Origin: Natrarchaeobaculum sulfurireducens
Lineage (GTDB): Archaea > Halobacteriota > Halobacteria > Halobacteriales > Natrialbaceae
Direction of reading: 5' to 3'
Length of the DNA stretch: 64,000 nt
Assembly: GCF_003430825.1 (NCBI RefSeq)
Contig: NZ_CP024047.1
Location: forward strand, 2,170,001 to 2,234,000
Shown here: positions 1 through 64,000 of the stretch, in pieces
Layout of the letters: the number at the start of each line of letters is the position of its first letter
Numbering within the stretch: position 1 is the stretch's first letter
Program-made: the position numbers and the translations under genes
Notes under the pieces: model-generated
The model's database searches: none
Told to the model about the DNA's origin: nothing
What the model saw: the letters and a program-made list of their open reading frames with translations, nothing else

Positions 1-2
1 GT

Positions 3-326
3 GCCTACATCCCGAAAGAACGCGCGAGTGACTACCGTAAGTCCGAAGATGCCGTCAAATTGGTTGCGGACTACAGAGATGGCAAGCTGTCCGAGGCTGA
101 CCTTCGAGAACAGTTAGAGAATTTAACAGGCGTCGGTGCGATTAGTGATGAGAAATTCAAGGAAATCAAAGAGAGTCCTCCCGAAAAAGGCGCGATCACA
201 ATGACCCCTGCCCTGCAATGGCGGTTCAACTACAACAAGATGGTCAAAAAAGAGGTCCCCGAGGGAACTAAGCGGATCTACGGCTCAATAGGAGATCAGA
301 CCACTTTGCCTGATACAAACGAATAG
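3..326 (+). CDS. C-terminal part of an unrecognised protein (cut by the window edge)
   Basis: The frame is open from the left edge, so the gene starts outside the window; 107 residues are visible, ending in TAA. The visible part is charged and mostly helical (KLVADYRDGKLSEADL), with no motif I recognise. Codon use is less GC-biased than in the genes after 3.4 kb, like the methylase gene that faces it, so both may belong to the same acquired segment (inference). The ATG-like starts inside it are not needed, because coding sequence continues upstream to the edge. Confidence 0.6.
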   Translation, partial: AYIPKERASDYRKSEDAVKLVADYRDGKLSEADLREQLENLTGVGAISDEKFKEIKESPPEKGAITMTPALQWRFNYNKMVKKEVPEGTKRIYGSIGDQTTLPDTNE

Positions 327-714
327 CAATTTACCGTCCTTCGGCCTTGATTAGATGCCTGAATTCATACGTGTGGGTGGTCGAAAGCGAGTCGATGCTT
401 CAGCGAGACGCCCTGTTGGGTGACACGGGCAAGCTTGCTGAACACAAACTCGCCTTCTCGAGTTACGTTCTAGAATGTCAACAAATATCGATACGTAATA
501 GAGATGAAGAATTTACGGCTCTGGTGAATAACTAGACAGCGGCGACTTCGGGTGGGAAATAGGTCGCTCGAGGCCCCACGCTGGAGCAATCATGGCTGCA
601 ACCTCCACAGACTCAACGATGACGAACTAATTTGCCGGTCTTACCGAGAGGACAAGACAGTACAACTCGGCGCAGTATGGCGATTCACCAGAGCCAACTA
701 ATCGAATCTGCGGC
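327..714. other. gene-free stretch, 388 nt
   Basis: It lies between two convergent genes. A 62-codon frame at 347-535 begins with TTG and has no recognisable motif or haloarchaeal codon bias, so I do not call it. I see no clear terminator hairpin, repeat or promoter. Confidence 0.4.
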
Positions 715-2946
715 TTAATACGACGCCAAAGTGCTTTGTCCAACGTCAGGGAATAGAGATCCCTCAGACAGCATCTCCTCCACCAACTCGTCAATCTTTG
801 CCTGTACGATCTCCAGTTCCTCGATAGTTTTCTTGTTGTACTTACGCTTGCTTACGTTCGTGTGCTGGGGAACGATTTCGTGGGCTTCCATCGAGAGTTC
901 AGCGAGCCGCTCGCTGTCCTCAGTTTGCTTGTACTCAGGTAGTTCAAGCTTAGAAACCACCGTTTTCGAGAGACTTGATTTCCCCTCGGAAGCGATTCCT
1001 TTGATTGACTTCTGGTAAATAGACGAGTTGAGCAGCCCGCAGAGGAAGTGAGCCTCGTACTCGTCATCGGTTGAGATAAACATGAAGTGGTCGCCAGGGA
1101 CGACCATCTTTTCGCCCAAGTCCTCGTCATCAACGGTGCTGACTACAGTAAAATGTGGCTTGAATCCGAGCCGGCACCAGACTACTTTGTAATCCGACCA
1201 CGTGTACTCGCCGAGCCCGAAAACGTTGTAGAAAGTGCCCTTATCAAGCCACGTCGAGGATCGATCTTCTAAGGCCTGTCTGTGCGACTTCAGGTACTCA
1301 TACGTCTTGGGACAGTTGTTCTGTATCTCGGTTTCGTTGTCCTCGTTGGCTTTCTTGATGGGGACGAGGTGTAATTCGTGACCGAACAACCCGTACTTCA
1401 CCACGTGCTTCGACTTGAGATAGGGGTAGACAAAATCAGGCTCCAGATCGCCGAGTTGGTCTCGATCGATGCTATACACATCCGTTGCGTCGTCTTTAAC
1501 ACCGTGTCGGATGTCGTGTTCACACTCACCAAGAGCCCGGTTTTCTGCATCCTCTCTGACCCACGATGAGGATGGGTCGTCTTCCTCCACTGGAATCATT
1601 CCGGTCTCTTCGTGTTTCAACGTCTCTCGCATGACATCAACGTTGGTGAACGAGGGCTTTCCGCTCACTTTCTTCCATGAAGTGGCCACGATTGGAAATT
1701 CGGGCTTGCTATCGGCGCGCAGAGTATAGATAGCCGAATGCACCCCCACGTCGTCACCGAACGGCTGCAACCGGTTAAAGTCGTGAACGTGACGAACCGC
1801 GACCGGGCGTGAATTCACCCGTTGCGTACGAAGCAAACGTCCTGCCGGCCCCTTCATAATGTCGCGCTTCAGAACGAAGCTGGCATGGCCATTCTTATTG
1901 AGATAGTGGTGAATGCATACCCAGATGAACGGCACTGAAATGTCGTCGTTGGCGTGTCCCAGTCGCGTCTCAACACCCTGATGTGGAAGCAAATCCAACT
2001 GCTTCACGTACTTTTCTCTCCACGCGTCGCGCACTTGTTCCGAGAGGTTCCCCCACGTAATCCACGGGGGATTCCCAACCAAGTGGTCAACGCTGAGCTC
2101 AAGCACCTCACCGCCAAACTGGATCTGATCGTCTCTTGTCAGCTTGAGCGAGTCAGCCAGGAAAACGGGTAGCTCAAGACGATCAACACTGGCCTCCTCG
2201 AGGAGAGGGAGCAAAGAGAGAAGATAACTGAGCTTTGCGCTCTTAACTGCTACTGGATTTAGATCGACACCAAACACTGTCTCTGTGATAGCGTCCACGA
2301 GTGCCTTCGGTGAGAGGTCGTCTTCCAATGCCTCTCTCTTTTCGTCGATGCACGTGGCAAGGAAAATTCCCGACCCACATCCCGGATCGAGGAATGTGTC
2401 TGTCTCATAATCGTTGACAGTGAGTTCTCCCACGGATAGTTGAGCGACCCCGCTGGGTGTGTAGTACTCCCCGAGCTGAAGACGCATCTCGTGGGAGATG
2501 ATGCTCTCGTAAAGTCCACGTAGAAAATCTAGATCCAGGTTCGCCAGGTCGACCTCACGCATAAATTCGTCGACATGCCGCTCGATGGAGTCCGTGTCAA
2601 TGATGGTACTATGCAACGATTGGAAGCTGAACGAGAGAGCGTTTGTGTTATAGGTTGCTTCCTGATTGACGACGTGGGACCCAACCTGGCGTTCGACAAA
2701 CTCGATGATTTGGTCGACAATGAAGTCGTAGTAGAGAGTATCGATGAACAGGCTTTCCCGAGGGTTGGTGATTTCGAGTCCGCTGAAGATGTCCCCGTGG
2801 CTGTTGATGAAGAACTGTTCCCACTCAGACTGTGCTTCTTGAAGCCCGTCATCGGATGAAAGTGCCTCTGCCGCGTTTGACGTATAGCGTTCGTATAGAC
2901 GACTGTTCCTTCCCCACGTGTTGAACATCGATGTGTTACCCGTCAT
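715..2946 (-). CDS. N6-adenine DNA methyltransferase, Eco57I/TaqI-like
   Basis: A 743-residue S-adenosylmethionine-dependent methylase that should modify adenine in DNA. Visible order: helical N-terminus (1-150), the YYTP element (161-164), SAM-binding motif I DPGCGSG (187-193), an acidic FGVDLN segment near 228, and catalytic motif IV NPPW (292-295). The C-terminal half resembles a TaqI-type target-recognition region, with LLNSS followed by a short helix. No PD-(D/E)XK nuclease motif is obvious, so it is either a solitary methylase or the modification part of a larger system. The ATG start overlaps the stop of the upstream frame (TAATG). Lower GC and relaxed codon use suggest horizontal transfer. 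Confidence 0.85.
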   Translation of the reverse strand: MTGNTSMFNTWGRNSRLYERYTSNAAEALSSDDGLQEAQSEWEQFFINSHGDIFSGLEITNPRESLFIDTLYYDFIVDQIIEFVERQVGSHVVNQEATYNTNALSFSFQSLHSTIIDTDSIERHVDEFMREVDLANLDLDFLRGLYESIISHEMRLQLGEYYTPSGVAQLSVGELTVNDYETDTFLDPGCGSGIFLATCIDEKREALEDDLSPKALVDAITETVFGVDLNPVAVKSAKLSYLLSLLPLLEEASVDRLELPVFLADSLKLTRDDQIQFGGEVLELSVDHLVGNPPWITWGNLSEQVRDAWREKYVKQLDLLPHQGVETRLGHANDDISVPFIWVCIHHYLNKNGHASFVLKRDIMKGPAGRLLRTQRVNSRPVAVRHVHDFNRLQPFGDDVGVHSAIYTLRADSKPEFPIVATSWKKVSGKPSFTNVDVMRETLKHEETGMIPVEEDDPSSSWVREDAENRALGECEHDIRHGVKDDATDVYSIDRDQLGDLEPDFVYPYLKSKHVVKYGLFGHELHLVPIKKANEDNETEIQNNCPKTYEYLKSHRQALEDRSSTWLDKGTFYNVFGLGEYTWSDYKVVWCRLGFKPHFTVVSTVDDEDLGEKMVVPGDHFMFISTDDEYEAHFLCGLLNSSIYQKSIKGIASEGKSSLSKTVVSKLELPEYKQTEDSERLAELSMEAHEIVPQHTNVSKRKYNKKTIEELEIVQAKIDELVEEMLSEGSLFPDVGQSTLASY

Positions 2947-3383
2947 TAGAGAGCGTTGTACTGCCTTGGAACTAATTTTCGTGTCCTATCGTATAAACGT
3001 TCGATGAACGCGCGCTTCGACTGTGCCAGGACGTCTTTCACGTGGACTGGACCAAGGGCCATTTGGGTGTGCTCTCGACAGACTGAATCTTCGGCGTGTC
3101 CTCGACTAAGAGAATTGACGACGACTGTGTGGGTCGTCTCCCGTTGTAGCTGCGTTCTTGGCAGACCGTCATCAGGAATTACCCTCGATTTCTCGACCAG
3201 AAATCTAATACGATTCGTCCGAGGGACTATCTTGCTGAATGAGTACATGCACCAAGTAACTATAGACGGTTTCAGTAACCAGTGTAAGACGTAGGATACT
3301 AATTTTGTAAACCATATTTGGTTTCTTCGGTGTCCCGTAGCTATATATGCGCGCTCTGTTTCGAAGTATCTATGCCGATACAT
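2946..3383 (-). CDS. hypothetical protein possibly coupled to the methylase
   Basis: A frame of up to 145 codons whose TAA stop shares its last base with the methylase ATG, the spacing expected of a translationally coupled pair. Only the last ~80 residues look protein-like ([12 protein letters not shown] onward, ending in an arginine-rich helix). The first ~60 residues overlap the tupA promoter region and are probably untranslated, so the real start may be a GTG near residue 63. No family is recognised. It could also be the remnant of a truncated longer gene. Confidence 0.35.
3342..3348 (+). promoter_or_regulatory. TATA box of tupA
   Basis: The sequence TATATAT lies 24-30 bp before the tupA ATG at 3372. 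That is the usual distance from an archaeal TATA box to the transcription start, so tupA is probably transcribed with no or almost no 5' leader. Confidence 0.55.
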
Positions 3384-4307
3384 CGAAGGGGGCTCCTCGC
3401 AGGAATCGGTGGTGGGACTGCAGTAGGACTCGCTGGATGTACAGCACTCGGTGGTGATGACGTCGATTCTGGGCCAGAAATTGTCGGCGAGACGCTAACG
3501 CTCTCGACGACGACGAGCACGTACCATACAGGCCTTCTCGACGAACTCAACGTCGCGTTCGAGGACCGCTACGGCGTCACGGTCGACACTGTCCCGCAGG
3601 GAACGGGCGCGGCGATCCAGACCGGACGGAGCGGTGATTCTGACGTAGTAATGGTACACGCTCGCTCGCAGGAGGACGAGTTCATGGCCGACGGCTACGG
3701 CATCAATCGTCGCGAGATCATGTTCAACGACTTCATCATCATCGGTGACCCCGATGATCCTGCTGAAATCTCCGGCGGTGACGATGCCGTCGAAGCGTTC
3801 GTCCGAATCGCCGACTCGGACTCGATGTTCGTCTCACGCGGGGACGACTCAGGAACGCATACACGAGAACTCGAGATCTGGGAAGAAGCGGGATTCGAGG
3901 ATGGGAATTTTGGCGAGTGGTATCGGGAAGCCGGAGGGGGAATGGGCGAAGTGGTCATACAGACTGGTCAACGCGGAGGATACACACTCGCTGACCGAGG
4001 GACGTATCTCTCGATGAGCAACGAGAGTGACCTCGAGATCCACGTCGAAGGGCCGGTCGAGGATGGGCCAGAAATACTGGCAAATCCGTACGGAATCTTC
4101 GCGATCAATCCAGAGATCCACGACACCGTCGACTACGGCCTCGCGATGGCGTACATCGGATTCATCACGAGCCTCGAAGGGCAGGCGATCATCGAGGGGT
4201 ACACCGTGGAGGGCGAACAACTGTTCTTCCCCGAAGCACTCACAGAAGACCCGAACTTCGAACAGTACGTTCCTGAAGGCTGGGACGGTTCAGATAGTAA
4301 CGAATAA
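3372..4307 (+). CDS. tupA: tungstate-binding lipoprotein TupA
   Basis: Extracellular substrate-binding protein of a tungstate (WtpA/TupA-type) ABC importer, 311 residues. The N-terminus carries a Tat-type RR (5-6) followed by a lipobox GLAGC with the acceptor cysteine at 23, so the protein is exported folded and lipid-anchored, as is common in haloarchaea. The mature protein starts with TLSTTTST, the oxyanion-binding loop typical of TupA, and contains SRGDDSGTH, another family hallmark. I chose ATG 3372 because it gives the signal peptide and fits the TATA box. The permease and ATPase genes follow directly, so this is a complete importer, probably feeding tungsten or molybdenum enzymes. Confidence 0.9.
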
Positions 4308-4319
4308 GATCGATTGCCA

Positions 4320-5036
4320 ATGCCACTCGGGCTCCCAATACACGCTCCATTGATCGTCGAGTTCCCGTTCGAGTGGAACTACATTCGGAGTATCATCGAG
4401 GTGTCGCTCTACGTGAGCGTGACGGCCGTCGTGCTCAGTACGCTCGTCAGCCTGCCAGTCGCATTGCTGGTCGGATTCAAAGAGTTCCCCGGAAAGACGC
4501 TCCTTACGTCGATTATCAATACGGGAATGGGCTTTCCAAGCGTCGTCGTCGGCTTGCTCGTGTTGTTCACGGTCTCCAACGAAGGACCGCTTGGATCGTG
4601 GGACCTCGTGTTCACACCCGAGGCGATGATCATGTCGCAGTTCGTTCTCGCAGCCCCGGTGATCACCGGTGTCTGCCTCGCTGCGGTAAGCAGTGTCGAG
4701 CAGAACGTCCGCGACGCGGCGTACGCCATGGGCGGGACGCGATTCGACGTTGCACTGGTGACGATCAAAGAGGCTCGCTACGGAATTGCCACGGCAGTAC
4801 TGGCGGGATTCGGACGGGCGATTAGCGAAGTCGGGGGCGTCCTCATCGTCGGCGGCAACATCGCGGGTTCGGACGGCACCTCCTACACGCGGACGCTCAC
4901 GACTGCGATCCAGCTCGAGGCACAGCAGGGTCGATTCGAGACGGCGATGATACTCGGCGCAATTCTCGTCGTCCTCGTGTTGATCGTCAATGCAATCGTC
5001 GTTCGCCTTGGAAACGGAGGTGGCCGGTACGAATGA
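4320..5036 (+). CDS. tupB: tungstate ABC transporter permease TupB
   Basis: Integral membrane permease, 238 residues, with about five or six hydrophobic segments. The EAA-type coupling loop is visible around residues 130-150 ([20 protein letters not shown]), which contacts the ATPase. [18 protein letters not shown] matches TupB/ModB permeases. A TTG at 4314 is also in frame, but ATG 4320 is the better start. It begins 12 nt after tupA and overlaps tupC by ATGA, so the three genes form one operon. Confidence 0.9.
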
Positions 5037-5800
5037 CACTCGAAGCCAGGGGAATACACCACGGGTACGGGAACGAACCTGTGCTCGAAGATGTCTCGCT
5101 GTCGGTGACGCCTGGAGAGGTCGTCGCGATTATCGGCCCGTCCGGCGTTGGAAAGTCGACGCTCTTGCGGCTGCTCGCGCTCTTTGACGCGCCAAACCGG
5201 GGCTCGATCGAGTACGAAAACGAAGACGTCTGGCAACTCTCAAAACAACGGCAACTCGAGTACCGCCGACGAATCGGAATGGTCTTTCAGGAGGCGAGTC
5301 TCTTCGATGCGAGCGTTCGTCGAAACGTCGAGTATGGACTGCGGGTCCGACAACCGTGGGCCGATCGGCTCCGCCACGAACTCTCGAGTCTCGTCGGGAG
5401 GCGTAACGGAACGGGTGAGGTGATGGAGGCACTCGAAGCCGTCGGGCTACGAGAACTGGCTGATCAGGACGCGTCGTCGCTCTCCGGCGGGGAGGCACAA
5501 CGGGTCGCGTTCGCTCGTGCGTTAGCGTACGAACCGGACGTTTTGCTCCTCGACGAGCCGACGTCGGATCTCGATCCACGAAACACGGCAGTTATCGAAG
5601 AGGCCGTTTTTCAGGCGAAAGATCGTGGCATCGGCGTCGCTATCGCGACACATGATATGCATCAGGCCGAACGAGTCGCTGACCGGGTTGCAGTACTCCT
5701 CGGAGACGGCATTATCGAAATCGGTGCCACGGATCACATTTTCGAGGATCCGACTGACGAACGCACGCAGAAATTCATCGAGGGGGAACTAGTATACTAA
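5033..5800 (+). CDS. tupC: tungstate ABC transporter ATPase TupC
   Basis: ATP-binding subunit, 255 residues, energising TupB. Walker [10 protein letters not shown], signature LSGGEAQR, Walker [13 protein letters not shown] and the switch histidine in ATHDMHQAE are all intact. The ATG overlaps the tupB stop as ATGA, showing translational coupling. An insert around residues 105-130 ([20 protein letters not shown]) is longer than in minimal ATPases. There is no C-terminal regulatory TOBE domain; metal sensing may instead lie in the ModE-like gene downstream. Confidence 0.92.
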
Positions 5801-5885
5801 GTGATGCTATCCGATGACTCGGCCTCGCTGTCTACGCACTGATACACGTAACAGATGGAAAACCCCCTGCACGAACCACTCACAC

Positions 5886-6584
5886 ATGACTATAGAAAAA
5901 GGGTACAAAGCTGAACTGACGGTCGACGATATCACGATCGATCGGCGTGACATCGAGATGCTCGAATCGATCGACCAGCATGGATCGTTGCACGCAGCAG
6001 CCGAGTCACTTGGCCGGTCGTACGCCCACCTCCAGCGGCGAGTCGTCGAACTCGAGGCCGTCCTCGGAGCGCTGACGGTGCGACGCCGTGGTGGAAAAGG
6101 TGGTGGTGGAACCGATCTCACGGAAACAGCACGCGAGGTCTTGCAGCAGTTCGAACGCCACCAGACTGAACTCGAAGGCGTTGCCCGAGTGACCGAGTCA
6201 GTCTTTACCGAAACGGTCCAGAACCGGACTGGAGAACTTGGAACAGTAGCGACGGCTGCCGGCCCGGTCGTTGTGCTCGTACCAGATGGGGTGACGACCG
6301 TTCAGGTTACTGTTCGATCCGATACAGTCGTCCTTTCTGATCCTACAGTGGGCGACAAAGAGAAGCAGACGAGCTTTCGGAACCAGTTTCTGGGAACCGT
6401 CTCGTCGATCGAAACCGCAGAAGCAGTCGCCAACGTGACGCTCGAACTCGAGGGCGGAATAGAACTTCAAACGCTCATCACGCACTCGAGTCTGCGCTCG
6501 TTGGCGATCGAGATGGGGAATCCGATCCATGCCTCGTTTAAAGCGACAGCAGCTCGTGCAATCCCTCTCGAGAACGAGTCATAA
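5886..6584 (+). CDS. ModE-like molybdate/tungstate-responsive regulator
   Basis: A 232-residue protein with a LysR/ModE-type winged helix at residues 10-85 (DIEMLESIDQHGSLHAAAESLGRS, wing RRRGGKGGGG) and a C-terminal TOBE-like half (about 120-232, with TLITHSSLRSLAIEMG) of the kind that binds oxyanions in ModE. It follows tupC by 85 nt on the same strand, so it probably represses the tup operon when tungstate or molybdate is abundant (inference from family and position). ATG 5886 is preferred over an in-frame ATG at 5814, which would lengthen the N-terminus with unlike sequence. Its stop codon abuts a palindromic repeat. Confidence 0.8.
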   Translation: MTIEKGYKAELTVDDITIDRRDIEMLESIDQHGSLHAAAESLGRSYAHLQRRVVELEAVLGALTVRRRGGKGGGGTDLTETAREVLQQFERHQTELEGVARVTESVFTETVQNRTGELGTVATAAGPVVVLVPDGVTTVQVTVRSDTVVLSDPTVGDKEKQTSFRNQFLGTVSSIETAEAVANVTLELEGGIELQTLITHSSLRSLAIEMGNPIHASFKATAARAIPLENES

Positions 6585-6708
6585 CTATAGTGACAACTAC
6601 AACGGAGTACATATCGATCGCACTGTCCGCGGTTCTCGTTCGGATTGTCGGTCCGAACCGCGCTCTACTCGCGCGGTCGTGTGTGCGCTGACGTTCAGTG
6701 GCTACTAT
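6585..6708 (+). repeat. palindromic repeat copy 1 (124 bp)
   Basis: Starts CTATAGTGACAACTAC and ends TTCAGTGGCTACTAT, which are imperfect inverted ends shared with four other copies in the window. The centre is longer than in the other copies and has its own nested palindrome: CGCGGTTC (6628-6635) pairs with GAACCGCG (6655-6662). The left end follows the TAA of the ModE-like gene with no gap. The remaining 214 nt to the next gene contain nothing I can name. Confidence 0.75.
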
Positions 6709-6922
6709 CGTTTCTGTAGGTACCTATCTGATACATCATACAACGACTGTGTATTGGAGGTGACTGTCTTCGCCGTGACGGTGAGCAACTTCGTAGAGCT
6801 TTGGGGAATCACGGTTCGTAGAGTCTTGGGGATGCACGAAGAGAACCGATGGCGGAGTTTGCGTCAGCGGCTGACCGTCTCGAGATGACAGTCGAGACGT
6901 CGACGGCCACACTGGGGACTGC

Positions 6923-8161
6923 TCAATTCGAGTGCTGGCCACTCGCGGTTGGCGTCACGAGTCCGAGAAGGACTGTCAGTCCGGCCAGCGCTGCAAGTGC
7001 CAGAAACGCTTCGTCGAAGAACCCGCGATCGGCTGCCGCTCCAACGAGCACCGGGCTGATTGCGCCGACGGTAAACGAGATGGTCCGAAGGATACCGAAC
7101 CCGGTTCCCTGGATGTCTTCGGGGAGTGCGAGAATCAGGTGTGTCTGGGTGACCGTCGCAAAGCCGAGCAACGAACTCAAAAACACCGTCACGGCAGCGA
7201 GTGGCCAAAAGCTCTCGAGTCGGGTGAGAATTACGAGGCCGACGGCAGCAACTCCCATTACGAACAGCAGCGTCCGTGCGACGCCGACACGATCGTAGGC
7301 CGCCCCCGAAAGCGGCTGGATCACGACGCCGAGCGCGAAGAAGAGTCCAAACAGGACGCCAGCGAGGGTCGCAGAGAGCCCTTTCTCGTCAATCAGATAT
7401 GTCGGGTAAAATCCCGTAAACGCCTGCCAGACCGTTACACCGAGCAACAGCAATCCGGTGCCGTAGACGACCGGCGGCGTATGGAGGCCGGAGAGGACGG
7501 TTCGAGCGGACTCGAGCGACGGTGGTTCGACGTTTCGGGCGGACGCGGACTGGGCTGAGGGGACGGCGAGCCAGAGTGCAACAGCGGCGAGGGCGAACAG
7601 CGGGATCGCAAAGCCAAAGCCAAACTGCCAGGCTACCCCGGCAGCGAGGAATCCAGCGATCGGTGGGAGGATCGACTGGCCGGCGTCGGCTGCCCCGGAG
7701 ACCACGCCGTTTGCAGCCCCGACCCGTTCTGGATAGAGGTCGGCGAGGATGGTGTATCGGGCGACCGCGTATAGTGCAACGCCGACTCCGAACAGTGCCG
7801 TGACGACGAAGAGTACGACAGTCGATCGGGCGGTCACGATCAACACGAGTGTGCCCGCCGAGATAGTCGAACTCAGTATCAAGATCGCTTTCTCGCCGAA
7901 CCGGTCGGCTAGCAGACCACCTGGAAACTGCCCGAGGCCGTAAGCGACGAACAACACGGTCAACAGGAGTCCGGCTGTCGTGAGATCGAGCCCGTAGGCA
8001 GTTCGCAGATGCGGGAGTAAAATCGGGTAGATCATTCGGACCCCGATCGAGAGGAACCAGCCACCGGCGATCGCAACCAGAATCGTTCCTCGACCGTCGC
8101 TCCAGAGCCCCTTCGCCTCGCGCGTCAGAACGGAAAGAACGGGCACAGGTAACGGTGACAC
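6923..8161 (-). CDS. MFS transporter
   Basis: Twelve-helix major facilitator permease of about 410 residues. The loop 2-3 signature is visible as GGLLADRFGEKAI, and the matching loop after helix 8 as SGAAYDRVGVARTL. The substrate is not readable; the nearest feel is the nitrate/sugar-phosphate-type MFS group. The start is uncertain: a TTG at 8191 and GTGs at 8161 and 8146 are in frame, and I chose 8161 because it leaves a short cytoplasmic tail before the first helix. A second, unrelated MFS gene follows upstream on the same strand. Confidence 0.85.
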   Translation of the reverse strand: MSPLPVPVLSVLTREAKGLWSDGRGTILVAIAGGWFLSIGVRMIYPILLPHLRTAYGLDLTTAGLLLTVLFVAYGLGQFPGGLLADRFGEKAILILSSTISAGTLVLIVTARSTVVLFVVTALFGVGVALYAVARYTILADLYPERVGAANGVVSGAADAGQSILPPIAGFLAAGVAWQFGFGFAIPLFALAAVALWLAVPSAQSASARNVEPPSLESARTVLSGLHTPPVVYGTGLLLLGVTVWQAFTGFYPTYLIDEKGLSATLAGVLFGLFFALGVVIQPLSGAAYDRVGVARTLLFVMGVAAVGLVILTRLESFWPLAAVTVFLSSLLGFATVTQTHLILALPEDIQGTGFGILRTISFTVGAISPVLVGAAADRGFFDEAFLALAALAGLTVLLGLVTPTASGQHSN

Positions 8162-8276
8162 CTGTGAGAGGTTATCGGAGCGTAGTATCAACGTTGTGAA
8201 GCCGGAAACCGATCAATCTGCGTCGGATGCAGCTCGATTTGTCGGCAGTAGCGGTGAGTAATCGACCTAACTCGCT

Positions 8277-9461
8277 TCACGTAGCGGTTCCGACAGCGAT
8301 AGCCCAGAACCCACCGATACTTGCGATGAACGTCAGAAGCACTGCGATGGTGAAACTTTCAGTGTACGCGACGCTGGCCGTGCCGAGCGGCGGCATCGCC
8401 AGGGCGGCGACGCCGATCGCGACGTTGAACAGGCCGACGATCGCGGTGTCCTTTTCGGGCGAGTAAACGGTCATCAGCAGCGGGATGTAAAGCGTCGCGG
8501 TGCCGCCGAGTCCGAGTCCAATGAGGGCGATCGCGGCCGGGAGTGCCGCCGTGGCGGGGACGAACAGCAGGGCGATCCCCGCAGCCGCACTGGTGAGCGA
8601 GGCGAGGAACGCACGACGAGACCCCATCGTGTCGGCCAGGTAACCGCTTCCGATTCGCGAGACGATGCTCACGCCGCCGATCAGACCGAACGTTGCGGAG
8701 GCGCCAGCCGCCGTCAGCCCACGGTGTGCGAACAGGTCGACCGCGTAGGCCGCGAGCAACTGGTACCACGCGAACGAGAGGGCCATGCCCACGAACAGTA
8801 GCTGGAAGCTTCGCGTCCCGCCGAGCCGGGCCAGCCACTCGAGCAGTTCACCGGCGGTCGCACTCGAGTGACTCGCCCATTGTGGTCGGCGACAGACGAG
8901 TCCAGCAAGGAGGAACGCAGCCGTGGTCACCGACAAGATAAGCAGGAAGCCCTGCCGAACGCCGACTGCAGAGATCGTGACTTGCCAGACCGGCGGGAGG
9001 ACGGCGAGTCCGAGGCCGTTCCCCACGAAAATGAGCCCTGTCGCCGCACCACGTCGGCGGTCGAACCATCGTGGGACGACCGACGCGACGAGGACGAAGA
9101 CCGTCCCTAGTGCAAGGCCGAGGACGGCGAAGACGACGGTTAGTCCAGCTAGCGAGTCGACGACGTACAGCGAGGGGGCGATCACGCCAGTCGCGATGGT
9201 ACAGCTGAGCAACACCGCTCGAGCGGGAAACCGGGCACCGAAGACGCCGACGAGCCCAGATCCGATAAAGAAGGTAAAGAGCATGACCGCGAACACGCCC
9301 GAGAGGGCGAGCGGCGAGATGCCGAACGCGTCGCTGAACGGTTCGCGGAAGATACCGTACGACAACGGCGTTCCGAACGTGAACACCATCGCCACGGCAC
9401 CGATGGCCGCAACGACCCAACTTTGGCGACTGTCGGGCCGTTCTGCGCGCTCGGAGTACAC
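8277..9461 (-). CDS. MFS transporter, oxalate/formate or monocarboxylate antiporter-like
   Basis: A 394-residue twelve-helix permease. TPLSYGIFREPFSDAFG in helix 1 and the loop PRWFDRRRGAATGL between helices 4 and 5 are typical of the OFA/MCT branch of the MFS, which moves small organic acids. The second half has GSGYLADTMGSRRAFL. It starts with GTG (VYSERAE). It lies on the same strand as the MFS gene before it and the VKOR-like gene after it, with gaps of 85 and 154 nt, so co-transcription is possible but not shown. Confidence 0.85.
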   Translation of the reverse strand: MYSERAERPDSRQSWVVAAIGAVAMVFTFGTPLSYGIFREPFSDAFGISPLALSGVFAVMLFTFFIGSGLVGVFGARFPARAVLLSCTIATGVIAPSLYVVDSLAGLTVVFAVLGLALGTVFVLVASVVPRWFDRRRGAATGLIFVGNGLGLAVLPPVWQVTISAVGVRQGFLLILSVTTAAFLLAGLVCRRPQWASHSSATAGELLEWLARLGGTRSFQLLFVGMALSFAWYQLLAAYAVDLFAHRGLTAAGASATFGLIGGVSIVSRIGSGYLADTMGSRRAFLASLTSAAAGIALLFVPATAALPAAIALIGLGLGGTATLYIPLLMTVYSPEKDTAIVGLFNVAIGVAALAMPPLGTASVAYTESFTIAVLLTFIASIGGFWAIAVGTAT

Positions 9462-9615
9462 AGCCTCTCTCTCGTGGGCGCAGCCGAAAGCGTTCTGATT
9501 CCCAGTGGCCTCAACGACGGTCGGCTCGAGGGCTGCACTCGGTTGGTGTCACGAGACAGTGCCAGAAAAGCTCGAACCGAGTAGATTTCGACCGGAATAA
9601 CCAGCGAATGCGCGA

Positions 9616-10251
9616 TTAGACGAACGGGACCACGTCGGGCAGCGGAAGCATCGGCACCATGAACATGCCGGCGAGCGTGACCAGTCCGATGAGCACGGGG
9701 AAGACGACGACTGCGAAGTTGGTCGTCCCGACGACGCGTCCGAGGTCGCCGGTCATGTTCGACAGCGACGGCGTCACGCTCTTGCGCAGGATCACCAGCT
9801 CGAGGGCGAACAGGATCACCGTTGCGCCCGCCGACATCATACAGAACGGGCAAATCTCTCCGATGACGCCCAGCTGCAGGTAGACGAAGTACGACGAGAA
9901 GACCACGCCGCTTGCCGTGATGGGCGTCAGGATCTTGATGATCAGCGGGTGGCGCGTATCGAACCACCAGAGGGCGAGCCCGATCGTCGTCAGGTAGTAA
10001 AACCCACCGAGCGTCGCGAGTGGCACGCCGAAGATGTACGCCCACGGACTCGTGATCACTTCGATACTCCCCTGAACTGGAGCGTCCGCGGGAATTGCTG
10101 GCAGCGCGAACAGGTGGATCGCCGTGAGGGCGACCGTCACCATCCAACCCACTATTGCAACGAACGTGAACGTCCCGAACAGGCTCGATACTCTCGGTGA
10201 GTAGTCCCATTCGTAGTCGAACGCCAGTGTACTCGAGGCTTCTGTTGACAT
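9616..10251 (-). CDS. vitamin K epoxide reductase (VKOR)-like membrane protein
   Basis: A 211-residue protein with four or five membrane helices, resembling VKOR/DsbB-like quinone oxidoreductases that re-oxidise disulfide carriers. The active-site CPFC is at residues 134-137 after a conserved YLQLGVIGEI helix, and SPWAYIFGVPLATLGG (68-83) matches the VKOR loop preceding helix 2. The pair of loop cysteines that normally shuttles electrons is absent: the only cysteines are those of CPFC. ATG 10251 gives a clean cytoplasmic N-terminus; longer frames upstream would read through its promoter. No thioredoxin-like partner is encoded next to it. Confidence 0.75.
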   Translation of the reverse strand: MSTEASSTLAFDYEWDYSPRVSSLFGTFTFVAIVGWMVTVALTAIHLFALPAIPADAPVQGSIEVITSPWAYIFGVPLATLGGFYYLTTIGLALWWFDTRHPLIIKILTPITASGVVFSSYFVYLQLGVIGEICPFCMMSAGATVILFALELVILRKSVTPSLSNMTGDLGRVVGTTNFAVVVFPVLIGLVTLAGMFMVPMLPLPDVVPFV

Positions 10252-10577
10252 ACAGTATCTCCTTATCTGGGTGAGTACAAAAGTATTGTGGTGTCTTCCC
10301 AATTCCATACAAAGTGATGAGAGAGTCGAGTCGAGCGCCCCGTAGCAGCCGATGAGTCGAGCGATGGGAACACAGCCGACAGCGAGTGGCCCCATCGTCG
10401 ATGAGGTCGGGACCGCACGCCTCACAGGTTGCCACTGACGGTCGCTACGACGTTTGCTGACTCGCCGTTACGCGAGCGTCACTGGGCGGGTTTGTGACAG
10501 CGATCGCGAGAACAACGTGTCGTCGTGACGAGTTAGCCGGGATGTCCCAACGCAGGCCGACCGAGGTTGCCATCCTG

Positions 10578-10659
10578 CTATACTACCAACTGAAACGGTT
10601 TACACACCGATCACACAGCCATTGTGTGATCGTGTGTACACTGACGTTCAGTGGCTACT
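10578..10659 (+). repeat. palindromic repeat copy 2 (82 bp)
   Basis: Ends CTATACTACCAACTG and CAGTGGCTACTC match the other copies. The centre has a different sequence but still folds back: CGATCACACA (10608-10617) pairs perfectly with TGTGTGATCG (10623-10632) across a 5-nt loop. It stops 5 nt before the stop codon end of the regulator gene on the opposite strand, that is, just beyond the 3' end of that gene. The rest of the 413-nt gap (10252-10664) holds the VKOR promoter side and no gene. Confidence 0.75.
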
Positions 10660-10664
10660 CCCCT

Positions 10665-11063
10665 TCACTCGTCGGTATCCGGTTTCCCGCCGCGTTCGTA
10701 CGTCTCCTCGAACTCCTGGATGAGTAGGCCCATCTTCGCGTACCAGTCGTTTAGCTGCCGTTGCATATCGGCGGCGATGTCGGACGAATCGGTCGGGGAA
10801 TAGACGTGGTAGTAGCCGCCGTCATCGTAGTTGACCTGTTCTTTCTGAACGCAGCCACTCTGGAGTAGTCGCTGAATCGATCGATACGCGGTGGATCGCT
10901 CACGATCGACCTGATCAGCAACGTCGTCGATCGGTAGCGGTTCCTCACTTTCGACCAGTACGCGAAAGCACGCCTTGTCGAGTCCTTTGAGGCCGTGGAT
11001 ACACTCCAGTAGCCCCTCACACACCATCTCTTGCTGGAGTTGCTCGGCCATCGAGTTCGCCAT
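10665..11063 (-). CDS. TrmB-like winged-helix regulator
   Basis: A 132-residue DNA-binding protein. Residues 25-75 form a winged helix (KACFRVLVESEEPLPIDDVADQ, then RERSTAYRSIQRL as recognition helix and YYHVYSP as wing); a C-terminal helix (MQRQLNDWYAKMGLLIQEFEE) probably dimerises. No sugar-binding TrmB domain is present, so the signal is unknown. ATG 11063 and ATG 11051 are both possible starts. A perfect inverted repeat sits upstream, next to the TATA box, which suggests autoregulation. The VKOR-like and MFS genes downstream on the same strand are possible targets (inference). Confidence 0.8.
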   Translation of the reverse strand: MANSMAEQLQQEMVCEGLLECIHGLKGLDKACFRVLVESEEPLPIDDVADQVDRERSTAYRSIQRLLQSGCVQKEQVNYDDGGYYHVYSPTDSSDIAADMQRQLNDWYAKMGLLIQEFEETYERGGKPDTDE

Positions 11064-11101
11064 ATTCGTACGTTCGACTTGGCTCGTTGCCGTGATAAGC
11101 C

Positions 11102-11118
11102 TTGTGCGTATTGCACAA
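11102..11118 (-). promoter_or_regulatory. candidate operator of the TrmB-like regulator
   Basis: Perfect inverted repeat TTGTGC-GTATT-GCACAA, 39-55 bp before the regulator start codon. An AT-rich AATATATTAG box follows immediately on the upstream side. An operator touching the TATA box would let the regulator repress its own gene. Confidence 0.45.
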
Positions 11119-11882
11119 TATATTAGATAAACACTCGCGGTGCACCACTCGAGTAGACTCTCGACCAATCACTCACGTCTCGTTGACACGTTCACATCAA
11201 CATAATATACTATACTGGAATATTATATTAGCTATTTAATTGTCGATGCCTAACTTCTCCGAATACTACATTCACATACTTTCAGAATCAGTAATTACTG
11301 GTAAAACCGATCAAATCCTGCTCCAAGTTGGATGCTGATTTCTGTGGCCGCGAACCGAGCGTTCAAACTAAACCGTTGAGAAAAGTACTATAACAGACAC
11401 ACCGTTCGGTCTAACAAATTTATTTATTCTTTTATTTGATAATAGTTGTCAGTTGCGCCCTGATTTATACTTGTACGATTACGGCTGCTCGAGGGTGTCG
11501 GTCTCCGGGAACCACACTATCGAACAGACCTGTTGTGAGGGTTTGCCACACCGTCCAGCGAATTTCCTTCAGTGACTGCTATCCGACAGTACAACCATTC
11601 CTCGAAGCCCGTCCGATACGTGATTCTATAGTAGCCACTGCACGTCAGTGCGCACCTGCTCGCCAGACGGATCGGCAACCGGTGTGCACATCGGTGCAGT
11701 TGTTACTATAGCCCTGTCGACACGCCGCCCATCACTGCTCGTCGCCGTTCGCAGCATGAGTTAGAGACAGCCCCCGGTTTTGACTACGATGCATGCTGTC
11801 TCCTGGTCGAGTTCGGGTCACGGAAGACCGGTCCACCGTGGTGAAAAACGTATTCCCACTTCGCTACAGCAAGGATGGCTAT
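11119..11882. other. gene-free AT-rich stretch
   Basis: About 760 nt without a convincing gene. The part at 11200-11440 is much richer in A and T than the rest of the window (runs such as AATATTATATTAGC and TTTATTTATTCTTTTATTTG). It also contains repeat copy 3. I cannot assign a function; it may hold divergent promoters or be a scar of past insertions. Confidence 0.4.
11626..11711 (-). repeat. palindromic repeat copy 3 (86 bp)
   Basis: The best-preserved ends: CTATAGTAGCCACTGCAC on the left and, on the other strand, CTATAGTAACAACTGCAC on the right, 16 of 18 positions identical. It lies in a gene-free stretch and runs in the opposite orientation to copies 1, 2 and 5. Confidence 0.8.
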
Positions 11883-12026
11883 TTAATTACTTCCGACCGC
11901 TACAACCCGTGTAGGGTCGCCCGTCGAGAGTAGCTGTGGGGGACGATAGTGGTTGATGATCGTCTCACGCGTGACAACCCCGCTCTCGTCACAACCGGGA
12001 CACCGCCGGCCACGCAACGTGCCCAT
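11883..12026 (-). CDS. small protein with a CPGC motif
   Basis: A 47-codon frame starting at ATG 12026. It opens MGTLRGRRCPGCDESG and continues VTRETIINHYRPPQ. The single CxxC resembles half of a zinc knuckle. It could be a genuine small protein, which haloarchaea have many of, or the tail end of a decayed transposase. Codon use is compatible with coding but the evidence is thin. Confidence 0.3.
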   Translation of the reverse strand: MGTLRGRRCPGCDESGVVTRETIINHYRPPQLLSTGDPTRVVAVGSN

Positions 12027-12071
12027 GGCGTTTCACACCGACGTTAACTATGCACCTGAGCCTCACCACCG

Positions 12072-12428
12072 ATGACTGAACTCGAGCCCAAACCCGATTT
12101 GCTCCACGTTTCGCTGCTGGTATCGGAGATCGAATCCGCACACGAAGTCTTGCGTCACCTCGACGAGATGGGTGGAACGGTCCATCCCGACAGCCTCGAG
12201 GTAACTGACGCGGTAGACGCCAAGACGCAGGTCGACGTGAGCGATCTGACGGTCAAACAGTGGCAGGCGCTCGAGTTGGCCTATCGTTGGGGCTACTACG
12301 ACCAGCCACGGAAAGCAGACCTCGCAGATCTGGCGACCGAACTCGAGATCTCGAAGTCGGCAGTCTCTCAGCGCCTCCGGGCAGCCGAGTCGACGCTCGT
12401 CACGGCAATCGTGACGGCCAGTCGGTGA
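12072..12428 (+). CDS. short HTH-10 (bacterio-opsin activator type) regulator
   Basis: A 118-residue protein. Residues 60-115 are the HTH-10 domain (LTVKQWQALELAYRWGYYDQPRK, then LATELEISKSAVSQRLRAAE), the DNA-binding module at the C-terminus of bacterio-opsin activator (Bat)-family proteins. The N-terminal half is short and lacks the PAS/GAF sensors of full-length Bat, so it is a minimal member. It starts at ATG 12072 and stands alone, so its targets are unknown. Confidence 0.75.
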   Translation: MTELEPKPDLLHVSLLVSEIESAHEVLRHLDEMGGTVHPDSLEVTDAVDAKTQVDVSDLTVKQWQALELAYRWGYYDQPRKADLADLATELEISKSAVSQRLRAAESTLVTAIVTASR

Positions 12429-13544
12429 CCCGTATGCGTCTGCACGAAGCTCGTAATTCGGCTGCTCGCTGCATCGATACCCGGTGTCCGCTCTCTCTGT
12501 GAGCAGCCAGGCACCCAGGAGCGTACGGAATCGGTCGAAACTAAAACCAGATGCTCGTGGTGCTCAAGGGTGATCGAATTCGGAAGCCACTACGACAAGG
12601 AAGTTTAGGTACACTACGTAGCGATCGGTTTTGCCAGCGCCCACGCGTGTCGGTCGGTGAGGTGCAATTTCTCGGCCAGTCTTCGCGGTCATCCCCTCGG
12701 AAGATCGGCTGTGTTTTCCCCTCCCCTGTTTACAGTGGTACCTCTGTAACCCCGTATATGACGCGTTATTATATTAGTCGGGCGACCACCACTCAATTCG
12801 TTTCCGCTGGCGGCTGAGCCTCACCGTCGAGTGCTCTGGGGCGAGCCGCAAAGCCGTCTCTCGAGACCGAACTCCTGTCCGATCGACACTGTCACCTCCC
12901 CAGATGCTGATGGCTGGGATCGTTCCCTTCGTCCACAGATTGATTGTCATTATGATGGGAATGGCTTCATGACGTTTTACTGATTTTCTGAGCTGCTGTT
13001 CACTCGTGAGGAAGTGGTCCCATCTGCATACTCTATAGTCGTCTCAGGAGTCGAAAGAAAGGATATTCGAGGGATGTGCGGCGCCCAACACATGACTGAG
13101 GTCTCTGGCGCTGTTTGAGCGCCTTTCAGAGTCGAGTCATTACCCCTCTGGCCAGTTTTCCCGACGAACGCGCTAGTAGGGTATAGCAGCCACTGCACAT
13201 CAGAGCGCACCCGATCGCCAGACGGGTCGGCGATCAGTGTGTACATCGGTGCAGTTGTTACTATAGTATAGGCCGATTGGAACCCGTATAAAAGCAATCA
13301 CCTACCAGGGTTCAAGTCGTTCATCTCACAATATAGTCTATTTTGTTAGCACTAAACTGAATATATATGAATGGATCAAATGACTCGACAAGCGCATAGC
13401 TCACTGGAACGACCGACTGAACTGGTCTCTTGCTCGTAACTTACTGCTCTCCGTGACTCGACGTATTGGGGAGACGGATAGTACGGACAGCGAATGGCTG
13501 GGGCCCGGTATTATACGCTCGAGGATTGGAGGTGCTGTCGGATC
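12429..13544. other. gene-free stretch, about 1.1 kb
   Basis: No frame here has convincing haloarchaeal codon use or a recognisable motif. It contains repeat copy 4 (13181-13266) and AT-rich patches near 12770 and 13340-13375, the latter possibly the promoter of the CBS gene downstream. Probably non-coding or heavily decayed. Confidence 0.4.
13181..13266 (-). repeat. palindromic repeat copy 4 (86 bp)
   Basis: Same ends as copy 3 with a few substitutions. The centre is a perfect hairpin: GATCGCC (13213-13219), loop of 9, GGCGATC (13229-13235). Orientation as copy 3. Confidence 0.8.
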
Positions 13545-13967
13545 ATGCCAGTAGAAAATCTCGCACGAAGCGACGTCGTTACCGCCAGCAAAGACGAGTC
13601 GATCGAGAACCTCGCGTCGATGATGGACGACCACAGCGTCGGAAGCGTCGTAATTGCCGATGACGACGAGCCAGTCGGGATCGTGACGGATCGCGACCTC
13701 ACGATCGAAGTGGTCGCGGCGGGCAAGAGTGCCGACAGCGTCACCGCAGCGGACGTCATGTCGTCCGATCTGTGCACTATCGAGTCTGACGAGGGATTTT
13801 ATCGAGCGACCGAACTCATGAGCGAACACGGAATCCGTCGGCTTCCAGTCGTCGACACGTCGGGACAACTCGAGGGGATCATCACGGTCGACGACCTGAA
13901 CGAACTGCTCGCAGACGAACATCAGCAACTCGCAAGCGTCGTCCAGGCCCAGCGACCGCCGTACTGA
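13545..13967 (+). CDS. CBS-pair protein
   Basis: A 140-residue stand-alone Bateman module: two CBS domains at about residues 1-65 (VVTASKDESIENLASMM, ending GIVTDRDL) and 70-130 (MSSDLCTIESDEGF, ending GIITVDDL). Such pairs bind adenosine nucleotides and serve as energy or redox sensors. There is no catalytic or DNA-binding domain. ATG 13545 gives the canonical MPVENLARSDV start; an in-frame ATG at 13494 would add unlike sequence. It opens a block of stress-type genes (UspA and CBS proteins) extending to 18.5 kb. Confidence 0.85.
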   Translation: MPVENLARSDVVTASKDESIENLASMMDDHSVGSVVIADDDEPVGIVTDRDLTIEVVAAGKSADSVTAADVMSSDLCTIESDEGFYRATELMSEHGIRRLPVVDTSGQLEGIITVDDLNELLADEHQQLASVVQAQRPPY

Positions 13968-13991
13968 GCTGACCGACCGGCCGCAGACTCG

Positions 13992-14327
13992 AACGGCGCG
14001 CCTCCAGTCTCGCCTCCAGTCTGTCTGGCGCTCGATGGCGTCGAACTTTCGATGACGGCGAACGGCGACGCCACAGCGGACGAGACATCCGAGACGTGGC
14101 AGGGGACCGCGGTGCTCGTCCTCGTTGGAAACGCCTTCAGGCGGCTGTCGTTCACCAACCGAGGAGAGCACGGTGGGACGGACGAACGCTTCGAGGTGAC
14201 GATTTTCGAGGAAAACGGGCGACTCGACGGCCTCGACGGCGAATCCGTGTCCGCGACCGAACTCGAGTTGCGTCCGCGAGCGGTGTCTGTCGCTGTTCGT
14301 CGACGCGGAACGGCGCCCGTTGTAAGC
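13992..14327 (+). pseudogene. possible remnant of a GlgX/amylase-family C-terminal domain
   Basis: About 110 codons read LALDGVEL, TAVLVLVGNA, then TDERFEVTIFEENG and ATELELRPRAVSVAV. This is the pattern of the C-terminal beta-sandwich of glycogen-debranching (GlgX-type) enzymes, but no catalytic domain precedes it and there is no proper start. The frame then runs on antisense through the neighbouring uspA. I read it as a gene fragment left by a deletion; the family assignment rests on pattern memory only. Confidence 0.35.
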
Positions 14328-14342
14328 GGCGCTGGTTGCAGA

Positions 14343-15176
14343 CTATGGCTTGAGCGTGCGGACAGTCATAACCGGCACGTTCGCGTTCGGCACGACACGC
14401 TGGGAGACGCTGCCGAGGACGAGGCGCTCGACGTTCGACTTGCTCTCGGTGCCCATCACGAGCAGGTCGACGCCGGCGTCGTCGGTGTACTCGAGGACGA
14501 CGTCGGTCGCAGCGCCGTGCTCAATGGTTCGCGTCGTCTCGAGTCCGCGGTCGGTGGCACGGTCGACGACCTCCGAGGTCATCTTCTCGCCGTACTCCGC
14601 GAACGCCTCGCGGATCTCGGTGGCCTCGGACGAGATGGCCACCGCGTAGAGGGCGTGGAGCCGTGCGTCACAGACGTCGGCCATCGAAAGGGCGTGTTCG
14701 GTCGCCGCCGTTGCACCTGGAGCGCCGTCGGTCGCGAGACAGACGTCGTCGATCGGTCCGTCGTTGACTTCCCACGACGTGTCCGGTCCGACCGTGAGGA
14801 CGGGTCGGCGTGCGTCCCGGATAACCTCGAGGGCGACGCTCCCGAGCAGGGCTTGCCGGAGGCCGGTTCGACCCTGAGTGCCGACCACGATCAGATCGAC
14901 GTCAGCGTCGTCGGCGTACGAGAGAAGTTCACTCGCCGGACGGCCCGATCGGACGACGGCCTCGGCGTGACAGCCGGCATCCTGAGCCCGGTCTGCAATC
15001 TCCCTCGCGTCGCGTTCGTGGCGCTCTCGTCGTGATTCTTCACGCCGTAGCCCGCTTTCGACGACCGAGACGACGTGGACGTCTGCCTCGAGCGTTGCGG
15101 CGAGCGTGATCCCCGCCGTCGCGGCGTTCGTCGCCACGTCACTGCCGTCGGTCGCGATGAGAACGTCGTCGTACAT
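14343..15176 (-). CDS. tandem universal stress protein (two UspA domains)
   Basis: A 277-residue protein with two UspA domains (about 1-140 and 150-277). Each opens with a VLIATDGS-like strand (DDVLIATDGSD; DDVCLATDGAP) and the first ends with the ATP-binding loop VGTQGRTGLRQALLGSVA; the second has MGTESKSNVERLVLGSV, a slightly degenerate loop. UspA proteins respond to stress, often by binding ATP. ATG 15176 aligns with UspA family starts; a GTG-like extension to 15197 is less likely. A broken uspA lies directly upstream on the same strand. Confidence 0.85.
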   Translation of the reverse strand: MYDDVLIATDGSDVATNAATAGITLAATLEADVHVVSVVESGLRREESRRERHERDAREIADRAQDAGCHAEAVVRSGRPASELLSYADDADVDLIVVGTQGRTGLRQALLGSVALEVIRDARRPVLTVGPDTSWEVNDGPIDDVCLATDGAPGATAATEHALSMADVCDARLHALYAVAISSEATEIREAFAEYGEKMTSEVVDRATDRGLETTRTIEHGAATDVVLEYTDDAGVDLLVMGTESKSNVERLVLGSVSQRVVPNANVPVMTVRTLKP

Positions 15177-15269
15177 ATCTCCCGGTATGTCGACCACGGT
15201 CTTTGTTCTGTTGCACCCGTTGACGTGTCCCCTGTGCCGTCCGGCGTCGAGGACCGCGTCGACCGGTCG

Positions 15270-15734
15270 CTAGCCAGCGTCGCCCATCTGCACTGCCAGG
15301 ACGGGAACGTCGGCCGTTCGGACGACGCGTTCAGTCGTACTGCCCAGTAGTGCCCTCGAGAGGCCCCGTCGACCATAGGTCCCGAGTACGATCAGGTCGG
15401 CATCGATTTCGGCCGCGTACTCGAGGATCGTCTCGCACGGTGACCCCTAGCGGACCACGGTGACTCCCTCCACGTCGTCGCCGTGCTCGCTCAGTTCCCG
15501 GGCACGCTCCTCGACCGCCCCGACGGCACGGCTGGCTGCCCCCCCGAGCGGTTCGACCGACGGCTCGAAGTCGGCTCGGTCGCCGAAGACGCCGACGCCG
15601 AGGAGGTCGGCGGTGTCGATCACGGACAGTGCGTACACGGAGGCCCCCACACGACTGTGCGAGGTCGAGTGTGTGTTCGATCGCTCGCTCTGCCCCCTGG
15701 CTTCTGTCAGTTGCGATGAGAACGGTTCGTACAT
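15270..15734 (-). pseudogene. broken uspA
   Basis: Reading through three defects restores a single UspA domain. The ATG at 15734 gives MY, then a frame change leads to TVLIATDRSQGAERAIEH; a second change near 15650 leads to VYALSVIDTADLL; an in-frame TAG at about 15447-15449 is followed by GSPCETILEYAAEIDADLIVLG, then the ATP loop GRRGLSRALLGSTTE and the normal end. Two frameshifts plus one nonsense codon make this a pseudogene rather than a single sequencing error. The neighbouring intact tandem uspA may have made it redundant. Confidence 0.8.
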
Positions 15735-15739
15735 CGGGC

Positions 15740-16379
15740 TCACGTCATAGCCTCCGCGAACCACGTGGTGGCGACGTCAGCGACCTCCTCGAGTTCGCCC
15801 GGTCCTTCGAAGCGGTGACCCGCATCCTTGACCACGTGGACGTCGTGCTCACAGGAAAGTCGCATTGCAGCCTCACGATTGAGCGCGAGGACCTGGCTGT
15901 CGGCTCCACCGACGACGAACAGCGTCTTCGCTCGGACGTCCTCGAGGACTTCTGACGCCAGGTCGACGCGACCGCCGCGTGAGACGACAGCCGCTACGTC
16001 GTCCTGTAGGTGCGTCGCCGCACGAAGCGCGGCCGCAGCGCCCGTACTCGAGCCGAAGTAGCCCACCGGCGTCCTGTGTCACCTCGCGCTCTCGTATCCA
16101 CTCGGTGACACCGACGAGGCGGTCAGTGAGCAACGCGATGTCGAAACGGTTCTCTCGCTGTTGATCTTCTGCCTCGGTGAGGAGGTCGAACGGCAGCGTC
16201 CCCAGTCCGTGGTCGCGGATGACGTCGGCGACGTAGTTGTTGCGTGGACTCCTCCAGCTCGAGCCGCTGCCGTGGGCGAAGACGACCACGCCAGGGGTAG
16301 CCGGCGGCAGTTCGAGCATCCCCTCGAGCGTGACGTCGTCGACCGGAATCGTAACCAGCGTGCTATCATGTAGTCCCAT
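15740..16379 (-). pseudogene. frameshifted alpha/beta hydrolase (dienelactone-hydrolase-like)
   Basis: The first frame from ATG 16379 encodes MGLHDSTLVTIPVDD, FAHGSGSSWRSPRN and VTEWIREREVTQD. A one-base shift near 16063-16070 moves the rest to another frame: PVGYFGSSTGAAAALRA (nucleophile-elbow region), FVVGGADSQV (acid) and VVKDAGHRF (histidine). All catalytic elements survive, so the decay is recent or the shift is a sequencing error. It ends TGA 6 nt before the broken uspA start, so the two were probably co-transcribed. Confidence 0.75.
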
Positions 16380-16621
16380 GTCGCGATGGACGACAACGAA
16401 TGACTTGATGGCCAGGGTGGGCGGTCACCACACCGTGACACGGGCCAGCCCCTCGAGACGACCTCGGCCACCGATCGGTCGTCGAACGAGATGTACTAGA
16501 TACCAAGTACGAGCGCCTCGAGACCGACCCGCGGCTATTTGAGGGCCTGTGACGAAGACGTTCTCTGTCAGTCGCCGGCAACCGCATCGTAGATCGACCA
16601 GCAACAGAAACGGACTAACCC

Positions 16622-17839
16622 ATGGATATTGCCGACATCGTCACGGAAGAGTACGTCGAACACAGCCCGGAGACAACCGTCTCGAAGCTCGTCGGGACGT
16701 TTGCGGACTCGGACGTCAGAGGCGTCGTCGTTCAGGACGAGGAGTTCGAGGGAATCGTCACGCGACGACAACTCGCCACGTCACATCGCCAGCCGAACGA
16801 GAAACTGCGGTCGCTCGTCTGGCACGTACCGCGTCTCACACCCGACGAAGACATCCGAAAGGTCGCACAGCTCATGATCGACAGCGAATCACAGCTCCTG
16901 CCAGTCTTCGAAGGGCGGGAACTGATCGGCGTCGTCACGGCCGATGGTATCTTACAGAAAGTCGAACCCTACCTCGACGCCGCGGCCGTCGCCGAAGCCT
17001 ACTCGGGTGAGCTCGTCTCGCTCGAGCCGTCGTCGACGCTCGGCAACGCGCTCAACGTCTTCAGGCAGAACCGCATCACACACCTCCCGGTCGTCGAGAA
17101 CGACTCCGCGGCCGGCGTCCTGAGCCTGTACGACGTGACCGAGATCACAGTTCGGTCCGAAGTCCAGAGTCAGGGCGGTGACGCCGGCGGCGTCGACCCG
17201 TTCGGCGGCGAGATCTCGAGTAGTACCGCTCGATCCCGTCGCGGCGGGTACGGCGCGAGAGAAGGTGAGTCGACGCGAATGCTCGACGTTCCCGTTCGGG
17301 ACCTCATGACATCGCCGGTCCGGACGATCCGACCGGACGAAACGCTCGACGTCGCCGTCACGGAGATGTTCGACGCCGGTGCCTCGTCGCTCGTCGTCAC
17401 CGAGAACGGCTCTCCACACGGGATCGTGACGAAAACTGACTGCCTCGAGTCGCTCACGTGGGAGGCGGGCGGAAATCGCGGCGTACAGGTCTACGGGACC
17501 GACCTGATCGACGACGTGACCTACGACGAGATCGTCGCCATGGTCGAGAAGTTCGACGACAGAGACCAGGGGATGAACGTCCTCGACACGAAAGTCCACC
17601 TTCACGAGCACGACGAGAAGCGACGCGGCACGCCGCTCGTGCTCGCTCGAGTGCGATTGCACACCGATCGCGGGCTGTACGTCGCATCGGGTGAGGGCTA
17701 CGGGGCGAAACACGCGATGAACGAGGCACGCGATGTCCTCGAGCGCCAGATCAGGGACCGGAAAACCCACGGCCGGACGAAAAAGCCCCCGGACGAGACG
17801 TTCTGGGAGAAACGCTTCGGCTGGCTGCTCGAGGAGTAA
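16622..17839 (+). CDS. CBS-repeat protein with an HPF-like C-terminal domain
   Basis: A 405-residue protein. CBS units lie at about 1-55, 65-115, 125-180 and 230-285 (IVTEEYVEHSPETTV; VVTADGIL; GVLSLYDV; MTSPVRTIRPDETLDVA), with a flexible Gly/Ser linker at 190-225. The last ~115 residues (VQVYGTDLIDDVTYD, LDTKVHLHEHDEKRRG, ALVLARVRLHT-like strands, then a basic helix DVLERQIRDRK) have the strand-helix pattern of S30AE/HPF ribosome hibernation factors. It may link energy status to ribosome inactivation (inference). It starts at ATG 16622 and stands between the pseudogenes and a uspA. Confidence 0.75.
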   Translation: MDIADIVTEEYVEHSPETTVSKLVGTFADSDVRGVVVQDEEFEGIVTRRQLATSHRQPNEKLRSLVWHVPRLTPDEDIRKVAQLMIDSESQLLPVFEGRELIGVVTADGILQKVEPYLDAAAVAEAYSGELVSLEPSSTLGNALNVFRQNRITHLPVVENDSAAGVLSLYDVTEITVRSEVQSQGGDAGGVDPFGGEISSSTARSRRGGYGAREGESTRMLDVPVRDLMTSPVRTIRPDETLDVAVTEMFDAGASSLVVTENGSPHGIVTKTDCLESLTWEAGGNRGVQVYGTDLIDDVTYDEIVAMVEKFDDRDQGMNVLDTKVHLHEHDEKRRGTPLVLARVRLHTDRGLYVASGEGYGAKHAMNEARDVLERQIRDRKTHGRTKKPPDETFWEKRFGWLLEE

Positions 17840-18065
17840 ACGATGGGGGCGGTCACCCACGCACGAGGTCGGTTTCGAGTGTCGCGACGAGACGGTCGAC
17901 GGCCGCCGGGACGACGCCGTTGTCATACTGCCGGATAGTGTGAGGGTTCGCCGTACTTTCTGGCGAATGCGCTTTAATAACATCTGTCTGACAGTATCAG
18001 GAGCGCCGCTGAACCCGACGCAACGGCCCGGCGGCGATCCAGGCTCGTCGACATCGGGGTCTACC

Positions 18066-18073
18066 TTTTTATG
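18066..18073 (+). promoter_or_regulatory. TATA box of uspA
   Basis: TTTTTATG lies 22-29 bp before the ATG at 18095, the right place for a leaderless transcript. A GAGGAG between box and start could act as a ribosome site only if transcription began earlier. Confidence 0.45.
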
Positions 18074-18094
18074 AAATGAGGAGAATATACTGAC

Positions 18095-18505
18095 ATGAAC
18101 GTTCTCGTCCCGGTTGACGATTCTGACCCGGCTCGGGCCGCATTCGAGTATGCAGTGTCAAACGCGTCTGATACCGAGATCACCGCGTTGCACGTGATCG
18201 ATCCCTACGAGACGAGTGTCTCGTCGTGGCTCGGTGGACAGGAGTTCCCCAAGAAACTCGAGGAGGAGGGAAGCGAACTGCTGGCCGAACTCGAAGCGGT
18301 GGCAGCCGACCATGATGTCACGATCGAGACCGACACCGTCGTCGGGAAGCCGGCCCAGGAGATCACGACCTACGTCGAAAACGAAGACATCGACGAGGTC
18401 GTCATCGGGAGCCACGGACGAACGGGCTCCTCGCGGGTGTTACTGGGGAGCGTCGCGGAGACGGTCGTTCGACGCGCACCGGTTCCCGTTACCGTCGTCC
18501 GCTGA
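18095..18505 (+). CDS. universal stress protein UspA
   Basis: A single-domain UspA of 136 residues, the normal length. It starts MNVLVPVDDSDPARAAFEYA and ends with the ATP-binding loop IGSHGRTGSSRVLLGSVAE and PVPVTVVR. All elements are intact, so it should bind nucleotide and respond to stress. It is monocistronic with its own TATA box. Together with the tandem UspA and CBS genes it makes up a stress block. Confidence 0.9.
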   Translation: MNVLVPVDDSDPARAAFEYAVSNASDTEITALHVIDPYETSVSSWLGGQEFPKKLEEEGSELLAELEAVAADHDVTIETDTVVGKPAQEITTYVENEDIDEVVIGSHGRTGSSRVLLGSVAETVVRRAPVPVTVVR

Positions 18506-18755
18506 CCGACAAACGAAGCCACCCGTTCTCAGCCGACTGTCGGGAGTCGGCTGCGGAAGCTCGATCGAATCCATGCTCGTCTCCCGATGGGACCGCCAAG
18601 CGGAAAGTACCCCTCCTGGCGCGCAGAAACCGACGGATGTGACAGGGGCCTCGAGCAGCTGTCTCACCCCTTGGCCGAACCAGTCGAAGGGTGCCTGGAC
18701 TCACCTGAGACAGTCCGTTCGATCAGAAGAACGTCGGGGCTGTCCTCGGGATAGA

Positions 18756-20072
18756 TCAGTTGCTCGAGAGGTCTCGAACCGTCTGGTTGATCTCCTGGAC
18801 CTTCGAGACCTGTTCTTCGTTCGCACTGGCGACGGATTCGATCTCGGTGGCGATCGTCTCCGCCTCCTCGACGAGTTCGTCGATCATGCTCGCGACCTCT
18901 TCGGTGCTGGCCGCCTGATCGTCGGTCGCCTCCGAGACGTCCCGGATGCCCCGCGAGGCCTCCTGGACTGCCTGCGCGATCTCCTGAAGCGTGTCCATCG
19001 CGTCGTCGACTTTCTCGATCCCCCGGTCGACTTCGCGGGTCGTCTCCTCGAGGCTGTCGACAGTGGCGGAGGTGACGTCTTTGATCTCCTCGACCATCGT
19101 CTCGATCTCGCTGGCGTGAGACTGGGAGTCCTCAGCGAGCGACTTGACTTCGTTTGCGACGACGGCGAAGCCGTCTCCCGCCTCGCCGGCCGTTGCAGCC
19201 TCGATACTCGCGTTGAGCGCGAGCAGGTTCGTCTGATCCGCGATGTTGTTGATGATGTCGACGATCTCGTCGATCTCGTCGATACGGTTCTCGAGTTGTC
19301 CGATGTCACTAACGACCTCCTGGGTGGAATCGTCGACCTGCTCGATCGCGTCGATCGCCTCGGTCGCCGCATCGCGTCCCTCATCCGAGAGTTGCTCGGC
19401 TCGTTCGCTCGTCGCGGCGACCTCCTCGGCCGTCGAGGCGATCTCTTCGACGGAGGCCGACATGCCAGCGACCTCGCTCGCGACGCCGTCCATCGAAGAC
19501 GCCTGTTGCTGGGCGAGGTCGTTGATGTGTTCGGTGCGTCTGGCGGCGCTATCGGCGGTTTCCAGCACGTCATCGACGGCGCTCTCGACGTTCTCCGTGA
19601 TGGCCTGGCGTTGCTCGAGCTGAGTAGCGTAGTTGCGAATGAACGTGACAAGCGTCTCGGTCAGCTCCTGCTCTTCTGAAAGCCAGGGGCCGTTGTCCTC
19701 CGTTGGTCGCCGTTCCGTGTAGACGACTTCCATACTGACCGGCGTTCCGGCGTCGGTGCTGACCTCGGTAGTCAGCGGGTGACCGCTCCGCTGAAACCGT
19801 GCCGACTCGGCGACGACGTCGCCGACGCTGATCCGTGCTTCGGTCACCTCGGGGTACTGAAACCACTCCGGGAGTTCAGCGACGTACGTCCGGACGAGTT
19901 CGTCGATCGGTCGGTCGACCTCGCCGAACAGGTCGTTGGCCCGCTGGATCGCCTCGAGTTCTTTTGACCGTTCCTGAAGCTTCACTTTGGCCTCGACTTC
20001 GGAGAGCGTACTGACGTCGTCGTGTAACTGAAAATGTTCTGAGGGAAGGTGAGAGCCTTCTGAGTCGGCCAT
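18756..20072 (-). CDS. soluble methyl-accepting chemotaxis transducer (Htr)
   Basis: A 438-residue cytoplasmic transducer with no transmembrane segment. The N-terminal ~160 residues ([22 protein letters not shown], then VEARISVGD-like strands) look like a GAF-type sensor. The rest is the long coiled coil of an MCP, with the highly conserved tip [18 protein letters not shown] and [15 protein letters not shown] that contacts CheW and CheA. Methylation helices flank the tip. The ligand is unknown. CheW, CheY, CheB and CheA are encoded at the right end of this window and are its likely partners. Confidence 0.88.
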
Positions 20073-20406
20073 AGTGGTACAACTCTAGAGTATACACATC
20101 ACATTGTTGGCCGACTTCCCGGCCTGTGACGCCACTCGTGGGCTATCCGTCGTTCGTCCATCGGTTTCTTGATTCGTGTGGCGTCACTACCGGTTCGTCG
20201 GTAAAACTCGATCTGCGTGGAATCAAACATGACTAGCAAACCAGGTCCCGTCGACCTACGAATGCGATAGTACTGAACTACGTCGTGGTGATCGCTCCGA
20301 AAAGAGTCGACTACCGTGCCGACACGGTCGCGAGCTCGGACCGGGAACCGCGACGAGAGGTCGGTGAGCGTCGGAGACAGCCACCGACTCGAGCGCTCTA
20401 CGTCGA
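20073..20406. other. gene-free stretch, 334 nt
   Basis: It lies upstream of the transducer gene and downstream of katG, both on the minus strand. It should hold the transducer promoter; GTATAC at 20089-20094 is a possible TATA region. Nothing else is evident. Confidence 0.4.
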
Positions 20407-23586
<3,180 letters not shown>

Positions 23587-23790
23587 CTACTGCATGTCGT
23601 CGAGGGACACGAACGCGTCCTCACTGGCGACGATCCACTCGTTTTGGGCCGTCTCGTCGGTCGTGTAAATAGCCAGTTCGTCCGGCGCATCGTCGTTCTG
23701 GATCACTACGAAGCCGAGCCGGAACGGCGGCTGATCCTCGAACGGCGTCGACACTACGTTCCCCCAGTCGAATTGGTCCCCCTCAGTCAT
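23587..23790 (-). CDS. small haloarchaeal protein, DUF7511-like
   Basis: A 67-residue acidic protein. RLGFVVIQNDDAPDELAIYTTD followed by EWIVASEDAFVSLDDM matches the pattern of small halobacterial proteins with a tyrosine/tryptophan-rich beta core and a final FVSLDDM-like motif. Its function is unknown. It stands alone with ATG at 23790. The family label rests on pattern memory and should be checked. Confidence 0.6.
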   Translation of the reverse strand: MTEGDQFDWGNVVSTPFEDQPPFRLGFVVIQNDDAPDELAIYTTDETAQNEWIVASEDAFVSLDDMQ

Positions 23791-24037
23791 ACAAGTGGCT
23801 GGGATGTAGTATGAAATCTGTCTTTTGGCCCACTATGTCCGGGGCGATATCTCATCGCGAAATGTGTGACGCTGCTTGCGGACCCACGCACAAGCCCGGA
23901 CACGCCGGATCGTGACTGTGCCGCCGAACTCCCGCCGGGCCGGGCGGTTACGCGCTCCCAGACCTGCCGACGTGCCACAATGTATTTCATGCTAAACCGT
24001 TACCATTAGGACGACGATCGACAATCCACTCGACACC

Positions 24038-25147
24038 ATGCACCCACGCCACGAACTGACGAAATACGTCGGCAGCGAGGACTGTGCCGAAGAGTCCGTT
24101 TCGGAGTTTTTCGGCCAGTTAGTAGAAGACATCGGAGTCGGGGTGGCCGCGGTCGGGACCAATGGGACGTTCATCTACGTGAACGACCACTACGCCGGAA
24201 TGCTGGGGCGTACGAAGGAAGATCTCATCGGTCGTAGTGTTGGAGAAATAAATACGGCGTTCGATCAAGCCCGCTTCGAGGAATATTGGCACTCGTTTTC
24301 GATGAACGAAACGCACGTCGCGGAGACGGTACATCGAACTGCAAGCGGTGAGACGGTCCCGGTCAGAACGAACGTGACGCGGGTCGAGATCGGCGGTGAA
24401 CCGGTGAACGTCGGCACGATTCAGGACATCTCCGAGCTAGAACGGCGTCGCGAGCAGCTAGACGTCCTCCGTCGCGTGCTCCGACACGACCTCCGAAACC
24501 GACTCAACGTCGTCTCGGGGTACGTCGACCTCATCGAACTCGAACTCGATTCGACTGACGAGCTTCACGATCACTTCACACACATCCAGACCGAGATCGA
24601 ACACCTGCTCGCGACCTCAGAGAACTCCCGTCGCCTCGAGAACCTTCTCGATGAGTCTGCGAGTGGACCGAGCCAACGAACGAAGATGGTTCGTCTGGAC
24701 CGCCTGCTCGAGGAAGCGCTCGCGAGGGTTCGAACGAAGTTTCCGGGCGTCGACGTCGAGACTGTAGATCCGGGCCCGGTTCGCGTTCGCGCCGCCGAGT
24801 ATCTCGGCCAGGCGATCACACACGTCCTCTCGAACGGGATCCTCCACAACGACAGCGAACGACCGCGTATCGAACTCGGCGTGACCGTCGGCGAAGAGCG
24901 TGTTGTCCTCTCGGTCGCCGACAACGGTCCGGGGATTCCGGACGAGCGGAAGGATCTCGTCTTCGGACGCGAAGAGACCGATCAGCTGCACCACGGAAAC
25001 GGGTTCGGGCTCTTTTTCGTGGAGAACGTCGTCGAAGAGAGCGACGGTGAGATCTGGATCGAGGACAACGAGCCGAGAGGATCGATTTTCAAGATCGCAC
25101 TCGACCTCGAGCCTCGAGCGCCGGTCGATCGAGCCGAACGCGTGTGA
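24038..25147 (+). CDS. PAS-domain sensor histidine kinase
   Basis: A 369-residue soluble kinase. A PAS domain (about 25-135: DIGVGVAAVGTNGTFIYVND, ending VGTIQDISELERRR) senses a cytoplasmic signal. The dimerisation domain has the H-box VLRRVLRHDLRNRLNVVSGY; the catalytic domain has the N-box HVLSNGILHND, G1 ADNGPGI and G2 GNGFGLFFVENVV. N-box NGILHN is a mild variant of the usual NAIEHN. There is no receiver next to it, so the partner response regulator is encoded elsewhere, as is common for haloarchaeal kinases. Confidence 0.88.
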   Translation: MHPRHELTKYVGSEDCAEESVSEFFGQLVEDIGVGVAAVGTNGTFIYVNDHYAGMLGRTKEDLIGRSVGEINTAFDQARFEEYWHSFSMNETHVAETVHRTASGETVPVRTNVTRVEIGGEPVNVGTIQDISELERRREQLDVLRRVLRHDLRNRLNVVSGYVDLIELELDSTDELHDHFTHIQTEIEHLLATSENSRRLENLLDESASGPSQRTKMVRLDRLLEEALARVRTKFPGVDVETVDPGPVRVRAAEYLGQAITHVLSNGILHNDSERPRIELGVTVGEERVVLSVADNGPGIPDERKDLVFGREETDQLHHGNGFGLFFVENVVEESDGEIWIEDNEPRGSIFKIALDLEPRAPVDRAERV

Positions 25148-25548
25148 GATGAACAATTGTTATATAGGATAGTTCCAAATACAGGGCTGGTCTGTCACCC
25201 GCGACGGCAGATCACTACGCCCAACTCGATTCTGGGCACGACTCTGGCGCACACCTGTGCATGATACACGGGGTTGCGCCCCCCATTTCTGGATCGAACT
25301 CACCCACGTCGTTCAGTTCGTGTACAGGGAGTGACCGCTTGCACAGCCACCAGCCGGTCACGGTGTACGCGAACTCGAGTCGGCCTCGCCACGACGCGCC
25401 AAGTTCTAGCGGCCGGGTCAGCCCGGACGTGACACGACTGGCTACGTCCGGCAGCGGCGATGAGAGCGCGGCTGACCGACGGTTACCGGGGCCGGTCGGC
25501 GGACGAGTGGATTGCTCTGGGGCGGTGGAACAACCAGTATCGGCGTGC
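25148..25548. other. gene-free stretch, 401 nt
   Basis: It lies between the kinase and a small zinc-ribbon gene that converge on it. A minus-strand frame ends with a cysteine-containing tail (PCIMHRCAPESCPESSWA) but has no start codon or other support. Nothing else is recognised. Confidence 0.35.
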
Positions 25549-25704
25549 TCAGGAGAGTCGGTCGAAGGCACCGTCGCCGCAAGTGCAGTCCGCGGAGACG
25601 CCGATGGGGCGGATCGTCCCGTCAGAGAGTTGCTCGGAGACGAACACGGACCCACACGATCGGCACTTGGCGACGACTTTCGACTTCGACTGGGACTTGC
25701 TCAT
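25549..25704 (-). CDS. 51-residue zinc-ribbon protein
   Basis: Starts at ATG 25704 with MSKSQSKSKVVAKCRSCGS and ends TGA after DRLS. Cysteine pairs CRSC (14-17) and CTCG (40-42) are 22 residues apart, suiting one zinc ion. The lysine/serine-rich head could contact nucleic acid. Very small zinc-finger proteins are common in haloarchaea and some affect swarming or biofilm formation; no role can be assigned here. Codon use fits a real gene. Confidence 0.65.
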   Translation of the reverse strand: MSKSQSKSKVVAKCRSCGSVFVSEQLSDGTIRPIGVSADCTCGDGAFDRLS

Positions 25705-26120
25705 TGACACAGGGTATGGCCGAGACGGGTATCACGGTTGCTCCAATCTGCTTTGGGACCACGAGTGAACGACACGTTCGGGACGATGCCCCCATTGGTC
25801 GCAGGTGATGATTCGCTCGAGTGGCTAACTCCCATCGTCGCGAGGAGGGCGTTGTTCGCCTCGACGTAACTGTTGACGACGTGTTTCGAGATTGCCACCG
25901 GTTCGTCCCTAACGGGGCCTCTACAGCGTTTGACTCCGGATGTTCACTGCCCATGTGTTGCTGGCGGATGGGGATGATGCTTCACGAACGCCAGACACTA
26001 TAGTGTGTCTCGCTTCTTTGAACTACTGACAAGTGTATTGCCCCGCCCTCACTAACAGTCACCGCCTGCAGAACGGAAGAACGGACGAGGGGCAGCATCC
26101 ACTCGGCTCACACCGTCCTG
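25705..26120. other. gene-free stretch, 416 nt
   Basis: A minus-strand frame opens MAISKHVVNSYVEANNALLATMG, which looks protein-like, but it degenerates and then overlaps the zinc-ribbon gene in another frame. It may be a decayed small gene. A 12-bp palindrome ACACTATAGTGT lies at about 25985-25996. Confidence 0.35.
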
Positions 26121-26948
26121 CTATGCGACGTCGATCCTGTCGAGAAACGCTCCAGTCGCGTCGTTGAACGCCACCGGTCGGTCCTGATTGACGAGGTGAC
26201 CGGCGTTGTCGAACGTGAACCGCTGGCCATTGTCGACTTCAGAAACGATCGCTTCGCCTTGCCCTTTGACGAGTGGGGCCTCCTGTTCGCCGTGGACGAC
26301 GAGCGTCGGCGTCGAGACGCCGGTGAGGTCCGACGGATCGTACCGGAACAGTGCCTCGAAGATCTTCCGGAACTCGGATCGAGAGACGTCATCGACGGCT
26401 TCGAGCGCCTGCGCCCGGACGGCCGGGTCGACCGAAAGCCACTGTTCACCGGTCGTCCCCTGGATCGAAACCAGCAATGATCGGAACGTCGTCCGTGGTC
26501 CGGTCAGTGACAGCGCCGTCGCGAGCGCTGGCGTCGGGGAGAGAAACGGTTTCATCCCACTCGGGAGGTCAACCGGCGGCATCGACCGGACTGCCCCGGC
26601 GAGAACCGCTCCCGTCGCCCGGTCGGGATAGCGAGAGAGATACTCCTGGACGACCATCGATCCCAGCGAGAGTCCACAGAGGGTCGGTCGTTCGATCTCG
26701 AGGTGAGAAAGCAACCGCTCGAGGTCGTCCGTAAAGAGGTCGATCGTGTACCGGGTCGCGTCGGTCGGGCCGGTCCGTCCGTGTCCGCGAACGTCGAGCG
26801 TGATGACCTGGTAGTCCTCTGCGAAGTGTTCGACCTGTGGCTGCCAGGCCTGTCCGTTCATCCAGCCACCGTGGACGAAAACGAGCGGCGGTCCCTCGCC
26901 GGTTCGTTCGTACCAGAGGGTGCCGTCATCGAGCGAGAGTTCTGCCAT
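26121..26948 (-). CDS. alpha/beta-fold hydrolase
   Basis: A 275-residue esterase/peroxidase-like enzyme of the alpha/beta-hydrolase fold. The oxyanion motif is FVHGGWMN, the nucleophile elbow GLSLGS (serine), the acid-loop VVHGEQEAP and the catalytic histidine NAGHLVNQDRP. The acid position carries E rather than the usual D, which is tolerated in the fold. The substrate is unknown. ATG 26948 fits a TATA box (CCTATATG on the minus strand, about 25 bp upstream). It is divergent from cbiA. Confidence 0.85.
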   Translation of the reverse strand: MAELSLDDGTLWYERTGEGPPLVFVHGGWMNGQAWQPQVEHFAEDYQVITLDVRGHGRTGPTDATRYTIDLFTDDLERLLSHLEIERPTLCGLSLGSMVVQEYLSRYPDRATGAVLAGAVRSMPPVDLPSGMKPFLSPTPALATALSLTGPRTTFRSLLVSIQGTTGEQWLSVDPAVRAQALEAVDDVSRSEFRKIFEALFRYDPSDLTGVSTPTLVVHGEQEAPLVKGQGEAIVSEVDNGQRFTFDNAGHLVNQDRPVAFNDATGAFLDRIDVA

Positions 26949-27091
26949 AGACGTTGTGCGGGCGCTGTGCATATAGGTTGGCTGGTTGCGTTACCCACGG
27001 TGAAAGACAGGCGAGCTACACCGTTGATCGAACGCACACGTGTGCCACCGTCACCGACGCTTTCAAGTCGGGGTGTGCGAACAGGGCACCA

Positions 27092-28402
27092 ATGAACGGA
27101 TTCGTACTCGGTGGAGTCAGCTCCGGGGTCGGAAAGACTGTCGCGACGCTCGCGATCGTACAGGCGCTCGAGGACGCCGGGTACGACGTCCAGCCCGCCA
27201 AGGCAGGTCCCGACTTCATCGATCCGAGTCACCACGAGGCGATCGCCGGTCGGCCGTCACGGACGCTCGACCTGTGGCTCTGTGGTGACGACGGCGTTCG
27301 CCGGAACTACGCCCGCGGCGAGGGGGACATCTGCGTCGTCGAGGGTGTGATGGGCCTGTACGACGGTGACGGCTCGAGCACCGCGATGGTCGCCGAGGCG
27401 CTCGACCTCCCGGTCGTGCTCGTTGTCGACGCCAAAGCAGGCATGGAGAGCGTCGCGGCGACGGCACTCGGCTTCCAGCAGTTCGCCGCGGAGATCGGTC
27501 GCGACATCGAGGTCGCTGGCATCGTCGCCCAGCGCGCCCACGGCGGCCGTCACGAACAGGGCATCCGCGACGCTCTGCCGGACGACCTCGAGTTCTTCGG
27601 GCGGATTCCGCCGAATCCCGACCTCGAGATTCCCGACCGTCACCTCGGCCTCGAGATGGGTCAGGAGGTGACGCTCCCGACCGGGGCGCTGCGCGAGGCC
27701 GCGGAGACGCTCGAGGCCGATCGACTCGCAGCCGTCGCGCGCGAGCCCCCGGCGCTGTCGTCGGCAGACTCGGCACCGTCGGAGCCAGTCGACGCCCGCA
27801 TCGCCGTCGCCAGCGACGCCGCCTTCTGCTTCCGATATCCCGCGACGATCGAACGCTTCCGCGAGCGGGCCGATCTCGTCACGTTCTCACCCGTCGCGGG
27901 CGATCCCGTTCCCGACTGCGACGGCGTTTACCTCCCCGGTGGCTACCCGGAACTCCACGCCGCCGACCTCGAGGCCGCCGGCACACTCTCGGAACTCGGC
28001 GACCGCGCGAGCGATGGCCTCCCCGTCCTGGGCGAATGTGGTGGCCTGATGGCGATGAGCCAATCACTGACGACCGCCGACGGCGACCGTCACGAGATGG
28101 CGGGCATCCTCCCGGCGGACGTCACCATGCACGACCGCTATCAGGCGCTCGACCACGTCGAACTCGAGGCGCTCGACGATGTACTGACGGCCGACACCGG
28201 CGGACGGATTCGCGGCCACGAGTTCCACTACTCGAGCGCCGACGTCGACGGCGACGCCCGCTTCGCCTTCGAGACGGTCCGCGGCGACGGCATCGACGGC
28301 GACCACGACGGCCTGCTCGAGTACGAGTCGATGGGGACCTACGTCCACGTTCACGCCGAAAGCGGGGCGTTCGATCGGTTCCTCGAGACCGTTTCCCGGT
28401 GA
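27092..28402 (+). CDS. cbiA: cobyrinic acid a,c-diamide synthase CbiA
   Basis: Uses glutamine and ATP to amidate cobyrinate side chains a and c in cobalamin synthesis; 436 residues, normal length. The N-terminal P-loop is GGVSSGVGKTVATL, with the GPDFIDP and VEGVMGLYDG motifs of CbiA. The C-terminal glutamine-amidotransferase domain has the nucleophile cysteine in LGECGGLMAMS and the histidine in GTYVHVHAE. ATG 27092 is the family start; the open frame upstream is not homologous. It heads a short cobalamin gene group on the plus strand. Confidence 0.92.
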   Translation: MNGFVLGGVSSGVGKTVATLAIVQALEDAGYDVQPAKAGPDFIDPSHHEAIAGRPSRTLDLWLCGDDGVRRNYARGEGDICVVEGVMGLYDGDGSSTAMVAEALDLPVVLVVDAKAGMESVAATALGFQQFAAEIGRDIEVAGIVAQRAHGGRHEQGIRDALPDDLEFFGRIPPNPDLEIPDRHLGLEMGQEVTLPTGALREAAETLEADRLAAVAREPPALSSADSAPSEPVDARIAVASDAAFCFRYPATIERFRERADLVTFSPVAGDPVPDCDGVYLPGGYPELHAADLEAAGTLSELGDRASDGLPVLGECGGLMAMSQSLTTADGDRHEMAGILPADVTMHDRYQALDHVELEALDDVLTADTGGRIRGHEFHYSSADVDGDARFAFETVRGDGIDGDHDGLLEYESMGTYVHVHAESGAFDRFLETVSR

Positions 28403-28462
28403 GCCGTTCGATCCGGCCGCCGAACGTGAAATCTCACCTGGCAGTCGTTTCGAGACGAAGAC

Positions 28463-29610
28463 ATGTCTCCGCAGCCATCGTCCATCCTCCAGCGGGCTGT
28501 CGTCGACGCCTCGAGCGGTCGGTCGACTGCTCGCCTGCCACGTCGGGTTCGTCGGCGTTCTCGCCGCGGCAATCCTCGGACTCGGCTGGTGGCTCGATCG
28601 CACCGCCGACGCCGGGCTCGAGATCGGTTCGGTCGACGGCGTCGTCCTCCCGCTGGCCGTCGGGGGGCTAGTGCTGGTGTTCGGCGCTGCAGCGTTTCTT
28701 GCGCTGTCGCTCTCGCTGACCCTCGAGGTAATCGACGCCGCAACTCCCGCCTCGTCGGGACGACGGTCGCTGTCGATTCCCGTCGCCCGTCTGGCTCTCG
28801 CGCTGTTACTCGTGACGGCGCTCGTCGCAGCCGCCGGCGCGGTTCGGGCGGGAGACGTTCGGCCGGTGGACGCCGCACCCGAACTGCTGCCCGACGATCC
28901 AGACGGAATCTACGAGACGGCACTAGACAACACGGACCGGTCCGCTCACGCCTACCGGTACTGGACCGATGGCGGTGAGCAACTGGAGATAGAAACCCGA
29001 CTCGACCGCTCTGAGAGGCAGCTGAAGATGCTGCCTGGTGGTGATGGTCCGCCGACGTACTACGAGCGCGGTCACCTACGATTCCTTCGGCGGGCCGTTC
29101 GGAGAGCCCGAGGCGATCCCGGTTCCGGGATACCTCGAGTGGGAAGCCCAGGAAGTCGCCACGGACACCTCGCCACGGGTTGGAGAGCCCAACCCGGCCG
29201 TTCGAAACTGGACGATCAGCGAGGAGATCGACGACGAACTCGTCCTCGAACTCGAGGACTCGAACGACGTCTACCTCGCACTGACGGGCATGGAACTCGA
29301 GGAGGCATACGACGAACCCGAGGTCCACGAGGCCGCCGGGACGATGACTGTCGATCCCGACCGGAAGACGCTGGTCGACGGGGAGTTCCGGCTTGCCTTG
29401 ACCGACTGGGCCGAGGTCGACTCGAGCGACGAGGTTTACGAGACCGTAAGCGACGACGAACCCACCGCCGAGTGGGAGGACGTCGACCACGAGCTGACGT
29501 ATACTGCAGACGTCGAACTGGCGTACGAGGTCGACATCGACGTCGAACGACCCGACGAGATTGGCTCGCCCGGCCCAGGAGAGGTGTTTTGGCGCGTGTT
29601 CGCGTGCTGA
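28463..29610 (+). pseudogene. decayed haloarchaeal membrane-protein gene inside the cobalamin group
   Basis: Three frames must be joined. Frame one begins at ATG 28463 (MSPQPSSILQRAVVDASS); a shift near 28515 leads to LLACHVGFVGVLAAAILGLG, WWLDRTADAG and two further hydrophobic segments; a second shift near 29070 leads to VTYDSFGGPFGEPEAIPVPG and an acidic extracellular-looking tail ending at 29610. Restored, it would be a protein of roughly 380 residues with three N-terminal helices and a surface domain. I do not recognise the family. Both shifts could be sequencing errors, but two in one gene argue for decay. Confidence 0.6.
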
Positions 29611-29642
29611 CGACGGGCGTCTCACCAGCGAACACAATGCCG

Positions 29643-29673
29643 ATTGTTCTACTCCAAGCAAAATTGTTTTACT
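29643..29673 (+). promoter_or_regulatory. direct repeat upstream of cbiT
   Basis: ATTGTTCTACT (29643-29653) is repeated as ATTGTTTTACT (29663-29673), 20 bp apart, that is, two helical turns on the same DNA face. The second copy ends 23 bp before the cbiT ATG and could also act as the TATA region. This arrangement fits a regulator binding site. Confidence 0.4.
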
Positions 29674-29696
29674 GTCGGCTGCTGTTGGGCCGGATA

Positions 29697-30290
29697 ATGT
29701 CATCCATCGCGCTGCCATACGACGCGAAGGCCGGACCGACGAAACCGGAGGTCCGGGCGGTCGTCCAGTCGAAACTCGCACTGGGGCCGGACGATCACTT
29801 CGCGGAGGTCGGCTCCTGTACGGGAGCCGTCACCATCGAAGCCGCCCAGCGAGCCGGACGCGTGACCGCCGTCGAGCGGAAGGCCGAACGCCTCGAGACG
29901 ACCGAGAAGAACCTCGAGGCGAACGCGGAGACGATCCGGGCCGACGTCGAGTTGCGAAACGCTGAGGCACCCGAGGGCGTGCCCGACGACGCCGACGCAC
30001 TCTTTCTCGGCGGCAGTCGGAACTTCGAGGCCGTCCTCGACCACGCCGTCGAAACCGGGGTCGATCGAATCGTGATGAACGTCTCCCGACTCGAGGTCGC
30101 CGGGAAGGCGGCTGAGGCGTTCCGTGAGCGCGACATTCTCGAGGAGGTCGTCCAGTTCCAGGTGAGCCACGGCTACGAACTCGCCGGGGCGACGAGTTTC
30201 GATTCGGACAACCCCGTTTACATGCTGGTCGGGAGTGCAGGCGGCGACGATCGATCCACCGCGACCGACGGCGGGGAGGTGACACGATGA
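29697..30290 (+). CDS. cbiT: cobalt-precorrin C15-methyltransferase/decarboxylase CbiT
   Basis: A 197-residue class I methyltransferase of the anaerobic corrin pathway: it methylates C15 and decarboxylates the acetate side chain. SAM-binding motif EVGSCTGAVTIEAA, acidic loop VTAVERKAER and the motif LFLGGSRNFEAVLD are visible. ATG 29697 is the best start. The last codons overlap cbiL by ATGA, so cbiT, cbiL and cbiF are translated in series. The decayed membrane gene separates it from cbiA. Confidence 0.9.
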   Translation: MSSIALPYDAKAGPTKPEVRAVVQSKLALGPDDHFAEVGSCTGAVTIEAAQRAGRVTAVERKAERLETTEKNLEANAETIRADVELRNAEAPEGVPDDADALFLGGSRNFEAVLDHAVETGVDRIVMNVSRLEVAGKAAEAFRERDILEEVVQFQVSHGYELAGATSFDSDNPVYMLVGSAGGDDRSTATDGGEVTR

Positions 30291-31135
30291 CGCTCTACGG
30301 CGTTGGCCTCGGCCCCGGCGAGGCCGACCTCGTGACGGTCCGCGGAAAACGAGTGCTCGAGGCGGCCGACGTGGTCTACTCGCCCGGCCGACTCTCCCGG
30401 TCGGTGGCGCTCGAACACGTCGGCGAGTCGAAGATCGGCGACCTCGAGTTCCCGATGACCAGAGACGAAGAGAAACTCCGGTCTGCCTGGAAGGAGGCCG
30501 CTGCGGAGGTCGCCCCACGGGCCCGCGAAGGCGACGTGGCGTTCGTCACGCTCGGCGATCCGAACGTCTACTCGACGTTTGGCCACCTTCGGCGAACGCT
30601 CGCGGCGTTCCACCCGGACGTGGACCTCGAGATCGTCCCGGGCGTAAGCGCGATGACGGCGTTCGCGACGGCACTCGGGGTCGAGATCGAAGCCGGGGCG
30701 GGACTCGCACTTCGCGAGGCTGCTGGCGGTGCCAGCCCGACGGGGCCCGATCGGATGATCCTCTTCAAGGTTACCGACGCACCGGCCACCCACGAGGGAC
30801 TCGTCGAGGCTGGCTACGACGTTCGCTACGGCAGACGGCTGTTCATGGAACAGGGTGAGACGATCATCACGGACGATCCTGCGGACCTGGCCGAACGCGA
30901 TTACTACACGCTCGCCTACGCCGAGAAAGCGGCCCTCGAGATCGAATCAGCGACGGCAGCGTTCCAGGCCGACGCCGACGCTGACGAGTCGACGTCAGGA
31001 GAAGGCCCGATCGCCGACGGCAGTGGGCGTCCGACGGAGTTGGGGTCGTCACCGGAACCGCCGGACGGCGGCAAGCTACTCGATCTCGAGCGTGCAGAGG
31101 GCTGTGAACACGGTGACTGTGGAGGCCACCGATGA
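30287..31135 (+). CDS. cbiL: cobalt-factor II C20-methyltransferase CbiL
   Basis: Adds the C20 methyl group in the corrin pathway, 282 residues. The tetrapyrrole-methylase glycine loop GVGLGPGEADLVTVRG opens the protein, followed by LGDPNVYSTFGHL and VPGVSAMTAFATALG, the family motifs. The last ~50 residues form a low-complexity acidic tail ending CEHGDCGGHR, a histidine/cysteine cluster not part of the fold that could bind cobalt (inference). It overlaps cbiT and cbiF by four bases each. Confidence 0.9.
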   Translation: MTLYGVGLGPGEADLVTVRGKRVLEAADVVYSPGRLSRSVALEHVGESKIGDLEFPMTRDEEKLRSAWKEAAAEVAPRAREGDVAFVTLGDPNVYSTFGHLRRTLAAFHPDVDLEIVPGVSAMTAFATALGVEIEAGAGLALREAAGGASPTGPDRMILFKVTDAPATHEGLVEAGYDVRYGRRLFMEQGETIITDDPADLAERDYYTLAYAEKAALEIESATAAFQADADADESTSGEGPIADGSGRPTELGSSPEPPDGGKLLDLERAEGCEHGDCGGHR

Positions 31136-32058
31136 CGAGCAGCACCGACCCGAAGACGGACTCTGAACCGGACACGACGAGTGACGAAGGTGTCCAACAG
31201 CGCGATCCTCAGGCGGCGATCGACGCCCAGAGCGAGGGTCGCCGTGCGGAACTGGACGATCGGATCTTCGAGCATAGCGCCGGTGATCAGCAAGAGGGCG
31301 TCCCGTTCGTCGGTGCAGGACCCGGCGATCCGCGGCTGTTGACCGTCGCCGGCAAGGAACTACTCGAGGCGGCGGACCTCGTCGTCCACGCGGGCTCGCT
31401 GGTCAACAGCGAACTGCTCGATGCCTACTGTGCACAGGCCGAACTCGTGAACTCGGTGGGCAAGGACCTCGAGGAGCTAATCCCGCTGATGCGCGACGCG
31501 TACGAGGACGGCGACACCGTGGTCCGACTCCACAGCGGCGACCCCGCGATCTACGGCGCGGCGCTCGAGCAGATGGACGCGCTCGAACACGAGGGCGTCC
31601 CGACGTACTTCGTTCCGGGCGTCACTTCGGCGTTCGCCGCCAGTGCAACGCTCCGAACGCAGCTAACACTCAACGAGGTCGCAAACCACGTCGCGATCAC
31701 CCGGCCACAGGGAAAAACCCTGACCGAAGACGAAGATCACATCTCCGAGTTCGTCGGGATGGGCGACGTCACGACCTGTATCTACCTCGGAACCCACGCC
31801 GTCCGGGACACGATGGATCGACTGCTCGAGGACGGCCACGACCCCGAGACACCGACAGCAGTCGTCTACCACGCCTCCTGGCCGGACGAAGACGTGATCG
31901 TCGGGACGATCGAGACCATCGCCGACCGAGTCGAAGACGCCGGCTATCGTGCGTCCGCGCTGGTGCTCATTGGCGACGCGGTGACGGGTGCGGGCTACGA
32001 GCGGTCGTTCCTCTACGGCGACTGGGCCAATCGCGGCTCAGAGCGCACGTCGGAGTGA
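31132..32058 (+). CDS. cbiF: cobalt-precorrin-4 C11-methyltransferase CbiF
   Basis: Methylates C11 of the corrin ring, 308 residues. The first ~55 residues are a haloarchaeal acidic extension; the catalytic fold begins VPFVGAGPGDPRLLTVAG, with HAGSLVNSELL, LHSGDPAIYGAA and VPGVTSAFAASA as diagnostic CbiF/CobM motifs. The expected next genes of the pathway (cbiG, cbiH) do not follow: an unrelated MinD-like gene begins 82 nt later, so the rest of the pathway must lie elsewhere. Confidence 0.92.
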   Translation: MTSSTDPKTDSEPDTTSDEGVQQRDPQAAIDAQSEGRRAELDDRIFEHSAGDQQEGVPFVGAGPGDPRLLTVAGKELLEAADLVVHAGSLVNSELLDAYCAQAELVNSVGKDLEELIPLMRDAYEDGDTVVRLHSGDPAIYGAALEQMDALEHEGVPTYFVPGVTSAFAASATLRTQLTLNEVANHVAITRPQGKTLTEDEDHISEFVGMGDVTTCIYLGTHAVRDTMDRLLEDGHDPETPTAVVYHASWPDEDVIVGTIETIADRVEDAGYRASALVLIGDAVTGAGYERSFLYGDWANRGSERTSE

Positions 32059-32140
32059 TCGGCCTCGGACCGACTTCGTTTTGCGTTCGTCACTGGCGAC
32101 TGGGCGAGAGTTCAAAAGGGATGACGGAGCCAGAAGTGGC

Positions 32141-33427
32141 ATGATCGCCATCGCTGGATCCAAAGGTGGATCTGGAAAGTCCACCGTCACCCTCGGACTC
32201 GCCGAGGCGTTCGCCCGGGCCGCCACCCCGGCGATCGCCGTCGATGCGGACAGACAGCTACCGAACCTTCACGTCATGGCCGACCTCGAGCGACGGCCGA
32301 CGGTCGCGGATCTCGACCGAACGGTCGATATCACCGACGTCGCTCAGCCCCTTCCCCGCGAATCCGACGTCGGGATCGTCCCGGCGGTGACGTCGGCGCA
32401 GTCGTTCGAGTTTGACGGCCTCGGCGAACACGCCGTCGACGGACACCAACTCCTGCTCGACTGTCCCTCGGGGGCCGGACCGGACGTCGTGGACCCGCTT
32501 GGCGAAGCCGAGGGTGCGATCATCGTGGCCTCGAACACCGGCCGAAGCCTCGAGGCCGCCGAAACGACGATCGAGATGGCTCGTCGACTCGGTGTTCCCA
32601 TCTACGGTGTCGTTCTCAACAGGTGTACAGCTGTTCCCGATGCCGTGAGTCGCTGGAGTGGCGTTCCGATCCTGGGGTGCGTTCCCGAGCATCCCTCGCC
32701 GCTGTTGAACGACGAAGTCAGGGCGGCGTTCGACCGGATCGTCGAGACCCTCACGACCCAGTCACCGTCGGACCGGGCACCCCCGGAAGCCACCGGCGGG
32801 ACGCTCCCGACAGGGACGGTCGAACTCGACGCCCGACTCGACGGCGGACTCGAGCCGGGATCGATCGTCGCTCTCGTCGCATCTCCCGCAAGTCAGGCAG
32901 AACACCTCTTGTATCGGGCGAGCGGGGTCCGTGGGACGCTTTATCTCTCGACCGACCGATCACGGGACGCCGTCCGTCAGGCGATCGAGTCCGCCTCGAG
33001 CGGTGGTACGCCCCCCACGATCCGCCACGTCGGCGGCGAGGACGCACTCGAATCGACGCGCTCGCTCGTCGACAAACTCCCCGACGCCGCGAATCTCATC
33101 ATCGATCCGGTCGACGCACTCGAGCGTCGCGACCGGCGCGCGTACGCCGCGTTCCTCGACGCGCTTCGAGAACGGATCCTCGAGACCGACGGGCTCGCGA
33201 TCCTTTCGTGTCTCGACGACCCCCCTGCGAACCGAGCTGCAACGCTCCGGGCAGCCGACGCAGTGTTCGAACTCGAGACGGTCTCGGGAGGCCCTGGCAC
33301 CGACATCGAACACTATCTCTCGGTACCGAAGTACCGGGCGAAAGCCGGGTTCTCCGAGACGATTCGTCTTACCTTCGACGCCAACGCTCGTGTCGGACCG
33401 ATCGAGCCCCCGACGCGATTCGACTGA
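32141..33427 (+). CDS. MinD/ParA-like ATPase fused to a degenerate KaiC-like domain
   Basis: A 428-residue protein. Residues 1-215 are a deviant-Walker ATPase with intact GSKGGSGKST (6-15; both lysines present), DADRQLPNLH switch and LLDCPSGAGPDVV. Residues 220-428 begin TGTVELDARLDGGLEPGSIV, the opening of KaiC/RadA-type domains, but the position of Walker A reads ASPASQAE, so this half should not hydrolyse ATP. It opens a tight five-gene unit ending with a second MinD-like gene. ATG 32141 is chosen because it starts the Walker strand directly. MinD-type ATPases position protein complexes on membranes. Confidence 0.8.
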   Translation: MIAIAGSKGGSGKSTVTLGLAEAFARAATPAIAVDADRQLPNLHVMADLERRPTVADLDRTVDITDVAQPLPRESDVGIVPAVTSAQSFEFDGLGEHAVDGHQLLLDCPSGAGPDVVDPLGEAEGAIIVASNTGRSLEAAETTIEMARRLGVPIYGVVLNRCTAVPDAVSRWSGVPILGCVPEHPSPLLNDEVRAAFDRIVETLTTQSPSDRAPPEATGGTLPTGTVELDARLDGGLEPGSIVALVASPASQAEHLLYRASGVRGTLYLSTDRSRDAVRQAIESASSGGTPPTIRHVGGEDALESTRSLVDKLPDAANLIIDPVDALERRDRRAYAAFLDALRERILETDGLAILSCLDDPPANRAATLRAADAVFELETVSGGPGTDIEHYLSVPKYRAKAGFSETIRLTFDANARVGPIEPPTRFD

Positions 33428-33437
33428 GGTGTGATCG

Positions 33438-34574
33438 ATGGGTGAACTTCCGTACGAATCGCTGGTCGGGATTGCCTACGGGCTCCTGTTCGGGTTCGTT
33501 CCGGCACTTATAGTCGGGCTCACCGCCGTTGGAGCCGTGATCGTCTACGATCGGTCGCTTTCTCCGATCGTTGGAGCGGCTACCGTGGCCCCGCTTACGA
33601 TCGCAAGCGGTGCCATCGTGGGAATTTTCGATCCAGCCGCGATACCCGCACACGGTCAGCGGACGGCGGTCGCAGGGACCGTCGCCGGAGTGCTTGGCGT
33701 CGTCACGACGAGCCAGGGTACCCGTATCGCCACCGAACTCCCACGAGACCGAAGATTCCCGCTCGTCAGGGGCCAGTCGCTCTCCGCCGAGGCGATCGAC
33801 GCCGTCGACGCGATGGGACAGGTGACGATTCGGCCAATCGGCCCGATTCGCGAGTTCGACGGCTATCCACCGCTCTCGCCAGCGCTACGCACGGCACTCG
33901 AGGAGGACTGCTGGCGGTTTCCGGCCGATCTCCAGCTCGCCGAACTCGAGCGACGGCTCGAGCGTCGACTCCGGACGGAGCACGGCCTCGCGAGAGCAAC
34001 GGTTTCGATCGACGGCCGCGGCCGGACGACGATCGCCGCTGCCCCACCCGAGAAGAGGGTCGCGACGACGCTCGCGGAGGGAACCAGGGCCGTCACGGTC
34101 GAGGGGCTGCTTCCGTCGGGAATCGAACCGGGAGACGCCGTCGTGATCGACACGGACACGGCGGTCGTCCACGGGACGGTGCTCACCGTCGGAGACCAGC
34201 CGGGGAGCACCGCCGCCACGACGGCGACAGAGCCTCCCGTTTCGGCCGAGCACCGGACCGCGACCGCTGGCTTTGACGGCGGCCACGGTCGCCTTACGGT
34301 CACGGTCGAGACGACCGACGCTGGTGCGCTCCTCGAGGCCTCACAGCCTCGAATCGCAGTCTCCCCACGCGGCGACGCCCACGAGTTCGAAGCGGCGGCG
34401 TTGCTCGAGGAGGCCGGACGGCCGGTGACCGAGGTGGTGGTTGGTGACCGAACCATCGATCCGGACCGAACGCTCGCCGTTCGACACGATGGGGAGTGGC
34501 TGTTCGCCGTCGACGAGCCCGAAGAAGCCGACAAGGCGTTCGTCGCAGGCAGTGAGCCGGAGGTGAGTGGCTAA
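33438..34574 (+). CDS. membrane protein with TrkA-C-like domain (first of two)
   Basis: A 378-residue protein, 10 nt after the MinD-KaiC gene. The first ~95 residues contain three hydrophobic helices (LLFGFVPALIVGLTAVGAVIVY; AATVAPLTIASGAIVGIF; AVAGTVAGVLGVVTT). The cytoplasmic remainder has a region ERRLERRLRTEHGLARATV shared with its neighbour and a C-terminal beta-rich part ending VTEVVVGDRTIDPDRT and HDGEWLFAVDEP that resembles the RCK-C (TrkA-C) ligand-binding fold. No ion-pore signature is present, so a sensing role is more likely than transport (inference). Confidence 0.65.
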   Translation: MGELPYESLVGIAYGLLFGFVPALIVGLTAVGAVIVYDRSLSPIVGAATVAPLTIASGAIVGIFDPAAIPAHGQRTAVAGTVAGVLGVVTTSQGTRIATELPRDRRFPLVRGQSLSAEAIDAVDAMGQVTIRPIGPIREFDGYPPLSPALRTALEEDCWRFPADLQLAELERRLERRLRTEHGLARATVSIDGRGRTTIAAAPPEKRVATTLAEGTRAVTVEGLLPSGIEPGDAVVIDTDTAVVHGTVLTVGDQPGSTAATTATEPPVSAEHRTATAGFDGGHGRLTVTVETTDAGALLEASQPRIAVSPRGDAHEFEAAALLEEAGRPVTEVVVGDRTIDPDRTLAVRHDGEWLFAVDEPEEADKAFVAGSEPEVSG

Positions 34575-35707
34575 TGGTCGAGGTTGCAGCCTTCGTCGAC
34601 CTCCTTCGTTCGACGGTGATCGTCGTGGTCGGAACCGGACTGCTTGCCGCGCTCGCCGGACTCCTCACGGCAGCGAGCTACCGGTGGGCGACGACACGAG
34701 CACCGCCGGCCGGCGTTGGGACGATCGTTGGCCTGTCGACGGTCACCGGCTATCTGAGCTACAGGCTGGTCGAATCGAGAGCGTTCTTCGAGGGTGTTCC
34801 CCTCGATCATCAGTTCAGCGCCGGATTCGTGCTCGCGACTCTCTTCGTCGGCGGGACCGTCGCCACGGCGGGTGGTCGACTCGGCGACCGGATCGCCTGT
34901 GAGGTCACAGCGATTCCACGGATCGACGGCGACGGTGAGGCGGTCGCGAGCGTGCGTGCGGCACGGCTCGCTGTCAGTATCGAACTCCCCGACGTTATCG
35001 ACGACGCGGACGGCTACCGGCCGGTCGATCCGGCCCTGCGTCGAGCGATCGCCGGCTCCACGGTACGGCTTCCACACGGACTGACGGCCGAACAACGTCG
35101 AGACCGACTCGAGCGTCATCTCGAGTGTGAGTACGGGGTTGGATACGCAGCCGTGGTACTGGACGACGACGGCAGTCTCGAGCGCGTCTTCGTCGGTCAG
35201 CAGTCGTCGGGGCTCGGGTCGATGCTTCCTCCAGGAACTGCCGCCGTCGCGATTCGAGCAGACTGCTCGCCCGACGCCAGTCTCGGCGATCCGATCGAAA
35301 TCTGGTCGACTGGCGACCGGATTCGGCTGGTCACGACCGGACGACTTCGAACGACCGCCGGTTCGGTCGCGACCGTCATCGTCGAACGCGACCGCGTAGG
35401 CGACCTCTCGCCCGAACACCGGTACCGAGTCGTCACCCGACCGGACGAGTCGACCGACGGCTATGCGTTTGCCTCGACGCTCCGAAGGGTCGATGAGACG
35501 GTCGTCACCCTGTCGGTCGATCCTGAGGGACCACTCGCCGGCGAGTTCGTCGGCTGGCTTCCGGGTCGCGTCCTCCTCGTTCACCGTGACGGGGAGTTTC
35601 ACCCACTGCCCGCTGACAACGAGACGCTGCAGGCCGCCGACGAGCTGTGGGTGCTCGCTCGGCCGGACCACTTGACGGAATCCGATCTCACCAGCGCACC
35701 GATCTGA
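34574..35707 (+). CDS. membrane protein with TrkA-C-like domain (second of two)
   Basis: A 377-residue paralogue of the preceding protein, overlapping it by one base. Helices near the N-terminus (VIVVVGTGLLAALAGLLTAA; GAGTIVGLSTVTGYLSY-like; FVLATLFVGGTVATAGG) are followed by the shared EQRRDRLERHLECEYGVGYA segment and a C-terminal DETLQAADELWVLARPDHL, the characteristic last strand of RCK-C domains. The two are probably a heteromeric pair controlled by, or recruiting, the flanking MinD-like proteins. Confidence 0.65.
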   Translation: MVEVAAFVDLLRSTVIVVVGTGLLAALAGLLTAASYRWATTRAPPAGVGTIVGLSTVTGYLSYRLVESRAFFEGVPLDHQFSAGFVLATLFVGGTVATAGGRLGDRIACEVTAIPRIDGDGEAVASVRAARLAVSIELPDVIDDADGYRPVDPALRRAIAGSTVRLPHGLTAEQRRDRLERHLECEYGVGYAAVVLDDDGSLERVFVGQQSSGLGSMLPPGTAAVAIRADCSPDASLGDPIEIWSTGDRIRLVTTGRLRTTAGSVATVIVERDRVGDLSPEHRYRVVTRPDESTDGYAFASTLRRVDETVVTLSVDPEGPLAGEFVGWLPGRVLLVHRDGEFHPLPADNETLQAADELWVLARPDHLTESDLTSAPI

Positions 35708-35752
35708 TATGACTCGATCAACAGCTCACCCCCTACAAACGCCCCTCTCACT

Positions 35753-36121
35753 ATGGTAACACTCGAATCGACTGCCGAGCGCTCGAGCGACATCACGATG
35801 GTACGGGTGCGACTCACCAACACTCGTTCGACCGTCCAGACGGTTCAGCTCCGAAGTGTACTGGCAGGGCCCACCTGGCCGGCACGGCACGATGGTGTCG
35901 TCGACCCACGCTGGGACGGCGACCGGTGGACGGTGACGATTCGGCCGGACCGAAGTCGAGGTGTGGGCTTTGCGAGCCCGTCCCAGCCGATCGATCCACC
36001 GGTCGAGGTCGTCTCGGTTGCCCGTCACGACGAGGCGAGCCCCGTCCGATCGACGGCGACGGTCCTCGCCAACCTCGACGGCTGGCGTCCGACGAACGAG
36101 GTGCTCGCGCGGGAGCCATGA
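35753..36121 (+). CDS. small protein of the MinD/TrkA-like unit
   Basis: A 122-residue beta-rich soluble protein. VRVRLTNTRSTVQTVQLRS and RWTVTIRPDRSRGVGFASP suggest an immunoglobulin-like or arrestin-like sandwich; no named family is recognised. It starts 46 nt after the second membrane gene and its stop overlaps the next ATG (ATGA), which ties it to the second MinD-like protein. Gene position suggests it is an adaptor in the same complex (inference). Confidence 0.7.
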   Translation: MVTLESTAERSSDITMVRVRLTNTRSTVQTVQLRSVLAGPTWPARHDGVVDPRWDGDRWTVTIRPDRSRGVGFASPSQPIDPPVEVVSVARHDEASPVRSTATVLANLDGWRPTNEVLAREP

Positions 36122-36804
36122 TCGTCGCCGTCGCCGGCGGGAAGGGGGGCGTCGGCACGTCGACCACTGCGTGGAACCTCGCGTTTGAACTCGAGGCCGT
36201 CGCCGTCGACGCGGATCTGACGGGTGCGGATCTTCCTCTCGGGAGTGGACCGAACCTCCACGATGTCCTCGGCGGCCGGGCCAACCCGATGGACGCAGTC
36301 GAGTCCGTCGGTGGTGTGTGGCTTCTTTCGTCCGGTCGAACGCTCGCCGGCGCTCGTGCGTCGGATCTGACGGCGTTCGGTCGCGTTCTCGAGCGCATCG
36401 AGCGCGAGTACGGGCGCGTCGTTATCGACTGTCGGGCGGGACTCGCTCGGGACGTCGGCGTTGCGCTCCGAAGCGCGGATCTCCTCGTACTCGTAACGAC
36501 ACCGACGAAACCGGCGTTGATCGACGCGCTTCGGACGGCCGAGTTGGCCGCCGAGCTCGGAACACCGGTTGCCTCCGCCGTGTTGAATCTGGCAGACGGC
36601 GACGGTCAGACGCCGCTCGTAGATCGGCTGTCACGGACCCTCGGCGTCGAGGTGACAGTCGTCGAGCGCCAGTCGACCGTCGCCGACGCACAGGCGGAGT
36701 GGATGCCGGTACACGAGCACACACCCGGTGCCCAGGCTGTCGGCGCGTATCGCTCGCTCGCTGACCGACTCGTGGACTCGTACGACCGTCTCGAGCGTGG
36801 GTGA
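36118..36804 (+). CDS. MinD/ParA-like protein with altered Walker A
   Basis: A 228-residue protein of MinD type. The deviant Walker A reads AGGKGGVGTSTT: the signature lysine K9 is present but the catalytic P-loop lysine at position 14 is threonine. The rest is normal: VDADLTGADLPLG switch, VVIDCRAGLARD, LVLVTTPTKPAL. Loss of that lysine should impair ATP binding or hydrolysis, so it may be a structural partner of the intact MinD-KaiC protein. ATG 36118 overlaps the previous stop. A membrane-targeting amphipathic tail is weakly suggested by YRSLADRLVDSYDRLERG. Confidence 0.8.
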   Translation: MIVAVAGGKGGVGTSTTAWNLAFELEAVAVDADLTGADLPLGSGPNLHDVLGGRANPMDAVESVGGVWLLSSGRTLAGARASDLTAFGRVLERIEREYGRVVIDCRAGLARDVGVALRSADLLVLVTTPTKPALIDALRTAELAAELGTPVASAVLNLADGDGQTPLVDRLSRTLGVEVTVVERQSTVADAQAEWMPVHEHTPGAQAVGAYRSLADRLVDSYDRLERG

Positions 36805-36988
36805 CCGATCGGCGTCCGCGTTCTCTCGCCAGCTTCGATACACCTGGCCATGGTCTATTCACCGACCACTGGGCTGATCCGACTGCTAGAGATGTGTCCG
36901 TCTCTCTCTGGCGGTGCCTGCTGCGTGAACGATGACTTGCTGTAGTGTACCCGGAACACCTTTTGCCCTCACGGGAATCCACTCCAGT

Positions 36989-37840
36989 ATGATCGACGAG
37001 ACGGTCGAGGAGATACAGGAGATGCAGACACACAGCTCCTCGGTGGTCGCGGTGAACGCGACCCGGGCTCTAGAAGAGTTACTCGAGCGCGAGTTTGCGA
37101 CGGCCGAAGAGTACGTCCGCGCGCTCGAGCAGAACGGATCGATGCTGCGACAGGCGAACCCGTCGCACGCCTCGTTACAGACTGCGATCCGGAACGTCGT
37201 CGACGACGTCGTCGAAGCGGACCCGGACACGGTCGCAGACGCGAAGTCACTCACCCAGGAGAAGATCGACGCGGTCGTTTCGCGGGTCGAATCAGCAAAA
37301 GCGCTAGCCGCCGAGCACGCCGCGGCGTTTCTCGAAGACGGCGCAACGTTGCTGACCCACGATTACTCGTCGACGGTGCTCGAAGCACTCGAGCAGGCGA
37401 CCGAGGCGGGCAAGCGCTTCGAGGTGTACGTCACGGAGGCTCGACCGCGATACATCGGCCGGAAGACGGCACGGTCGCTGGCGGAACTCGAGGGGGTCGA
37501 AACGACGCTCGTCACCGACAGTGCCAACGGCATCTACCTCGAGGAGTGCGATCGTGTCGTCGTCGGGATGGACTGTATCGTCGACGACGTCCTGTACAAC
37601 CGCGTCGGGACGTTCCCGATCGCCGCGACGGCGGCTCAACTCGGGGTCCCCGTGACGGTGCTTGGCTCGGCGTCGAAGATCGTCAGCGAGGGATTCGTCT
37701 TCGAGAACGAGTTCCGGTCGGGCAGTGAGGTGATGCTCGAACCCGCCGAGGGGTTCGACGTACTGAACCCAGCCTACGACGCGACGCCGGTCTCTCTGCT
37801 CGAAAGCGTCGTCACCGACGAAGGCCGAATCGAGTTCTGA
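36989..37840 (+). CDS. eIF2B alpha/beta/delta-like protein (ribose-1,5-bisphosphate isomerase family)
   Basis: A 283-residue protein of the IF2B family. SSVVAVNATRALEELL, THDYSSTVLEAL, EARPRYIGRKTARSL, VVVGMDCIVDDVLYNRVGTF and VLGSASKIVSEGF follow the family order. Ribose-1,5-bisphosphate isomerase and MtnA have a catalytic cysteine in an HC-type motif; here THDYS replaces it, while the conserved aspartate in GMDCIV remains. It may therefore be a regulatory IF2B-like protein rather than an isomerase; the family alone cannot settle it. ATG 36989 is preferred over the upstream ATG at 36932. Confidence 0.75.
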   Translation: MIDETVEEIQEMQTHSSSVVAVNATRALEELLEREFATAEEYVRALEQNGSMLRQANPSHASLQTAIRNVVDDVVEADPDTVADAKSLTQEKIDAVVSRVESAKALAAEHAAAFLEDGATLLTHDYSSTVLEALEQATEAGKRFEVYVTEARPRYIGRKTARSLAELEGVETTLVTDSANGIYLEECDRVVVGMDCIVDDVLYNRVGTFPIAATAAQLGVPVTVLGSASKIVSEGFVFENEFRSGSEVMLEPAEGFDVLNPAYDATPVSLLESVVTDEGRIEF

Positions 37841-37912
37841 GCTGTCGGGTAGCGATTGCAAAGCGGGTCGACAGCGCAGGTGGCGGGCGTCGGTAGGATC
37901 GACGGCGACTTT

Positions 37913-38608
37913 TCACTCTCGTTCGCCAAACGTCCGCGGAGCCCCGTCGGTCGGTCGCGCCCAGTCGACGGCGTTTCGAACGACGCGTTGGACCCCGTCG
38001 TGTTCGTAGATCGGATACGTCTCGTGGCCGGGTCGGAAATAAAAGATACGCCCACTGCCGCGCCGGTAACAACAGCCACTGCGGAACACCTCGCCGCCTT
38101 CGAACCAGCTCACGAAGACGAGTCGATCCGGCTCCGGCACGTCGAACGGTTCGCCGTACATCTCTGTCTGGGGCAGTTCGATCGATTCCTCGAGGTCGTT
38201 GGCGATCGGATGGCCCGGATCGACGACCCAGAGCCGTTCTGTAGCGCCGTCTTCGCGGTACTGCAGGCTGCAGGTCGTTCCCATGAGTCGTTTGAATATC
38301 CTCGAGTAGTGGCCCGAGTGGAGGGCGATCAGTCCCAGCCCCTCGAGAACATGCTGGTGGACGCGTTCGACGACGGACTCGGAGACCTCGTCGTGGGCCT
38401 CATGGCCCCACCAGAGCAAGACGTCGGTCTCCTCGAGGACGTCCGTGGTAAGGCCGTGTTCAGGTTCGTCGAGCGTCGCAGTGATGACGTCGTGGTCGTC
38501 GTTGAAGATGTCTGCGAGCGTCTCGTGGATCCCCTCCGGATAAACCGCCGCGACGTCATCGTCTTCGCGCTCGTGTCGGTACTCGTTCCAGATCGTTACG
38601 GTAGCCAT
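37913..38608 (-). CDS. ThuA-domain protein (trehalose-utilisation family)
   Basis: A 231-residue glutamine-amidotransferase-like fold of the ThuA family, linked to catabolism of trehalose and other sugars via keto-sugars. [20 protein letters not shown] opens the fold; [24 protein letters not shown] and [18 protein letters not shown] are conserved. The gene is divergent from a Gfo/Idh/MocA oxidoreductase, the usual functional partner. ATG 38608 was chosen from family length. The 280-bp shared gap contains an inverted repeat that may control both genes. Confidence 0.85.
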
Positions 38609-38722
38609 CGTCGGTGACGTCAACGCCGCCCATCATAGGTCGGTCTGTCGTCGCCCCCTACGTTACTACACGAACACATACGCACCTGGCACTTTTCCTA
38701 CCGAAACAACACATATTCGGCG

Positions 38723-38741
38723 AAACGTGAAATACACGTTT
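38723..38741. promoter_or_regulatory. inverted repeat between ThuA and Gfo/Idh/MocA genes
   Basis: AAACGTG-AAATA-CACGTTT, 7-bp arms with a 5-nt spacer, 115 bp before the thuA-like start and 148 bp before the oxidoreductase start. A GTATAGATTAAT segment follows. It looks like the site of a dimeric sugar-responsive regulator (inference). Confidence 0.4.
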
Positions 38742-38888
38742 TCTGTATAGATTAATCGTTCACAACTCTTATTTCGGTCCCACACTGGGAGTCTACATGG
38801 ACCCGTGCCCTCACACGCAACCGCCGGCGAAATCGCGACTTTCTCACCGTTCGTTCCGACAACTCACGAATAAATCGGGTGTTGTTCG

Positions 38889-40007
38889 ATGACGGAATCG
38901 GACATCGGAGTCGGTATCGGCGTCGTCGGCCTTGGCGGCATGGGGCACCTCCACGCACGGAGCTTTCACGAACTCGGCGCGTCAGTCGTCGCCGGTGCGG
39001 ATCTCGTCGACACCCAGCGACGAGCGTTCGCCGACGAGTTCGGCGCACGAACGTACGAGACCCACAAAAGACTCATCACTGACGATGCCGTCGACGCCGT
39101 CGTCGTCACGACACCAAACCGATTTCACGAACCGATCGCCGTCGCCGCCCTCGAGGCCGGCCACCACGTTCTCGTCGAGAAACCCCTCGCCCACTCACTC
39201 GAGAGCGCAGAGCGGATCGCGGCCGCAGCTGCCGTCTCGGAGGGGATCTGTATGGTCGGCTTCCACAATCGTCATGCGGCCTCGATGCGACTCTTCGAGG
39301 AACACCGCAGGCGAGGTCGATTCGGCGACCTCACGCACGTCGAAGCGAACTACGTCCGTCGGCGTGGCGTTCCGGGGCCGGGCTCGTGGTTTACCGACCC
39401 GGATCTCGCCGGCGGCGGTGCGTTGCTCGATATCGGCGTCCACGCACTCGACCTTGCACTGTATGCGCTCGAATTCCCGGAGGTCGTCGAAGTCTCCGGC
39501 GTTGCACGAACGACCTTCGGTAGGCAAGCCGAGTACGCCGACCCCGAGGGCTTCGGCGACAACTGGGACGCCGAAACCGAGGCGTACGACGTCGACGACT
39601 CGGTCAGCGCATTCGTCCGAACCGCCGAGGGCCAGACCGTCTCGCTCGAGGCCGCCTGGGCGACCAATCGCGAGCCGACCAATGCGTTTCGGATCCGCGG
39701 AACACAGGCAGGTGCCCAATTCGACATCGGCGAGACGAACCTGACGATCCTGGAAGCCAGCACGGTCGGCTGTGATCACTACGCCGACGTCGACCTCACC
39801 GGCGACCCGGCACTGACCGGCTATACGAAACAGGACGAGCAGTTCCTCGAGGCCGCAATGGCAGGGAGAGCGCCGGAGACGAATACGCTCGAGGAGGCAC
39901 TCGTCGTCCAACGCGTGATCGATGCGATTTACCGCTCGAGCGAGACGGGCCGGTCGGTCTCGCTCGCGGCGGTCGAACGAGAAGCGACGGCTCGAGCCCA
40001 CCAGTAG
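38889..40007 (+). CDS. Gfo/Idh/MocA family oxidoreductase
   Basis: NAD(P)-dependent sugar dehydrogenase-like enzyme, 372 residues. Rossmann motif GVVGLGGMGHLHARSF, EKPLAHS (the lysine that contacts cofactor and substrate), GGALLDIGVHALDLAL with the catalytic histidine, and C-terminal beta-sheet sequence are all present. The partner gene upstream is ThuA-like, so the pair probably oxidises and processes a sugar or inositol-like compound. The start ATG follows GTTGTTCG with no clear ribosome site. Confidence 0.88.
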   Translation: MTESDIGVGIGVVGLGGMGHLHARSFHELGASVVAGADLVDTQRRAFADEFGARTYETHKRLITDDAVDAVVVTTPNRFHEPIAVAALEAGHHVLVEKPLAHSLESAERIAAAAAVSEGICMVGFHNRHAASMRLFEEHRRRGRFGDLTHVEANYVRRRGVPGPGSWFTDPDLAGGGALLDIGVHALDLALYALEFPEVVEVSGVARTTFGRQAEYADPEGFGDNWDAETEAYDVDDSVSAFVRTAEGQTVSLEAAWATNREPTNAFRIRGTQAGAQFDIGETNLTILEASTVGCDHYADVDLTGDPALTGYTKQDEQFLEAAMAGRAPETNTLEEALVVQRVIDAIYRSSETGRSVSLAAVEREATARAHQ

Positions 40008-40143
40008 CTGTTTACTCCGAGCCGTTGGCCATCGTTATTTTCCGGACGGGGTCGTCGCTGTTCGATTCGAAAACTGGAACACCGCGTCGTACCGTCGGTT
40101 GCTGCTCGAGTCGGTCCCAGAAGACGCAGTCGACGAGGACGGC

Positions 40144-40875
40144 TTAGATGACTTCTTCGAAGTCGTTGTGGCCGTGGATGTCGACGCCCTCGTCGGTGAT
40201 TTCACAGAGGAAGACACCGTTGCCGGAGCCGGTGTCGCGTTCAGCGGCGGATTTGATGCCGCGGGCGGCGATAGTCATCGCCTCGTCGTTCGAGAGGCCC
40301 TCCTCGTACGACTGCTCCAGGTGACCGTAGGCGAGTTGCATCCCGCTGCCGGTGACGGTATAGTCGTCTTTCATGACGCCGCCGGCGGGGTCGATGCTGT
40401 AGACGTGGCTGCCCTCGTCGTCGACGCCGCCGAGGATGGGATGGATGGCGAAGAACGGGCCACCACGGGCGAAGTTACCCGCAAGCGTTGCGAGCGCGTC
40501 GATCGACATGTCCTCGCCACGTCGAGTCTCGTAGAGGTTGACCTCTGCGCGAAGGCTCGAGATGAACGACTGGGCCCCACCGACGCTGCCGACCATCGTG
40601 AGCGCGCCAGTCGGGTGGATCTGTTCGACCTTCTGGACGTTTTTGTTCGAGACGAATCGGCCGCCGAGACTGGCGCGCATGTCCGTCGCGATGACGACGC
40701 CGTCGGCCGTCGTGATGCCGATCGTCGTCGTCCCCGTCTTGTTGACGGTGTCCATGTCTGCCGCTGAGAGGTCGCTCCGTGGCAACGTTCCGATTTCCGG
40801 TTCGTACGGGTTCGGATCGTCGGCCAACTGATCGACCGTTCGAGAGAAGTCCGAGTTGTGATGCGGTGTACGCAT
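40144..40875 (-). CDS. psmB: proteasome beta subunit PsmB
   Basis: Catalytic subunit of the 20S proteasome, 243 residues. A 48-residue propeptide ends NKTG; autocleavage at G48/T49 exposes the nucleophile threonine of TTTIGITTADGVVIATD. The lysine (SNKNVQKVEQI) and the later SGMQLAYGHLEQSY and GIKSAAERDTGSGNGV segments are conserved. ATG 40875 gives the normal haloarchaeal propeptide; a TTTTATA box about 25 bp upstream suggests a leaderless message. Alpha subunits are not in this window. Confidence 0.95.
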   Translation of the reverse strand: MRTPHHNSDFSRTVDQLADDPNPYEPEIGTLPRSDLSAADMDTVNKTGTTTIGITTADGVVIATDMRASLGGRFVSNKNVQKVEQIHPTGALTMVGSVGGAQSFISSLRAEVNLYETRRGEDMSIDALATLAGNFARGGPFFAIHPILGGVDDEGSHVYSIDPAGGVMKDDYTVTGSGMQLAYGHLEQSYEEGLSNDEAMTIAARGIKSAAERDTGSGNGVFLCEITDEGVDIHGHNDFEEVI

Positions 40876-41050
40876 TGACGGAACCTTACGACCGGGACGG
40901 TATAAAACACCGGCGTTCACTTCCTTCGTTTCCGCTTCCGTCGATGCGAACGCCTCTATCGGCAGTCTCTCGAGGAACTCGATCGGCGGTGGCTCGACTC
41001 GAAGCGGGTGACGAACGACGATAATCAGGCGTTCGGTTATGTTCGGGAGT

Positions 41051-41224
41051 TCATCGTGGGAGATTCGCCTCGTACGCCTTCTCGACGTTCGCGAGGACGC
41101 GGTGGATTGGGAGGGTGACGCCAGCTTGCTGGGCGGCGATCGCGAGCGGCATCATCAGGATACCGACCACGATACAGAGTTGGTACAGCGCGAACAGGGT
41201 CGCTCGGTACACGGAGGTTATCAT
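41051..41224 (-). CDS. 57-residue single-pass membrane protein
   Basis: Starts at ATG 41224 and ends TGA at 41051. One hydrophobic stretch (residues 8-31: ATLFALYQLCIVVGILMMPL) is followed by a short tail VTLPIHRVLANVEKAYEANLPR. Codon use fits the neighbours. I do not know its function. It lies upstream of the proteasome gene on the same strand with a 175-bp gap. Confidence 0.6.
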   Translation of the reverse strand: MITSVYRATLFALYQLCIVVGILMMPLAIAAQQAGVTLPIHRVLANVEKAYEANLPR

Positions 41225-41567
41225 CGAGCTTCAGCCGTGGCTCAGACGCAGGTGGTACATAAGCTTTCGTAAAATCTGATGTTTATAACGATAGTTAATT
41301 CGACTCGAGGTCGACGCCGTCGTGCGATTCAACTCGGGTTTCGTTCGGTCCAACTACAAGCGTACTCGAGCGGGGATCGAACTATCCAGACGGCAATCGA
41401 CGCACACAATTCTCGTAACTTATGTGCATTATCGATCTCACGTGCGCACCGAGAGTACACCAGTCGACACTCGTGAGACGTCGGGGCGACTGCGCGGGTG
41501 GACGAGTACGGTACACACGGCGCCGACGAACCGCAAAGCAGGATACCCCCGGGACCGACCACGGTAT
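41225..41567. other. gene-free stretch, 343 nt
   Basis: The divergent promoter region between the small membrane protein and the DUF555 gene. AT-rich CGTAAAATCTGATGTTTATAAC at 41268-41289 is the only promoter-like patch I see. Nothing else is recognised. Confidence 0.35.
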
Positions 41568-41918
41568 ATGGGCAATTATCTCGTCGCGATGGAAGCCGCG
41601 TGGCTCGTTCGTGACGTCGACAAGATCGACGACGCGATCGGCGTCGCGGTCAGCGAGGCCGGCAAGCGACTGAACAACCAGAACATGGACTACGTCGAGG
41701 TCGAAGTAGGTGCGACCGGTTGTCCGGCCTGTGGCGAACCGTTCGACTCCGCGTTCATCGCAGCCGATACCGCACTCGTCGGGCTCGCCCTCGAGATGGA
41801 TGTCTTCAACGCCGACAGCGAAGAACACGCCTCCCGGATCGCAAAGAGCGAGGTCGGCGGCGCGCTGCGTGACGTTCCGCTGTCGGTCGTCGAGATCTTC
41901 GAACGACCCGAGGAGTAA
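41568..41918 (+). CDS. DUF555 (UPF0212) family protein
   Basis: A 116-residue archaeal protein of unknown function. It contains one CPAC (about 52-55) after the strand MDYVEVEVGAT, then a hydrophobic helix (TALVGLALEMDVFNA) and a conserved EHASRIAKSEVGGAL. It is widespread in Euryarchaeota as a single gene. ATG 41568 is the family start, although the frame stays open for 82 codons upstream. A short gap separates it from an XRE-CBS regulator on the same strand. Confidence 0.85.
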   Translation: MGNYLVAMEAAWLVRDVDKIDDAIGVAVSEAGKRLNNQNMDYVEVEVGATGCPACGEPFDSAFIAADTALVGLALEMDVFNADSEEHASRIAKSEVGGALRDVPLSVVEIFERPEE

Positions 41919-42008
41919 GCAGGCTTTCGGCGACGGTCTTTTCACGGAACGCGGCCGGTACCGAATCACACCCAAAGCACTTTTGATAACCCGCAGTTAT
42001 TGAGGCGT

Positions 42009-42548
42009 ATGGAACTGCCGACGCCCGCGGACCTGCGACAGCGCCGTACCGAACTCGGGTTGACCCAGAGCGAACTGGCCGAGAAAGCAGACGTCTCCCA
42101 GCCGTTGATCGCCAGAATCGAAGGCGGCGACGTCGATCCCCGACTCTCGACGTTGCGCCGGATCGTCAACGCCCTGGAGAAAGCCGAAAGCGACGTCGTC
42201 CGAGCCGACGACCTGATGAACGAGGCCGTCGTCAGCGTCGCCCCCGACGAACCGGTTAGTGCAGCCGCCCAGAAGATGGAAGCGGAAGCCTACTCGCAAC
42301 TGGCAGTGATTCAAGACGGTATCCCGGTCGGATCGATCAGCCAGGGTGACCTCGTCCATCTCGACTCCGAGGACCGCGACGAACCGATCGAAGAGCACAT
42401 GAGCGAGAGCTTCCCGACCGTCTCGAAAGACGCGACGCTCGACGAGATCAGTAACTTACTCGAACACTACAAGGCCGTGATGATCACCGAGGCCGGCGAG
42501 ACGGTCGGCATCATCACCGAAGCCGACGTCGCCGCGCGACTCTCCTGA
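42009..42548 (+). CDS. XRE-family helix-turn-helix protein with CBS pair
   Basis: A 179-residue archaeal regulator. Residues 1-65 form a Cro/C1-type helix-turn-helix (LRQRRTELGLTQSELAEKA, VSQPLIARIEGG); residues 68-179 are two CBS units (VVSVAPDEPVSAAAQKM; SFPTVSKDATLDEISNLL, ending GIITEADVAARL). It probably senses an adenosine nucleotide and changes DNA binding. A TTTTGATAAC box 20-30 bp before ATG 42009 suggests leaderless transcription; the TTG at 42000 is a poorer start. Confidence 0.88.
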   Translation: MELPTPADLRQRRTELGLTQSELAEKADVSQPLIARIEGGDVDPRLSTLRRIVNALEKAESDVVRADDLMNEAVVSVAPDEPVSAAAQKMEAEAYSQLAVIQDGIPVGSISQGDLVHLDSEDRDEPIEEHMSESFPTVSKDATLDEISNLLEHYKAVMITEAGETVGIITEADVAARLS

Positions 42549-42623
42549 AACGGTCGGTATCATCAGCGACACCACCGCCGTCGACTCGATTCCGGTCGGC
42601 TCACAGTCGCTTCCCGCTCGTTT

Positions 42624-43583
42624 CTATCCGACCAGCTCGAGTTCGAGCAACTCCTGATAGCGGTTTCTGATCGTCACCTCGCTGACGTCCGTCGTCGCCG
42701 AAACCACGCCCTGCGTGAGATCCTCGTTGGTGAGTCGACTCGCAGCATAGAGCGCCGCCGCCGCGAGACCGACCGGGTGTTTCCCACTGTGAACTCCCGC
42801 CTCGATCCCCGTCTCGAGGAGCTCGCGGGCACGCCGTTCCGTCTCGTTCGAGACCTCGAGCCGGGAGGCATACCGCGGAACGTACTCCAGTGGGTCCGGC
42901 GGCGCTACCGGCAACTCGAGTTCTCTGACGAGATAGCGGTAGGATCGCGTCGCCTCGAGGTAGTCGATCCGACTGACGGTCGCGAGTTCGTCGACGGATC
43001 TCGGGATGCCGGCCTGGCGCATCGCCGCGTACAGCGCCGCCGTCGACATGCCTTCGATCGATCGTCCAGGCAGGAGGTCTTCCTCGAGGGCGCGTCGGTA
43101 GATGACACTCGCCGTCTCGCAGGCCGACTCCGGGACGCCGAGGGCGGACCCCATTCGGTCGATCTCGCCTAAGGCGTGTTGCAGGTTACGGTCGGTCGCG
43201 TCTTTGGTTCGGAACCGCTCGTCCCACAGGCGTAGTCGCCTGAACTGTTGGCGGCGCTCGTTCGAGAGTGCCCCGCCGTAGCCGTCCGTGTCTCGCCAGT
43301 CGATTCTGGTCGAGAGCCCCCGGTCGTGAAGCATCGTCGTCGTTGGCGCTCCAACACGTGACTTCGCGTTTCGTTCTTCAGCGTCGAACGCCCGCCACTC
43401 GGGACCACGGTCGATTTGCTCCTCGTCTACGACGAGACCGCACTCCTCACAGTACACCTGATCGTCCCCGGTCCGTAACCGACCGTCACACTCGAGACAG
43501 GTCGTCTGTCGGCCGGTCGCCCCGGAATCGGGTTCTCGCTCACTCGCGTTCGTCCGCCGTCGGTGTTCGTATTTCGTGCTCGG
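42624..43583 (-). CDS. transcription initiation factor TFB
   Basis: General transcription factor B, 319 residues, recruits RNA polymerase to TATA-bound TBP. The N-terminal zinc ribbon is CLEC-DGRLRTGDDQVY-CEEC; the B-reader region GPEWRAFDAEERNAKSRVG follows; two cyclin repeats begin near 120 and 220, the second with HPVGLAAAALYAASRL. Haloarchaea carry several TFBs, so this may be a specialised one. ATG 43583 gives MPSTKYEHRR; a longer frame to 43625 is unlikely. A double inverted repeat lies upstream. Confidence 0.9.
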   Translation of the reverse strand, partial: PSTKYEHRRRTNASEREPDSGATGRQTTCLECDGRLRTGDDQVYCEECGLVVDEEQIDRGPEWRAFDAEERNAKSRVGAPTTTMLHDRGLSTRIDWRDTDGYGGALSNERRQQFRRLRLWDERFRTKDATDRNLQHALGEIDRMGSALGVPESACETASVIYRRALEEDLLPGRSIEGMSTAALYAAMRQAGIPRSVDELATVSRIDYLEATRSYRYLVRELELPVAPPDPLEYVPRYASRLEVSNETERRARELLETGIEAGVHSGKHPVGLAAAALYAASRLTNEDLTQGVVSATTDVSEVTIRNRYQELLELELVG

Positions 43584-43677
43584 CATTGTCCTTTGTCCTG
43601 GATAACGTCGGTTCCACCCAGTCACCGGCGGCGTCGACGCGGCCGGTGGTGGGTCGGAAGTCGGTAGCGGTCGAGAG

Positions 43678-43710
43678 TTGTGAACGAGAGTTAATTACTC
43701 TTGCCCACAA
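43678..43710 (-). promoter_or_regulatory. double inverted repeat upstream of the TFB gene
   Basis: Outer arms TTGTG and CACAA and inner arms AGAGT and ACTCT are placed symmetrically: 5-4-5-5-5-4-5 nt. The centre TAATT is AT-rich. It lies 95-127 bp before the TFB start. Such symmetry fits a dimeric regulator site or a structured leader. Confidence 0.4.
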
Positions 43711-43840
43711 CAACGCACCCGAGTAACCAAATGTGGTTTCTTTGTTGGCTCTCTCGAGACGTTCAAGCCGTGGGCTACCGGAACGGATCACCAGGATAGA
43801 ACAGCGGTTCAGGAATTCGAGGTGGTCCGTCTGCGCTTCG

Positions 43841-44815
43841 CTACTCGTGGCCCGAAACGGGAACCGGTTCGTACGGCTCCTCGAGGTAGGCGATGTCCGA
43901 CGCCGACAGCGAGATCTCGAGGGCTTCGACGGCCTGTTCCAGATGCTCGACGCTCGTGGTGCCGACGATGGGGGCGTCGACCCACTCCTTGTGGAGCAGC
44001 CACGCCAGCGCGATCTGGGCCATCGTCACGCCCTCGTCGGCGGCGAGTTCGGCGACGCGCTCGTTGATCTCCTGTCCACCGCCGTCGCGGTAGGGATGGT
44101 CGTACATGTGCTCTTCAGCCTCGCCTCGGGCCGTCGCGTCGATCTCCTCGTGTGGGCGTGTCAGGTAGCCGCGGGCCAGCGGCGACCACGGGAGGACGCC
44201 GACGTTTGCTTTTTCACACAGCGGCAACATCTCGCGTTCTTCCTCGCGATACACCAGATTGTAGTGATTCTGCATCGTGACGAACCGCTCGAGTCCAAGC
44301 CGGTCGCTCGTATGCAGCGATTCGGCGAACTGGTGGGCCCACATCGAGGAGGCTCCGATATGTCGAACCTGTCCCCGGCGAACCGCGTCGTCGAGCGTTC
44401 GGAGCGTCGTCTCGATCGGCGTGTCGTCGTCCCATCGGTGGATCTGATAGAGATCGACCGTCTCCATCCCCAGCCGGTCGAGGCTCGCCTCGAGTTCCTG
44501 CTCGAGCGCCTTCCGGGAGAGCCCACCCGAGTTGGGGTCGTCCTCGCGCATCTGGAAGTAGCCCTTCGTGGCGACGACCGACTGCTCGCGATAGCCCTCG
44601 AGCGCTTCGCCGAGGACGCGCTCTGACTCGCCGTTCGAGTACATGTTCGCTGTATCGAAGAAGTTGATCCCGAGGTCGATCGCTCGCTCGATGATCTCGT
44701 GGCCCTCCTCCTCCTCGAGCACCCACTCGCGCCAGTCGCTCGAGCCGAAACTCATACAGCCGAGACAGAGGCGGCTGACGTCCATGCCAGTGTCACCGAG
44801 TGTCGTATACTCCAT
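43841..44815 (-). CDS. aldo/keto reductase
   Basis: NADPH-dependent oxidoreductase, 324 residues, of the YajO/voltage-channel-beta-subunit-like group. NFFDTANMYSNGESE carries the catalytic aspartate and tyrosine, VVATKGYF the lysine, and YQIHRWD the histidine; PWSPLARGYL and IVGTTSVEHLEQAV bind the cofactor. The natural substrate is unknown. ATG 44815 starts MEYTTLGDTG, the usual beginning. It is upstream of TFB on the same strand but with a 257-bp gap. Confidence 0.92.
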   Translation of the reverse strand: MEYTTLGDTGMDVSRLCLGCMSFGSSDWREWVLEEEEGHEIIERAIDLGINFFDTANMYSNGESERVLGEALEGYREQSVVATKGYFQMREDDPNSGGLSRKALEQELEASLDRLGMETVDLYQIHRWDDDTPIETTLRTLDDAVRRGQVRHIGASSMWAHQFAESLHTSDRLGLERFVTMQNHYNLVYREEEREMLPLCEKANVGVLPWSPLARGYLTRPHEEIDATARGEAEEHMYDHPYRDGGGQEINERVAELAADEGVTMAQIALAWLLHKEWVDAPIVGTTSVEHLEQAVEALEISLSASDIAYLEEPYEPVPVSGHE

Positions 44816-44920
44816 GCTCGAGATACTGTGGCCGGGCAAATAACTGTCCGTGGCCCGGCAACTCGGAACGAGTGGCTCCGAGGCGGCCGGGATGTGGTCG
44901 AATACGTCCGACGTCCCAGG

Positions 44921-45328
44921 TCAGACGATTCCGCGAACGAGCGAGCCGAAGATGGGGAGGCCGATTCCGGCGGCGGCCACGAGATACGAAACCGGCGTCA
45001 TCGCGAGGGCCGGTCCAATGGCCCCACCGAGGGAGACCGCGAACGTGAGGAGCACTATCAGTCCGACGCCGATTGCGCCCGCGACCGCTCGCCCGAGTGT
45101 CGGCGAGACGAGTCCGACCAGTGCGCCCGCGACGATCAGTCCGACCCAGTGCAACGAGGCGAGTCCCAGCCCGACGACGATGGCGACCCCTAGAGCAAGC
45201 GCGTGTGCCCGACCGTCGCTCCGTACGGTCTCGAGCCCCTCGCCGACCTGCTCGAGCAGTCGTGGCGACCGCGTCGCGCCTTCGTTGCTGTCCTCGGTCA
45301 CGTCCTCGAGTTCTGAGGAACCTGTCAC
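44921..45328 (-). CDS. multi-helix membrane protein, DUF456-like
   Basis: A 135-residue protein with a 40-residue acidic N-terminus and about four hydrophobic segments (LALGVAIVVGLGLASL; GLIVAGALVGLV; AGAIGVGLIVLLTF; VSYLVAAAGIGLPI). Glycine-rich helices resemble small DUF456-type proteins. The GTG start overlaps the stop of the acylase gene (GTGA), so they are co-translated. Its function is unknown. Confidence 0.6.
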   Translation of the reverse strand: MTGSSELEDVTEDSNEGATRSPRLLEQVGEGLETVRSDGRAHALALGVAIVVGLGLASLHWVGLIVAGALVGLVSPTLGRAVAGAIGVGLIVLLTFAVSLGGAIGPALAMTPVSYLVAAAGIGLPIFGSLVRGIV

Positions 45329-47817
45329 GGGTCCGACACCTCCGTAAAGCGGATCTCACTGCCCTCGAGCGTCGGGGCCATCGGTTTCAACTCGCCGTCG
45401 AGCCAGAGCCCGAACTGGTCGTCGTAATGAGGTGAGAAGTAGTCGCCCGAGTTCCCGCCAGGGAGGATCGCCCGCGCGTCGCCGCCGGGCTCGACGACCA
45501 TCCGCCAGCTCGCGCCGACGGCCGTCTCGACGCGGTAGTTCTTGACCGCCGCCCGCGAGCCGTCGGCGGGTCGCTCCTCGAGGTTTAAAAACGGCGCTTC
45601 GACGCCGAAGGGGTGTTCGACGACCCGCGTCGAGTTCCAGTCCCCGTAGCGCTCCCAGCCCTCGGCGTCGAGCTCCGCGAGTGCGTCCTCGAGTGCGTCG
45701 ACCATCGTCTCCGCTCTGGATCGGTCCGCGAACCACTCGCCGTCCGGCGACAGTCGCGCGAGGACCCAGTCGTTCGGATAGTAGGAGTCGTCGAGGTCGG
45801 CGTCGTCGAACGTCGGCTCGAGGACCCTCGTCCGAAAGTTATCGAGCCAGCGGGCGAACAGTAGAGCCCCTCGTGAATCCCGGTCCATCCGGTAGTCCCA
45901 CGCCTCGAGCGTCGCGGCGGCGTCCGCGAGGTCGTCGTCGGTTTCGTCGGCCGTCTCGAGGGTGACGACGTCGCGTTCCTCGAGTGCCTCGAGCAGGTCC
46001 GGGACCAGCTCGGCTGCCCGGCCGTCGTAGACGTCGGTCTGAAGCTCGCGGTGGAACTCGAGGTCCGTCGGCTCGCCCGAGTCGAGGCGCTCGTCCAGTC
46101 GGTCGTAGATGCGCGCCCCGCGATAGGGGGTTGCGTAGGCGACGCCGACGTAGTGGTTGGGGTCGTCGACGACGCGCTGGTTCGCCGTCGCGAGGGCGTC
46201 CGCATCGATCGCGTGGGGTTTCTCCTCGAACGGGACGAAGCCGTCCCAGGAGGACTCCCCGAAGGGGGTGAAACCAGCCCACTCGCCGTCACCGGCCGAG
46301 CCGTCGAAGACGCGATTGCCGGAGACCACCTCGCCGTCGATGGTGCGAATCGGGAGCTTCCCCGTCGCGTAGTAGAGCGTGCGCCCGTCGGAATCCGCGT
46401 AGACGAGGTTCTGGGTCGGCAGGTCGAATTTTCGGGTCGACTCGAGGACGTCTGTGAGCCCGTCGCTGCGCTCGTACTCGTAGATGGCTTCGGTGGTCCG
46501 GGTCGCCGTGTGGCCCGTCCAGGCGACGCCGACGGTCTGGCCCTCGCGCTCGAGGATGGGGCCGTGGACGGTCTTTCTGATCGTCACCGTCCGTTCCTCG
46601 CCGCCGTCGACGGCGATCTCTCGCGTGTCGGTCTCGAACGCGCGCCACTCGTCGTCGTAACGGTAGCGCTCGCCGTCGTCGTCGATCTCGTATTCGTAAC
46701 AATCGAGGACGTCCGCGCCGACATTGGTGAACGACCACGTCCCCGTCTCGTTCGCGCCCGTAATGATGAACGGTACACCGGGGAACGTCGCACCGCAGAC
46801 GCTCGTCTCCGGCGTTACAACGGCCTGTTCGTACCACAGCGGCGGCGTCATGAGCGCGAGGTGGGGGTCGTACGCGACGATCGGAGAGCCGCTTTCGGTG
46901 TGCTCGCCCGAGACGACCCAGCTGTTCGAGCCGACGCCCGTCGGTGACTCGAACCGCGAGAGCCAGTTCGTGAGTTGAGCGCCTACCGACCCGACGTCCC
47001 CCTCGTCCGCCCCGCCACCGTCGGCTCCGCCGTCCGGGCCGTCCCCGTCCGAACCACCGCGTTCGTCGGGTTCGGCTCCGTCGGCGTCGTTTAGGTCGTC
47101 CTCGAGCGTGTCGGCGTCGATTTCGTCTCGGAGAATCGGGGTGTCGTGGTCCATCCGCTCGGGATAGAGATCTCCGAGGACGTCGTCGCCGAGTCGATCG
47201 GCGATCAGTTCACGGCGGAGTTCGTCGAAATTGCCCGTGAGGTCCCAGGAGATCTGTTTTTCCATCAGCATCGAGTCGACGGGCGTCCAGGGGTCGGGCT
47301 CGTAGCCGAGCAACTCGAACTCGAGGGGGAGTTGTTCGTCATCGATCGCTGCGTTGACACCGCCAGCGTAGGCCTCGACGAGCGGCCCAGCGGACGTCTC
47401 GGCGACGAGATCCCAGGTCGCCTCGGCCGCGCCAGCGAAGTCCATCTGGACGTAGAAGACGTCGTCCTCGAGCGTCGCCTCGCCGGCGAGTTCCGACACC
47501 TGACCGCGCAGTACGCGGCGTTGAAGATCGAGCTGGAACAACCGGTCGAACCCCTGGACGTAACCGACGGCGAAGTAGGCCGCCGTTTCGTCGTCGGCTT
47601 CGACGGTCGGGACGCCGAACTCGTCGTATCGAACGCTCGCCTCGCCGTAGGGGTTCTCGACGCGGTCGGGCCGCGACCGGTCGGCCGCGTTCCACGCGGA
47701 GCCCGACAGCGGTGCGAACGACTCGAGGAGTGCTCGAGCCGAGGTGAGCGTCAACCCGCCGATGCCAGCGGCGAGCGCCCCGGCGAGCACGCCACGCCGT
47801 GTGGTGTCATCAGTCAC
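45325..47817 (-). CDS. penicillin-acylase-family Ntn hydrolase
   Basis: An 830-residue secreted amidase. A Tat signal (TTRRGVLAGALAAGIGG) leads into the alpha chain (NPYGEASVRYDEFGVPTVEA). An acidic low-complexity spacer (about 235-275) precedes the maturation site; the nucleophile is S297 in GVGSNSWVVSG, which becomes the beta-chain N-terminus. HGPILER and NQRVVDDPNHY are conserved in the beta chain. The family hydrolyses amide bonds of acylated compounds such as beta-lactams or acyl-homoserine lactones; the real substrate is unknown. It starts with GTG. Confidence 0.9.
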   Translation of the reverse strand: MTDDTTRRGVLAGALAAGIGGLTLTSARALLESFAPLSGSAWNAADRSRPDRVENPYGEASVRYDEFGVPTVEADDETAAYFAVGYVQGFDRLFQLDLQRRVLRGQVSELAGEATLEDDVFYVQMDFAGAAEATWDLVAETSAGPLVEAYAGGVNAAIDDEQLPLEFELLGYEPDPWTPVDSMLMEKQISWDLTGNFDELRRELIADRLGDDVLGDLYPERMDHDTPILRDEIDADTLEDDLNDADGAEPDERGGSDGDGPDGGADGGGADEGDVGSVGAQLTNWLSRFESPTGVGSNSWVVSGEHTESGSPIVAYDPHLALMTPPLWYEQAVVTPETSVCGATFPGVPFIITGANETGTWSFTNVGADVLDCYEYEIDDDGERYRYDDEWRAFETDTREIAVDGGEERTVTIRKTVHGPILEREGQTVGVAWTGHTATRTTEAIYEYERSDGLTDVLESTRKFDLPTQNLVYADSDGRTLYYATGKLPIRTIDGEVVSGNRVFDGSAGDGEWAGFTPFGESSWDGFVPFEEKPHAIDADALATANQRVVDDPNHYVGVAYATPYRGARIYDRLDERLDSGEPTDLEFHRELQTDVYDGRAAELVPDLLEALEERDVVTLETADETDDDLADAAATLEAWDYRMDRDSRGALLFARWLDNFRTRVLEPTFDDADLDDSYYPNDWVLARLSPDGEWFADRSRAETMVDALEDALAELDAEGWERYGDWNSTRVVEHPFGVEAPFLNLEERPADGSRAAVKNYRVETAVGASWRMVVEPGGDARAILPGGNSGDYFSPHYDDQFGLWLDGELKPMAPTLEGSEIRFTEVSDP

Positions 47818-47936
47818 TCCTCAACGATTCGGCGGAAGCCCCCTTAATCGCCCCGGTGTCAACGGATTGTGACGTGTGATGAGTTGTTCGGTGAGTCGGT
47901 TGGCGGTCGTGGCTCAAGCATAGCGGACGGTTCGAC

Positions 47937-47982
47937 GTCGTCTTAGAACGCCCCGAAACGTTGTCTTAGAACACCTCGAGAC
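47937..47982. repeat. 23-bp tandem repeat, two copies
   Basis: GTCGTCTTAGAACGCCCC and GTTGTCTTAGAACACCTC begin two adjacent 23-bp units differing at about four positions. They sit just beyond the 3' end of the ABC permease gene. Purpose unknown. Confidence 0.55.
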
Positions 47983-47988
47983 GATAGC

Positions 47989-49155
47989 TCAGAGCGACTC
48001 GGGCTCGAGCCAGCGGACGCCGCGTCTGAGCAACGAGAGGGCTACGGCCGCGAGCAGACAGTACAGCGCGAGCAACAGCCAGGTCGTCGTCGTCGGGTTA
48101 CCGAGCGCGAACTTCGCGACGGTGTTGGCCGGGTGTTCGGGGAGCCCCACGGAGACGACCAGCGCGGCCACGATTCCGATCGAGTACAGCAGCTGAGCCT
48201 GCCGTCTGTCCGGCGCAGCGAGAGCTGTCGCTGCGGCGACAGCGACGACGAGCAGTGCCAGCGCGAAGACGAACGCCACCAGCGCGAGCGGGTTCGCGAT
48301 CGCCGTCCCGTTGAGCGCGAGCAGCGCCAGCCAGGCGAGCGCCTGGATGGGGGCCAGCGCCGCGGTCGCGAGCAGTTTCGCATCGACCACGTCGACGAAC
48401 GAGAGCGGGGCGACCCGGAGCAACTCGAGCGTTCCGCGCTGGCGCTCTTCGATCAGCGAGTCGACGAGTATCGACCCGCTCAGAAACACCGGCAAGAAGA
48501 GTAACAGCGGGAGCAAGATGGTGTACGTGAACCCGACGTACGGGCTCGCGTCGATCGCTTGGGGCACTGCAAGGGGCGTCTCTGCCAGCCGATCTTCGTT
48601 CTCGAGGCGTTCCTGGTGCTCGACGGTCTCGAGGGCATCGCGGAGCTGGACGACGAGCAGCGTCGTTGCGAGTCCTTCGTCGGGCACGGTAGTTCTGACG
48701 ACGAGCCGGTCGTCGTCGTCCCTGTTCGCATCGAGGACGGCGACGACCTGGCCGGTGTCGAAGTCCGCGTGAGCCTGGCTGCGATCGTCGTAGGAGACGG
48801 GGGTGAGCCCGTCCTGCCTGCTGGACACTGAGAGCAATTCGTCAGGGTCCTCGCCCGTCACCGCGACCTCCATCTCGTGGCCGTCGACGCCGCTCGGATC
48901 GTACATCGTGACGAGCCCGACCACCAGGAACGAGGAGAACGCGGCGATGAACAGTTGGATCGCGATCGCGAGGACGATCGTCTTCTCCGAACGGAGCGAG
49001 CGGAGTTCTCGGCGCACGACGGCTCCCCGGGCCGTCCAGATCGACCCGGAGTTTGCGTCGCTGCGCTCACGTGCGGGCGGGTTCGGGCCGCGCGAACCGG
49101 ACCCCGGCTCGTCGCTTCTCCGCCGCCACGCCTCGCGGTCTCGGTCAGCCGACAA
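47989..49155 (-). CDS. ABC-2 type exporter permease
   Basis: A 388-residue permease with one N-terminal helix (TIVLAIAIQLFIAAFSSFLVVG), a ~130-residue extracellular domain, and five C-terminal helices. EERQRGTLELLRVAPLSF after the second helix is the ABC-2 coupling loop that contacts the ATPase. It overlaps the next gene by 11 nt and appears to start with TTG 49155, which is unusual; no ATG is available before the first helix. It is the last gene of a three-gene transporter operon. Confidence 0.85.
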   Translation of the reverse strand: MSADRDREAWRRRSDEPGSGSRGPNPPARERSDANSGSIWTARGAVVRRELRSLRSEKTIVLAIAIQLFIAAFSSFLVVGLVTMYDPSGVDGHEMEVAVTGEDPDELLSVSSRQDGLTPVSYDDRSQAHADFDTGQVVAVLDANRDDDDRLVVRTTVPDEGLATTLLVVQLRDALETVEHQERLENEDRLAETPLAVPQAIDASPYVGFTYTILLPLLLFLPVFLSGSILVDSLIEERQRGTLELLRVAPLSFVDVVDAKLLATAALAPIQALAWLALLALNGTAIANPLALVAFVFALALLVVAVAAATALAAPDRRQAQLLYSIGIVAALVVSVGLPEHPANTVAKFALGNPTTTTWLLLALYCLLAAVALSLLRRGVRWLEPESL

Positions 49156-51259
49156 GGGCGACCACCCCCAGATTGTAAGCCGCGTGCATCAGTGTCGCAA
49201 GCACGAACGCGACCGCGTAGGTCGACTGGCTGTGGGCGGCCCCGAACGCGGCGACGACCGCCGTCACGACATGGAGGACGAGCGGGGCGAGAAACAGTGC
49301 GACGAGGACGAGTGGCTCGCTCGAGAGGGCGGGGCCGAACGCGGCGACGCCGACGGTTAGTTCCGGGAGCCCGACGAACTGGACGGCGTGAGTGACCTTC
49401 TCGCCGAGGAAGAAGCCGACGCCGGAGAGCACGCCGAGGGCGGCCGCCACGCGAAGTGAGGCGTCGAACCGCGAGCGGGCGAAGCCGGCGTAGACGTGGA
49501 TACTCTTGGCGAACTCCTCGATCGCCGCGGCGAGGACGAACACGACCGGGAGCGCGATCGCCTCGGGGACGGCAAAGAGCAACGCGACGACGAGCAACTG
49601 TGCCGCGAAGACGAACGGGATAAACAGCGCAGAGAGGACGAACGGGCTCGCGTAGGGGTGAACGCGACTCGAGATCGCGTCGATCTGACTGACGATGGCG
49701 TCGACGGCTTTCGACGGGATCGCCTTCTGTGCGAACATGTCCTCTTCGCGGTAGACGCCGATCCCCAGAAGCGCACAGACCGCCGCTCCGAAGTAGAGCG
49801 GGCCGGTCGAAAAGAGGTACTCGGCGAGGCGGACTGATTCTCCCTGGAGGTCCATCACGATCAGCGTCAGCGGCGAGATCAGCGCGATCGGCGTCACGTC
49901 CGTAAAGATCGCCGGGACGAACGCGTACGTCGTCAGGACGACGCTGATCGTGACGGTGACGAACGTGAGTTCCTTGAACGACCGGGCGAACATGGCCCCG
50001 GTGAACGTCGCGGCCAGAAAGGCGAGCGCGATCGGGATGGCCCCAGCGATCGAGAGGAGCCCGCCGCCGATCGCGAGTGCGATGGCAGTCGAGATCCCGA
50101 CGAGTCCGAGCAGATACGGGAGCGTCTTCCCGGCGACGATCTCGAGGCGGCCGGCGGGCGAGACCAACAGCAGCTCCCCCCGGCGCTTGATCCGTTCGTC
50201 CATGATCGTGCTGCCGTAGGCCTGAATCACGAAGTTCATCGGTACGACGAACAGGAACGCCAACACGAGCGACTGAAAGGGAAACGGCGGCGAGAGCGTC
50301 CCGGGCGTCGCAGGAGCTGTTTGCTCGGCCGCGTGTCCGCCTCCAACGTCCGGTACGGCAAGTTCGTCGTCCGCGCTGCCTACCCTGGCGTCGGCGCCAG
50401 CGGCGCCGTCAGGCTGTCGCTCACCGTCGTCTACTTCGTCATCGGCTCCGGGATCGCTATCGCCTGTCTCAAGCTCATTTTCGTCGTCCGCCTCGTCGTC
50501 AGCATCGGTACCGCGCTCTCTGTCGTCAGTCCTGGACTCAGCTCCGCCGTCCACCTCGTCGTCTCCGTTCTCGCCATCGTCTGTCCCGACTTCATCTTCG
50601 TCGTCCACCCCGTCGTCACCGGCTTCGGCTGCCGTCTCATCCGTCTCGGGCTCGAATCCCGTGGATTCGTCGCCGCCGTCGTCGACCGTCTCGTCGCCAG
50701 AGACGACGTCGCCGAGGTCGCGGTCCTGATACTCGAGCGTGACGAGCACGGGGTACGCCGCCGTTTCGTCGGTTTCGGCGGCCATTCGGCGCTCGTTGTA
50801 CGTTTCAACTGCACCTCGGAATGCGTCGTAGGCGGCTTCGCCGTTCGTCCCGACGTGGCCGATCTGGCCGTCGGCGATCACGACATCGACGTTCCCGTCC
50901 GCACCGCCGTCTTCCAAGGCGACGTCCGAGAGCGGGATCGGCCTGAAGGCGGTACTCTCTACGGCGACGTCGTGGTAGGGATCGCCCTCGTCGACGCCGA
51001 CGACGTAAATCTCGTCCTCGAGGGCGAGTCCCTCGTCGACGGCGGAGAAGCCGACGACGCCGGCGACGGCCACCATCGCGAGCACGAGAAGGATCGTCTT
51101 GCGGTCGACGGTCCCCATGCTCCGGGTGACCTCCCAGCGGGCGACCCGCACCGTCCGCGAGACGCGGCCACGGAGCCCGCCGGTTCCAGCCCCCGACCGC
51201 GGAACCGAGCCGCTGGAGTCGTCGGCTCGTTTCGCGTCGGCGTCGCGACCGTCGGTCAC
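49145..51259 (-). CDS. ABC-2 permease fused to a PrsW-like intramembrane protease
   Basis: A 704-residue protein. The N-terminal part is an exporter permease: helix 1 (TILLVLAMVAVAGVVGF), an extracellular domain with a very acidic low-complexity stretch (about 185-310), then helices including DERIKRRGELLLVSPAGRL, the ABC-2 loop. The last ~200 residues are a separate membrane domain with EEFAK (581-585), LVLHVV (H663) and LMHAAYN (H692), the metal-binding pattern of PrsW/CPBP-type proteases. The GTG start overlaps the ATPase stop. It may cleave a membrane protein linked to export (inference). Confidence 0.8.
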   Translation of the reverse strand: MTDGRDADAKRADDSSGSVPRSGAGTGGLRGRVSRTVRVARWEVTRSMGTVDRKTILLVLAMVAVAGVVGFSAVDEGLALEDEIYVVGVDEGDPYHDVAVESTAFRPIPLSDVALEDGGADGNVDVVIADGQIGHVGTNGEAAYDAFRGAVETYNERRMAAETDETAAYPVLVTLEYQDRDLGDVVSGDETVDDGGDESTGFEPETDETAAEAGDDGVDDEDEVGTDDGENGDDEVDGGAESRTDDRERGTDADDEADDENELETGDSDPGADDEVDDGERQPDGAAGADARVGSADDELAVPDVGGGHAAEQTAPATPGTLSPPFPFQSLVLAFLFVVPMNFVIQAYGSTIMDERIKRRGELLLVSPAGRLEIVAGKTLPYLLGLVGISTAIALAIGGGLLSIAGAIPIALAFLAATFTGAMFARSFKELTFVTVTISVVLTTYAFVPAIFTDVTPIALISPLTLIVMDLQGESVRLAEYLFSTGPLYFGAAVCALLGIGVYREEDMFAQKAIPSKAVDAIVSQIDAISSRVHPYASPFVLSALFIPFVFAAQLLVVALLFAVPEAIALPVVFVLAAAIEEFAKSIHVYAGFARSRFDASLRVAAALGVLSGVGFFLGEKVTHAVQFVGLPELTVGVAAFGPALSSEPLVLVALFLAPLVLHVVTAVVAAFGAAHSQSTYAVAFVLATLMHAAYNLGVVALVG

Positions 51260-52203
51260 GCCTCCGTCGCCTCCACCGACGACTCGCTCGCGATCTCGAG
51301 GAAGATCTCTTCGAGCGTCGGCGTCCTGGTCTGGATGTCGGTGATACGACCACCTTCGGCCTCGACGACCGCACGGATCGCCTCGACGGCGGCCATGTCG
51401 CCAACGACGTGTTCGATCTGTCCGTTCGTGCGATGGACCTCGAGGTCGTCGACCGTCGGGCCGTCAGCGTCGGCCGACGACGTACGAAGGCCGTCGCTCG
51501 CGTCGACTGTTGTGAAGACGCGGTACTCGGTACCGCCATGGGCCTCACGGATCGCCTCGATCGTCCCGTTGGCGACGATCCGGCCCTCGTTCATCACCGC
51601 GACACGGTCACAGATACTCTCGACGTGAAAGAGGTTGTGCGCACTGAAGACGATCGTCTTCCCCGTCTCGCTCAGTTCGCGGGTGAACTCGATGATGTAG
51701 TTCGTCGTTAGCGGGTCGAGTCCTGACGCTGGCTCGTCGAAGATGAGGACGTCGGGGTCGTTGACCAGCGCCCGCGTGATCGCGACCTTCCGTTTCATCC
51801 CCTTCGACATGTTCCCGATCCGTCGATCACGGTGCTCGAGGTCGAGTCGGTCGAGCGTCCGTTCGATCCGCTCGGTGGCGACCGACTGCGGGACGCCGTA
51901 GAGGTCGGCAAAAAACGCCAGATAACTCCGCGGCGTCATGTCCTCGTACAGCGGCGACTCCTCCGGGAGAAAGCCAAGCCGTCGCTGCATCGCCGGGTTG
52001 CCGGGTTCGAGGCCGGCGACGACGGCCGTTCCGCCGGTCGGCTCGATCAGTCCGGCAAGCATCTTCAACGTGGTCGTTTTCCCGGCTCCGTTCGGGCCAA
52101 CGACGCCGAAGACCTCGCCGCGTTCGATGGAGAACGTACTCCCTTCGACCGCCGCGAAGTCCCCGTACTCCTTTCGGAGGGCTTCGACTTCGACTATCGC
52201 CAT
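51256..52203 (-). CDS. ABC transporter ATPase
   Basis: ATP-binding subunit of the exporter, 315 residues. Walker [15 protein letters not shown], signature MSKGMKRKV (a variant of LSGGQ common in ABC-2 exporters), Walker [13 protein letters not shown] and switch SAHNLFHVE are intact. A C-terminal ~80-residue extension ([12 protein letters not shown] onward, ending [12 protein letters not shown]) is typical of the group. It is the first gene of the operon and overlaps the fused permease by GTGA. NatA/YhaQ-like exporters are the nearest relatives; the substrate is unknown. Confidence 0.9.
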
Positions 52204-52378
52204 TCGTTACTCGAGAGTGAGCACCACCCCCAGTAAAGTCTAGTGGCAGCCGAGGGTCTCGAAATCAAAGACGAACGCTCGACGGTACCGACTGAGAGTT
52301 CGTTTCGCCATCAGTCACTACGACAATCGGCGGTCGCGAGCGCAACATTCCATGTGCTCGACCACGTATCCATACTGG

Positions 52379-52795
52379 ATGACTCGTCTTCAGTGGACGT
52401 CGAGGCCGACGGGCCGACGACTCGAAGCGTCGCACGTGATCGCCGCGGCCCCCGACGACGCCTGGGAGGTCCTCGTCGACACGACTCGCTGGCCGACGTG
52501 GTCGCCGGTGATTTTCGGCGTCGACGCCACCGATCGGTACGTCCGTACCGGCACCAGTGGCCGCGTTCGTGCTCCCGGCGTCTGGCTTCCGTTTACCGTC
52601 ACCGATTGCCGGGAGCGATCGTGGACCTGGCGCGTTGCGGAACTGCCGGGTGCCACGCACCGAGTCGACGAACTCGGCACCGGCCGCTGTCGGGTCGTGT
52701 TCGAACTGCCACCGGCGAGCGTCGGCGCAGCGCCCGTCTGCCTCGAGGCGCTCGAGCGGATCGACGCCGTGCTCGAGGACAGCGAGTCGACCTGA
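52379..52795 (+). CDS. SRPBCC (polyketide-cyclase-like) protein
   Basis: A 138-residue protein with the START/Bet v1 helix-grip fold. ASHVIAAAPDDAWEVLVDTTRWPTWSP is the standard opening; FTVTDCRERSWTWRVAELPG and HRVDELGTGRCRVVFELP are conserved strands. It probably binds a hydrophobic ligand. ATG 52379 is chosen; an earlier ATG at 52352 is possible. It is followed by an HxlR regulator on the same strand. Confidence 0.8.
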   Translation: MTRLQWTSRPTGRRLEASHVIAAAPDDAWEVLVDTTRWPTWSPVIFGVDATDRYVRTGTSGRVRAPGVWLPFTVTDCRERSWTWRVAELPGATHRVDELGTGRCRVVFELPPASVGAAPVCLEALERIDAVLEDSEST

Positions 52796-52880
52796 CCGGT
52801 TTGCTCCGGCAACTATCGTCGTGTTAGCTGGTTCGATTCCGAACTTCTATCCCGGTGGAACGCCACGGTTCTGTTATCCA

Positions 52881-53225
52881 ATGTCCTCTCAAGAGCCCAA
52901 CGTCGAACCGCCGAACGCCTGTCCCGTCATCGAATCGCTCGAACAGATCGGCTCGCAGTGGCGACTGGCCGTCTTACACGAACTATTGACGGGCGAACAG
53001 CGATTCAACGAACTCAAACGGTCGACCGGCGCGAACGCGCGGACGCTCTCGCGCGTGCTCGACGACCTAGGCGAAACCGGCTTCGTCGAGCGTCGAATCG
53101 AGGAAGATGCGCCGATTGCGACCTACTACAGCCTGACGGAGAAAGGTGAGTCGCTCGAGCCGGTCTTCGACGAGATCGATTGCTGGGCCAGTTCCTGGCT
53201 CGACGGCGAGTTCGAACGTGAGTGA
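52881..53225 (+). CDS. HxlR-family winged-helix regulator
   Basis: A 114-residue MarR-like regulator. CPVIESLEQIGSQWRLAVLHELL opens the family fold; RFNELKRSTGANARTLSRVLDDL is the recognition region and VERRIEEDAPIATYYSLTEKG the wing. The single N-terminal cysteine at about 14 is conserved in redox- or aldehyde-sensing HxlR proteins. ATG 52881 gives MSSQEPN. It may control the neighbouring SRPBCC gene (inference). Confidence 0.9.
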   Translation: MSSQEPNVEPPNACPVIESLEQIGSQWRLAVLHELLTGEQRFNELKRSTGANARTLSRVLDDLGETGFVERRIEEDAPIATYYSLTEKGESLEPVFDEIDCWASSWLDGEFERE

Positions 53226-53258
53226 GCAGGAGCCGGTTACAGGCGGAGTAGCGCAATG

Positions 53259-53692
53259 CCACGGCCTTCAGGCCGTGGATACGCGCGTAAGCTTGATCAG
53301 GCTGTATTCCGTAGACGGCAGTACCGGAGTTCCCACGTTGAGAAACGCCGTCTTTGACGACACCACGGCTTCGCCGTGACTTCTCGCGTGGTAACAAATC
53401 CGACTGAACCAGTCCACGACGTACCGGCTTGGCCGACGCGAATCGTGGTACCGTGCGGGCTGAATACCCCGCCGTGGAGCGACGAGCGGTATTCGTCGCG
53501 TCGAAACGCCGACCGAGTGTCGGACGGAAGGCCCGTTTGGCCGGGCTAGACGCGCTGCAACGCACGTCCTTGGTCACAACTGGACGGCTACCATCGACGT
53601 GGGACGCGAAAGCGTACTTCGCCACCGAGGAAACGCGCAACCTTGAACTCCGCTTCGCGGATTCCCGCGTCTTCAGGCGCGGGAGGAGGTCA
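53259..53692 (+). mobile_element. IS200/IS605-like remnant bounded by hairpins (PATE-like)
   Basis: Left hairpin CCACGGCC-TTCA-GGCCGTGG (53259-53278) and right hairpin CCCGCGTC-TTCA-GGCGCGGG (53664-53683) share the same loop; the right one is followed by AGGAGGTCAA, the sequence that ends many haloarchaeal IS200/IS605 (IS1341-type) elements. The part from about 53430 resembles the end of tnpB with its 3' flank, which in these elements encodes the guide RNA. No transposase gene remains. The element fits the palindrome-associated, non-autonomous elements described in haloarchaea. Its right end supplies the stop codon of the next gene. Confidence 0.5.
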
Positions 53693-53908
53693 ATGCGTGT
53701 CGGACTTGGCCATCTCGAGGCTCGCAAAGAAGCCGAAGTAGGCGACGATTCCCGCGAGCATCAACATCCAGTAGGCGTACGTCGGTCCGTCGATAACCCG
53801 AAAGAGCACGTCGACCATCGTCACCCAGACGATCGCGAAGAGGAGGTCGACGAACAGTCCCCACTTTTCGGCCCGAACGCTCTCGATCCACTCGCGAGCG
53901 CTGCTCAT
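53690..53908 (-). CDS. small two-helix membrane protein
   Basis: A 72-residue protein. Two hydrophobic helices (LFVDLLFAIVWVTMVDVLF; YWMLMLAGIVAYFGFFASL) are joined by RVIDGPTYA; the N-terminus is amphipathic. It is a conserved type of small haloarchaeal membrane protein with no known role. ATG 53908. The last codons and TGA overlap the right end of the mobile element, so the original C-terminus may have been altered. Confidence 0.75.
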   Translation of the reverse strand: MSSAREWIESVRAEKWGLFVDLLFAIVWVTMVDVLFRVIDGPTYAYWMLMLAGIVAYFGFFASLEMAKSDTH

Positions 53909-54074
53909 GTACGGATCACCGTTCCGTACTCGACCCCAGTCATGGTTCGAGGTCGCACGGACAGGGAAAAAGCCTATCGGCGTCGTGCCGTCGGCCCCAC
54001 CGAATTCGCTCGAGCGACCGGAGACGCGCTGGAAAAGCGAAACCCCCTAACCCCACCCGCGACTCGACTCGAGC

Positions 54075-54626
54075 ATGCACGACGAACCCGAAGTCGCCGT
54101 CCTCAGACTCGGTCACCGGCCCGGACGCGACGAGCGGATGACGACGCACGTCGGGCTGACTGCGCGGGCGCTCGGTGCCGACCGCGTCTGGATCCCCGAC
54201 AACGCCGGCCAGTCGAAGGAGACGGTCGAGGACATCACCGACCGCTTCGGCGGCCCATTCTCCGTCGAACTCACCGACTCGCCGAAGGCGATCCTGCGCG
54301 ACTGGGACGGCCGGATCGTCCACCTCACGATGTACGGCGAGCGCATCCAGGACGTCGAAGACGAGATACACACGGCCCATCGGGACGGCGGTGAGCCAAT
54401 ACTGGTCGTCGTCGGCTCCGAGAAGGTCTCGTTCGACGTCTACGAGGAGGCCGACTGGAACGTCGGCGTCACCAACCAGCCCCACTCCGAAGTGGCTGGT
54501 CTCGCCGTCTTCCTAGACCGTCTGTTCGAGGGCCACGAACTCGAGCGCGAGTGGGCCGACGCCGACCGTCGCGTCGTCCCCATGGAGACGGGCAAACGCG
54601 TCGAGCCGGTCGAGGACGAAGGATAG
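54075..54626 (+). CDS. trm56: tRNA (cytidine(56)-2'-O)-methyltransferase aTrm56
   Basis: Archaeal SPOUT-class enzyme that methylates the ribose of C56 in the T-loop of tRNAs; 183 residues, normal length. VAVLRLGHRPGRDERMTTHVGL is the family start; ADRVWIPDN, VVVGSEKVSFDVYE and NVGVTNQPHSEVAGLAVFLDR form the knotted SAM-binding region. The acidic C-terminus is a salt adaptation. The downstream neighbour on the opposite strand is a decayed winged-helix gene, then TFE. Confidence 0.92.
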   Translation: MHDEPEVAVLRLGHRPGRDERMTTHVGLTARALGADRVWIPDNAGQSKETVEDITDRFGGPFSVELTDSPKAILRDWDGRIVHLTMYGERIQDVEDEIHTAHRDGGEPILVVVGSEKVSFDVYEEADWNVGVTNQPHSEVAGLAVFLDRLFEGHELEREWADADRRVVPMETGKRVEPVEDEG

Positions 54627-55060
54627 GACGGCTTCAGGAGGCGAAACGGCCGGCACAGTCGACCCCAGACCGTTCGAGCCGCAGCGCGTACCGTCGCCGT
54701 TGCGCCGAGTTCACGCTCGTCGAGGACGTAGCCATTTCCGACGCGCTCGATCGGTCCCGACTCGCCGTGGAACTCGAGCAACCGCGTGAAATCGTCCTCC
54801 GTGAGGCCCGTTCGGCCCTGAATTTCAGCGGCGGTCAGCGGCCGATCGGCCTCTCACAGCGTCTCGAGTAGCCAGCGATTGTGTTCGTCGACGAGAAACA
54901 CCCCCTCGTTCGAGAGGTCGTCTTCGTCCACTGCTCCGTCGTCGGGGGACGAGTTGTGCCATCTGTCGACGCCGTCGAGGGACGAGTTGTGCCACCTGTC
55001 GACGCCGGCGAGTCCCGGATCGACCTCGAGACCGGTCGCCCAGCAGTAGCGCAGCCGAAT
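54627..55060 (-). pseudogene. decayed winged-helix protein between trm56 and tfe
   Basis: On the minus strand the frame reads VFLVDEHNRWLLETL, then an in-frame TGA (54854-54856), then EADRPLTAAEIQGRTGLTEDD, LLEFHGESGPIERVGNGYVLDE and ELGATATVRAAARTVWGRL. One C-to-T change from CGA would create the stop. This is a normal winged-helix pattern. Further upstream the N-terminus (RLRYCWATGLEVDPGLAG) has no start codon in frame, and a 33-bp duplication is inserted, so more than one lesion is present. No stop precedes trm56, so the end is also unclear. Confidence 0.7.
54946..55011. repeat. 33-bp tandem repeat, two copies
   Basis: GGGACGAGTTGTGCCATCTG and GGGACGAGTTGTGCCACCTG begin two adjacent 33-bp units with two or three differences. 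In the pseudogene frame each encodes an 11-residue unit GVDRWHNSS plus two residues, so the duplication kept the frame. Confidence 0.75.
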
Positions 55061-55169
55061 CGCGACGCTGTTATCGAGCCATCGACATCGAGTAATTCTC
55101 GAGCACCGTCGTGGGCGTGCGCGAGCAACGAAGGGCTAGTTTTTCAGCAACCGGGGGCGGAGGGTGCGT

Positions 55170-55385
55170 ATGGCTTCAGGAGGTGCGCTGCCCGGGACGG
55201 CGATCGAGTGGTACATATTTGGCGTCGTACTCGTCGGACTCAACGTCATCGTGTTGCTCGTGACCGGCCACACGCTCTTTCAGTCGATCGCGATGGGACT
55301 GTTCTACGGCCTCGCGATGGCGCTCGTGGTCGTATTGGTCGTTGCCGTCTGGGAAACCGTCGTCGGTGACTCGAGCCAGGAGTGA
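55170..55385 (+). CDS. small two-helix membrane protein
   Basis: A 71-residue protein. Helices WYIFGVVLVGLNVIVLLV and IAMGLFYGLAMALVVVLVV are separated by TGHTLFQS. The function is unknown; it is a typical short haloarchaeal membrane protein. ATG 55170 is better than the GTG two codons earlier. It precedes the amphi-Trp gene on the same strand by 85 nt. Confidence 0.7.
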   Translation: MASGGALPGTAIEWYIFGVVLVGLNVIVLLVTGHTLFQSIAMGLFYGLAMALVVVLVVAVWETVVGDSSQE

Positions 55386-55470
55386 CTCGCTTCCCGTCGC
55401 AATGTTTCGCCCGGCCGAGAGCGGCCTGAGAGTTCGCCGCCAACGTATATCCGGCCAAGTAGTGCACTCT

Positions 55471-55728
55471 ATGGATATGGCAGAGACGACTGCTCACAGC
55501 GACGAAGTGACGCGAGAAGAAGCATCAGAGCTCCTTCAGGAACTGGCTCGAGAAGTCCACACCGAGGGTACGGCAGCCGTCCGAGTCGGAAACAAGGTGC
55601 TGACGCTGTCGCCGCCGTCGGCCGTCGAGTACGGCATCGAGGTCGAAGAACGGTCGCCGATGCTCGGCGGAGATCGCGAAACGATCACGGTGACTCTCGA
55701 GTGGGAGATCGACGAAACTGAGAGCTGA
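55471..55728 (+). CDS. amphi-Trp domain protein
   Basis: An 85-residue protein consisting of one amphi-Trp domain. EVTREEASELLQELAREV (amphipathic helix), then VRVGNKVLTLSPPSAVEYGIEVEERSP and ITVTLEWEI (ending with the marker tryptophan) follow the family pattern. Its function is unknown. ATG 55471 and ATG 55477 are both plausible; a TATA-like GTATAT at about 55445 favours the first. Confidence 0.85.
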   Translation: MDMAETTAHSDEVTREEASELLQELAREVHTEGTAAVRVGNKVLTLSPPSAVEYGIEVEERSPMLGGDRETITVTLEWEIDETES

Positions 55729-55743
55729 AGCGGGCGTTCGGTG

Positions 55744-56739
55744 TCAGGACATGCGATAGAAGCGAACGCCGTCGACGGACTCGGCCTGAACCCGCTGTCG
55801 GTCCTCGAGTGTCCCCAGTGCACCCAGCGTATCGAGAACCGGCGCGACGTACCGAAGCTCGCCGACGCGCGCTTTAGCGACCGATAGGGCCGTTGCCGGT
55901 TCGATCGACGCGAGGGCCCCGTGCGTCTCCTCGACCAGGTCGTCGAGGCGGGCTCTGGTTCGATCGAGGACGTGTTTGGGGTTGTCGAACACCGGTCCGT
56001 GGCCGGGATAGACACACGTTGCGGTCGTTCCCTCCAGACGCGCCATCGCCTCGTAGTAAGCGTCGACCGCCTCGTCTGCCTCGCGATCGAGCCCGACGTG
56101 AAACGCCACGGGACGAAACGGTGCAACGAGTACGTCACCCGAAAAGAGCGCCCGCGACCCCTCGAGCGCCGTCTCGAAACACAGGTGATCGATCTCGTGG
56201 CCCGGCGTCGGGATCGGCGTGATCTCCCGACCGCCGACGACGAGCGTCGACGTCGGGTCGATCGGCTGCGTGCGCGCTGGGTCGACCAGCCGTCGTTCCC
56301 GCCGGAACGACTCGAGGAGGTCGTCGACGACGGACGCCCGATCCGTCTCGGAATAGCCTGCCTCACGGGCCGTCGCGTCGATCCGCTCGCGAAGCGACTC
56401 GGGGTCGGCCCGAAGTCGCTCGAGCGCCGGGGCTGGCGCGTGGATCGTCGCACCCGCGTCCCGAAGCGTCGACACCTGCCCGACGTGGTCGCTATGAAGA
56501 TGCGTCAGGAGGACGTGAGCGATATCGCTCGGTTCGTATCCCAGGCGCTCGAGTCCCTCCCGGAGCACGGCTTCGGCCGCGGCGTCCGGTGCGCCGGCGT
56601 CGATCAGGATCGGTTCCGGCCCCTGGATGAGGTATGCCGCGACGTGTTTCGGTGGCCACGGCACGTCGAATTCGAGGCGATGGACCGTCGCGGGCTCGTC
56701 CTCGCGCCGGCCGAACTCGTCGGAATCGTCGAGAGCCAT
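55744..56739 (-). CDS. metallo-beta-lactamase-fold hydrolase
   Basis: A 331-residue MBL hydrolase. Zinc ligands are in LTHLHSDHVG, PTPGHEIDHLCF and LFSGDVL, and PGHGPVFDN gives the last histidine. The helical insertion and C-terminal winged-helix-like part (LDTLGALGTLEDRQRVQAE) resemble lactonase/glyoxalase-II-like proteins related to LACTB2. Substrate unknown. The frame extends two codons to a GTG at 56745; I prefer ATG 56739. It is divergent from tfe. Confidence 0.88.
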   Translation of the reverse strand: MALDDSDEFGRREDEPATVHRLEFDVPWPPKHVAAYLIQGPEPILIDAGAPDAAAEAVLREGLERLGYEPSDIAHVLLTHLHSDHVGQVSTLRDAGATIHAPAPALERLRADPESLRERIDATAREAGYSETDRASVVDDLLESFRRERRLVDPARTQPIDPTSTLVVGGREITPIPTPGHEIDHLCFETALEGSRALFSGDVLVAPFRPVAFHVGLDREADEAVDAYYEAMARLEGTTATCVYPGHGPVFDNPKHVLDRTRARLDDLVEETHGALASIEPATALSVAKARVGELRYVAPVLDTLGALGTLEDRQRVQAESVDGVRFYRMS

Positions 56740-56865
56740 CGTCACCTATACGACGGGCGACGGCCCTGAATGTTACTCTCCGTCGATGTCCGGTGGGTGT
56801 CAAAGCCCAGCGATCGCGGCGAGGGCTCAAAAGACTTAATGTCGGCATGGCGTTACGGATACGTA

Positions 56866-57390
56866 ATGGCTTTTGAGGACCTGCTCGAGGATCCGGTTAT
56901 CCAGAAGTACTTACACGAGCTGGTCGGTCCCAAAGGGATGCCCGTCGCGGCAGCGCCGCCTGACGGGGAAGTGACCGACGAGGAGCTCGCGGAGGATCTG
57001 GATCTCGAGTTGAACGACGTGCGGCGGGCGCTGTTTATCCTGTACGAGAACGACCTCGCCAGCTATCGACGGCTGCGCGATGAGGACTCGGGCTGGCTGA
57101 CCTACCTCTGGACGTTCGAGTACGGGAACATCCCGGAGAATCTCGAATCGGAGATGTACCGCCTCCACGAGGCGCTCGAGGAACGCGAAACGTACGAGCG
57201 TAACCACGAGTTCTACCTCTGTGAGATCTGCTCGATCCGCTTCGAGTTCGGCGAGGCGATGGACTTCGGTTTCGAGTGTCCCGAGTGTGGCTCGCCACTC
57301 GACTCGATGGACAACCAGCGGCTGGTCAACGCGATGCACGAGCGAATCGACGCGCTCGAAGACGAACTCAACGTCGACGCGGACGCCTGA
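56866..57390 (+). CDS. tfe: transcription factor TFE (TFIIE-alpha homologue)
   Basis: Stabilises the open promoter complex during archaeal transcription initiation; 174 residues, usual size. The winged helix (about 5-90: EDPVIQKYLHELVG, EELAEDLDLELNDVRRALFILYEN) is followed by a coiled segment and a zinc ribbon: CEIC-SIRFEFGEAMDFGFE-CPEC (about 121-145). ATG 56866 with a box AGACTTAATG about 26 bp upstream fits a leaderless message. It overlaps the DUF2110 gene by one base. Confidence 0.95.
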   Translation: MAFEDLLEDPVIQKYLHELVGPKGMPVAAAPPDGEVTDEELAEDLDLELNDVRRALFILYENDLASYRRLRDEDSGWLTYLWTFEYGNIPENLESEMYRLHEALEERETYERNHEFYLCEICSIRFEFGEAMDFGFECPECGSPLDSMDNQRLVNAMHERIDALEDELNVDADA

Positions 57391-58064
57391 TGGTCGTACT
57401 CGCAACGAAACTGTACGTCGAGGGCGACGCCCGACAACGGTCGACCGACTCCCTTCGGTCGCTGATCGGCAACGAGATCGGCGACCTCGAGGTCTCGTTC
57501 GACCTCTCGATTCGCGACGATGACTTCCCACGTGTCGACCTCGAGGGCGAGGACGCCATCGTCGCAGACAACGTCCTTGGTGAGGAGTTCGGCGAGATCA
57601 CAGACGAGTTCGAGCCCGGCGAAACGTACGTCGGGACGCTCGATTCGTGGGACGAAGACGGATTCGTCCTCGACGCCGGCCAGCCCGTTCGGATCCCAGC
57701 AGCCGAACTCGGTCTGGGGCCGGGTTCGCCCGAACAGATCCGCGAGCGCTACGGCCTCGTCCAGCACCTACCGCTTCGATTCGTCTACGGCGACGATGAC
57801 ACGCCCTCACGGCTTGCGGACGAAGAACGCGACCGCCTCTACGACTGGACGCGCGGCGACGGTCGACTCAACGTCAACAGCGCGACGCGGGCGGAGGTCC
57901 GCGCAACGCTCAACCGGGCTGGCCACGCCCAGGATTACGTCACCGTCGAACGACTCGGACTGCTCGAACAGAGCGTGATCTGCACCGAGGATACCGACCC
58001 TCCGGGACTGCTCGCCAGCGTCGGTGAGTACCTCCCGGCGGAACTGCGCTGTGTCGTTCCCTGA
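57390..58064 (+). CDS. DUF2110 family protein
   Basis: A 224-residue archaeal protein of unknown function that often accompanies tfe. TKLYVEGDARQRSTDSLRSLI and the tail QSVICTEDTDPPGLLASVGEYLP are family motifs; the middle DEFEPGETYVGTLDSWDEDGFVLDAG looks like an S1/OB-type strand pattern, which could bind RNA (inference). The ATG shares its A with the tfe stop, so the two are co-translated. Confidence 0.88.
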   Translation: MVVLATKLYVEGDARQRSTDSLRSLIGNEIGDLEVSFDLSIRDDDFPRVDLEGEDAIVADNVLGEEFGEITDEFEPGETYVGTLDSWDEDGFVLDAGQPVRIPAAELGLGPGSPEQIRERYGLVQHLPLRFVYGDDDTPSRLADEERDRLYDWTRGDGRLNVNSATRAEVRATLNRAGHAQDYVTVERLGLLEQSVICTEDTDPPGLLASVGEYLPAELRCVVP

Positions 58065-58065
58065 T

Positions 58066-58842
58066 ATGAACCGACGGCTCGTCCTCGCGTCGATCGCGGT
58101 CGTCCTCCTGATCGGCCTAGCCGGTTGCTCGATGATCTTCGGCGGCATCTCCGATGACGAACTCGACCGCGACCAGGAGTACGACGACCTCAGAGAGACT
58201 GACGAGGACGTCGTCATCGACATCGAGGGAAGTGGCATTATCAGCAACGGTGAGTTCCGTGCGGTTTACGACCTGAACGAGACCGACGAGCTATCGCTGT
58301 ATCGCTCGAATATCTACCGCGACGAGGCGCTCGACATCCACAGCGTCCGTTACTGGTATCCGAACGGGACCGAAGTAACCGGCTCGGACCTCGACGTCGA
58401 CCAGAGCCGCTCGAGCACCGAGGTTCGCGTCCCCGACGGGAACGGAACGCTTGCGTTCACTGGTAACGCAGGAAGTCGGACGTTCCAGCTACCGGCGTAC
58501 ACTCACGGGTCCTACGAGGTCACGCTCCCGGACGAACACCGAACGTCGAACTTCCTGTTCGGCAACGTCAACCCGGGCGGATACGACCGCGAGGTCGTCG
58601 ATGACCGAGAACGGTTGACGTGGGAAAACGTCGACAGCACGGTCTCGTTACGGTACTACCAGACAAGGGATATTCCGGTGTTCGTTGGACTGGTCGGCAT
58701 CGTTTCGGTACTCGGCGGAGCCGGAATCGCCTACTACTACCGGCAGGTCAAGCGCCTGCGCGAACAGCGCGAGGAGATGGGGCTCGACGTCGACCTCGAG
58801 GACGACGACTCCGACCGTGGCCCGCCGCCAGGTCTCAAGTGA
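58066..58842 (+). CDS. DUF5803-like membrane-anchored lipoprotein
   Basis: A 258-residue exported protein. The signal sequence ends with lipobox GLAGC (cysteine at about 21). A beta-rich extracellular domain (about 45-190, with RAVYDLNETDELSLYRSNIY and RTFQLPAYTHGSYEVTLPD) is followed by one C-terminal helix (PVFVGLVGIVSVLGGAGIAYYY) and an acidic tail. Both an N-terminal lipid and a C-terminal helix anchor it, which is uncommon. It follows the DUF2110 gene by 1 nt, so tfe, DUF2110 and this gene form an operon. Confidence 0.8.
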   Translation: MNRRLVLASIAVVLLIGLAGCSMIFGGISDDELDRDQEYDDLRETDEDVVIDIEGSGIISNGEFRAVYDLNETDELSLYRSNIYRDEALDIHSVRYWYPNGTEVTGSDLDVDQSRSSTEVRVPDGNGTLAFTGNAGSRTFQLPAYTHGSYEVTLPDEHRTSNFLFGNVNPGGYDREVVDDRERLTWENVDSTVSLRYYQTRDIPVFVGLVGIVSVLGGAGIAYYYRQVKRLREQREEMGLDVDLEDDDSDRGPPPGLK

Positions 58843-58972
58843 GTGCGACGGGGCGCCGTCGCGAACACGTCTTCCGTTCGTATTGCTAACGACGAGCCGA
58901 AATCGGTCGGACGTCGGGACTGTCCTCGGAGTCAACGTTTTATCGCTGGACTGAGAGTGAAACACACGAACG

Positions 58973-59641
58973 ATGGCACCGGATCTCCCCGAGAAACTCC
59001 TCGGTATCGACATCGACCCCGTCGAGGACCAACGCAGGCGCTCTCAATCGGACAGCGACGAGTCCGAAGCGCACGTCCGCGTCGTCCTGTTTGGCGTCGG
59101 CGAACACCGTCTCGCGGTTCCCGTCGACGACGTGATCTCGATCACCGACGTGCCGGACGATCTCACGTGGGTCCCGCGGACGCCGGACGCAATCGACGGC
59201 GTCACCGACCTCCGGGGAGAGGTCACGGCCGTCCTCGACCCGACGGTCTACTTCCCGGTCGCCGAGGACCGAACCGGACGTGAACAGCTGCTCGTCTTCG
59301 ACTCCTCGGACGACGAACAGTCCGCGGCGCTCCGGGTCGACGACGTCCTCACGGTCGAGGCCGTCCCCGAGAGTAACGTCCTCGAGTCCGTCGACGATGC
59401 CGACGACCCGCTCTCTGGAGAGGCGCTCGAGCACCCGCTCGTGACCGCACTCGTCGAACGAACACGCCAAACGCGACGGAGCCCCGACGCCGTCCCCTCG
59501 ACGGCGACCGTATCGGGAGCGATCGACGACTCGGAGCTGGCCGACGAAGTGGCCGAAGACGTACAGGTCGTCGAATTCGTTCCGCTCGTCGACATCGACG
59601 GGATGCTCGCCGCGTCCAGCCACCGCGTTTCGAGTCGGTGA
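58973..59641 (+). CDS. cheW: chemotaxis adaptor CheW
   Basis: A 222-residue CheW that couples transducers to CheA. VRVVLFGVGEHRLAVPVDDV opens the SH3-like fold; PRTPDAIDGVTDLRGEVTAVLD is the central motif. It is longer than typical CheW (about 150), with an inserted acidic stretch (about 125-190) and an acidic N-terminus. CGTTTTATC at about 58936-58944 is a likely TATA region. It is followed by cheY, cheB and cheA on the same strand, with a 250-bp gap before cheY. Confidence 0.88.
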   Translation: MAPDLPEKLLGIDIDPVEDQRRRSQSDSDESEAHVRVVLFGVGEHRLAVPVDDVISITDVPDDLTWVPRTPDAIDGVTDLRGEVTAVLDPTVYFPVAEDRTGREQLLVFDSSDDEQSAALRVDDVLTVEAVPESNVLESVDDADDPLSGEALEHPLVTALVERTRQTRRSPDAVPSTATVSGAIDDSELADEVAEDVQVVEFVPLVDIDGMLAASSHRVSSR

Positions 59642-59816
59642 CGACTTGGTACCGCCCGACCGCGGTGGTCCGGCATTCTCTGACAACTGCCTAACAGGAC
59701 CGGATGATAGACGCTGGCGGAGCGCCCCATCGCGACCACTGCGCTCGAGGCAGAATCTCGAGTTGAGCGGAACGCTACCCCGCGGTTTGGGATGTCGTGT
59801 GACTCCGCTCGAACGG

Positions 59817-59838
59817 CGGTTATCACGATTGATAACCG
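59817..59838 (+). promoter_or_regulatory. inverted repeat upstream of cheY
   Basis: Perfect arms CGGTTATCA and TGATAACCG around a 4-nt CGAT, 54-75 bp before the cheY ATG. A CATTTATGG box follows. It is a strong candidate operator for the cheY-cheB-cheA operon. Confidence 0.5.
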
Positions 59839-59891
59839 AGAGACAGCATTTATGGTAACGGTTTCGGTACTATCGGCCGGTGTACTACTGA

Positions 59892-60254
59892 ATGTCGACA
59901 GGGGTTCTCATCGTGGACGACTCTCATTTTATGCGGAACTTGCTGCGCCAAATCGTAGAGCAGGATCACCGCATCGTCGGAGAGGCGACCAACGGCGCCG
60001 AGGCAGTCAAGTTGTACAAAGAGCACGATCCCGACGTCGTCATGATGGACATCGTGATGCCGAAGTGTAACGGGATCAAGGCGACCGCCGCGATCAAGAA
60101 GATCGACCCTGACGCTCGCGTCATCATGTGTACGAGCGTCGGTCAGCGCGAGAAAATGAAACTCGCGGTCAAGGCCGGCGCCGATGGCTACGTGACGAAG
60201 CCCTTCGAAGAGCCGAGCGTCAGAAAGGCCCTCACGGACGTCGCTGCGGTATGA
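59892..60254 (+). CDS. cheY: chemotaxis response regulator CheY
   Basis: A 120-residue single receiver domain that carries the signal from CheA to the archaellum switch. All functional residues are present: acid pair D9 and D10, phosphoacceptor D53 (MMDIVMP), T81, and K103 (VTKPF). It opens MSTGVLIVDDSHFMRNLL, the archaeal CheY start. Its stop overlaps the cheB start (ATGA). Confidence 0.95.
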   Translation: MSTGVLIVDDSHFMRNLLRQIVEQDHRIVGEATNGAEAVKLYKEHDPDVVMMDIVMPKCNGIKATAAIKKIDPDARVIMCTSVGQREKMKLAVKAGADGYVTKPFEEPSVRKALTDVAAV

Positions 60255-61438
60255 GGCGAGTACTCGTCGTCGCCGACACACCGCGGGTGACGGCAGTCAT
60301 CGGCAACGCGCTTGCCCGCCGAGGCGACGAGGTCGTGATCGAGACCGACCGCGACCTCCTCGAGGCCGTCACTCGAACCGATCCCGACGTCGTGGCGCTC
60401 GTCGACGACGTGATCGATCGGAACGGACTCGAGGCGATCGATCGAATGCTCTCGGCGGCTCCGACGCCGACGCTCGTCGTCGCCTCGAGCGTCGACCCCG
60501 CCGTCGACGCGGAGTTCGATGGACTCGCACACGGTGCAGTCGACTTCCTCCGGAAACCCGACGCGCTCGAAACGTCGCTCTCGACGTTCGTCGACGAATT
60601 CGAATCCTGCATCGACGAACTCGCCGACGTCGACGTTTCGTCGCTCGCCGTCGCCCAAACCACGGCGTCTGCCCGCTCGATTCGAGCGGCACAGTCGAGA
60701 GGGGCGACCGCTGGCTCCGACGCGGTGGCGACTGCGTCGGCTGTGGCCGTTCCGACGACGAGCGACCGAGCACGCCATTCCGGCGAGTGCGACCTCGAGT
60801 CGATCGACGACCCGACGACGACACCGGCCGTCCGGACGAGAACCCCCACCGAGCCGCCGACGGTCGTCGTCGGTGCCTCTACCGGCGGTCCGAAGCTCGT
60901 CGAACGACTGCTCGAGCGTCTACCGATCGCCCTCGAAGCGCGAGTGTTCGTCGTCCAGCACATGCCCGCGCCGTTTACCCCCCGGTTCGCGGCGCGGCTC
61001 GACGCGATCAGTGAGTACGCGGTTCGAGAGCCAACCGACGGCGACGTCGTCCGGCCCGGAACAGCCGTAGTCGCACCCGGTGGCACCCATCTCGGCGTCA
61101 CGAGCGATGCGGACGGGACGCTTCGCGTACGCTTCGAGGGCAGCACGCACAGAGGTGGCGCCCGTCCCTCGATCGACGTTACGATGGCGAGTCTCGCCGA
61201 CTGCGTCGACGGACCGCTCTGTGGCGTCGTGCTGACTGGCATGGGACGAGACGGTGCAACAGGCATCGAAGCGATCGACGCCGCAGGTGGGCACACGATC
61301 GCCCAGGACGAGGCGACGAGTTCGGTCTTCGGAATCCCTGCAGCGGCGATCCGAACCGGTTGCGTCGACGAGGTAGTGCCAGCAGCAGCGCTCGCCGAAC
61401 GGATCACGACCGCAGTCACGGGTGAACACGATGAGTGA
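60251..61438 (+). CDS. cheB: chemotaxis methylesterase CheB with degenerate receiver
   Basis: Removes methyl groups from transducers for adaptation; 395 residues. The catalytic domain is intact: S210 (VVGASTGGP), H237 (VVQHMPAPFT) and D334 (TGMGRDGATG). The N-terminal receiver (1-120) is abnormal: the acid pair is AD (8-9) instead of DD, and the phosphoacceptor position 51 is valine in VALVDDVI. K102 remains. The esterase is therefore unlikely to be switched on by normal phosphorylation. An unusually long linker (120-200) joins the domains. It overlaps cheY and cheA. Confidence 0.92.
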   Translation: MRRVLVVADTPRVTAVIGNALARRGDEVVIETDRDLLEAVTRTDPDVVALVDDVIDRNGLEAIDRMLSAAPTPTLVVASSVDPAVDAEFDGLAHGAVDFLRKPDALETSLSTFVDEFESCIDELADVDVSSLAVAQTTASARSIRAAQSRGATAGSDAVATASAVAVPTTSDRARHSGECDLESIDDPTTTPAVRTRTPTEPPTVVVGASTGGPKLVERLLERLPIALEARVFVVQHMPAPFTPRFAARLDAISEYAVREPTDGDVVRPGTAVVAPGGTHLGVTSDADGTLRVRFEGSTHRGGARPSIDVTMASLADCVDGPLCGVVLTGMGRDGATGIEAIDAAGGHTIAQDEATSSVFGIPAAAIRTGCVDEVVPAAALAERITTAVTGEHDE

Positions 61439-64000
61439 TCACTGGGATTTCGTCCGCGAAAGCAACGAGCGGATCACACAGCTCAACAACGAACTCCTCG
61501 CGCTCGAGCGCGAGCCCGACGACGAGGAGGCGATGCGAGACGTCTTCCGGATCGCTCACACGCTCAAGGGTAACTTCGGGGCAGCGGGCTTCGACGCCGC
61601 CAGTGATCTTGCACACGCGATAGAGGACCTGCTCGAGGCCGCTCGCGCCGGTCGAATCGACGTCACACCCGACCTGATGGACGTCGTCTTCGACGCGGTC
61701 GACGAACTCGAAGCGATGGTCCGCGAAGTCGAATCCAGTGGCGAACTCGACGCCGACCCCGAGTCGACGATCCGGACGATCCGTGCGTATCTCGAGCGAG
61801 AGACGCGATCAGGGGCCACAACGGTCGATCCGCTCACTGCGGCAGAGATCGACACCGTGTTGTCGTCGCTCGAGCCGCCGGCCGCCGACCACGACGCCTA
61901 CCTCGTCCGGTTTGCGGTACAGGAAGGTGACACGGGCGACGTCGCTAACGGTGCGTTAGTCGTCGATGCGCTGGTCGACGCCTTCGACGTACTCGGCATC
62001 GACCCCGAACGCGACGCGATCGAAGCGGGACGCTACGGCGGCCAACTCGACGTCGTTTTCGCGGGCGCGGTTGGCAACTCGTCGATCGCCGCCGCGCTCG
62101 AGCCGATCGACGAGATCGCCGACTTCGAGATCGTCGATGTCACGGATCGGTTCGACGACCTAGCCGAAGTCGACGCCGAGGGCTCGACCGGCTCCGCCGC
62201 CGAAACGGCCATCAGCACCGACGACGCCCGAGAACTCGAGGTCGACGAACTTCTCGAGGCGTTCGACGAGTACGACGACTTAGACGAGAAGGTCAGAGAG
62301 GTCGAAGGCGACGACGACCTCGAGGTGTTCGACGAGATGGGCGATGCGGGCTCGTTCGACGACCTCTTCGACGATGCGGACATCGAGCCCGAGATCGGCC
62401 CCGACGAGTTGGACTCGCCGACCGACGATTCCCAAGCGAGCCAGGAGCCCGCCACCGAAACCGAGTCAGCGGAGACCGACGACGTCGACGATGCCGAAGC
62501 CGTCTTCGCCGAACTCAAAGAGGAAGTCGATCCCGTTGGCTTCGACGAACTGCAGGACGAACTCGCCGAACTCGAGTTCGACGAGTTTGGCGAAGAGGAG
62601 GTTAGCATGGACGAACTCCTCGGCGACGAACTGGATGACTCACTCGAGCACGAGGCGAGCGAGACGGACGTGCCCCTCGAGAGTGATCCAGCGAGTACAG
62701 ACGGAGCGCTCGAGGACGAGCTGACTGACTTCGACGAACTGTTCGAAAGTGACGAAGCCGACCAGGCTCACCTGTTCGGAGGAGACGAAGCCGACGACGG
62801 CGATGTCGCTGTCGATGACGAGTCGACTCGAGACGTCGACGTTGTGGCTGACGAGCCCGTTGATGACGAGCCAGCCGAATCCGTGACGGCTGATCACGAG
62901 GAATCAGAGGACGCGACGCCCGAACCGGCGTTCACGTTCGACAATATCGCGATCGACAACGGTGAAGCGGACGGAGCGACCGACTCGAGTGCCGACGGCT
63001 CGAGCAGTCCGGGTGACGACCATGTAGACGAGCCGAGCGACGACTGGATCGAGGCCGGCGACGTCGATCCCGATCTCGAGGATGCCGAGTCGCTCGCGCC
63101 GTCCATCGACGAACCCGCGAGTGGCGACGACCACGGGTTCGGCGTCCCCGACGACGAGCCGACAGCTCCGTCGGTCGGCGGGTCGACGCTCGAGGACGCA
63201 TGGGACGAATCCTCCCACGAAGACATCGAACCGTCACCGTCTCTGTCCGACGACCGCTTCGATTCAGAACCGTTCGAGGCCGACGAAACGGCGGTCGACG
63301 CCGATTCGTTCGACGCCTGGTCCACTCCTGAAACGGACGTTGAGACGTCGTTCGACGACACGTCCGACTTCGACGATACGTCCGATCTGGACGTTTCGTT
63401 CGATCCCACACCGGAGACGGAGGTCTCGCTCGACGACGAATCGAACCGTGTCTCGCTCGAATCGTCCGACCAACCGATTGACGAACGAACCCCAGACCGT
63501 GAGTCAGACGAGGATCCTCGAGCATCTCTCGAAGGCGACGACACATTCGAGAACGGACACCCAGACGAACTCGAGGAGCCCGACGCAGTCACACCGCAAG
63601 CGGACCCATCGGACGAACTCGAGTCAGCCGGGTCGAACGTCGAAAGCGACCGCGAGTCGACCGACCCGGATTCCAGCGTCGAGTCTCCGTCACTCGACGA
63701 CGAGTTCGGGGACGTTCCAACGGAGGTGTTCGAACTCGAGGACGACTCGAGCGACTCGTTCGAGGAGACGTTCGGTGCTGATGCCCTTTCAGGCGTAGAC
63801 TCCACCGGCGAGTGGAACACGGCTGCTGACTCGACGAGTACCTCATCCGAAGACGCCCGCAATGCCGAGACGGCCGATGCCGAGGCTCCCCGAGTAATCG
63901 AAGAGCCGAGCCTCGAGATTCCGGACATTACCGTCCCGGAGTCGGTCGGTCGAACCGACGACGAGCCGACCGCCGACGAGATCCAGTCGGTCCGGGTAGA
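61431..64000 (+). CDS. cheA: chemotaxis histidine kinase CheA (partial, runs off the window)
   Basis: The first 856 codons. Residues 1-110 are the phosphotransfer domain with the phosphohistidine H43 in RIAHTLKGNFGAAGF. A P2-like region follows (about 150-235: DAYLVRFAVQEGDTGDVAN onward). From about 235 to the window end, more than 600 residues are almost entirely acidic low-complexity sequence. Dimerisation, kinase and CheW-like domains must lie beyond the edge. ATG 61431 overlaps the cheB stop, completing a cheY-cheB-cheA operon. Confidence 0.92.
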   Translation, partial: MSDHWDFVRESNERITQLNNELLALEREPDDEEAMRDVFRIAHTLKGNFGAAGFDAASDLAHAIEDLLEAARAGRIDVTPDLMDVVFDAVDELEAMVREVESSGELDADPESTIRTIRAYLERETRSGATTVDPLTAAEIDTVLSSLEPPAADHDAYLVRFAVQEGDTGDVANGALVVDALVDAFDVLGIDPERDAIEAGRYGGQLDVVFAGAVGNSSIAAALEPIDEIADFEIVDVTDRFDDLAEVDAEGSTGSAAETAISTDDARELEVDELLEAFDEYDDLDEKVREVEGDDDLEVFDEMGDAGSFDDLFDDADIEPEIGPDELDSPTDDSQASQEPATETESAETDDVDDAEAVFAELKEEVDPVGFDELQDELAELEFDEFGEEEVSMDELLGDELDDSLEHEASETDVPLESDPASTDGALEDELTDFDELFESDEADQAHLFGGDEADDGDVAVDDESTRDVDVVADEPVDDEPAESVTADHEESEDATPEPAFTFDNIAIDNGEADGATDSSADGSSSPGDDHVDEPSDDWIEAGDVDPDLEDAESLAPSIDEPASGDDHGFGVPDDEPTAPSVGGSTLEDAWDESSHEDIEPSPSLSDDRFDSEPFEADETAVDADSFDAWSTPETDVETSFDDTSDFDDTSDLDVSFDPTPETEVSLDDESNRVSLESSDQPIDERTPDRESDEDPRASLEGDDTFENGHPDELEEPDAVTPQADPSDELESAGSNVESDRESTDPDSSVESPSLDDEFGDVPTEVFELEDDSSDSFEETFGADALSGVDSTGEWNTAADSTSTSSEDARNAETADAEAPRVIEEPSLEIPDITVPESVGRTDDEPTADEIQSVRV

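Follow-up and report, generated by a model that had tools for sequence, protein, structure and literature searches.

In Bacillus subtilis, PrsW acts as the site-1 protease of RsiW. The predicted active site of PrsW proteases comprises the motifs EExxK and HxxxD together with an extra conserved histidine, which is absent from type II CAAX proteases (PMC4602095), and PrsW, CPBP and APH-1 proteins belong to the same superfamily (PMC4602095, PMC3482391). Fusions of PrsW to toxins and sensory domains (PMC3482391), as well as fusions of ABC permeases to CPBP proteases (NF041647), are already known. In S. aureus, lipoprotein-leader peptides are matured and released only if both the protease Eep and the exporter EcsAB are available (PMC7157817), and in S. 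thermophilus, PptAB exports only mature Eep-dependent peptides, for which direct delivery by Eep has been proposed (PMC7564271). No description of an ABC permease–PrsW fusion was found in our literature search, which covered mostly papers from outside subscription journals. The fusion described here is real, conserved over its archaeal phylum, poorly annotated, and testable.

The window analysed is a stretch of 64,000 nucleotides from a haloarchaeal genome of 3.79 Mb, whose closest relatives are Natrialbaceae. The fusion gene occupies positions 49145..51259 of the minus strand, begins with a GTG start codon and encodes a protein of 704 aa, in which an ABC-2/type V permease (residues ~28–511) is followed by a PrsW-type protease (residues ~535–704); when the same interval is read on the plus strand, several stops appear. 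The ORF proposed in the preliminary description proved exact, its strand being minus, and the residues named there, EEFAK (581–585), H663 and HAAYN (692–696), are all present in the 704-aa sequence. It is not a chance ORF, since 81 full-length haloarchaeal sequences could be aligned end to end, the homologues are 43–86% identical, and the fused gene occurs in 179 of the 242 sampled haloarchaeal genomes.

Two further genes adjoin the fusion gene. The first gene of the operon (51256..52203, minus strand) encodes a DrrA/GldA-like ABC ATPase of 315 aa, and its stop codon overlaps the GTG start of the fusion gene by 4 bp (GTGA, 51259–51256). This ATPase matches PF00005 with 102 bits and also PF13732, and its best NCBIfam model is TIGR01188, with 250.7 bits, under the cut-off of 312. 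On the other side, the fusion gene overlaps by 11 bp with the gene of a second ABC-2 permease (47989..49155, minus strand; 388 aa; PF12698, ABC2_membrane_3, 77.9 bits), which is the presumed heterodimer partner of the fusion protein. Such an arrangement is nearly constant: the ATPase gene lies on the same strand beside the fusion gene in 78 of 80 haloarchaeal loci, and the second permease gene, also on the same strand, overlaps or abuts it in 79 of 80. The ATPase and the second permease, which are absent from the preliminary description, form the real functional unit with the fusion protein.

The permease half (residues 28–511; 49727..51178, minus strand) consists, according to the full-length AlphaFold2 model (pLDDT 75.5, pTM 0.68), of a connecting helix, TM1 (53–76), an extracellular domain and TM2–TM6 (328–502). 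A VIA-align comparison gave Z 17.2 with ABCA1 (7tc0_A; 220 aligned residues, 3.3 Å) and Z 16.8 with NosY (7o0z_E; 210 aligned residues, 4.0 Å). The ABC2_membrane_3 profile is above its cut-off in relatives of the window protein and gives a match at E ≤ 1 in 38 of 53 haloarchaeal members. The modelled fold supports the assignment of this half to the type V/ABC-2 exporter permeases. An acidic extracellular region of more than 100 residues had been reported between parts of the permease, and it is indeed found between TM1 and TM2, where it extends over 152 residues (172–324), 38% of them D or E. Residues 177–324 of it (50288..50731, minus strand) are predicted to be disordered, with pLDDT below 50 over nearly the whole loop. 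The acidic stretch is longest in the lineage of the window protein, the haloarchaeal median being 96 residues and the fetched non-haloarchaeal members having 65–105. Because its length depends on the lineage and is greatest here, the loop is not a core feature; it is probably a halophilic decoration rather than a functional domain.

The PrsW-type protease domain (residues 535–704; 49148..49657, minus strand) has a predicted site formed by E581, E582, K585, E620, H663 and H692/N696, and in the full-length model the protease residues fall within four predicted transmembrane helices (566–594, 602–628, 649–676 and 678–703). The EExxK motif is represented by EEFAK (581–585) inside the helix 566–594, and the second motif, FxxxE, by FFLGE (616–620); in the final HxxxD/N motif, position 696 is N in 25 sequences and D in two of the 27 in the phylum-wide alignment. 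All 27 share the two glutamates and the lysine of the first motif, E620, K621, the extra histidine H663 and H692, whereas adjacent positions drift freely. Among the haloarchaeal proteins, E581, E582, K585, F616, E620, H663 and H692 are invariant in 53 of 53, and N696 is kept in at least 90%. The invariance of the presumed catalytic residues, while the rest diverges strongly, argues for an active site under selection. A lack of metal-site conservation in homologues had been named as the observation that would refute the proposal, and the opposite was found. The motifs match those described for the PrsW active site, extra histidine included (PMC4602095), and, from what is known of the family, the site is expected to be proteolytic.

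Profile searches detect this half with difficulty. At E ≤ 1, neither Pfam nor NCBIfam gives a match for the 704-aa window protein, and a PrsW-protease match was obtained for five of the 53 haloarchaeal members (best E 1.4e-9). The domain search proposed in the preliminary description succeeded with relatives and not with the window protein itself: PF13367, the cut-off of which is 23.5 bits, is exceeded by several orthologues (L056, 38.2 bits; L068, 32.4 bits; L078, 26.5 bits), and when genomes were searched with this profile, more than a dozen haloarchaea had the fused gene above the cut-off, in most cases in addition to an ordinary standalone PrsW. One ordinary standalone PrsW is encoded in the same genome as the window protein (G000:C3:401526-402095, L001; ~334 aa, PF13367 142 bits). 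Profile-profile comparison by hhalign, in which the C-terminal domain was set against 31 PrsW proteins of haloarchaea, gave a probability of 95.7 and E 9.7e-9, and in this register EEFAK is aligned with EEAVK, GFFLGEK with GFAAIEN, H663 with the histidine of GPGH, and HAAYN with HATYN. Standard annotation misses the protease half, as no PrsW call was made by Pfam or NCBIfam in the window protein or in ten non-haloarchaeal relatives; in these ten, Pfam recognised at most the permease half. The RefSeq name of a plasmid-borne homologue from Haladaptatus is just ‘ABC transporter permease subunit’.

Other protease families and a toxin were considered as well. The fusion is of the PrsW type and not of the CPBP type, because it has the extra histidine, carries a lysine at the place of the CPBP arginine motif, and scores far under the NF041647 cut-off. 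Membership in the CPBP family was rejected both by motif, K585 being invariant in an EExxK and not an EExxxR context, and by profile; the hhalign comparison with CPBP used a single CPBP sequence and carries no weight. The HExxH motif of site-2 (M50) proteases is absent from the 704-aa sequence. No toxin domain was found by Pfam, and the chain stops with the PrsW domain, at residue 704.

The C-terminal domain was also modelled separately with AlphaFold2 from the family alignment (pLDDT 88.4, pTM 0.85). Foldseek alone gave no significant match, and the VIA second look was the sole informative structural comparison. A PDB sequence search with the alignments found nothing relevant. The best match in it is APH-1 of gamma-secretase (5a63_C; Z 11.0, 159 aligned residues, 4.7 Å), and APH-1 chains account for three of the top five rows (5a63_C, 8oqy and 8oqz, with Z 11.0, 10.5 and 10.2). 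The remaining two are 7tm3_6 (Z 10.1) and 9c7u_C (Z 9.9), both of which we take to be TMEM147; for Rce1, Z is 5.3. Since the mere arrangement of helices can bring unrelated bundles to a Z of about 10, these matches support a PrsW/APH-1/CPBP fold in the model and do not prove it.

Neither APH-1 nor TMEM147 is known to be a protease itself; APH-1 is a scaffold in gamma-secretase, and TMEM147 belongs to the BOS complex. The fact that these proteins are the best structural matches would fit a non-catalytic C-terminal domain, a scaffold or membrane chaperone whose task would be to stabilise the permease dimer or to bind client helices. A scaffold needs none of the residues E581, E582, E620, H663 and H692, whose invariance in 27 sequences is expected of an active PrsW, and the aligner also gives such Z values for helical bundles. 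We therefore regard a non-catalytic role as quite improbable. Evidence from profile, motif, fold and conservation supports the joining of an ABC-2 permease and a PrsW-like protease in one chain, as put forward in the preliminary description.

The C-terminal domain was detected in 137 of the 295 genomes sampled across the phylum, and outside haloarchaea it is mostly found in ORFs of ~520–640 aa. In 20 loci fetched outside the class sample of the window, the permease part is present in 20/20, in one of them as two overlapping ORFs; the second permease lies beside the fusion in 20/20 and the ATPase next to it in 17/20, mostly as a divergent gene. The two domain identities within a single chain, the conserved site, the conserved three-gene unit and its wide distribution are established. 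About a quarter of the sampled haloarchaea are without the gene, and for this reason the fusion is not a universal housekeeping step.

Some divergent forms of the gene can be noted. In L144 (2941-4696), from a genome that is 78% complete, the fused gene appears as two overlapping ORFs, as if frameshifted, which may reflect a sequencing error or a real break. The most diverged members, L133, L142, L143 and L147, come from other families of the phylum and are without a Pfam PrsW match; their segment between motif 2 and H663 is shortened, while the motif residues are kept. A candidate ‘one in-frame TAG’ in many genomes of one family was rejected, as in seven fetched loci it is a stop just upstream of the start and represents neither a split gene nor readthrough.

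The two halves might be independent of each other, joined only for co-expression or co-localisation, with the protease acting on general membrane clients. PrsW domains do occur in many architectures (PMC3482391), and the same genome holds a separate standalone PrsW. Convenience of this kind accounts poorly for a phylum-wide fusion always with the same partner permease, for the retention of the linker residue E506 in 26 of the 27 sequences of the phylum-wide alignment, and for the domain not being seen in a stand-alone ORF in the phylum sample once fragments and the ordinary PrsW proteins are set aside. Mere co-expression thus appears improbable. The linker between the halves (residues 503–511, YREEDMFAQ) is strictly kept in haloarchaea, where YREED is invariant.

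The surroundings of the operon were searched for further components. A secreted acylase had been noticed downstream on the same strand and suspected of being related to the system. Its gene does lie there (45325-47817, 171 bp past the second permease gene). The suggested relation did not hold up: among Natrialbaceae loci, only a minority have the acylase next to the operon, as opposed to the near-universal ATPase and second permease, and because it is a neighbour only in this subset, it was rejected as a part of the system. When ORFs of at least 60 aa around the 80 haloarchaeal loci were clustered, an SRPBCC-type gene was the only frequent close neighbour besides the operon partners. This putative gene, so named from its sequence, is located in the window at 52352-52795 on the plus strand, divergent and next to the ATPase gene; with the same divergent position upstream of the ATPase in 37 of 80 loci, it is the most frequent additional neighbour.

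The preliminary description had also suggested looking for small substrate genes near homologues, and none is widely conserved around the 80 loci. No membrane-peptide family occurs near the operon in the ORF clusters of these loci. Among ORFs of 20–70 aa within 800 bp, one real-looking family was found, at 8 loci, and it is soluble. This family was later seen in 22 loci (L027 3508, L033 3135, L037 3134, L043 3848 and 18 more), mostly of Halorubrum and its relatives. It is a tiny conserved acidic protein of ~35–60 aa without a membrane segment; its core reads TMKDVSHTAPNxTSAxxVWERG, a run of E often closes the chain, and its gene lies 0.2–3 kb upstream, on the strand of the ABC operon. As there is no widely conserved membrane-peptide gene nearby, the substrate would have its gene at some other place in the genome or would be a whole class of molecules, for example signal-peptide remnants.

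The neighbourhood also bears on a regulatory explanation, according to which substrate sensing by the transporter makes the protease cleave a membrane regulator or damaged membrane proteins, while the ABC part exports an unrelated drug, lipid or ion. PrsW is known for a signalling cleavage, that of the anti-sigma factor RsiW, and its fusions to sensory domains are on record (PMC3482391). The permease and the ATPase resemble transporters of the DrrAB/ABCA/NosY type. Against this explanation, no regulator gene is conserved near the operon in the 80 haloarchaeal loci; furthermore, we know of no sigma/anti-sigma system of the RsiW kind in archaea. Regulation or quality control, which together with a scaffold role is the main alternative, seems rather unlikely.

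We tentatively prefer a reading, which we consider somewhat short of probable, in which the protease half cuts a membrane peptide or signal-peptide remnant and the fragment goes to the attached exporter. On the most economical reading, the operon encodes a heterodimeric type V (ABC-2) exporter composed of an ATPase, an ordinary permease and another permease that bears a PrsW-type protease at its C-terminus. Its substrate would be hydrophobic and already in the membrane, for instance a small membrane protein, a transmembrane segment that has been released or what remains of a signal peptide. Cleavage would take place inside the membrane at the E581/E582–E620–H663–H692 site, after which the fragment may move sideways to the attached ATP-driven permease and then out of the cell; the outcome would be a cleared membrane or a released peptide. 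By analogy with Eep and its exporters, the product of the protease may be the cargo of the exporter, and delivery of this type would become intramolecular in the archaeal fusion. The comparison with Eep is one of analogy and not of homology, because Eep belongs to a different protease family (M50). Two further points count against this reading: no substrate gene is widely conserved beside the operon, and the proteins structurally closest to the protease domain, APH-1 and TMEM147, are not known to be proteases. The role in peptide or signal maturation suggested in the preliminary description is plausible.

Archaea employ both signal peptides and numerous small membrane proteins, yet to our knowledge there is no established archaeal pathway for clearing or exporting hydrophobic remnants. 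With a phylum-wide exporter–protease fusion, the coupling of cleavage to export can be tested directly in tractable hosts, Haloferax for example, and such coupling, if true, would link membrane proteins of the PrsW/APH-1 type to ABC transport. A stronger version, which we consider distinctly unlikely, would make the fusion a one-piece protease–exporter, the first known single polypeptide to combine cleavage within the membrane with ATP-driven export of the peptide so produced. It would be kept throughout an archaeal phylum and might be the way in which these archaea release signal-peptide-derived peptides.

When the fusion is compared with known systems, the closest in layout is NCBIfam NF041647 (ABC transporter permease subunit/CPBP intramembrane protease, ~636 aa), which likewise has an N-terminal ABC permease and a C-terminal protease of the CPBP/PrsW/APH-1 superfamily. 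It differs in its CPBP-type EExxxR motif, in contrast to the PrsW-type EExxK and extra histidine found here, and in the scores, which are ~20–25 bits in this family (21.6 in the relative L034) against a cut-off of 435, with no match for the window protein. With PrsW (PF13367), all four motifs can be aligned and the profile is above cut-off in several members of the fusion family; however, the domain is fused here to an ABC permease, its motif 2 ends in EK and not in EN as in the haloarchaeal PrsW proteins compared, its motif 4 is HxxxN rather than HxxxD, and the window member lies below Pfam detection. The PrsW-dependent export of polymorphic toxins (Zhang et al. 2012, PMC3482391) is similar in that the PrsW domain has been proposed to couple extrusion and cleavage, but there PrsW is N-terminal to the toxin domain, whereas the present chain has no toxin domain and carries PrsW on the C-terminal side of a permease. 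NosY and ABCA1/ABCA4, type V permeases, share the permease fold (Z 16–17 over ~210–225 residues) and have no protease domain, and in the present operon two different permeases share one ATPase. The Eep and EcsAB/PptAB pairs of Firmicutes resemble the proposed system in that an intramembrane protease and an ABC exporter act in series on hydrophobic peptides; in those pairs, the components are separate proteins and the protease is of the site-2 type (M50), not PrsW.

Follow-up and report, generated by a model that had tools for sequence, protein, structure and literature searches.

The locus and the interrupted frame

The window analyzed here is a stretch of 64,000 nucleotides from Natrarchaeobaculum sulfurireducens (contig NZ_CP024047.1), and all positions are counted from its first letter. 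An intact trm56 gene, encoding tRNA (cytidine(56)-2'-O)-methyltransferase, lies on the plus strand at 54075–54626 (Pfam Trm56, 159.3 bits; NCBIfam NF003048, 287.8 bits). Facing it on the minus strand, 54626–54982 holds the remnant of the C-terminal half of a winged-helix gene, corresponding to positions 101–220 of a 221-position profile and delimited with that profile and by tblastn with 29 intact orthologs. Further along, the plus strand carries a small ORF (55164–55385), hydrophobic by sequence, which is the next conserved gene after trm56 in the congeners G001 and G002; an amphi-Trp protein recognized by Pfam and NCBIfam models within ORF 55342–55728; and tfe (56770–57390), encoding the alpha subunit of transcription factor E, which scored over the Pfam cut-off and just under those of two NCBIfam equivalog models. 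ORF 55744–56745 on the minus strand presumably encodes a metallo-beta-lactamase, judging from its motifs. Because three ORFs separate the remnant from tfe, its neighbor is trm56 and not tfe. No Rfam element was matched in 50000–60000. A 12-bp direct repeat, GGCTTCAGGAGG, flanks the remnant on each side (54630–54641 and 55172–55183); these are its only two copies in the window, and none of 100 shuffled sequences had two, odds that are post hoc because the repeat was first seen by eye. Deletion between these repeats was considered as the route of loss in G002 and rejected by eye, as G002 retains the intergenic stretch before the second copy.

The initial annotation had described two peptides separated by a TGA, and this was exact. 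On the minus strand, VDEHNRWLLETL is followed by TGA (54856–54854) and then by EADRPLTAAEIQGRTGL, all in a single frame that matches intact proteins on both sides. The translation on either side of the TGA shares up to 67% identity with intact family proteins (best E value 6.2e-52, own genome excluded), and a profile built from 18 proteins of named genomes matched 54982–54626 at an E value of 3.8e-49 with the single TGA within. As these protein and profile matches span the TGA, the frame is beyond chance, and homology to the intact gene in relatives is clear. The codon replaced by TGA encodes Arg in 27 of the 29 intact copies. In an AlphaFold2 model of the intact protein from Natronorubrum texcoconense (L041), computed with an 18-row alignment, this column corresponds to residue 145, as counted from invariant alignment columns, near the end of the predicted first helix of the winged-helix domain (127–146). 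The linker region contains a 33-bp unit in 2.2 tandem copies with 92% matches (54940–55012, minus strand). This duplication is in frame, giving VDRWHNSS twice, and the ortholog alignment does not clearly place the extra copy.

The intact gene in relatives

At an E value of 0.01, the remnant translation matched 66 of 125 genomes of the taxonomic family, and 29 other loci (L005–L033) were fetched from these matches. All 29 have an open frame over the match. Comparison of this interval in relatives, proposed earlier as a check, revealed an open gene tail-to-tail with trm56 at 27 of them; in L020 and L033, trm56 was outside the stretch examined. The remnant has the same genomic place and orientation as this intact gene. 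The ortholog products comprise 217–224 residues in 27 cases and 234 in two, lengths that are partly by construction because the start rule favored 220 residues; the rule picked an internal ATG in L011 and L013. The profile matched 71 of the 125 genomes at an E value of 1e-6. In 46 of the 125, a match lay no more than 2.5 kb from trm56 and in convergent orientation, a count that includes the present remnant, another remnant in G055 and an ORF in G085 that holds the membrane half only. Five more genomes (G012, G013, G089, G098 and G120) have a match within 12 kb of trm56 only, and 20 have one only elsewhere, not near trm56. Among named loci, 15 of 41 have a profile match in the stretch examined.

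Outside the family, the profile gave no match at four haloarchaeal loci covering trm56 and up to 4 kb on either side (L073–L076, from a Halobium, a Halobacteriales MAG, a Haloarculaceae genome and a Halorubrum), nor at two Bathyarchaeota loci. Given the 46 of 125 genomes within the family and the lack of matches at L073–L076, the earlier statement that a winged-helix gene occupies this place in other haloarchaea holds, as far as examined, for part of one family and not for haloarchaea in general. In four loci (L010, L014, L016 and L020), another copy of the gene, more divergent than the first, lies between that first one and trm56; in L014 (G026), this additional copy is split across two frames. 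The ORF in G085 (L104:606–932) is 108 residues long and convergent with trm56, and is the mirror image of the present remnant. The trm56 query itself matched residues 1–107 only in G012 (C1:877813–878133) and G013 (C3:1863473–1863793), unlike in the other 123 of 125 genomes.

The intact protein of ~220 residues begins with four hydrophobic helices, which an acidic linker joins to a winged helix at the C terminus. In the L041 model, helices at 15–30, 35–57, 64–84 and 90–111 are followed by a low-confidence linker and a winged-helix pattern at 127–189; the ten-residue mean pLDDT was 82–95 over 131–190, with an overall pLDDT of 75.9 and pTM of 0.46. Judged from the sequence, the first four helices would span the membrane, and we infer for the intact protein a role as a regulator that binds DNA and is anchored in the membrane. 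Six of the 18 profile members matched PF25213 (HVO_A0261_N) at an E value of 0.01 or better (best 1.1e-6), three matched HTH_IclR and single members matched other HTH models, while the NCBIfam scan gave one weak match, for one member, to an unrelated name. No model spanning the whole protein was found among the matches of the 18 members scanned. Compared with solved structures, the C-terminal part of the profile weakly matched NiaR (7cv0, E value 0.0036) and an ArsR-type repressor (1y0u, E value 0.0041), consistent with a winged helix.

Lesions beyond the internal stop

In this genome, the match is confined to profile positions 101–220, and some 100 residues at the N-terminal end are missing. 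The place expected for the membrane half and start codon is 54983–55163 (minus strand), where similarity to orthologs is not clear: neither was detectable by tblastn with the 29 intact proteins, with a DNA profile or in a shuffle test. A doubtful 13-residue match, ATGLEVDPGLAGV, extends the remnant to 55039 in some tblastn alignments only, and the match to a DNA profile built with ortholog upstream regions stops at the linker. The shuffle and promoter tests used 27 orthologs, L011 and L013 having been dropped because the start rule chose an internal start. Similarity of 55016–55163 to the ortholog 5' regions was marginal, as the score summed over the 27 orthologs was reached by 16 of 200 shuffles, and that against the two best single orthologs by only 4 of 200. 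Faint remains of the 5' half are therefore possible, while a readable 5' half is absent. The native stop is also lost, and the frame continues for 61 codons, antisense into trm56, to the next stop at 54442–54440 (run-on 54440–54625, minus strand, within ORF 54440–54781). A CGATA..TTA-type motif that precedes the ATG by 38–40 nt in 20 of the 27 orthologs was absent from 55300–54932 of the minus strand; this test of promoter loss is weak and was not relied on, because the pattern was written post hoc and 7 of the 27 open orthologs also do not have the motif.

The gene is thus disabled by an in-frame stop, by loss of the start with the 5' half and by loss of the native stop. That a conserved regulator gene has been lost here, as first suggested, was borne out, since what is left is a C-terminal half without start, native stop or membrane half. 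The single nonsense base on which the initial annotation had let the case depend does not decide it: the TGA is only one lesion among several, so the loss would stand even if corrected reads showed a sense codon. For the same reason, we consider it very improbable that the gene is otherwise alive and the TGA an error of sequencing or assembly. The difference is of one base, as such an error would be, but that base has no bearing on the missing 5' half, start and stop, and the congeners have no profile match.

Were the TGA read through to give a shortened soluble winged-helix protein, this could also explain why the protein sequence is conserved before and after the TGA and why the linker changes stay in frame. 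Between the upstream stop and the TGA, however, the only in-frame ATG, GTG or TTG codons are GTG 54931 and GTG 54901, lying 25 and 15 codons before the TGA. A read-through product would have no conventional start, no membrane half and no natural end; with the native stop gone, it would carry 61 extra residues. In a review (PMC8211752), the cases of stop-codon recoding demonstrated in Archaea are those of selenocysteine and pyrrolysine. The best SelB match in the genome reached 171.7 bits against a cut-off of 242.25, and the four tRNA-Sec matches were all under the gathering score (best 41.3 versus 47) and were called tRNA-Arg, tRNA-Arg, tRNA-His and tRNA-Leu by ARAGORN. Selenocysteine read-through was rejected on the sub-cut-off SelB and the ordinary tRNAs at the tRNA-Sec matches. 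With neither selenocysteine machinery (SelB and tRNA-Sec) over the cut-offs in the genome nor a usable start and a frame to the native stop at the locus, the earlier idea that the stop is read through gained no support, and we regard read-through as very unlikely.

The frame after the TGA is open (ORF 54440–54781), as would suit a translation restart that gives a working fragment. The first start codon past the TGA, TTG 54781, is nevertheless located within helix three of the winged-helix domain according to the alignment and model, so that a restart fragment would lack the helix-turn-helix; a working product by this route is scarcely credible.

Age of the inactivation and recurrence of loss

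At 32 alignment columns, at least 90% of the intact copies agree. The remnant deviates from these at the TGA column alone, and intact copies deviate at 0–4 of them. Over 96 ungapped columns with the TGA skipped, pN/pS of the remnant against ten orthologs was 0.29–0.43, and the means among those orthologs were 0.30–0.38. Relaxed selection on the remaining codons was not found in this comparison. The phylogenetic tree joined the remnant, with weak support (81/0), to L011 and L013, within a 13-row group at 99/98, on a branch of 0.29 that was not flagged as long, and the linker changes preserve the frame. Except at the TGA, conservation of the winged-helix part matches that of intact genes, so the inactivation looks recent. 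This conservation fits a recent death of the gene, but also a domain under selection, and it is the only finding on which a reading with a living domain could draw; the unrelaxed codons speak against an old pseudogene, and relaxed selection is not defining for a recent one. A domain under selection would be accounted for if, after loss of the membrane half, the winged helix had been useful until very recently, or were still useful, as a small soluble regulator made from GTG 54931 with partial bypass of the TGA. We hold this to be very unlikely; if true, the existence of a winged-helix-only form here and of a membrane-only one in G085 would demonstrate that each half can function without the other.

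Our preferred reading, at a probability of about 0.92, is that the remnant is a recently inactivated, ordinary pseudogene. Loss of the gene at this place has occurred more than once, and the remnant is not a sign of unusual protein synthesis. None of the three congeners (G001, G002 and G003) gave a profile match; the assemblies of G002 (77%) and G003 (55%) are incomplete, although both contain trm56 and its 3' flank. The distance from trm56 to the next conserved gene, between aligned ends, is 143 bp in G001 and 88 bp in G002, and other sequence follows trm56 in G003. Of the four genomes examined in the genus, one thus has the gene in broken form, and the profile did not find it in the other three. 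A search for a copy elsewhere in the own genome gave nothing better than an E value of 0.008. Flagged stops in other family members were inspected at twelve fetched places. Nine end at their own C-terminal stop; of the other three, L102 looks like a chance match, L094 has no matching frame upstream and L095 is the second remnant.

The course of events may have been as follows. The intact regulator would no longer have been needed in this genus, and a deletion would have removed the 5' half; the TGA, the stop loss and the linker duplication may have arisen before or after that deletion. In the congeners, the place would already have been cleared of the gene. The remnant probably gives no working product. 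The locus is a clean case of a gene loss seen at an intermediate stage, with the gene open in other genera, reduced to a remnant in this genome, unmatched in the three congeners examined and independently reduced to a remnant in another genus. It also draws attention to winged-helix proteins of a little-described family, which are probably membrane anchored.

Among described domains, the N-terminal domain of HVO_A0261 (PF25213) offers a comparison. Its cut-off is 35 bits, far above the scores of the remnant (12.8) and of two relatives (12.7 and 16.5); the matched stretch excludes the membrane half of the family. The independent remnant of G055, in another genus (g15), lies beside trm56 at L103 219–560 and 1348–1518, where its fragments match profile positions 7–113 (with a TAA) and 159–219 and are separated by 787 bp, within which lies a 122-residue ORF. 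Its fragments belong to the same family and stand at the same place beside trm56, but both halves survive there as fragments, whereas here only the C-terminal half does. Another comparison is with the intact trm56-adjacent four-helix/winged-helix family itself (for example, N. texcoconense L041:4562–5227 and Haloterrigena salina L048:5312–5983). Whereas those members have the membrane half, start and stop, the present remnant is without all three and carries the TGA in addition; in place, orientation and the sequence of the linker and winged helix, it is like them.
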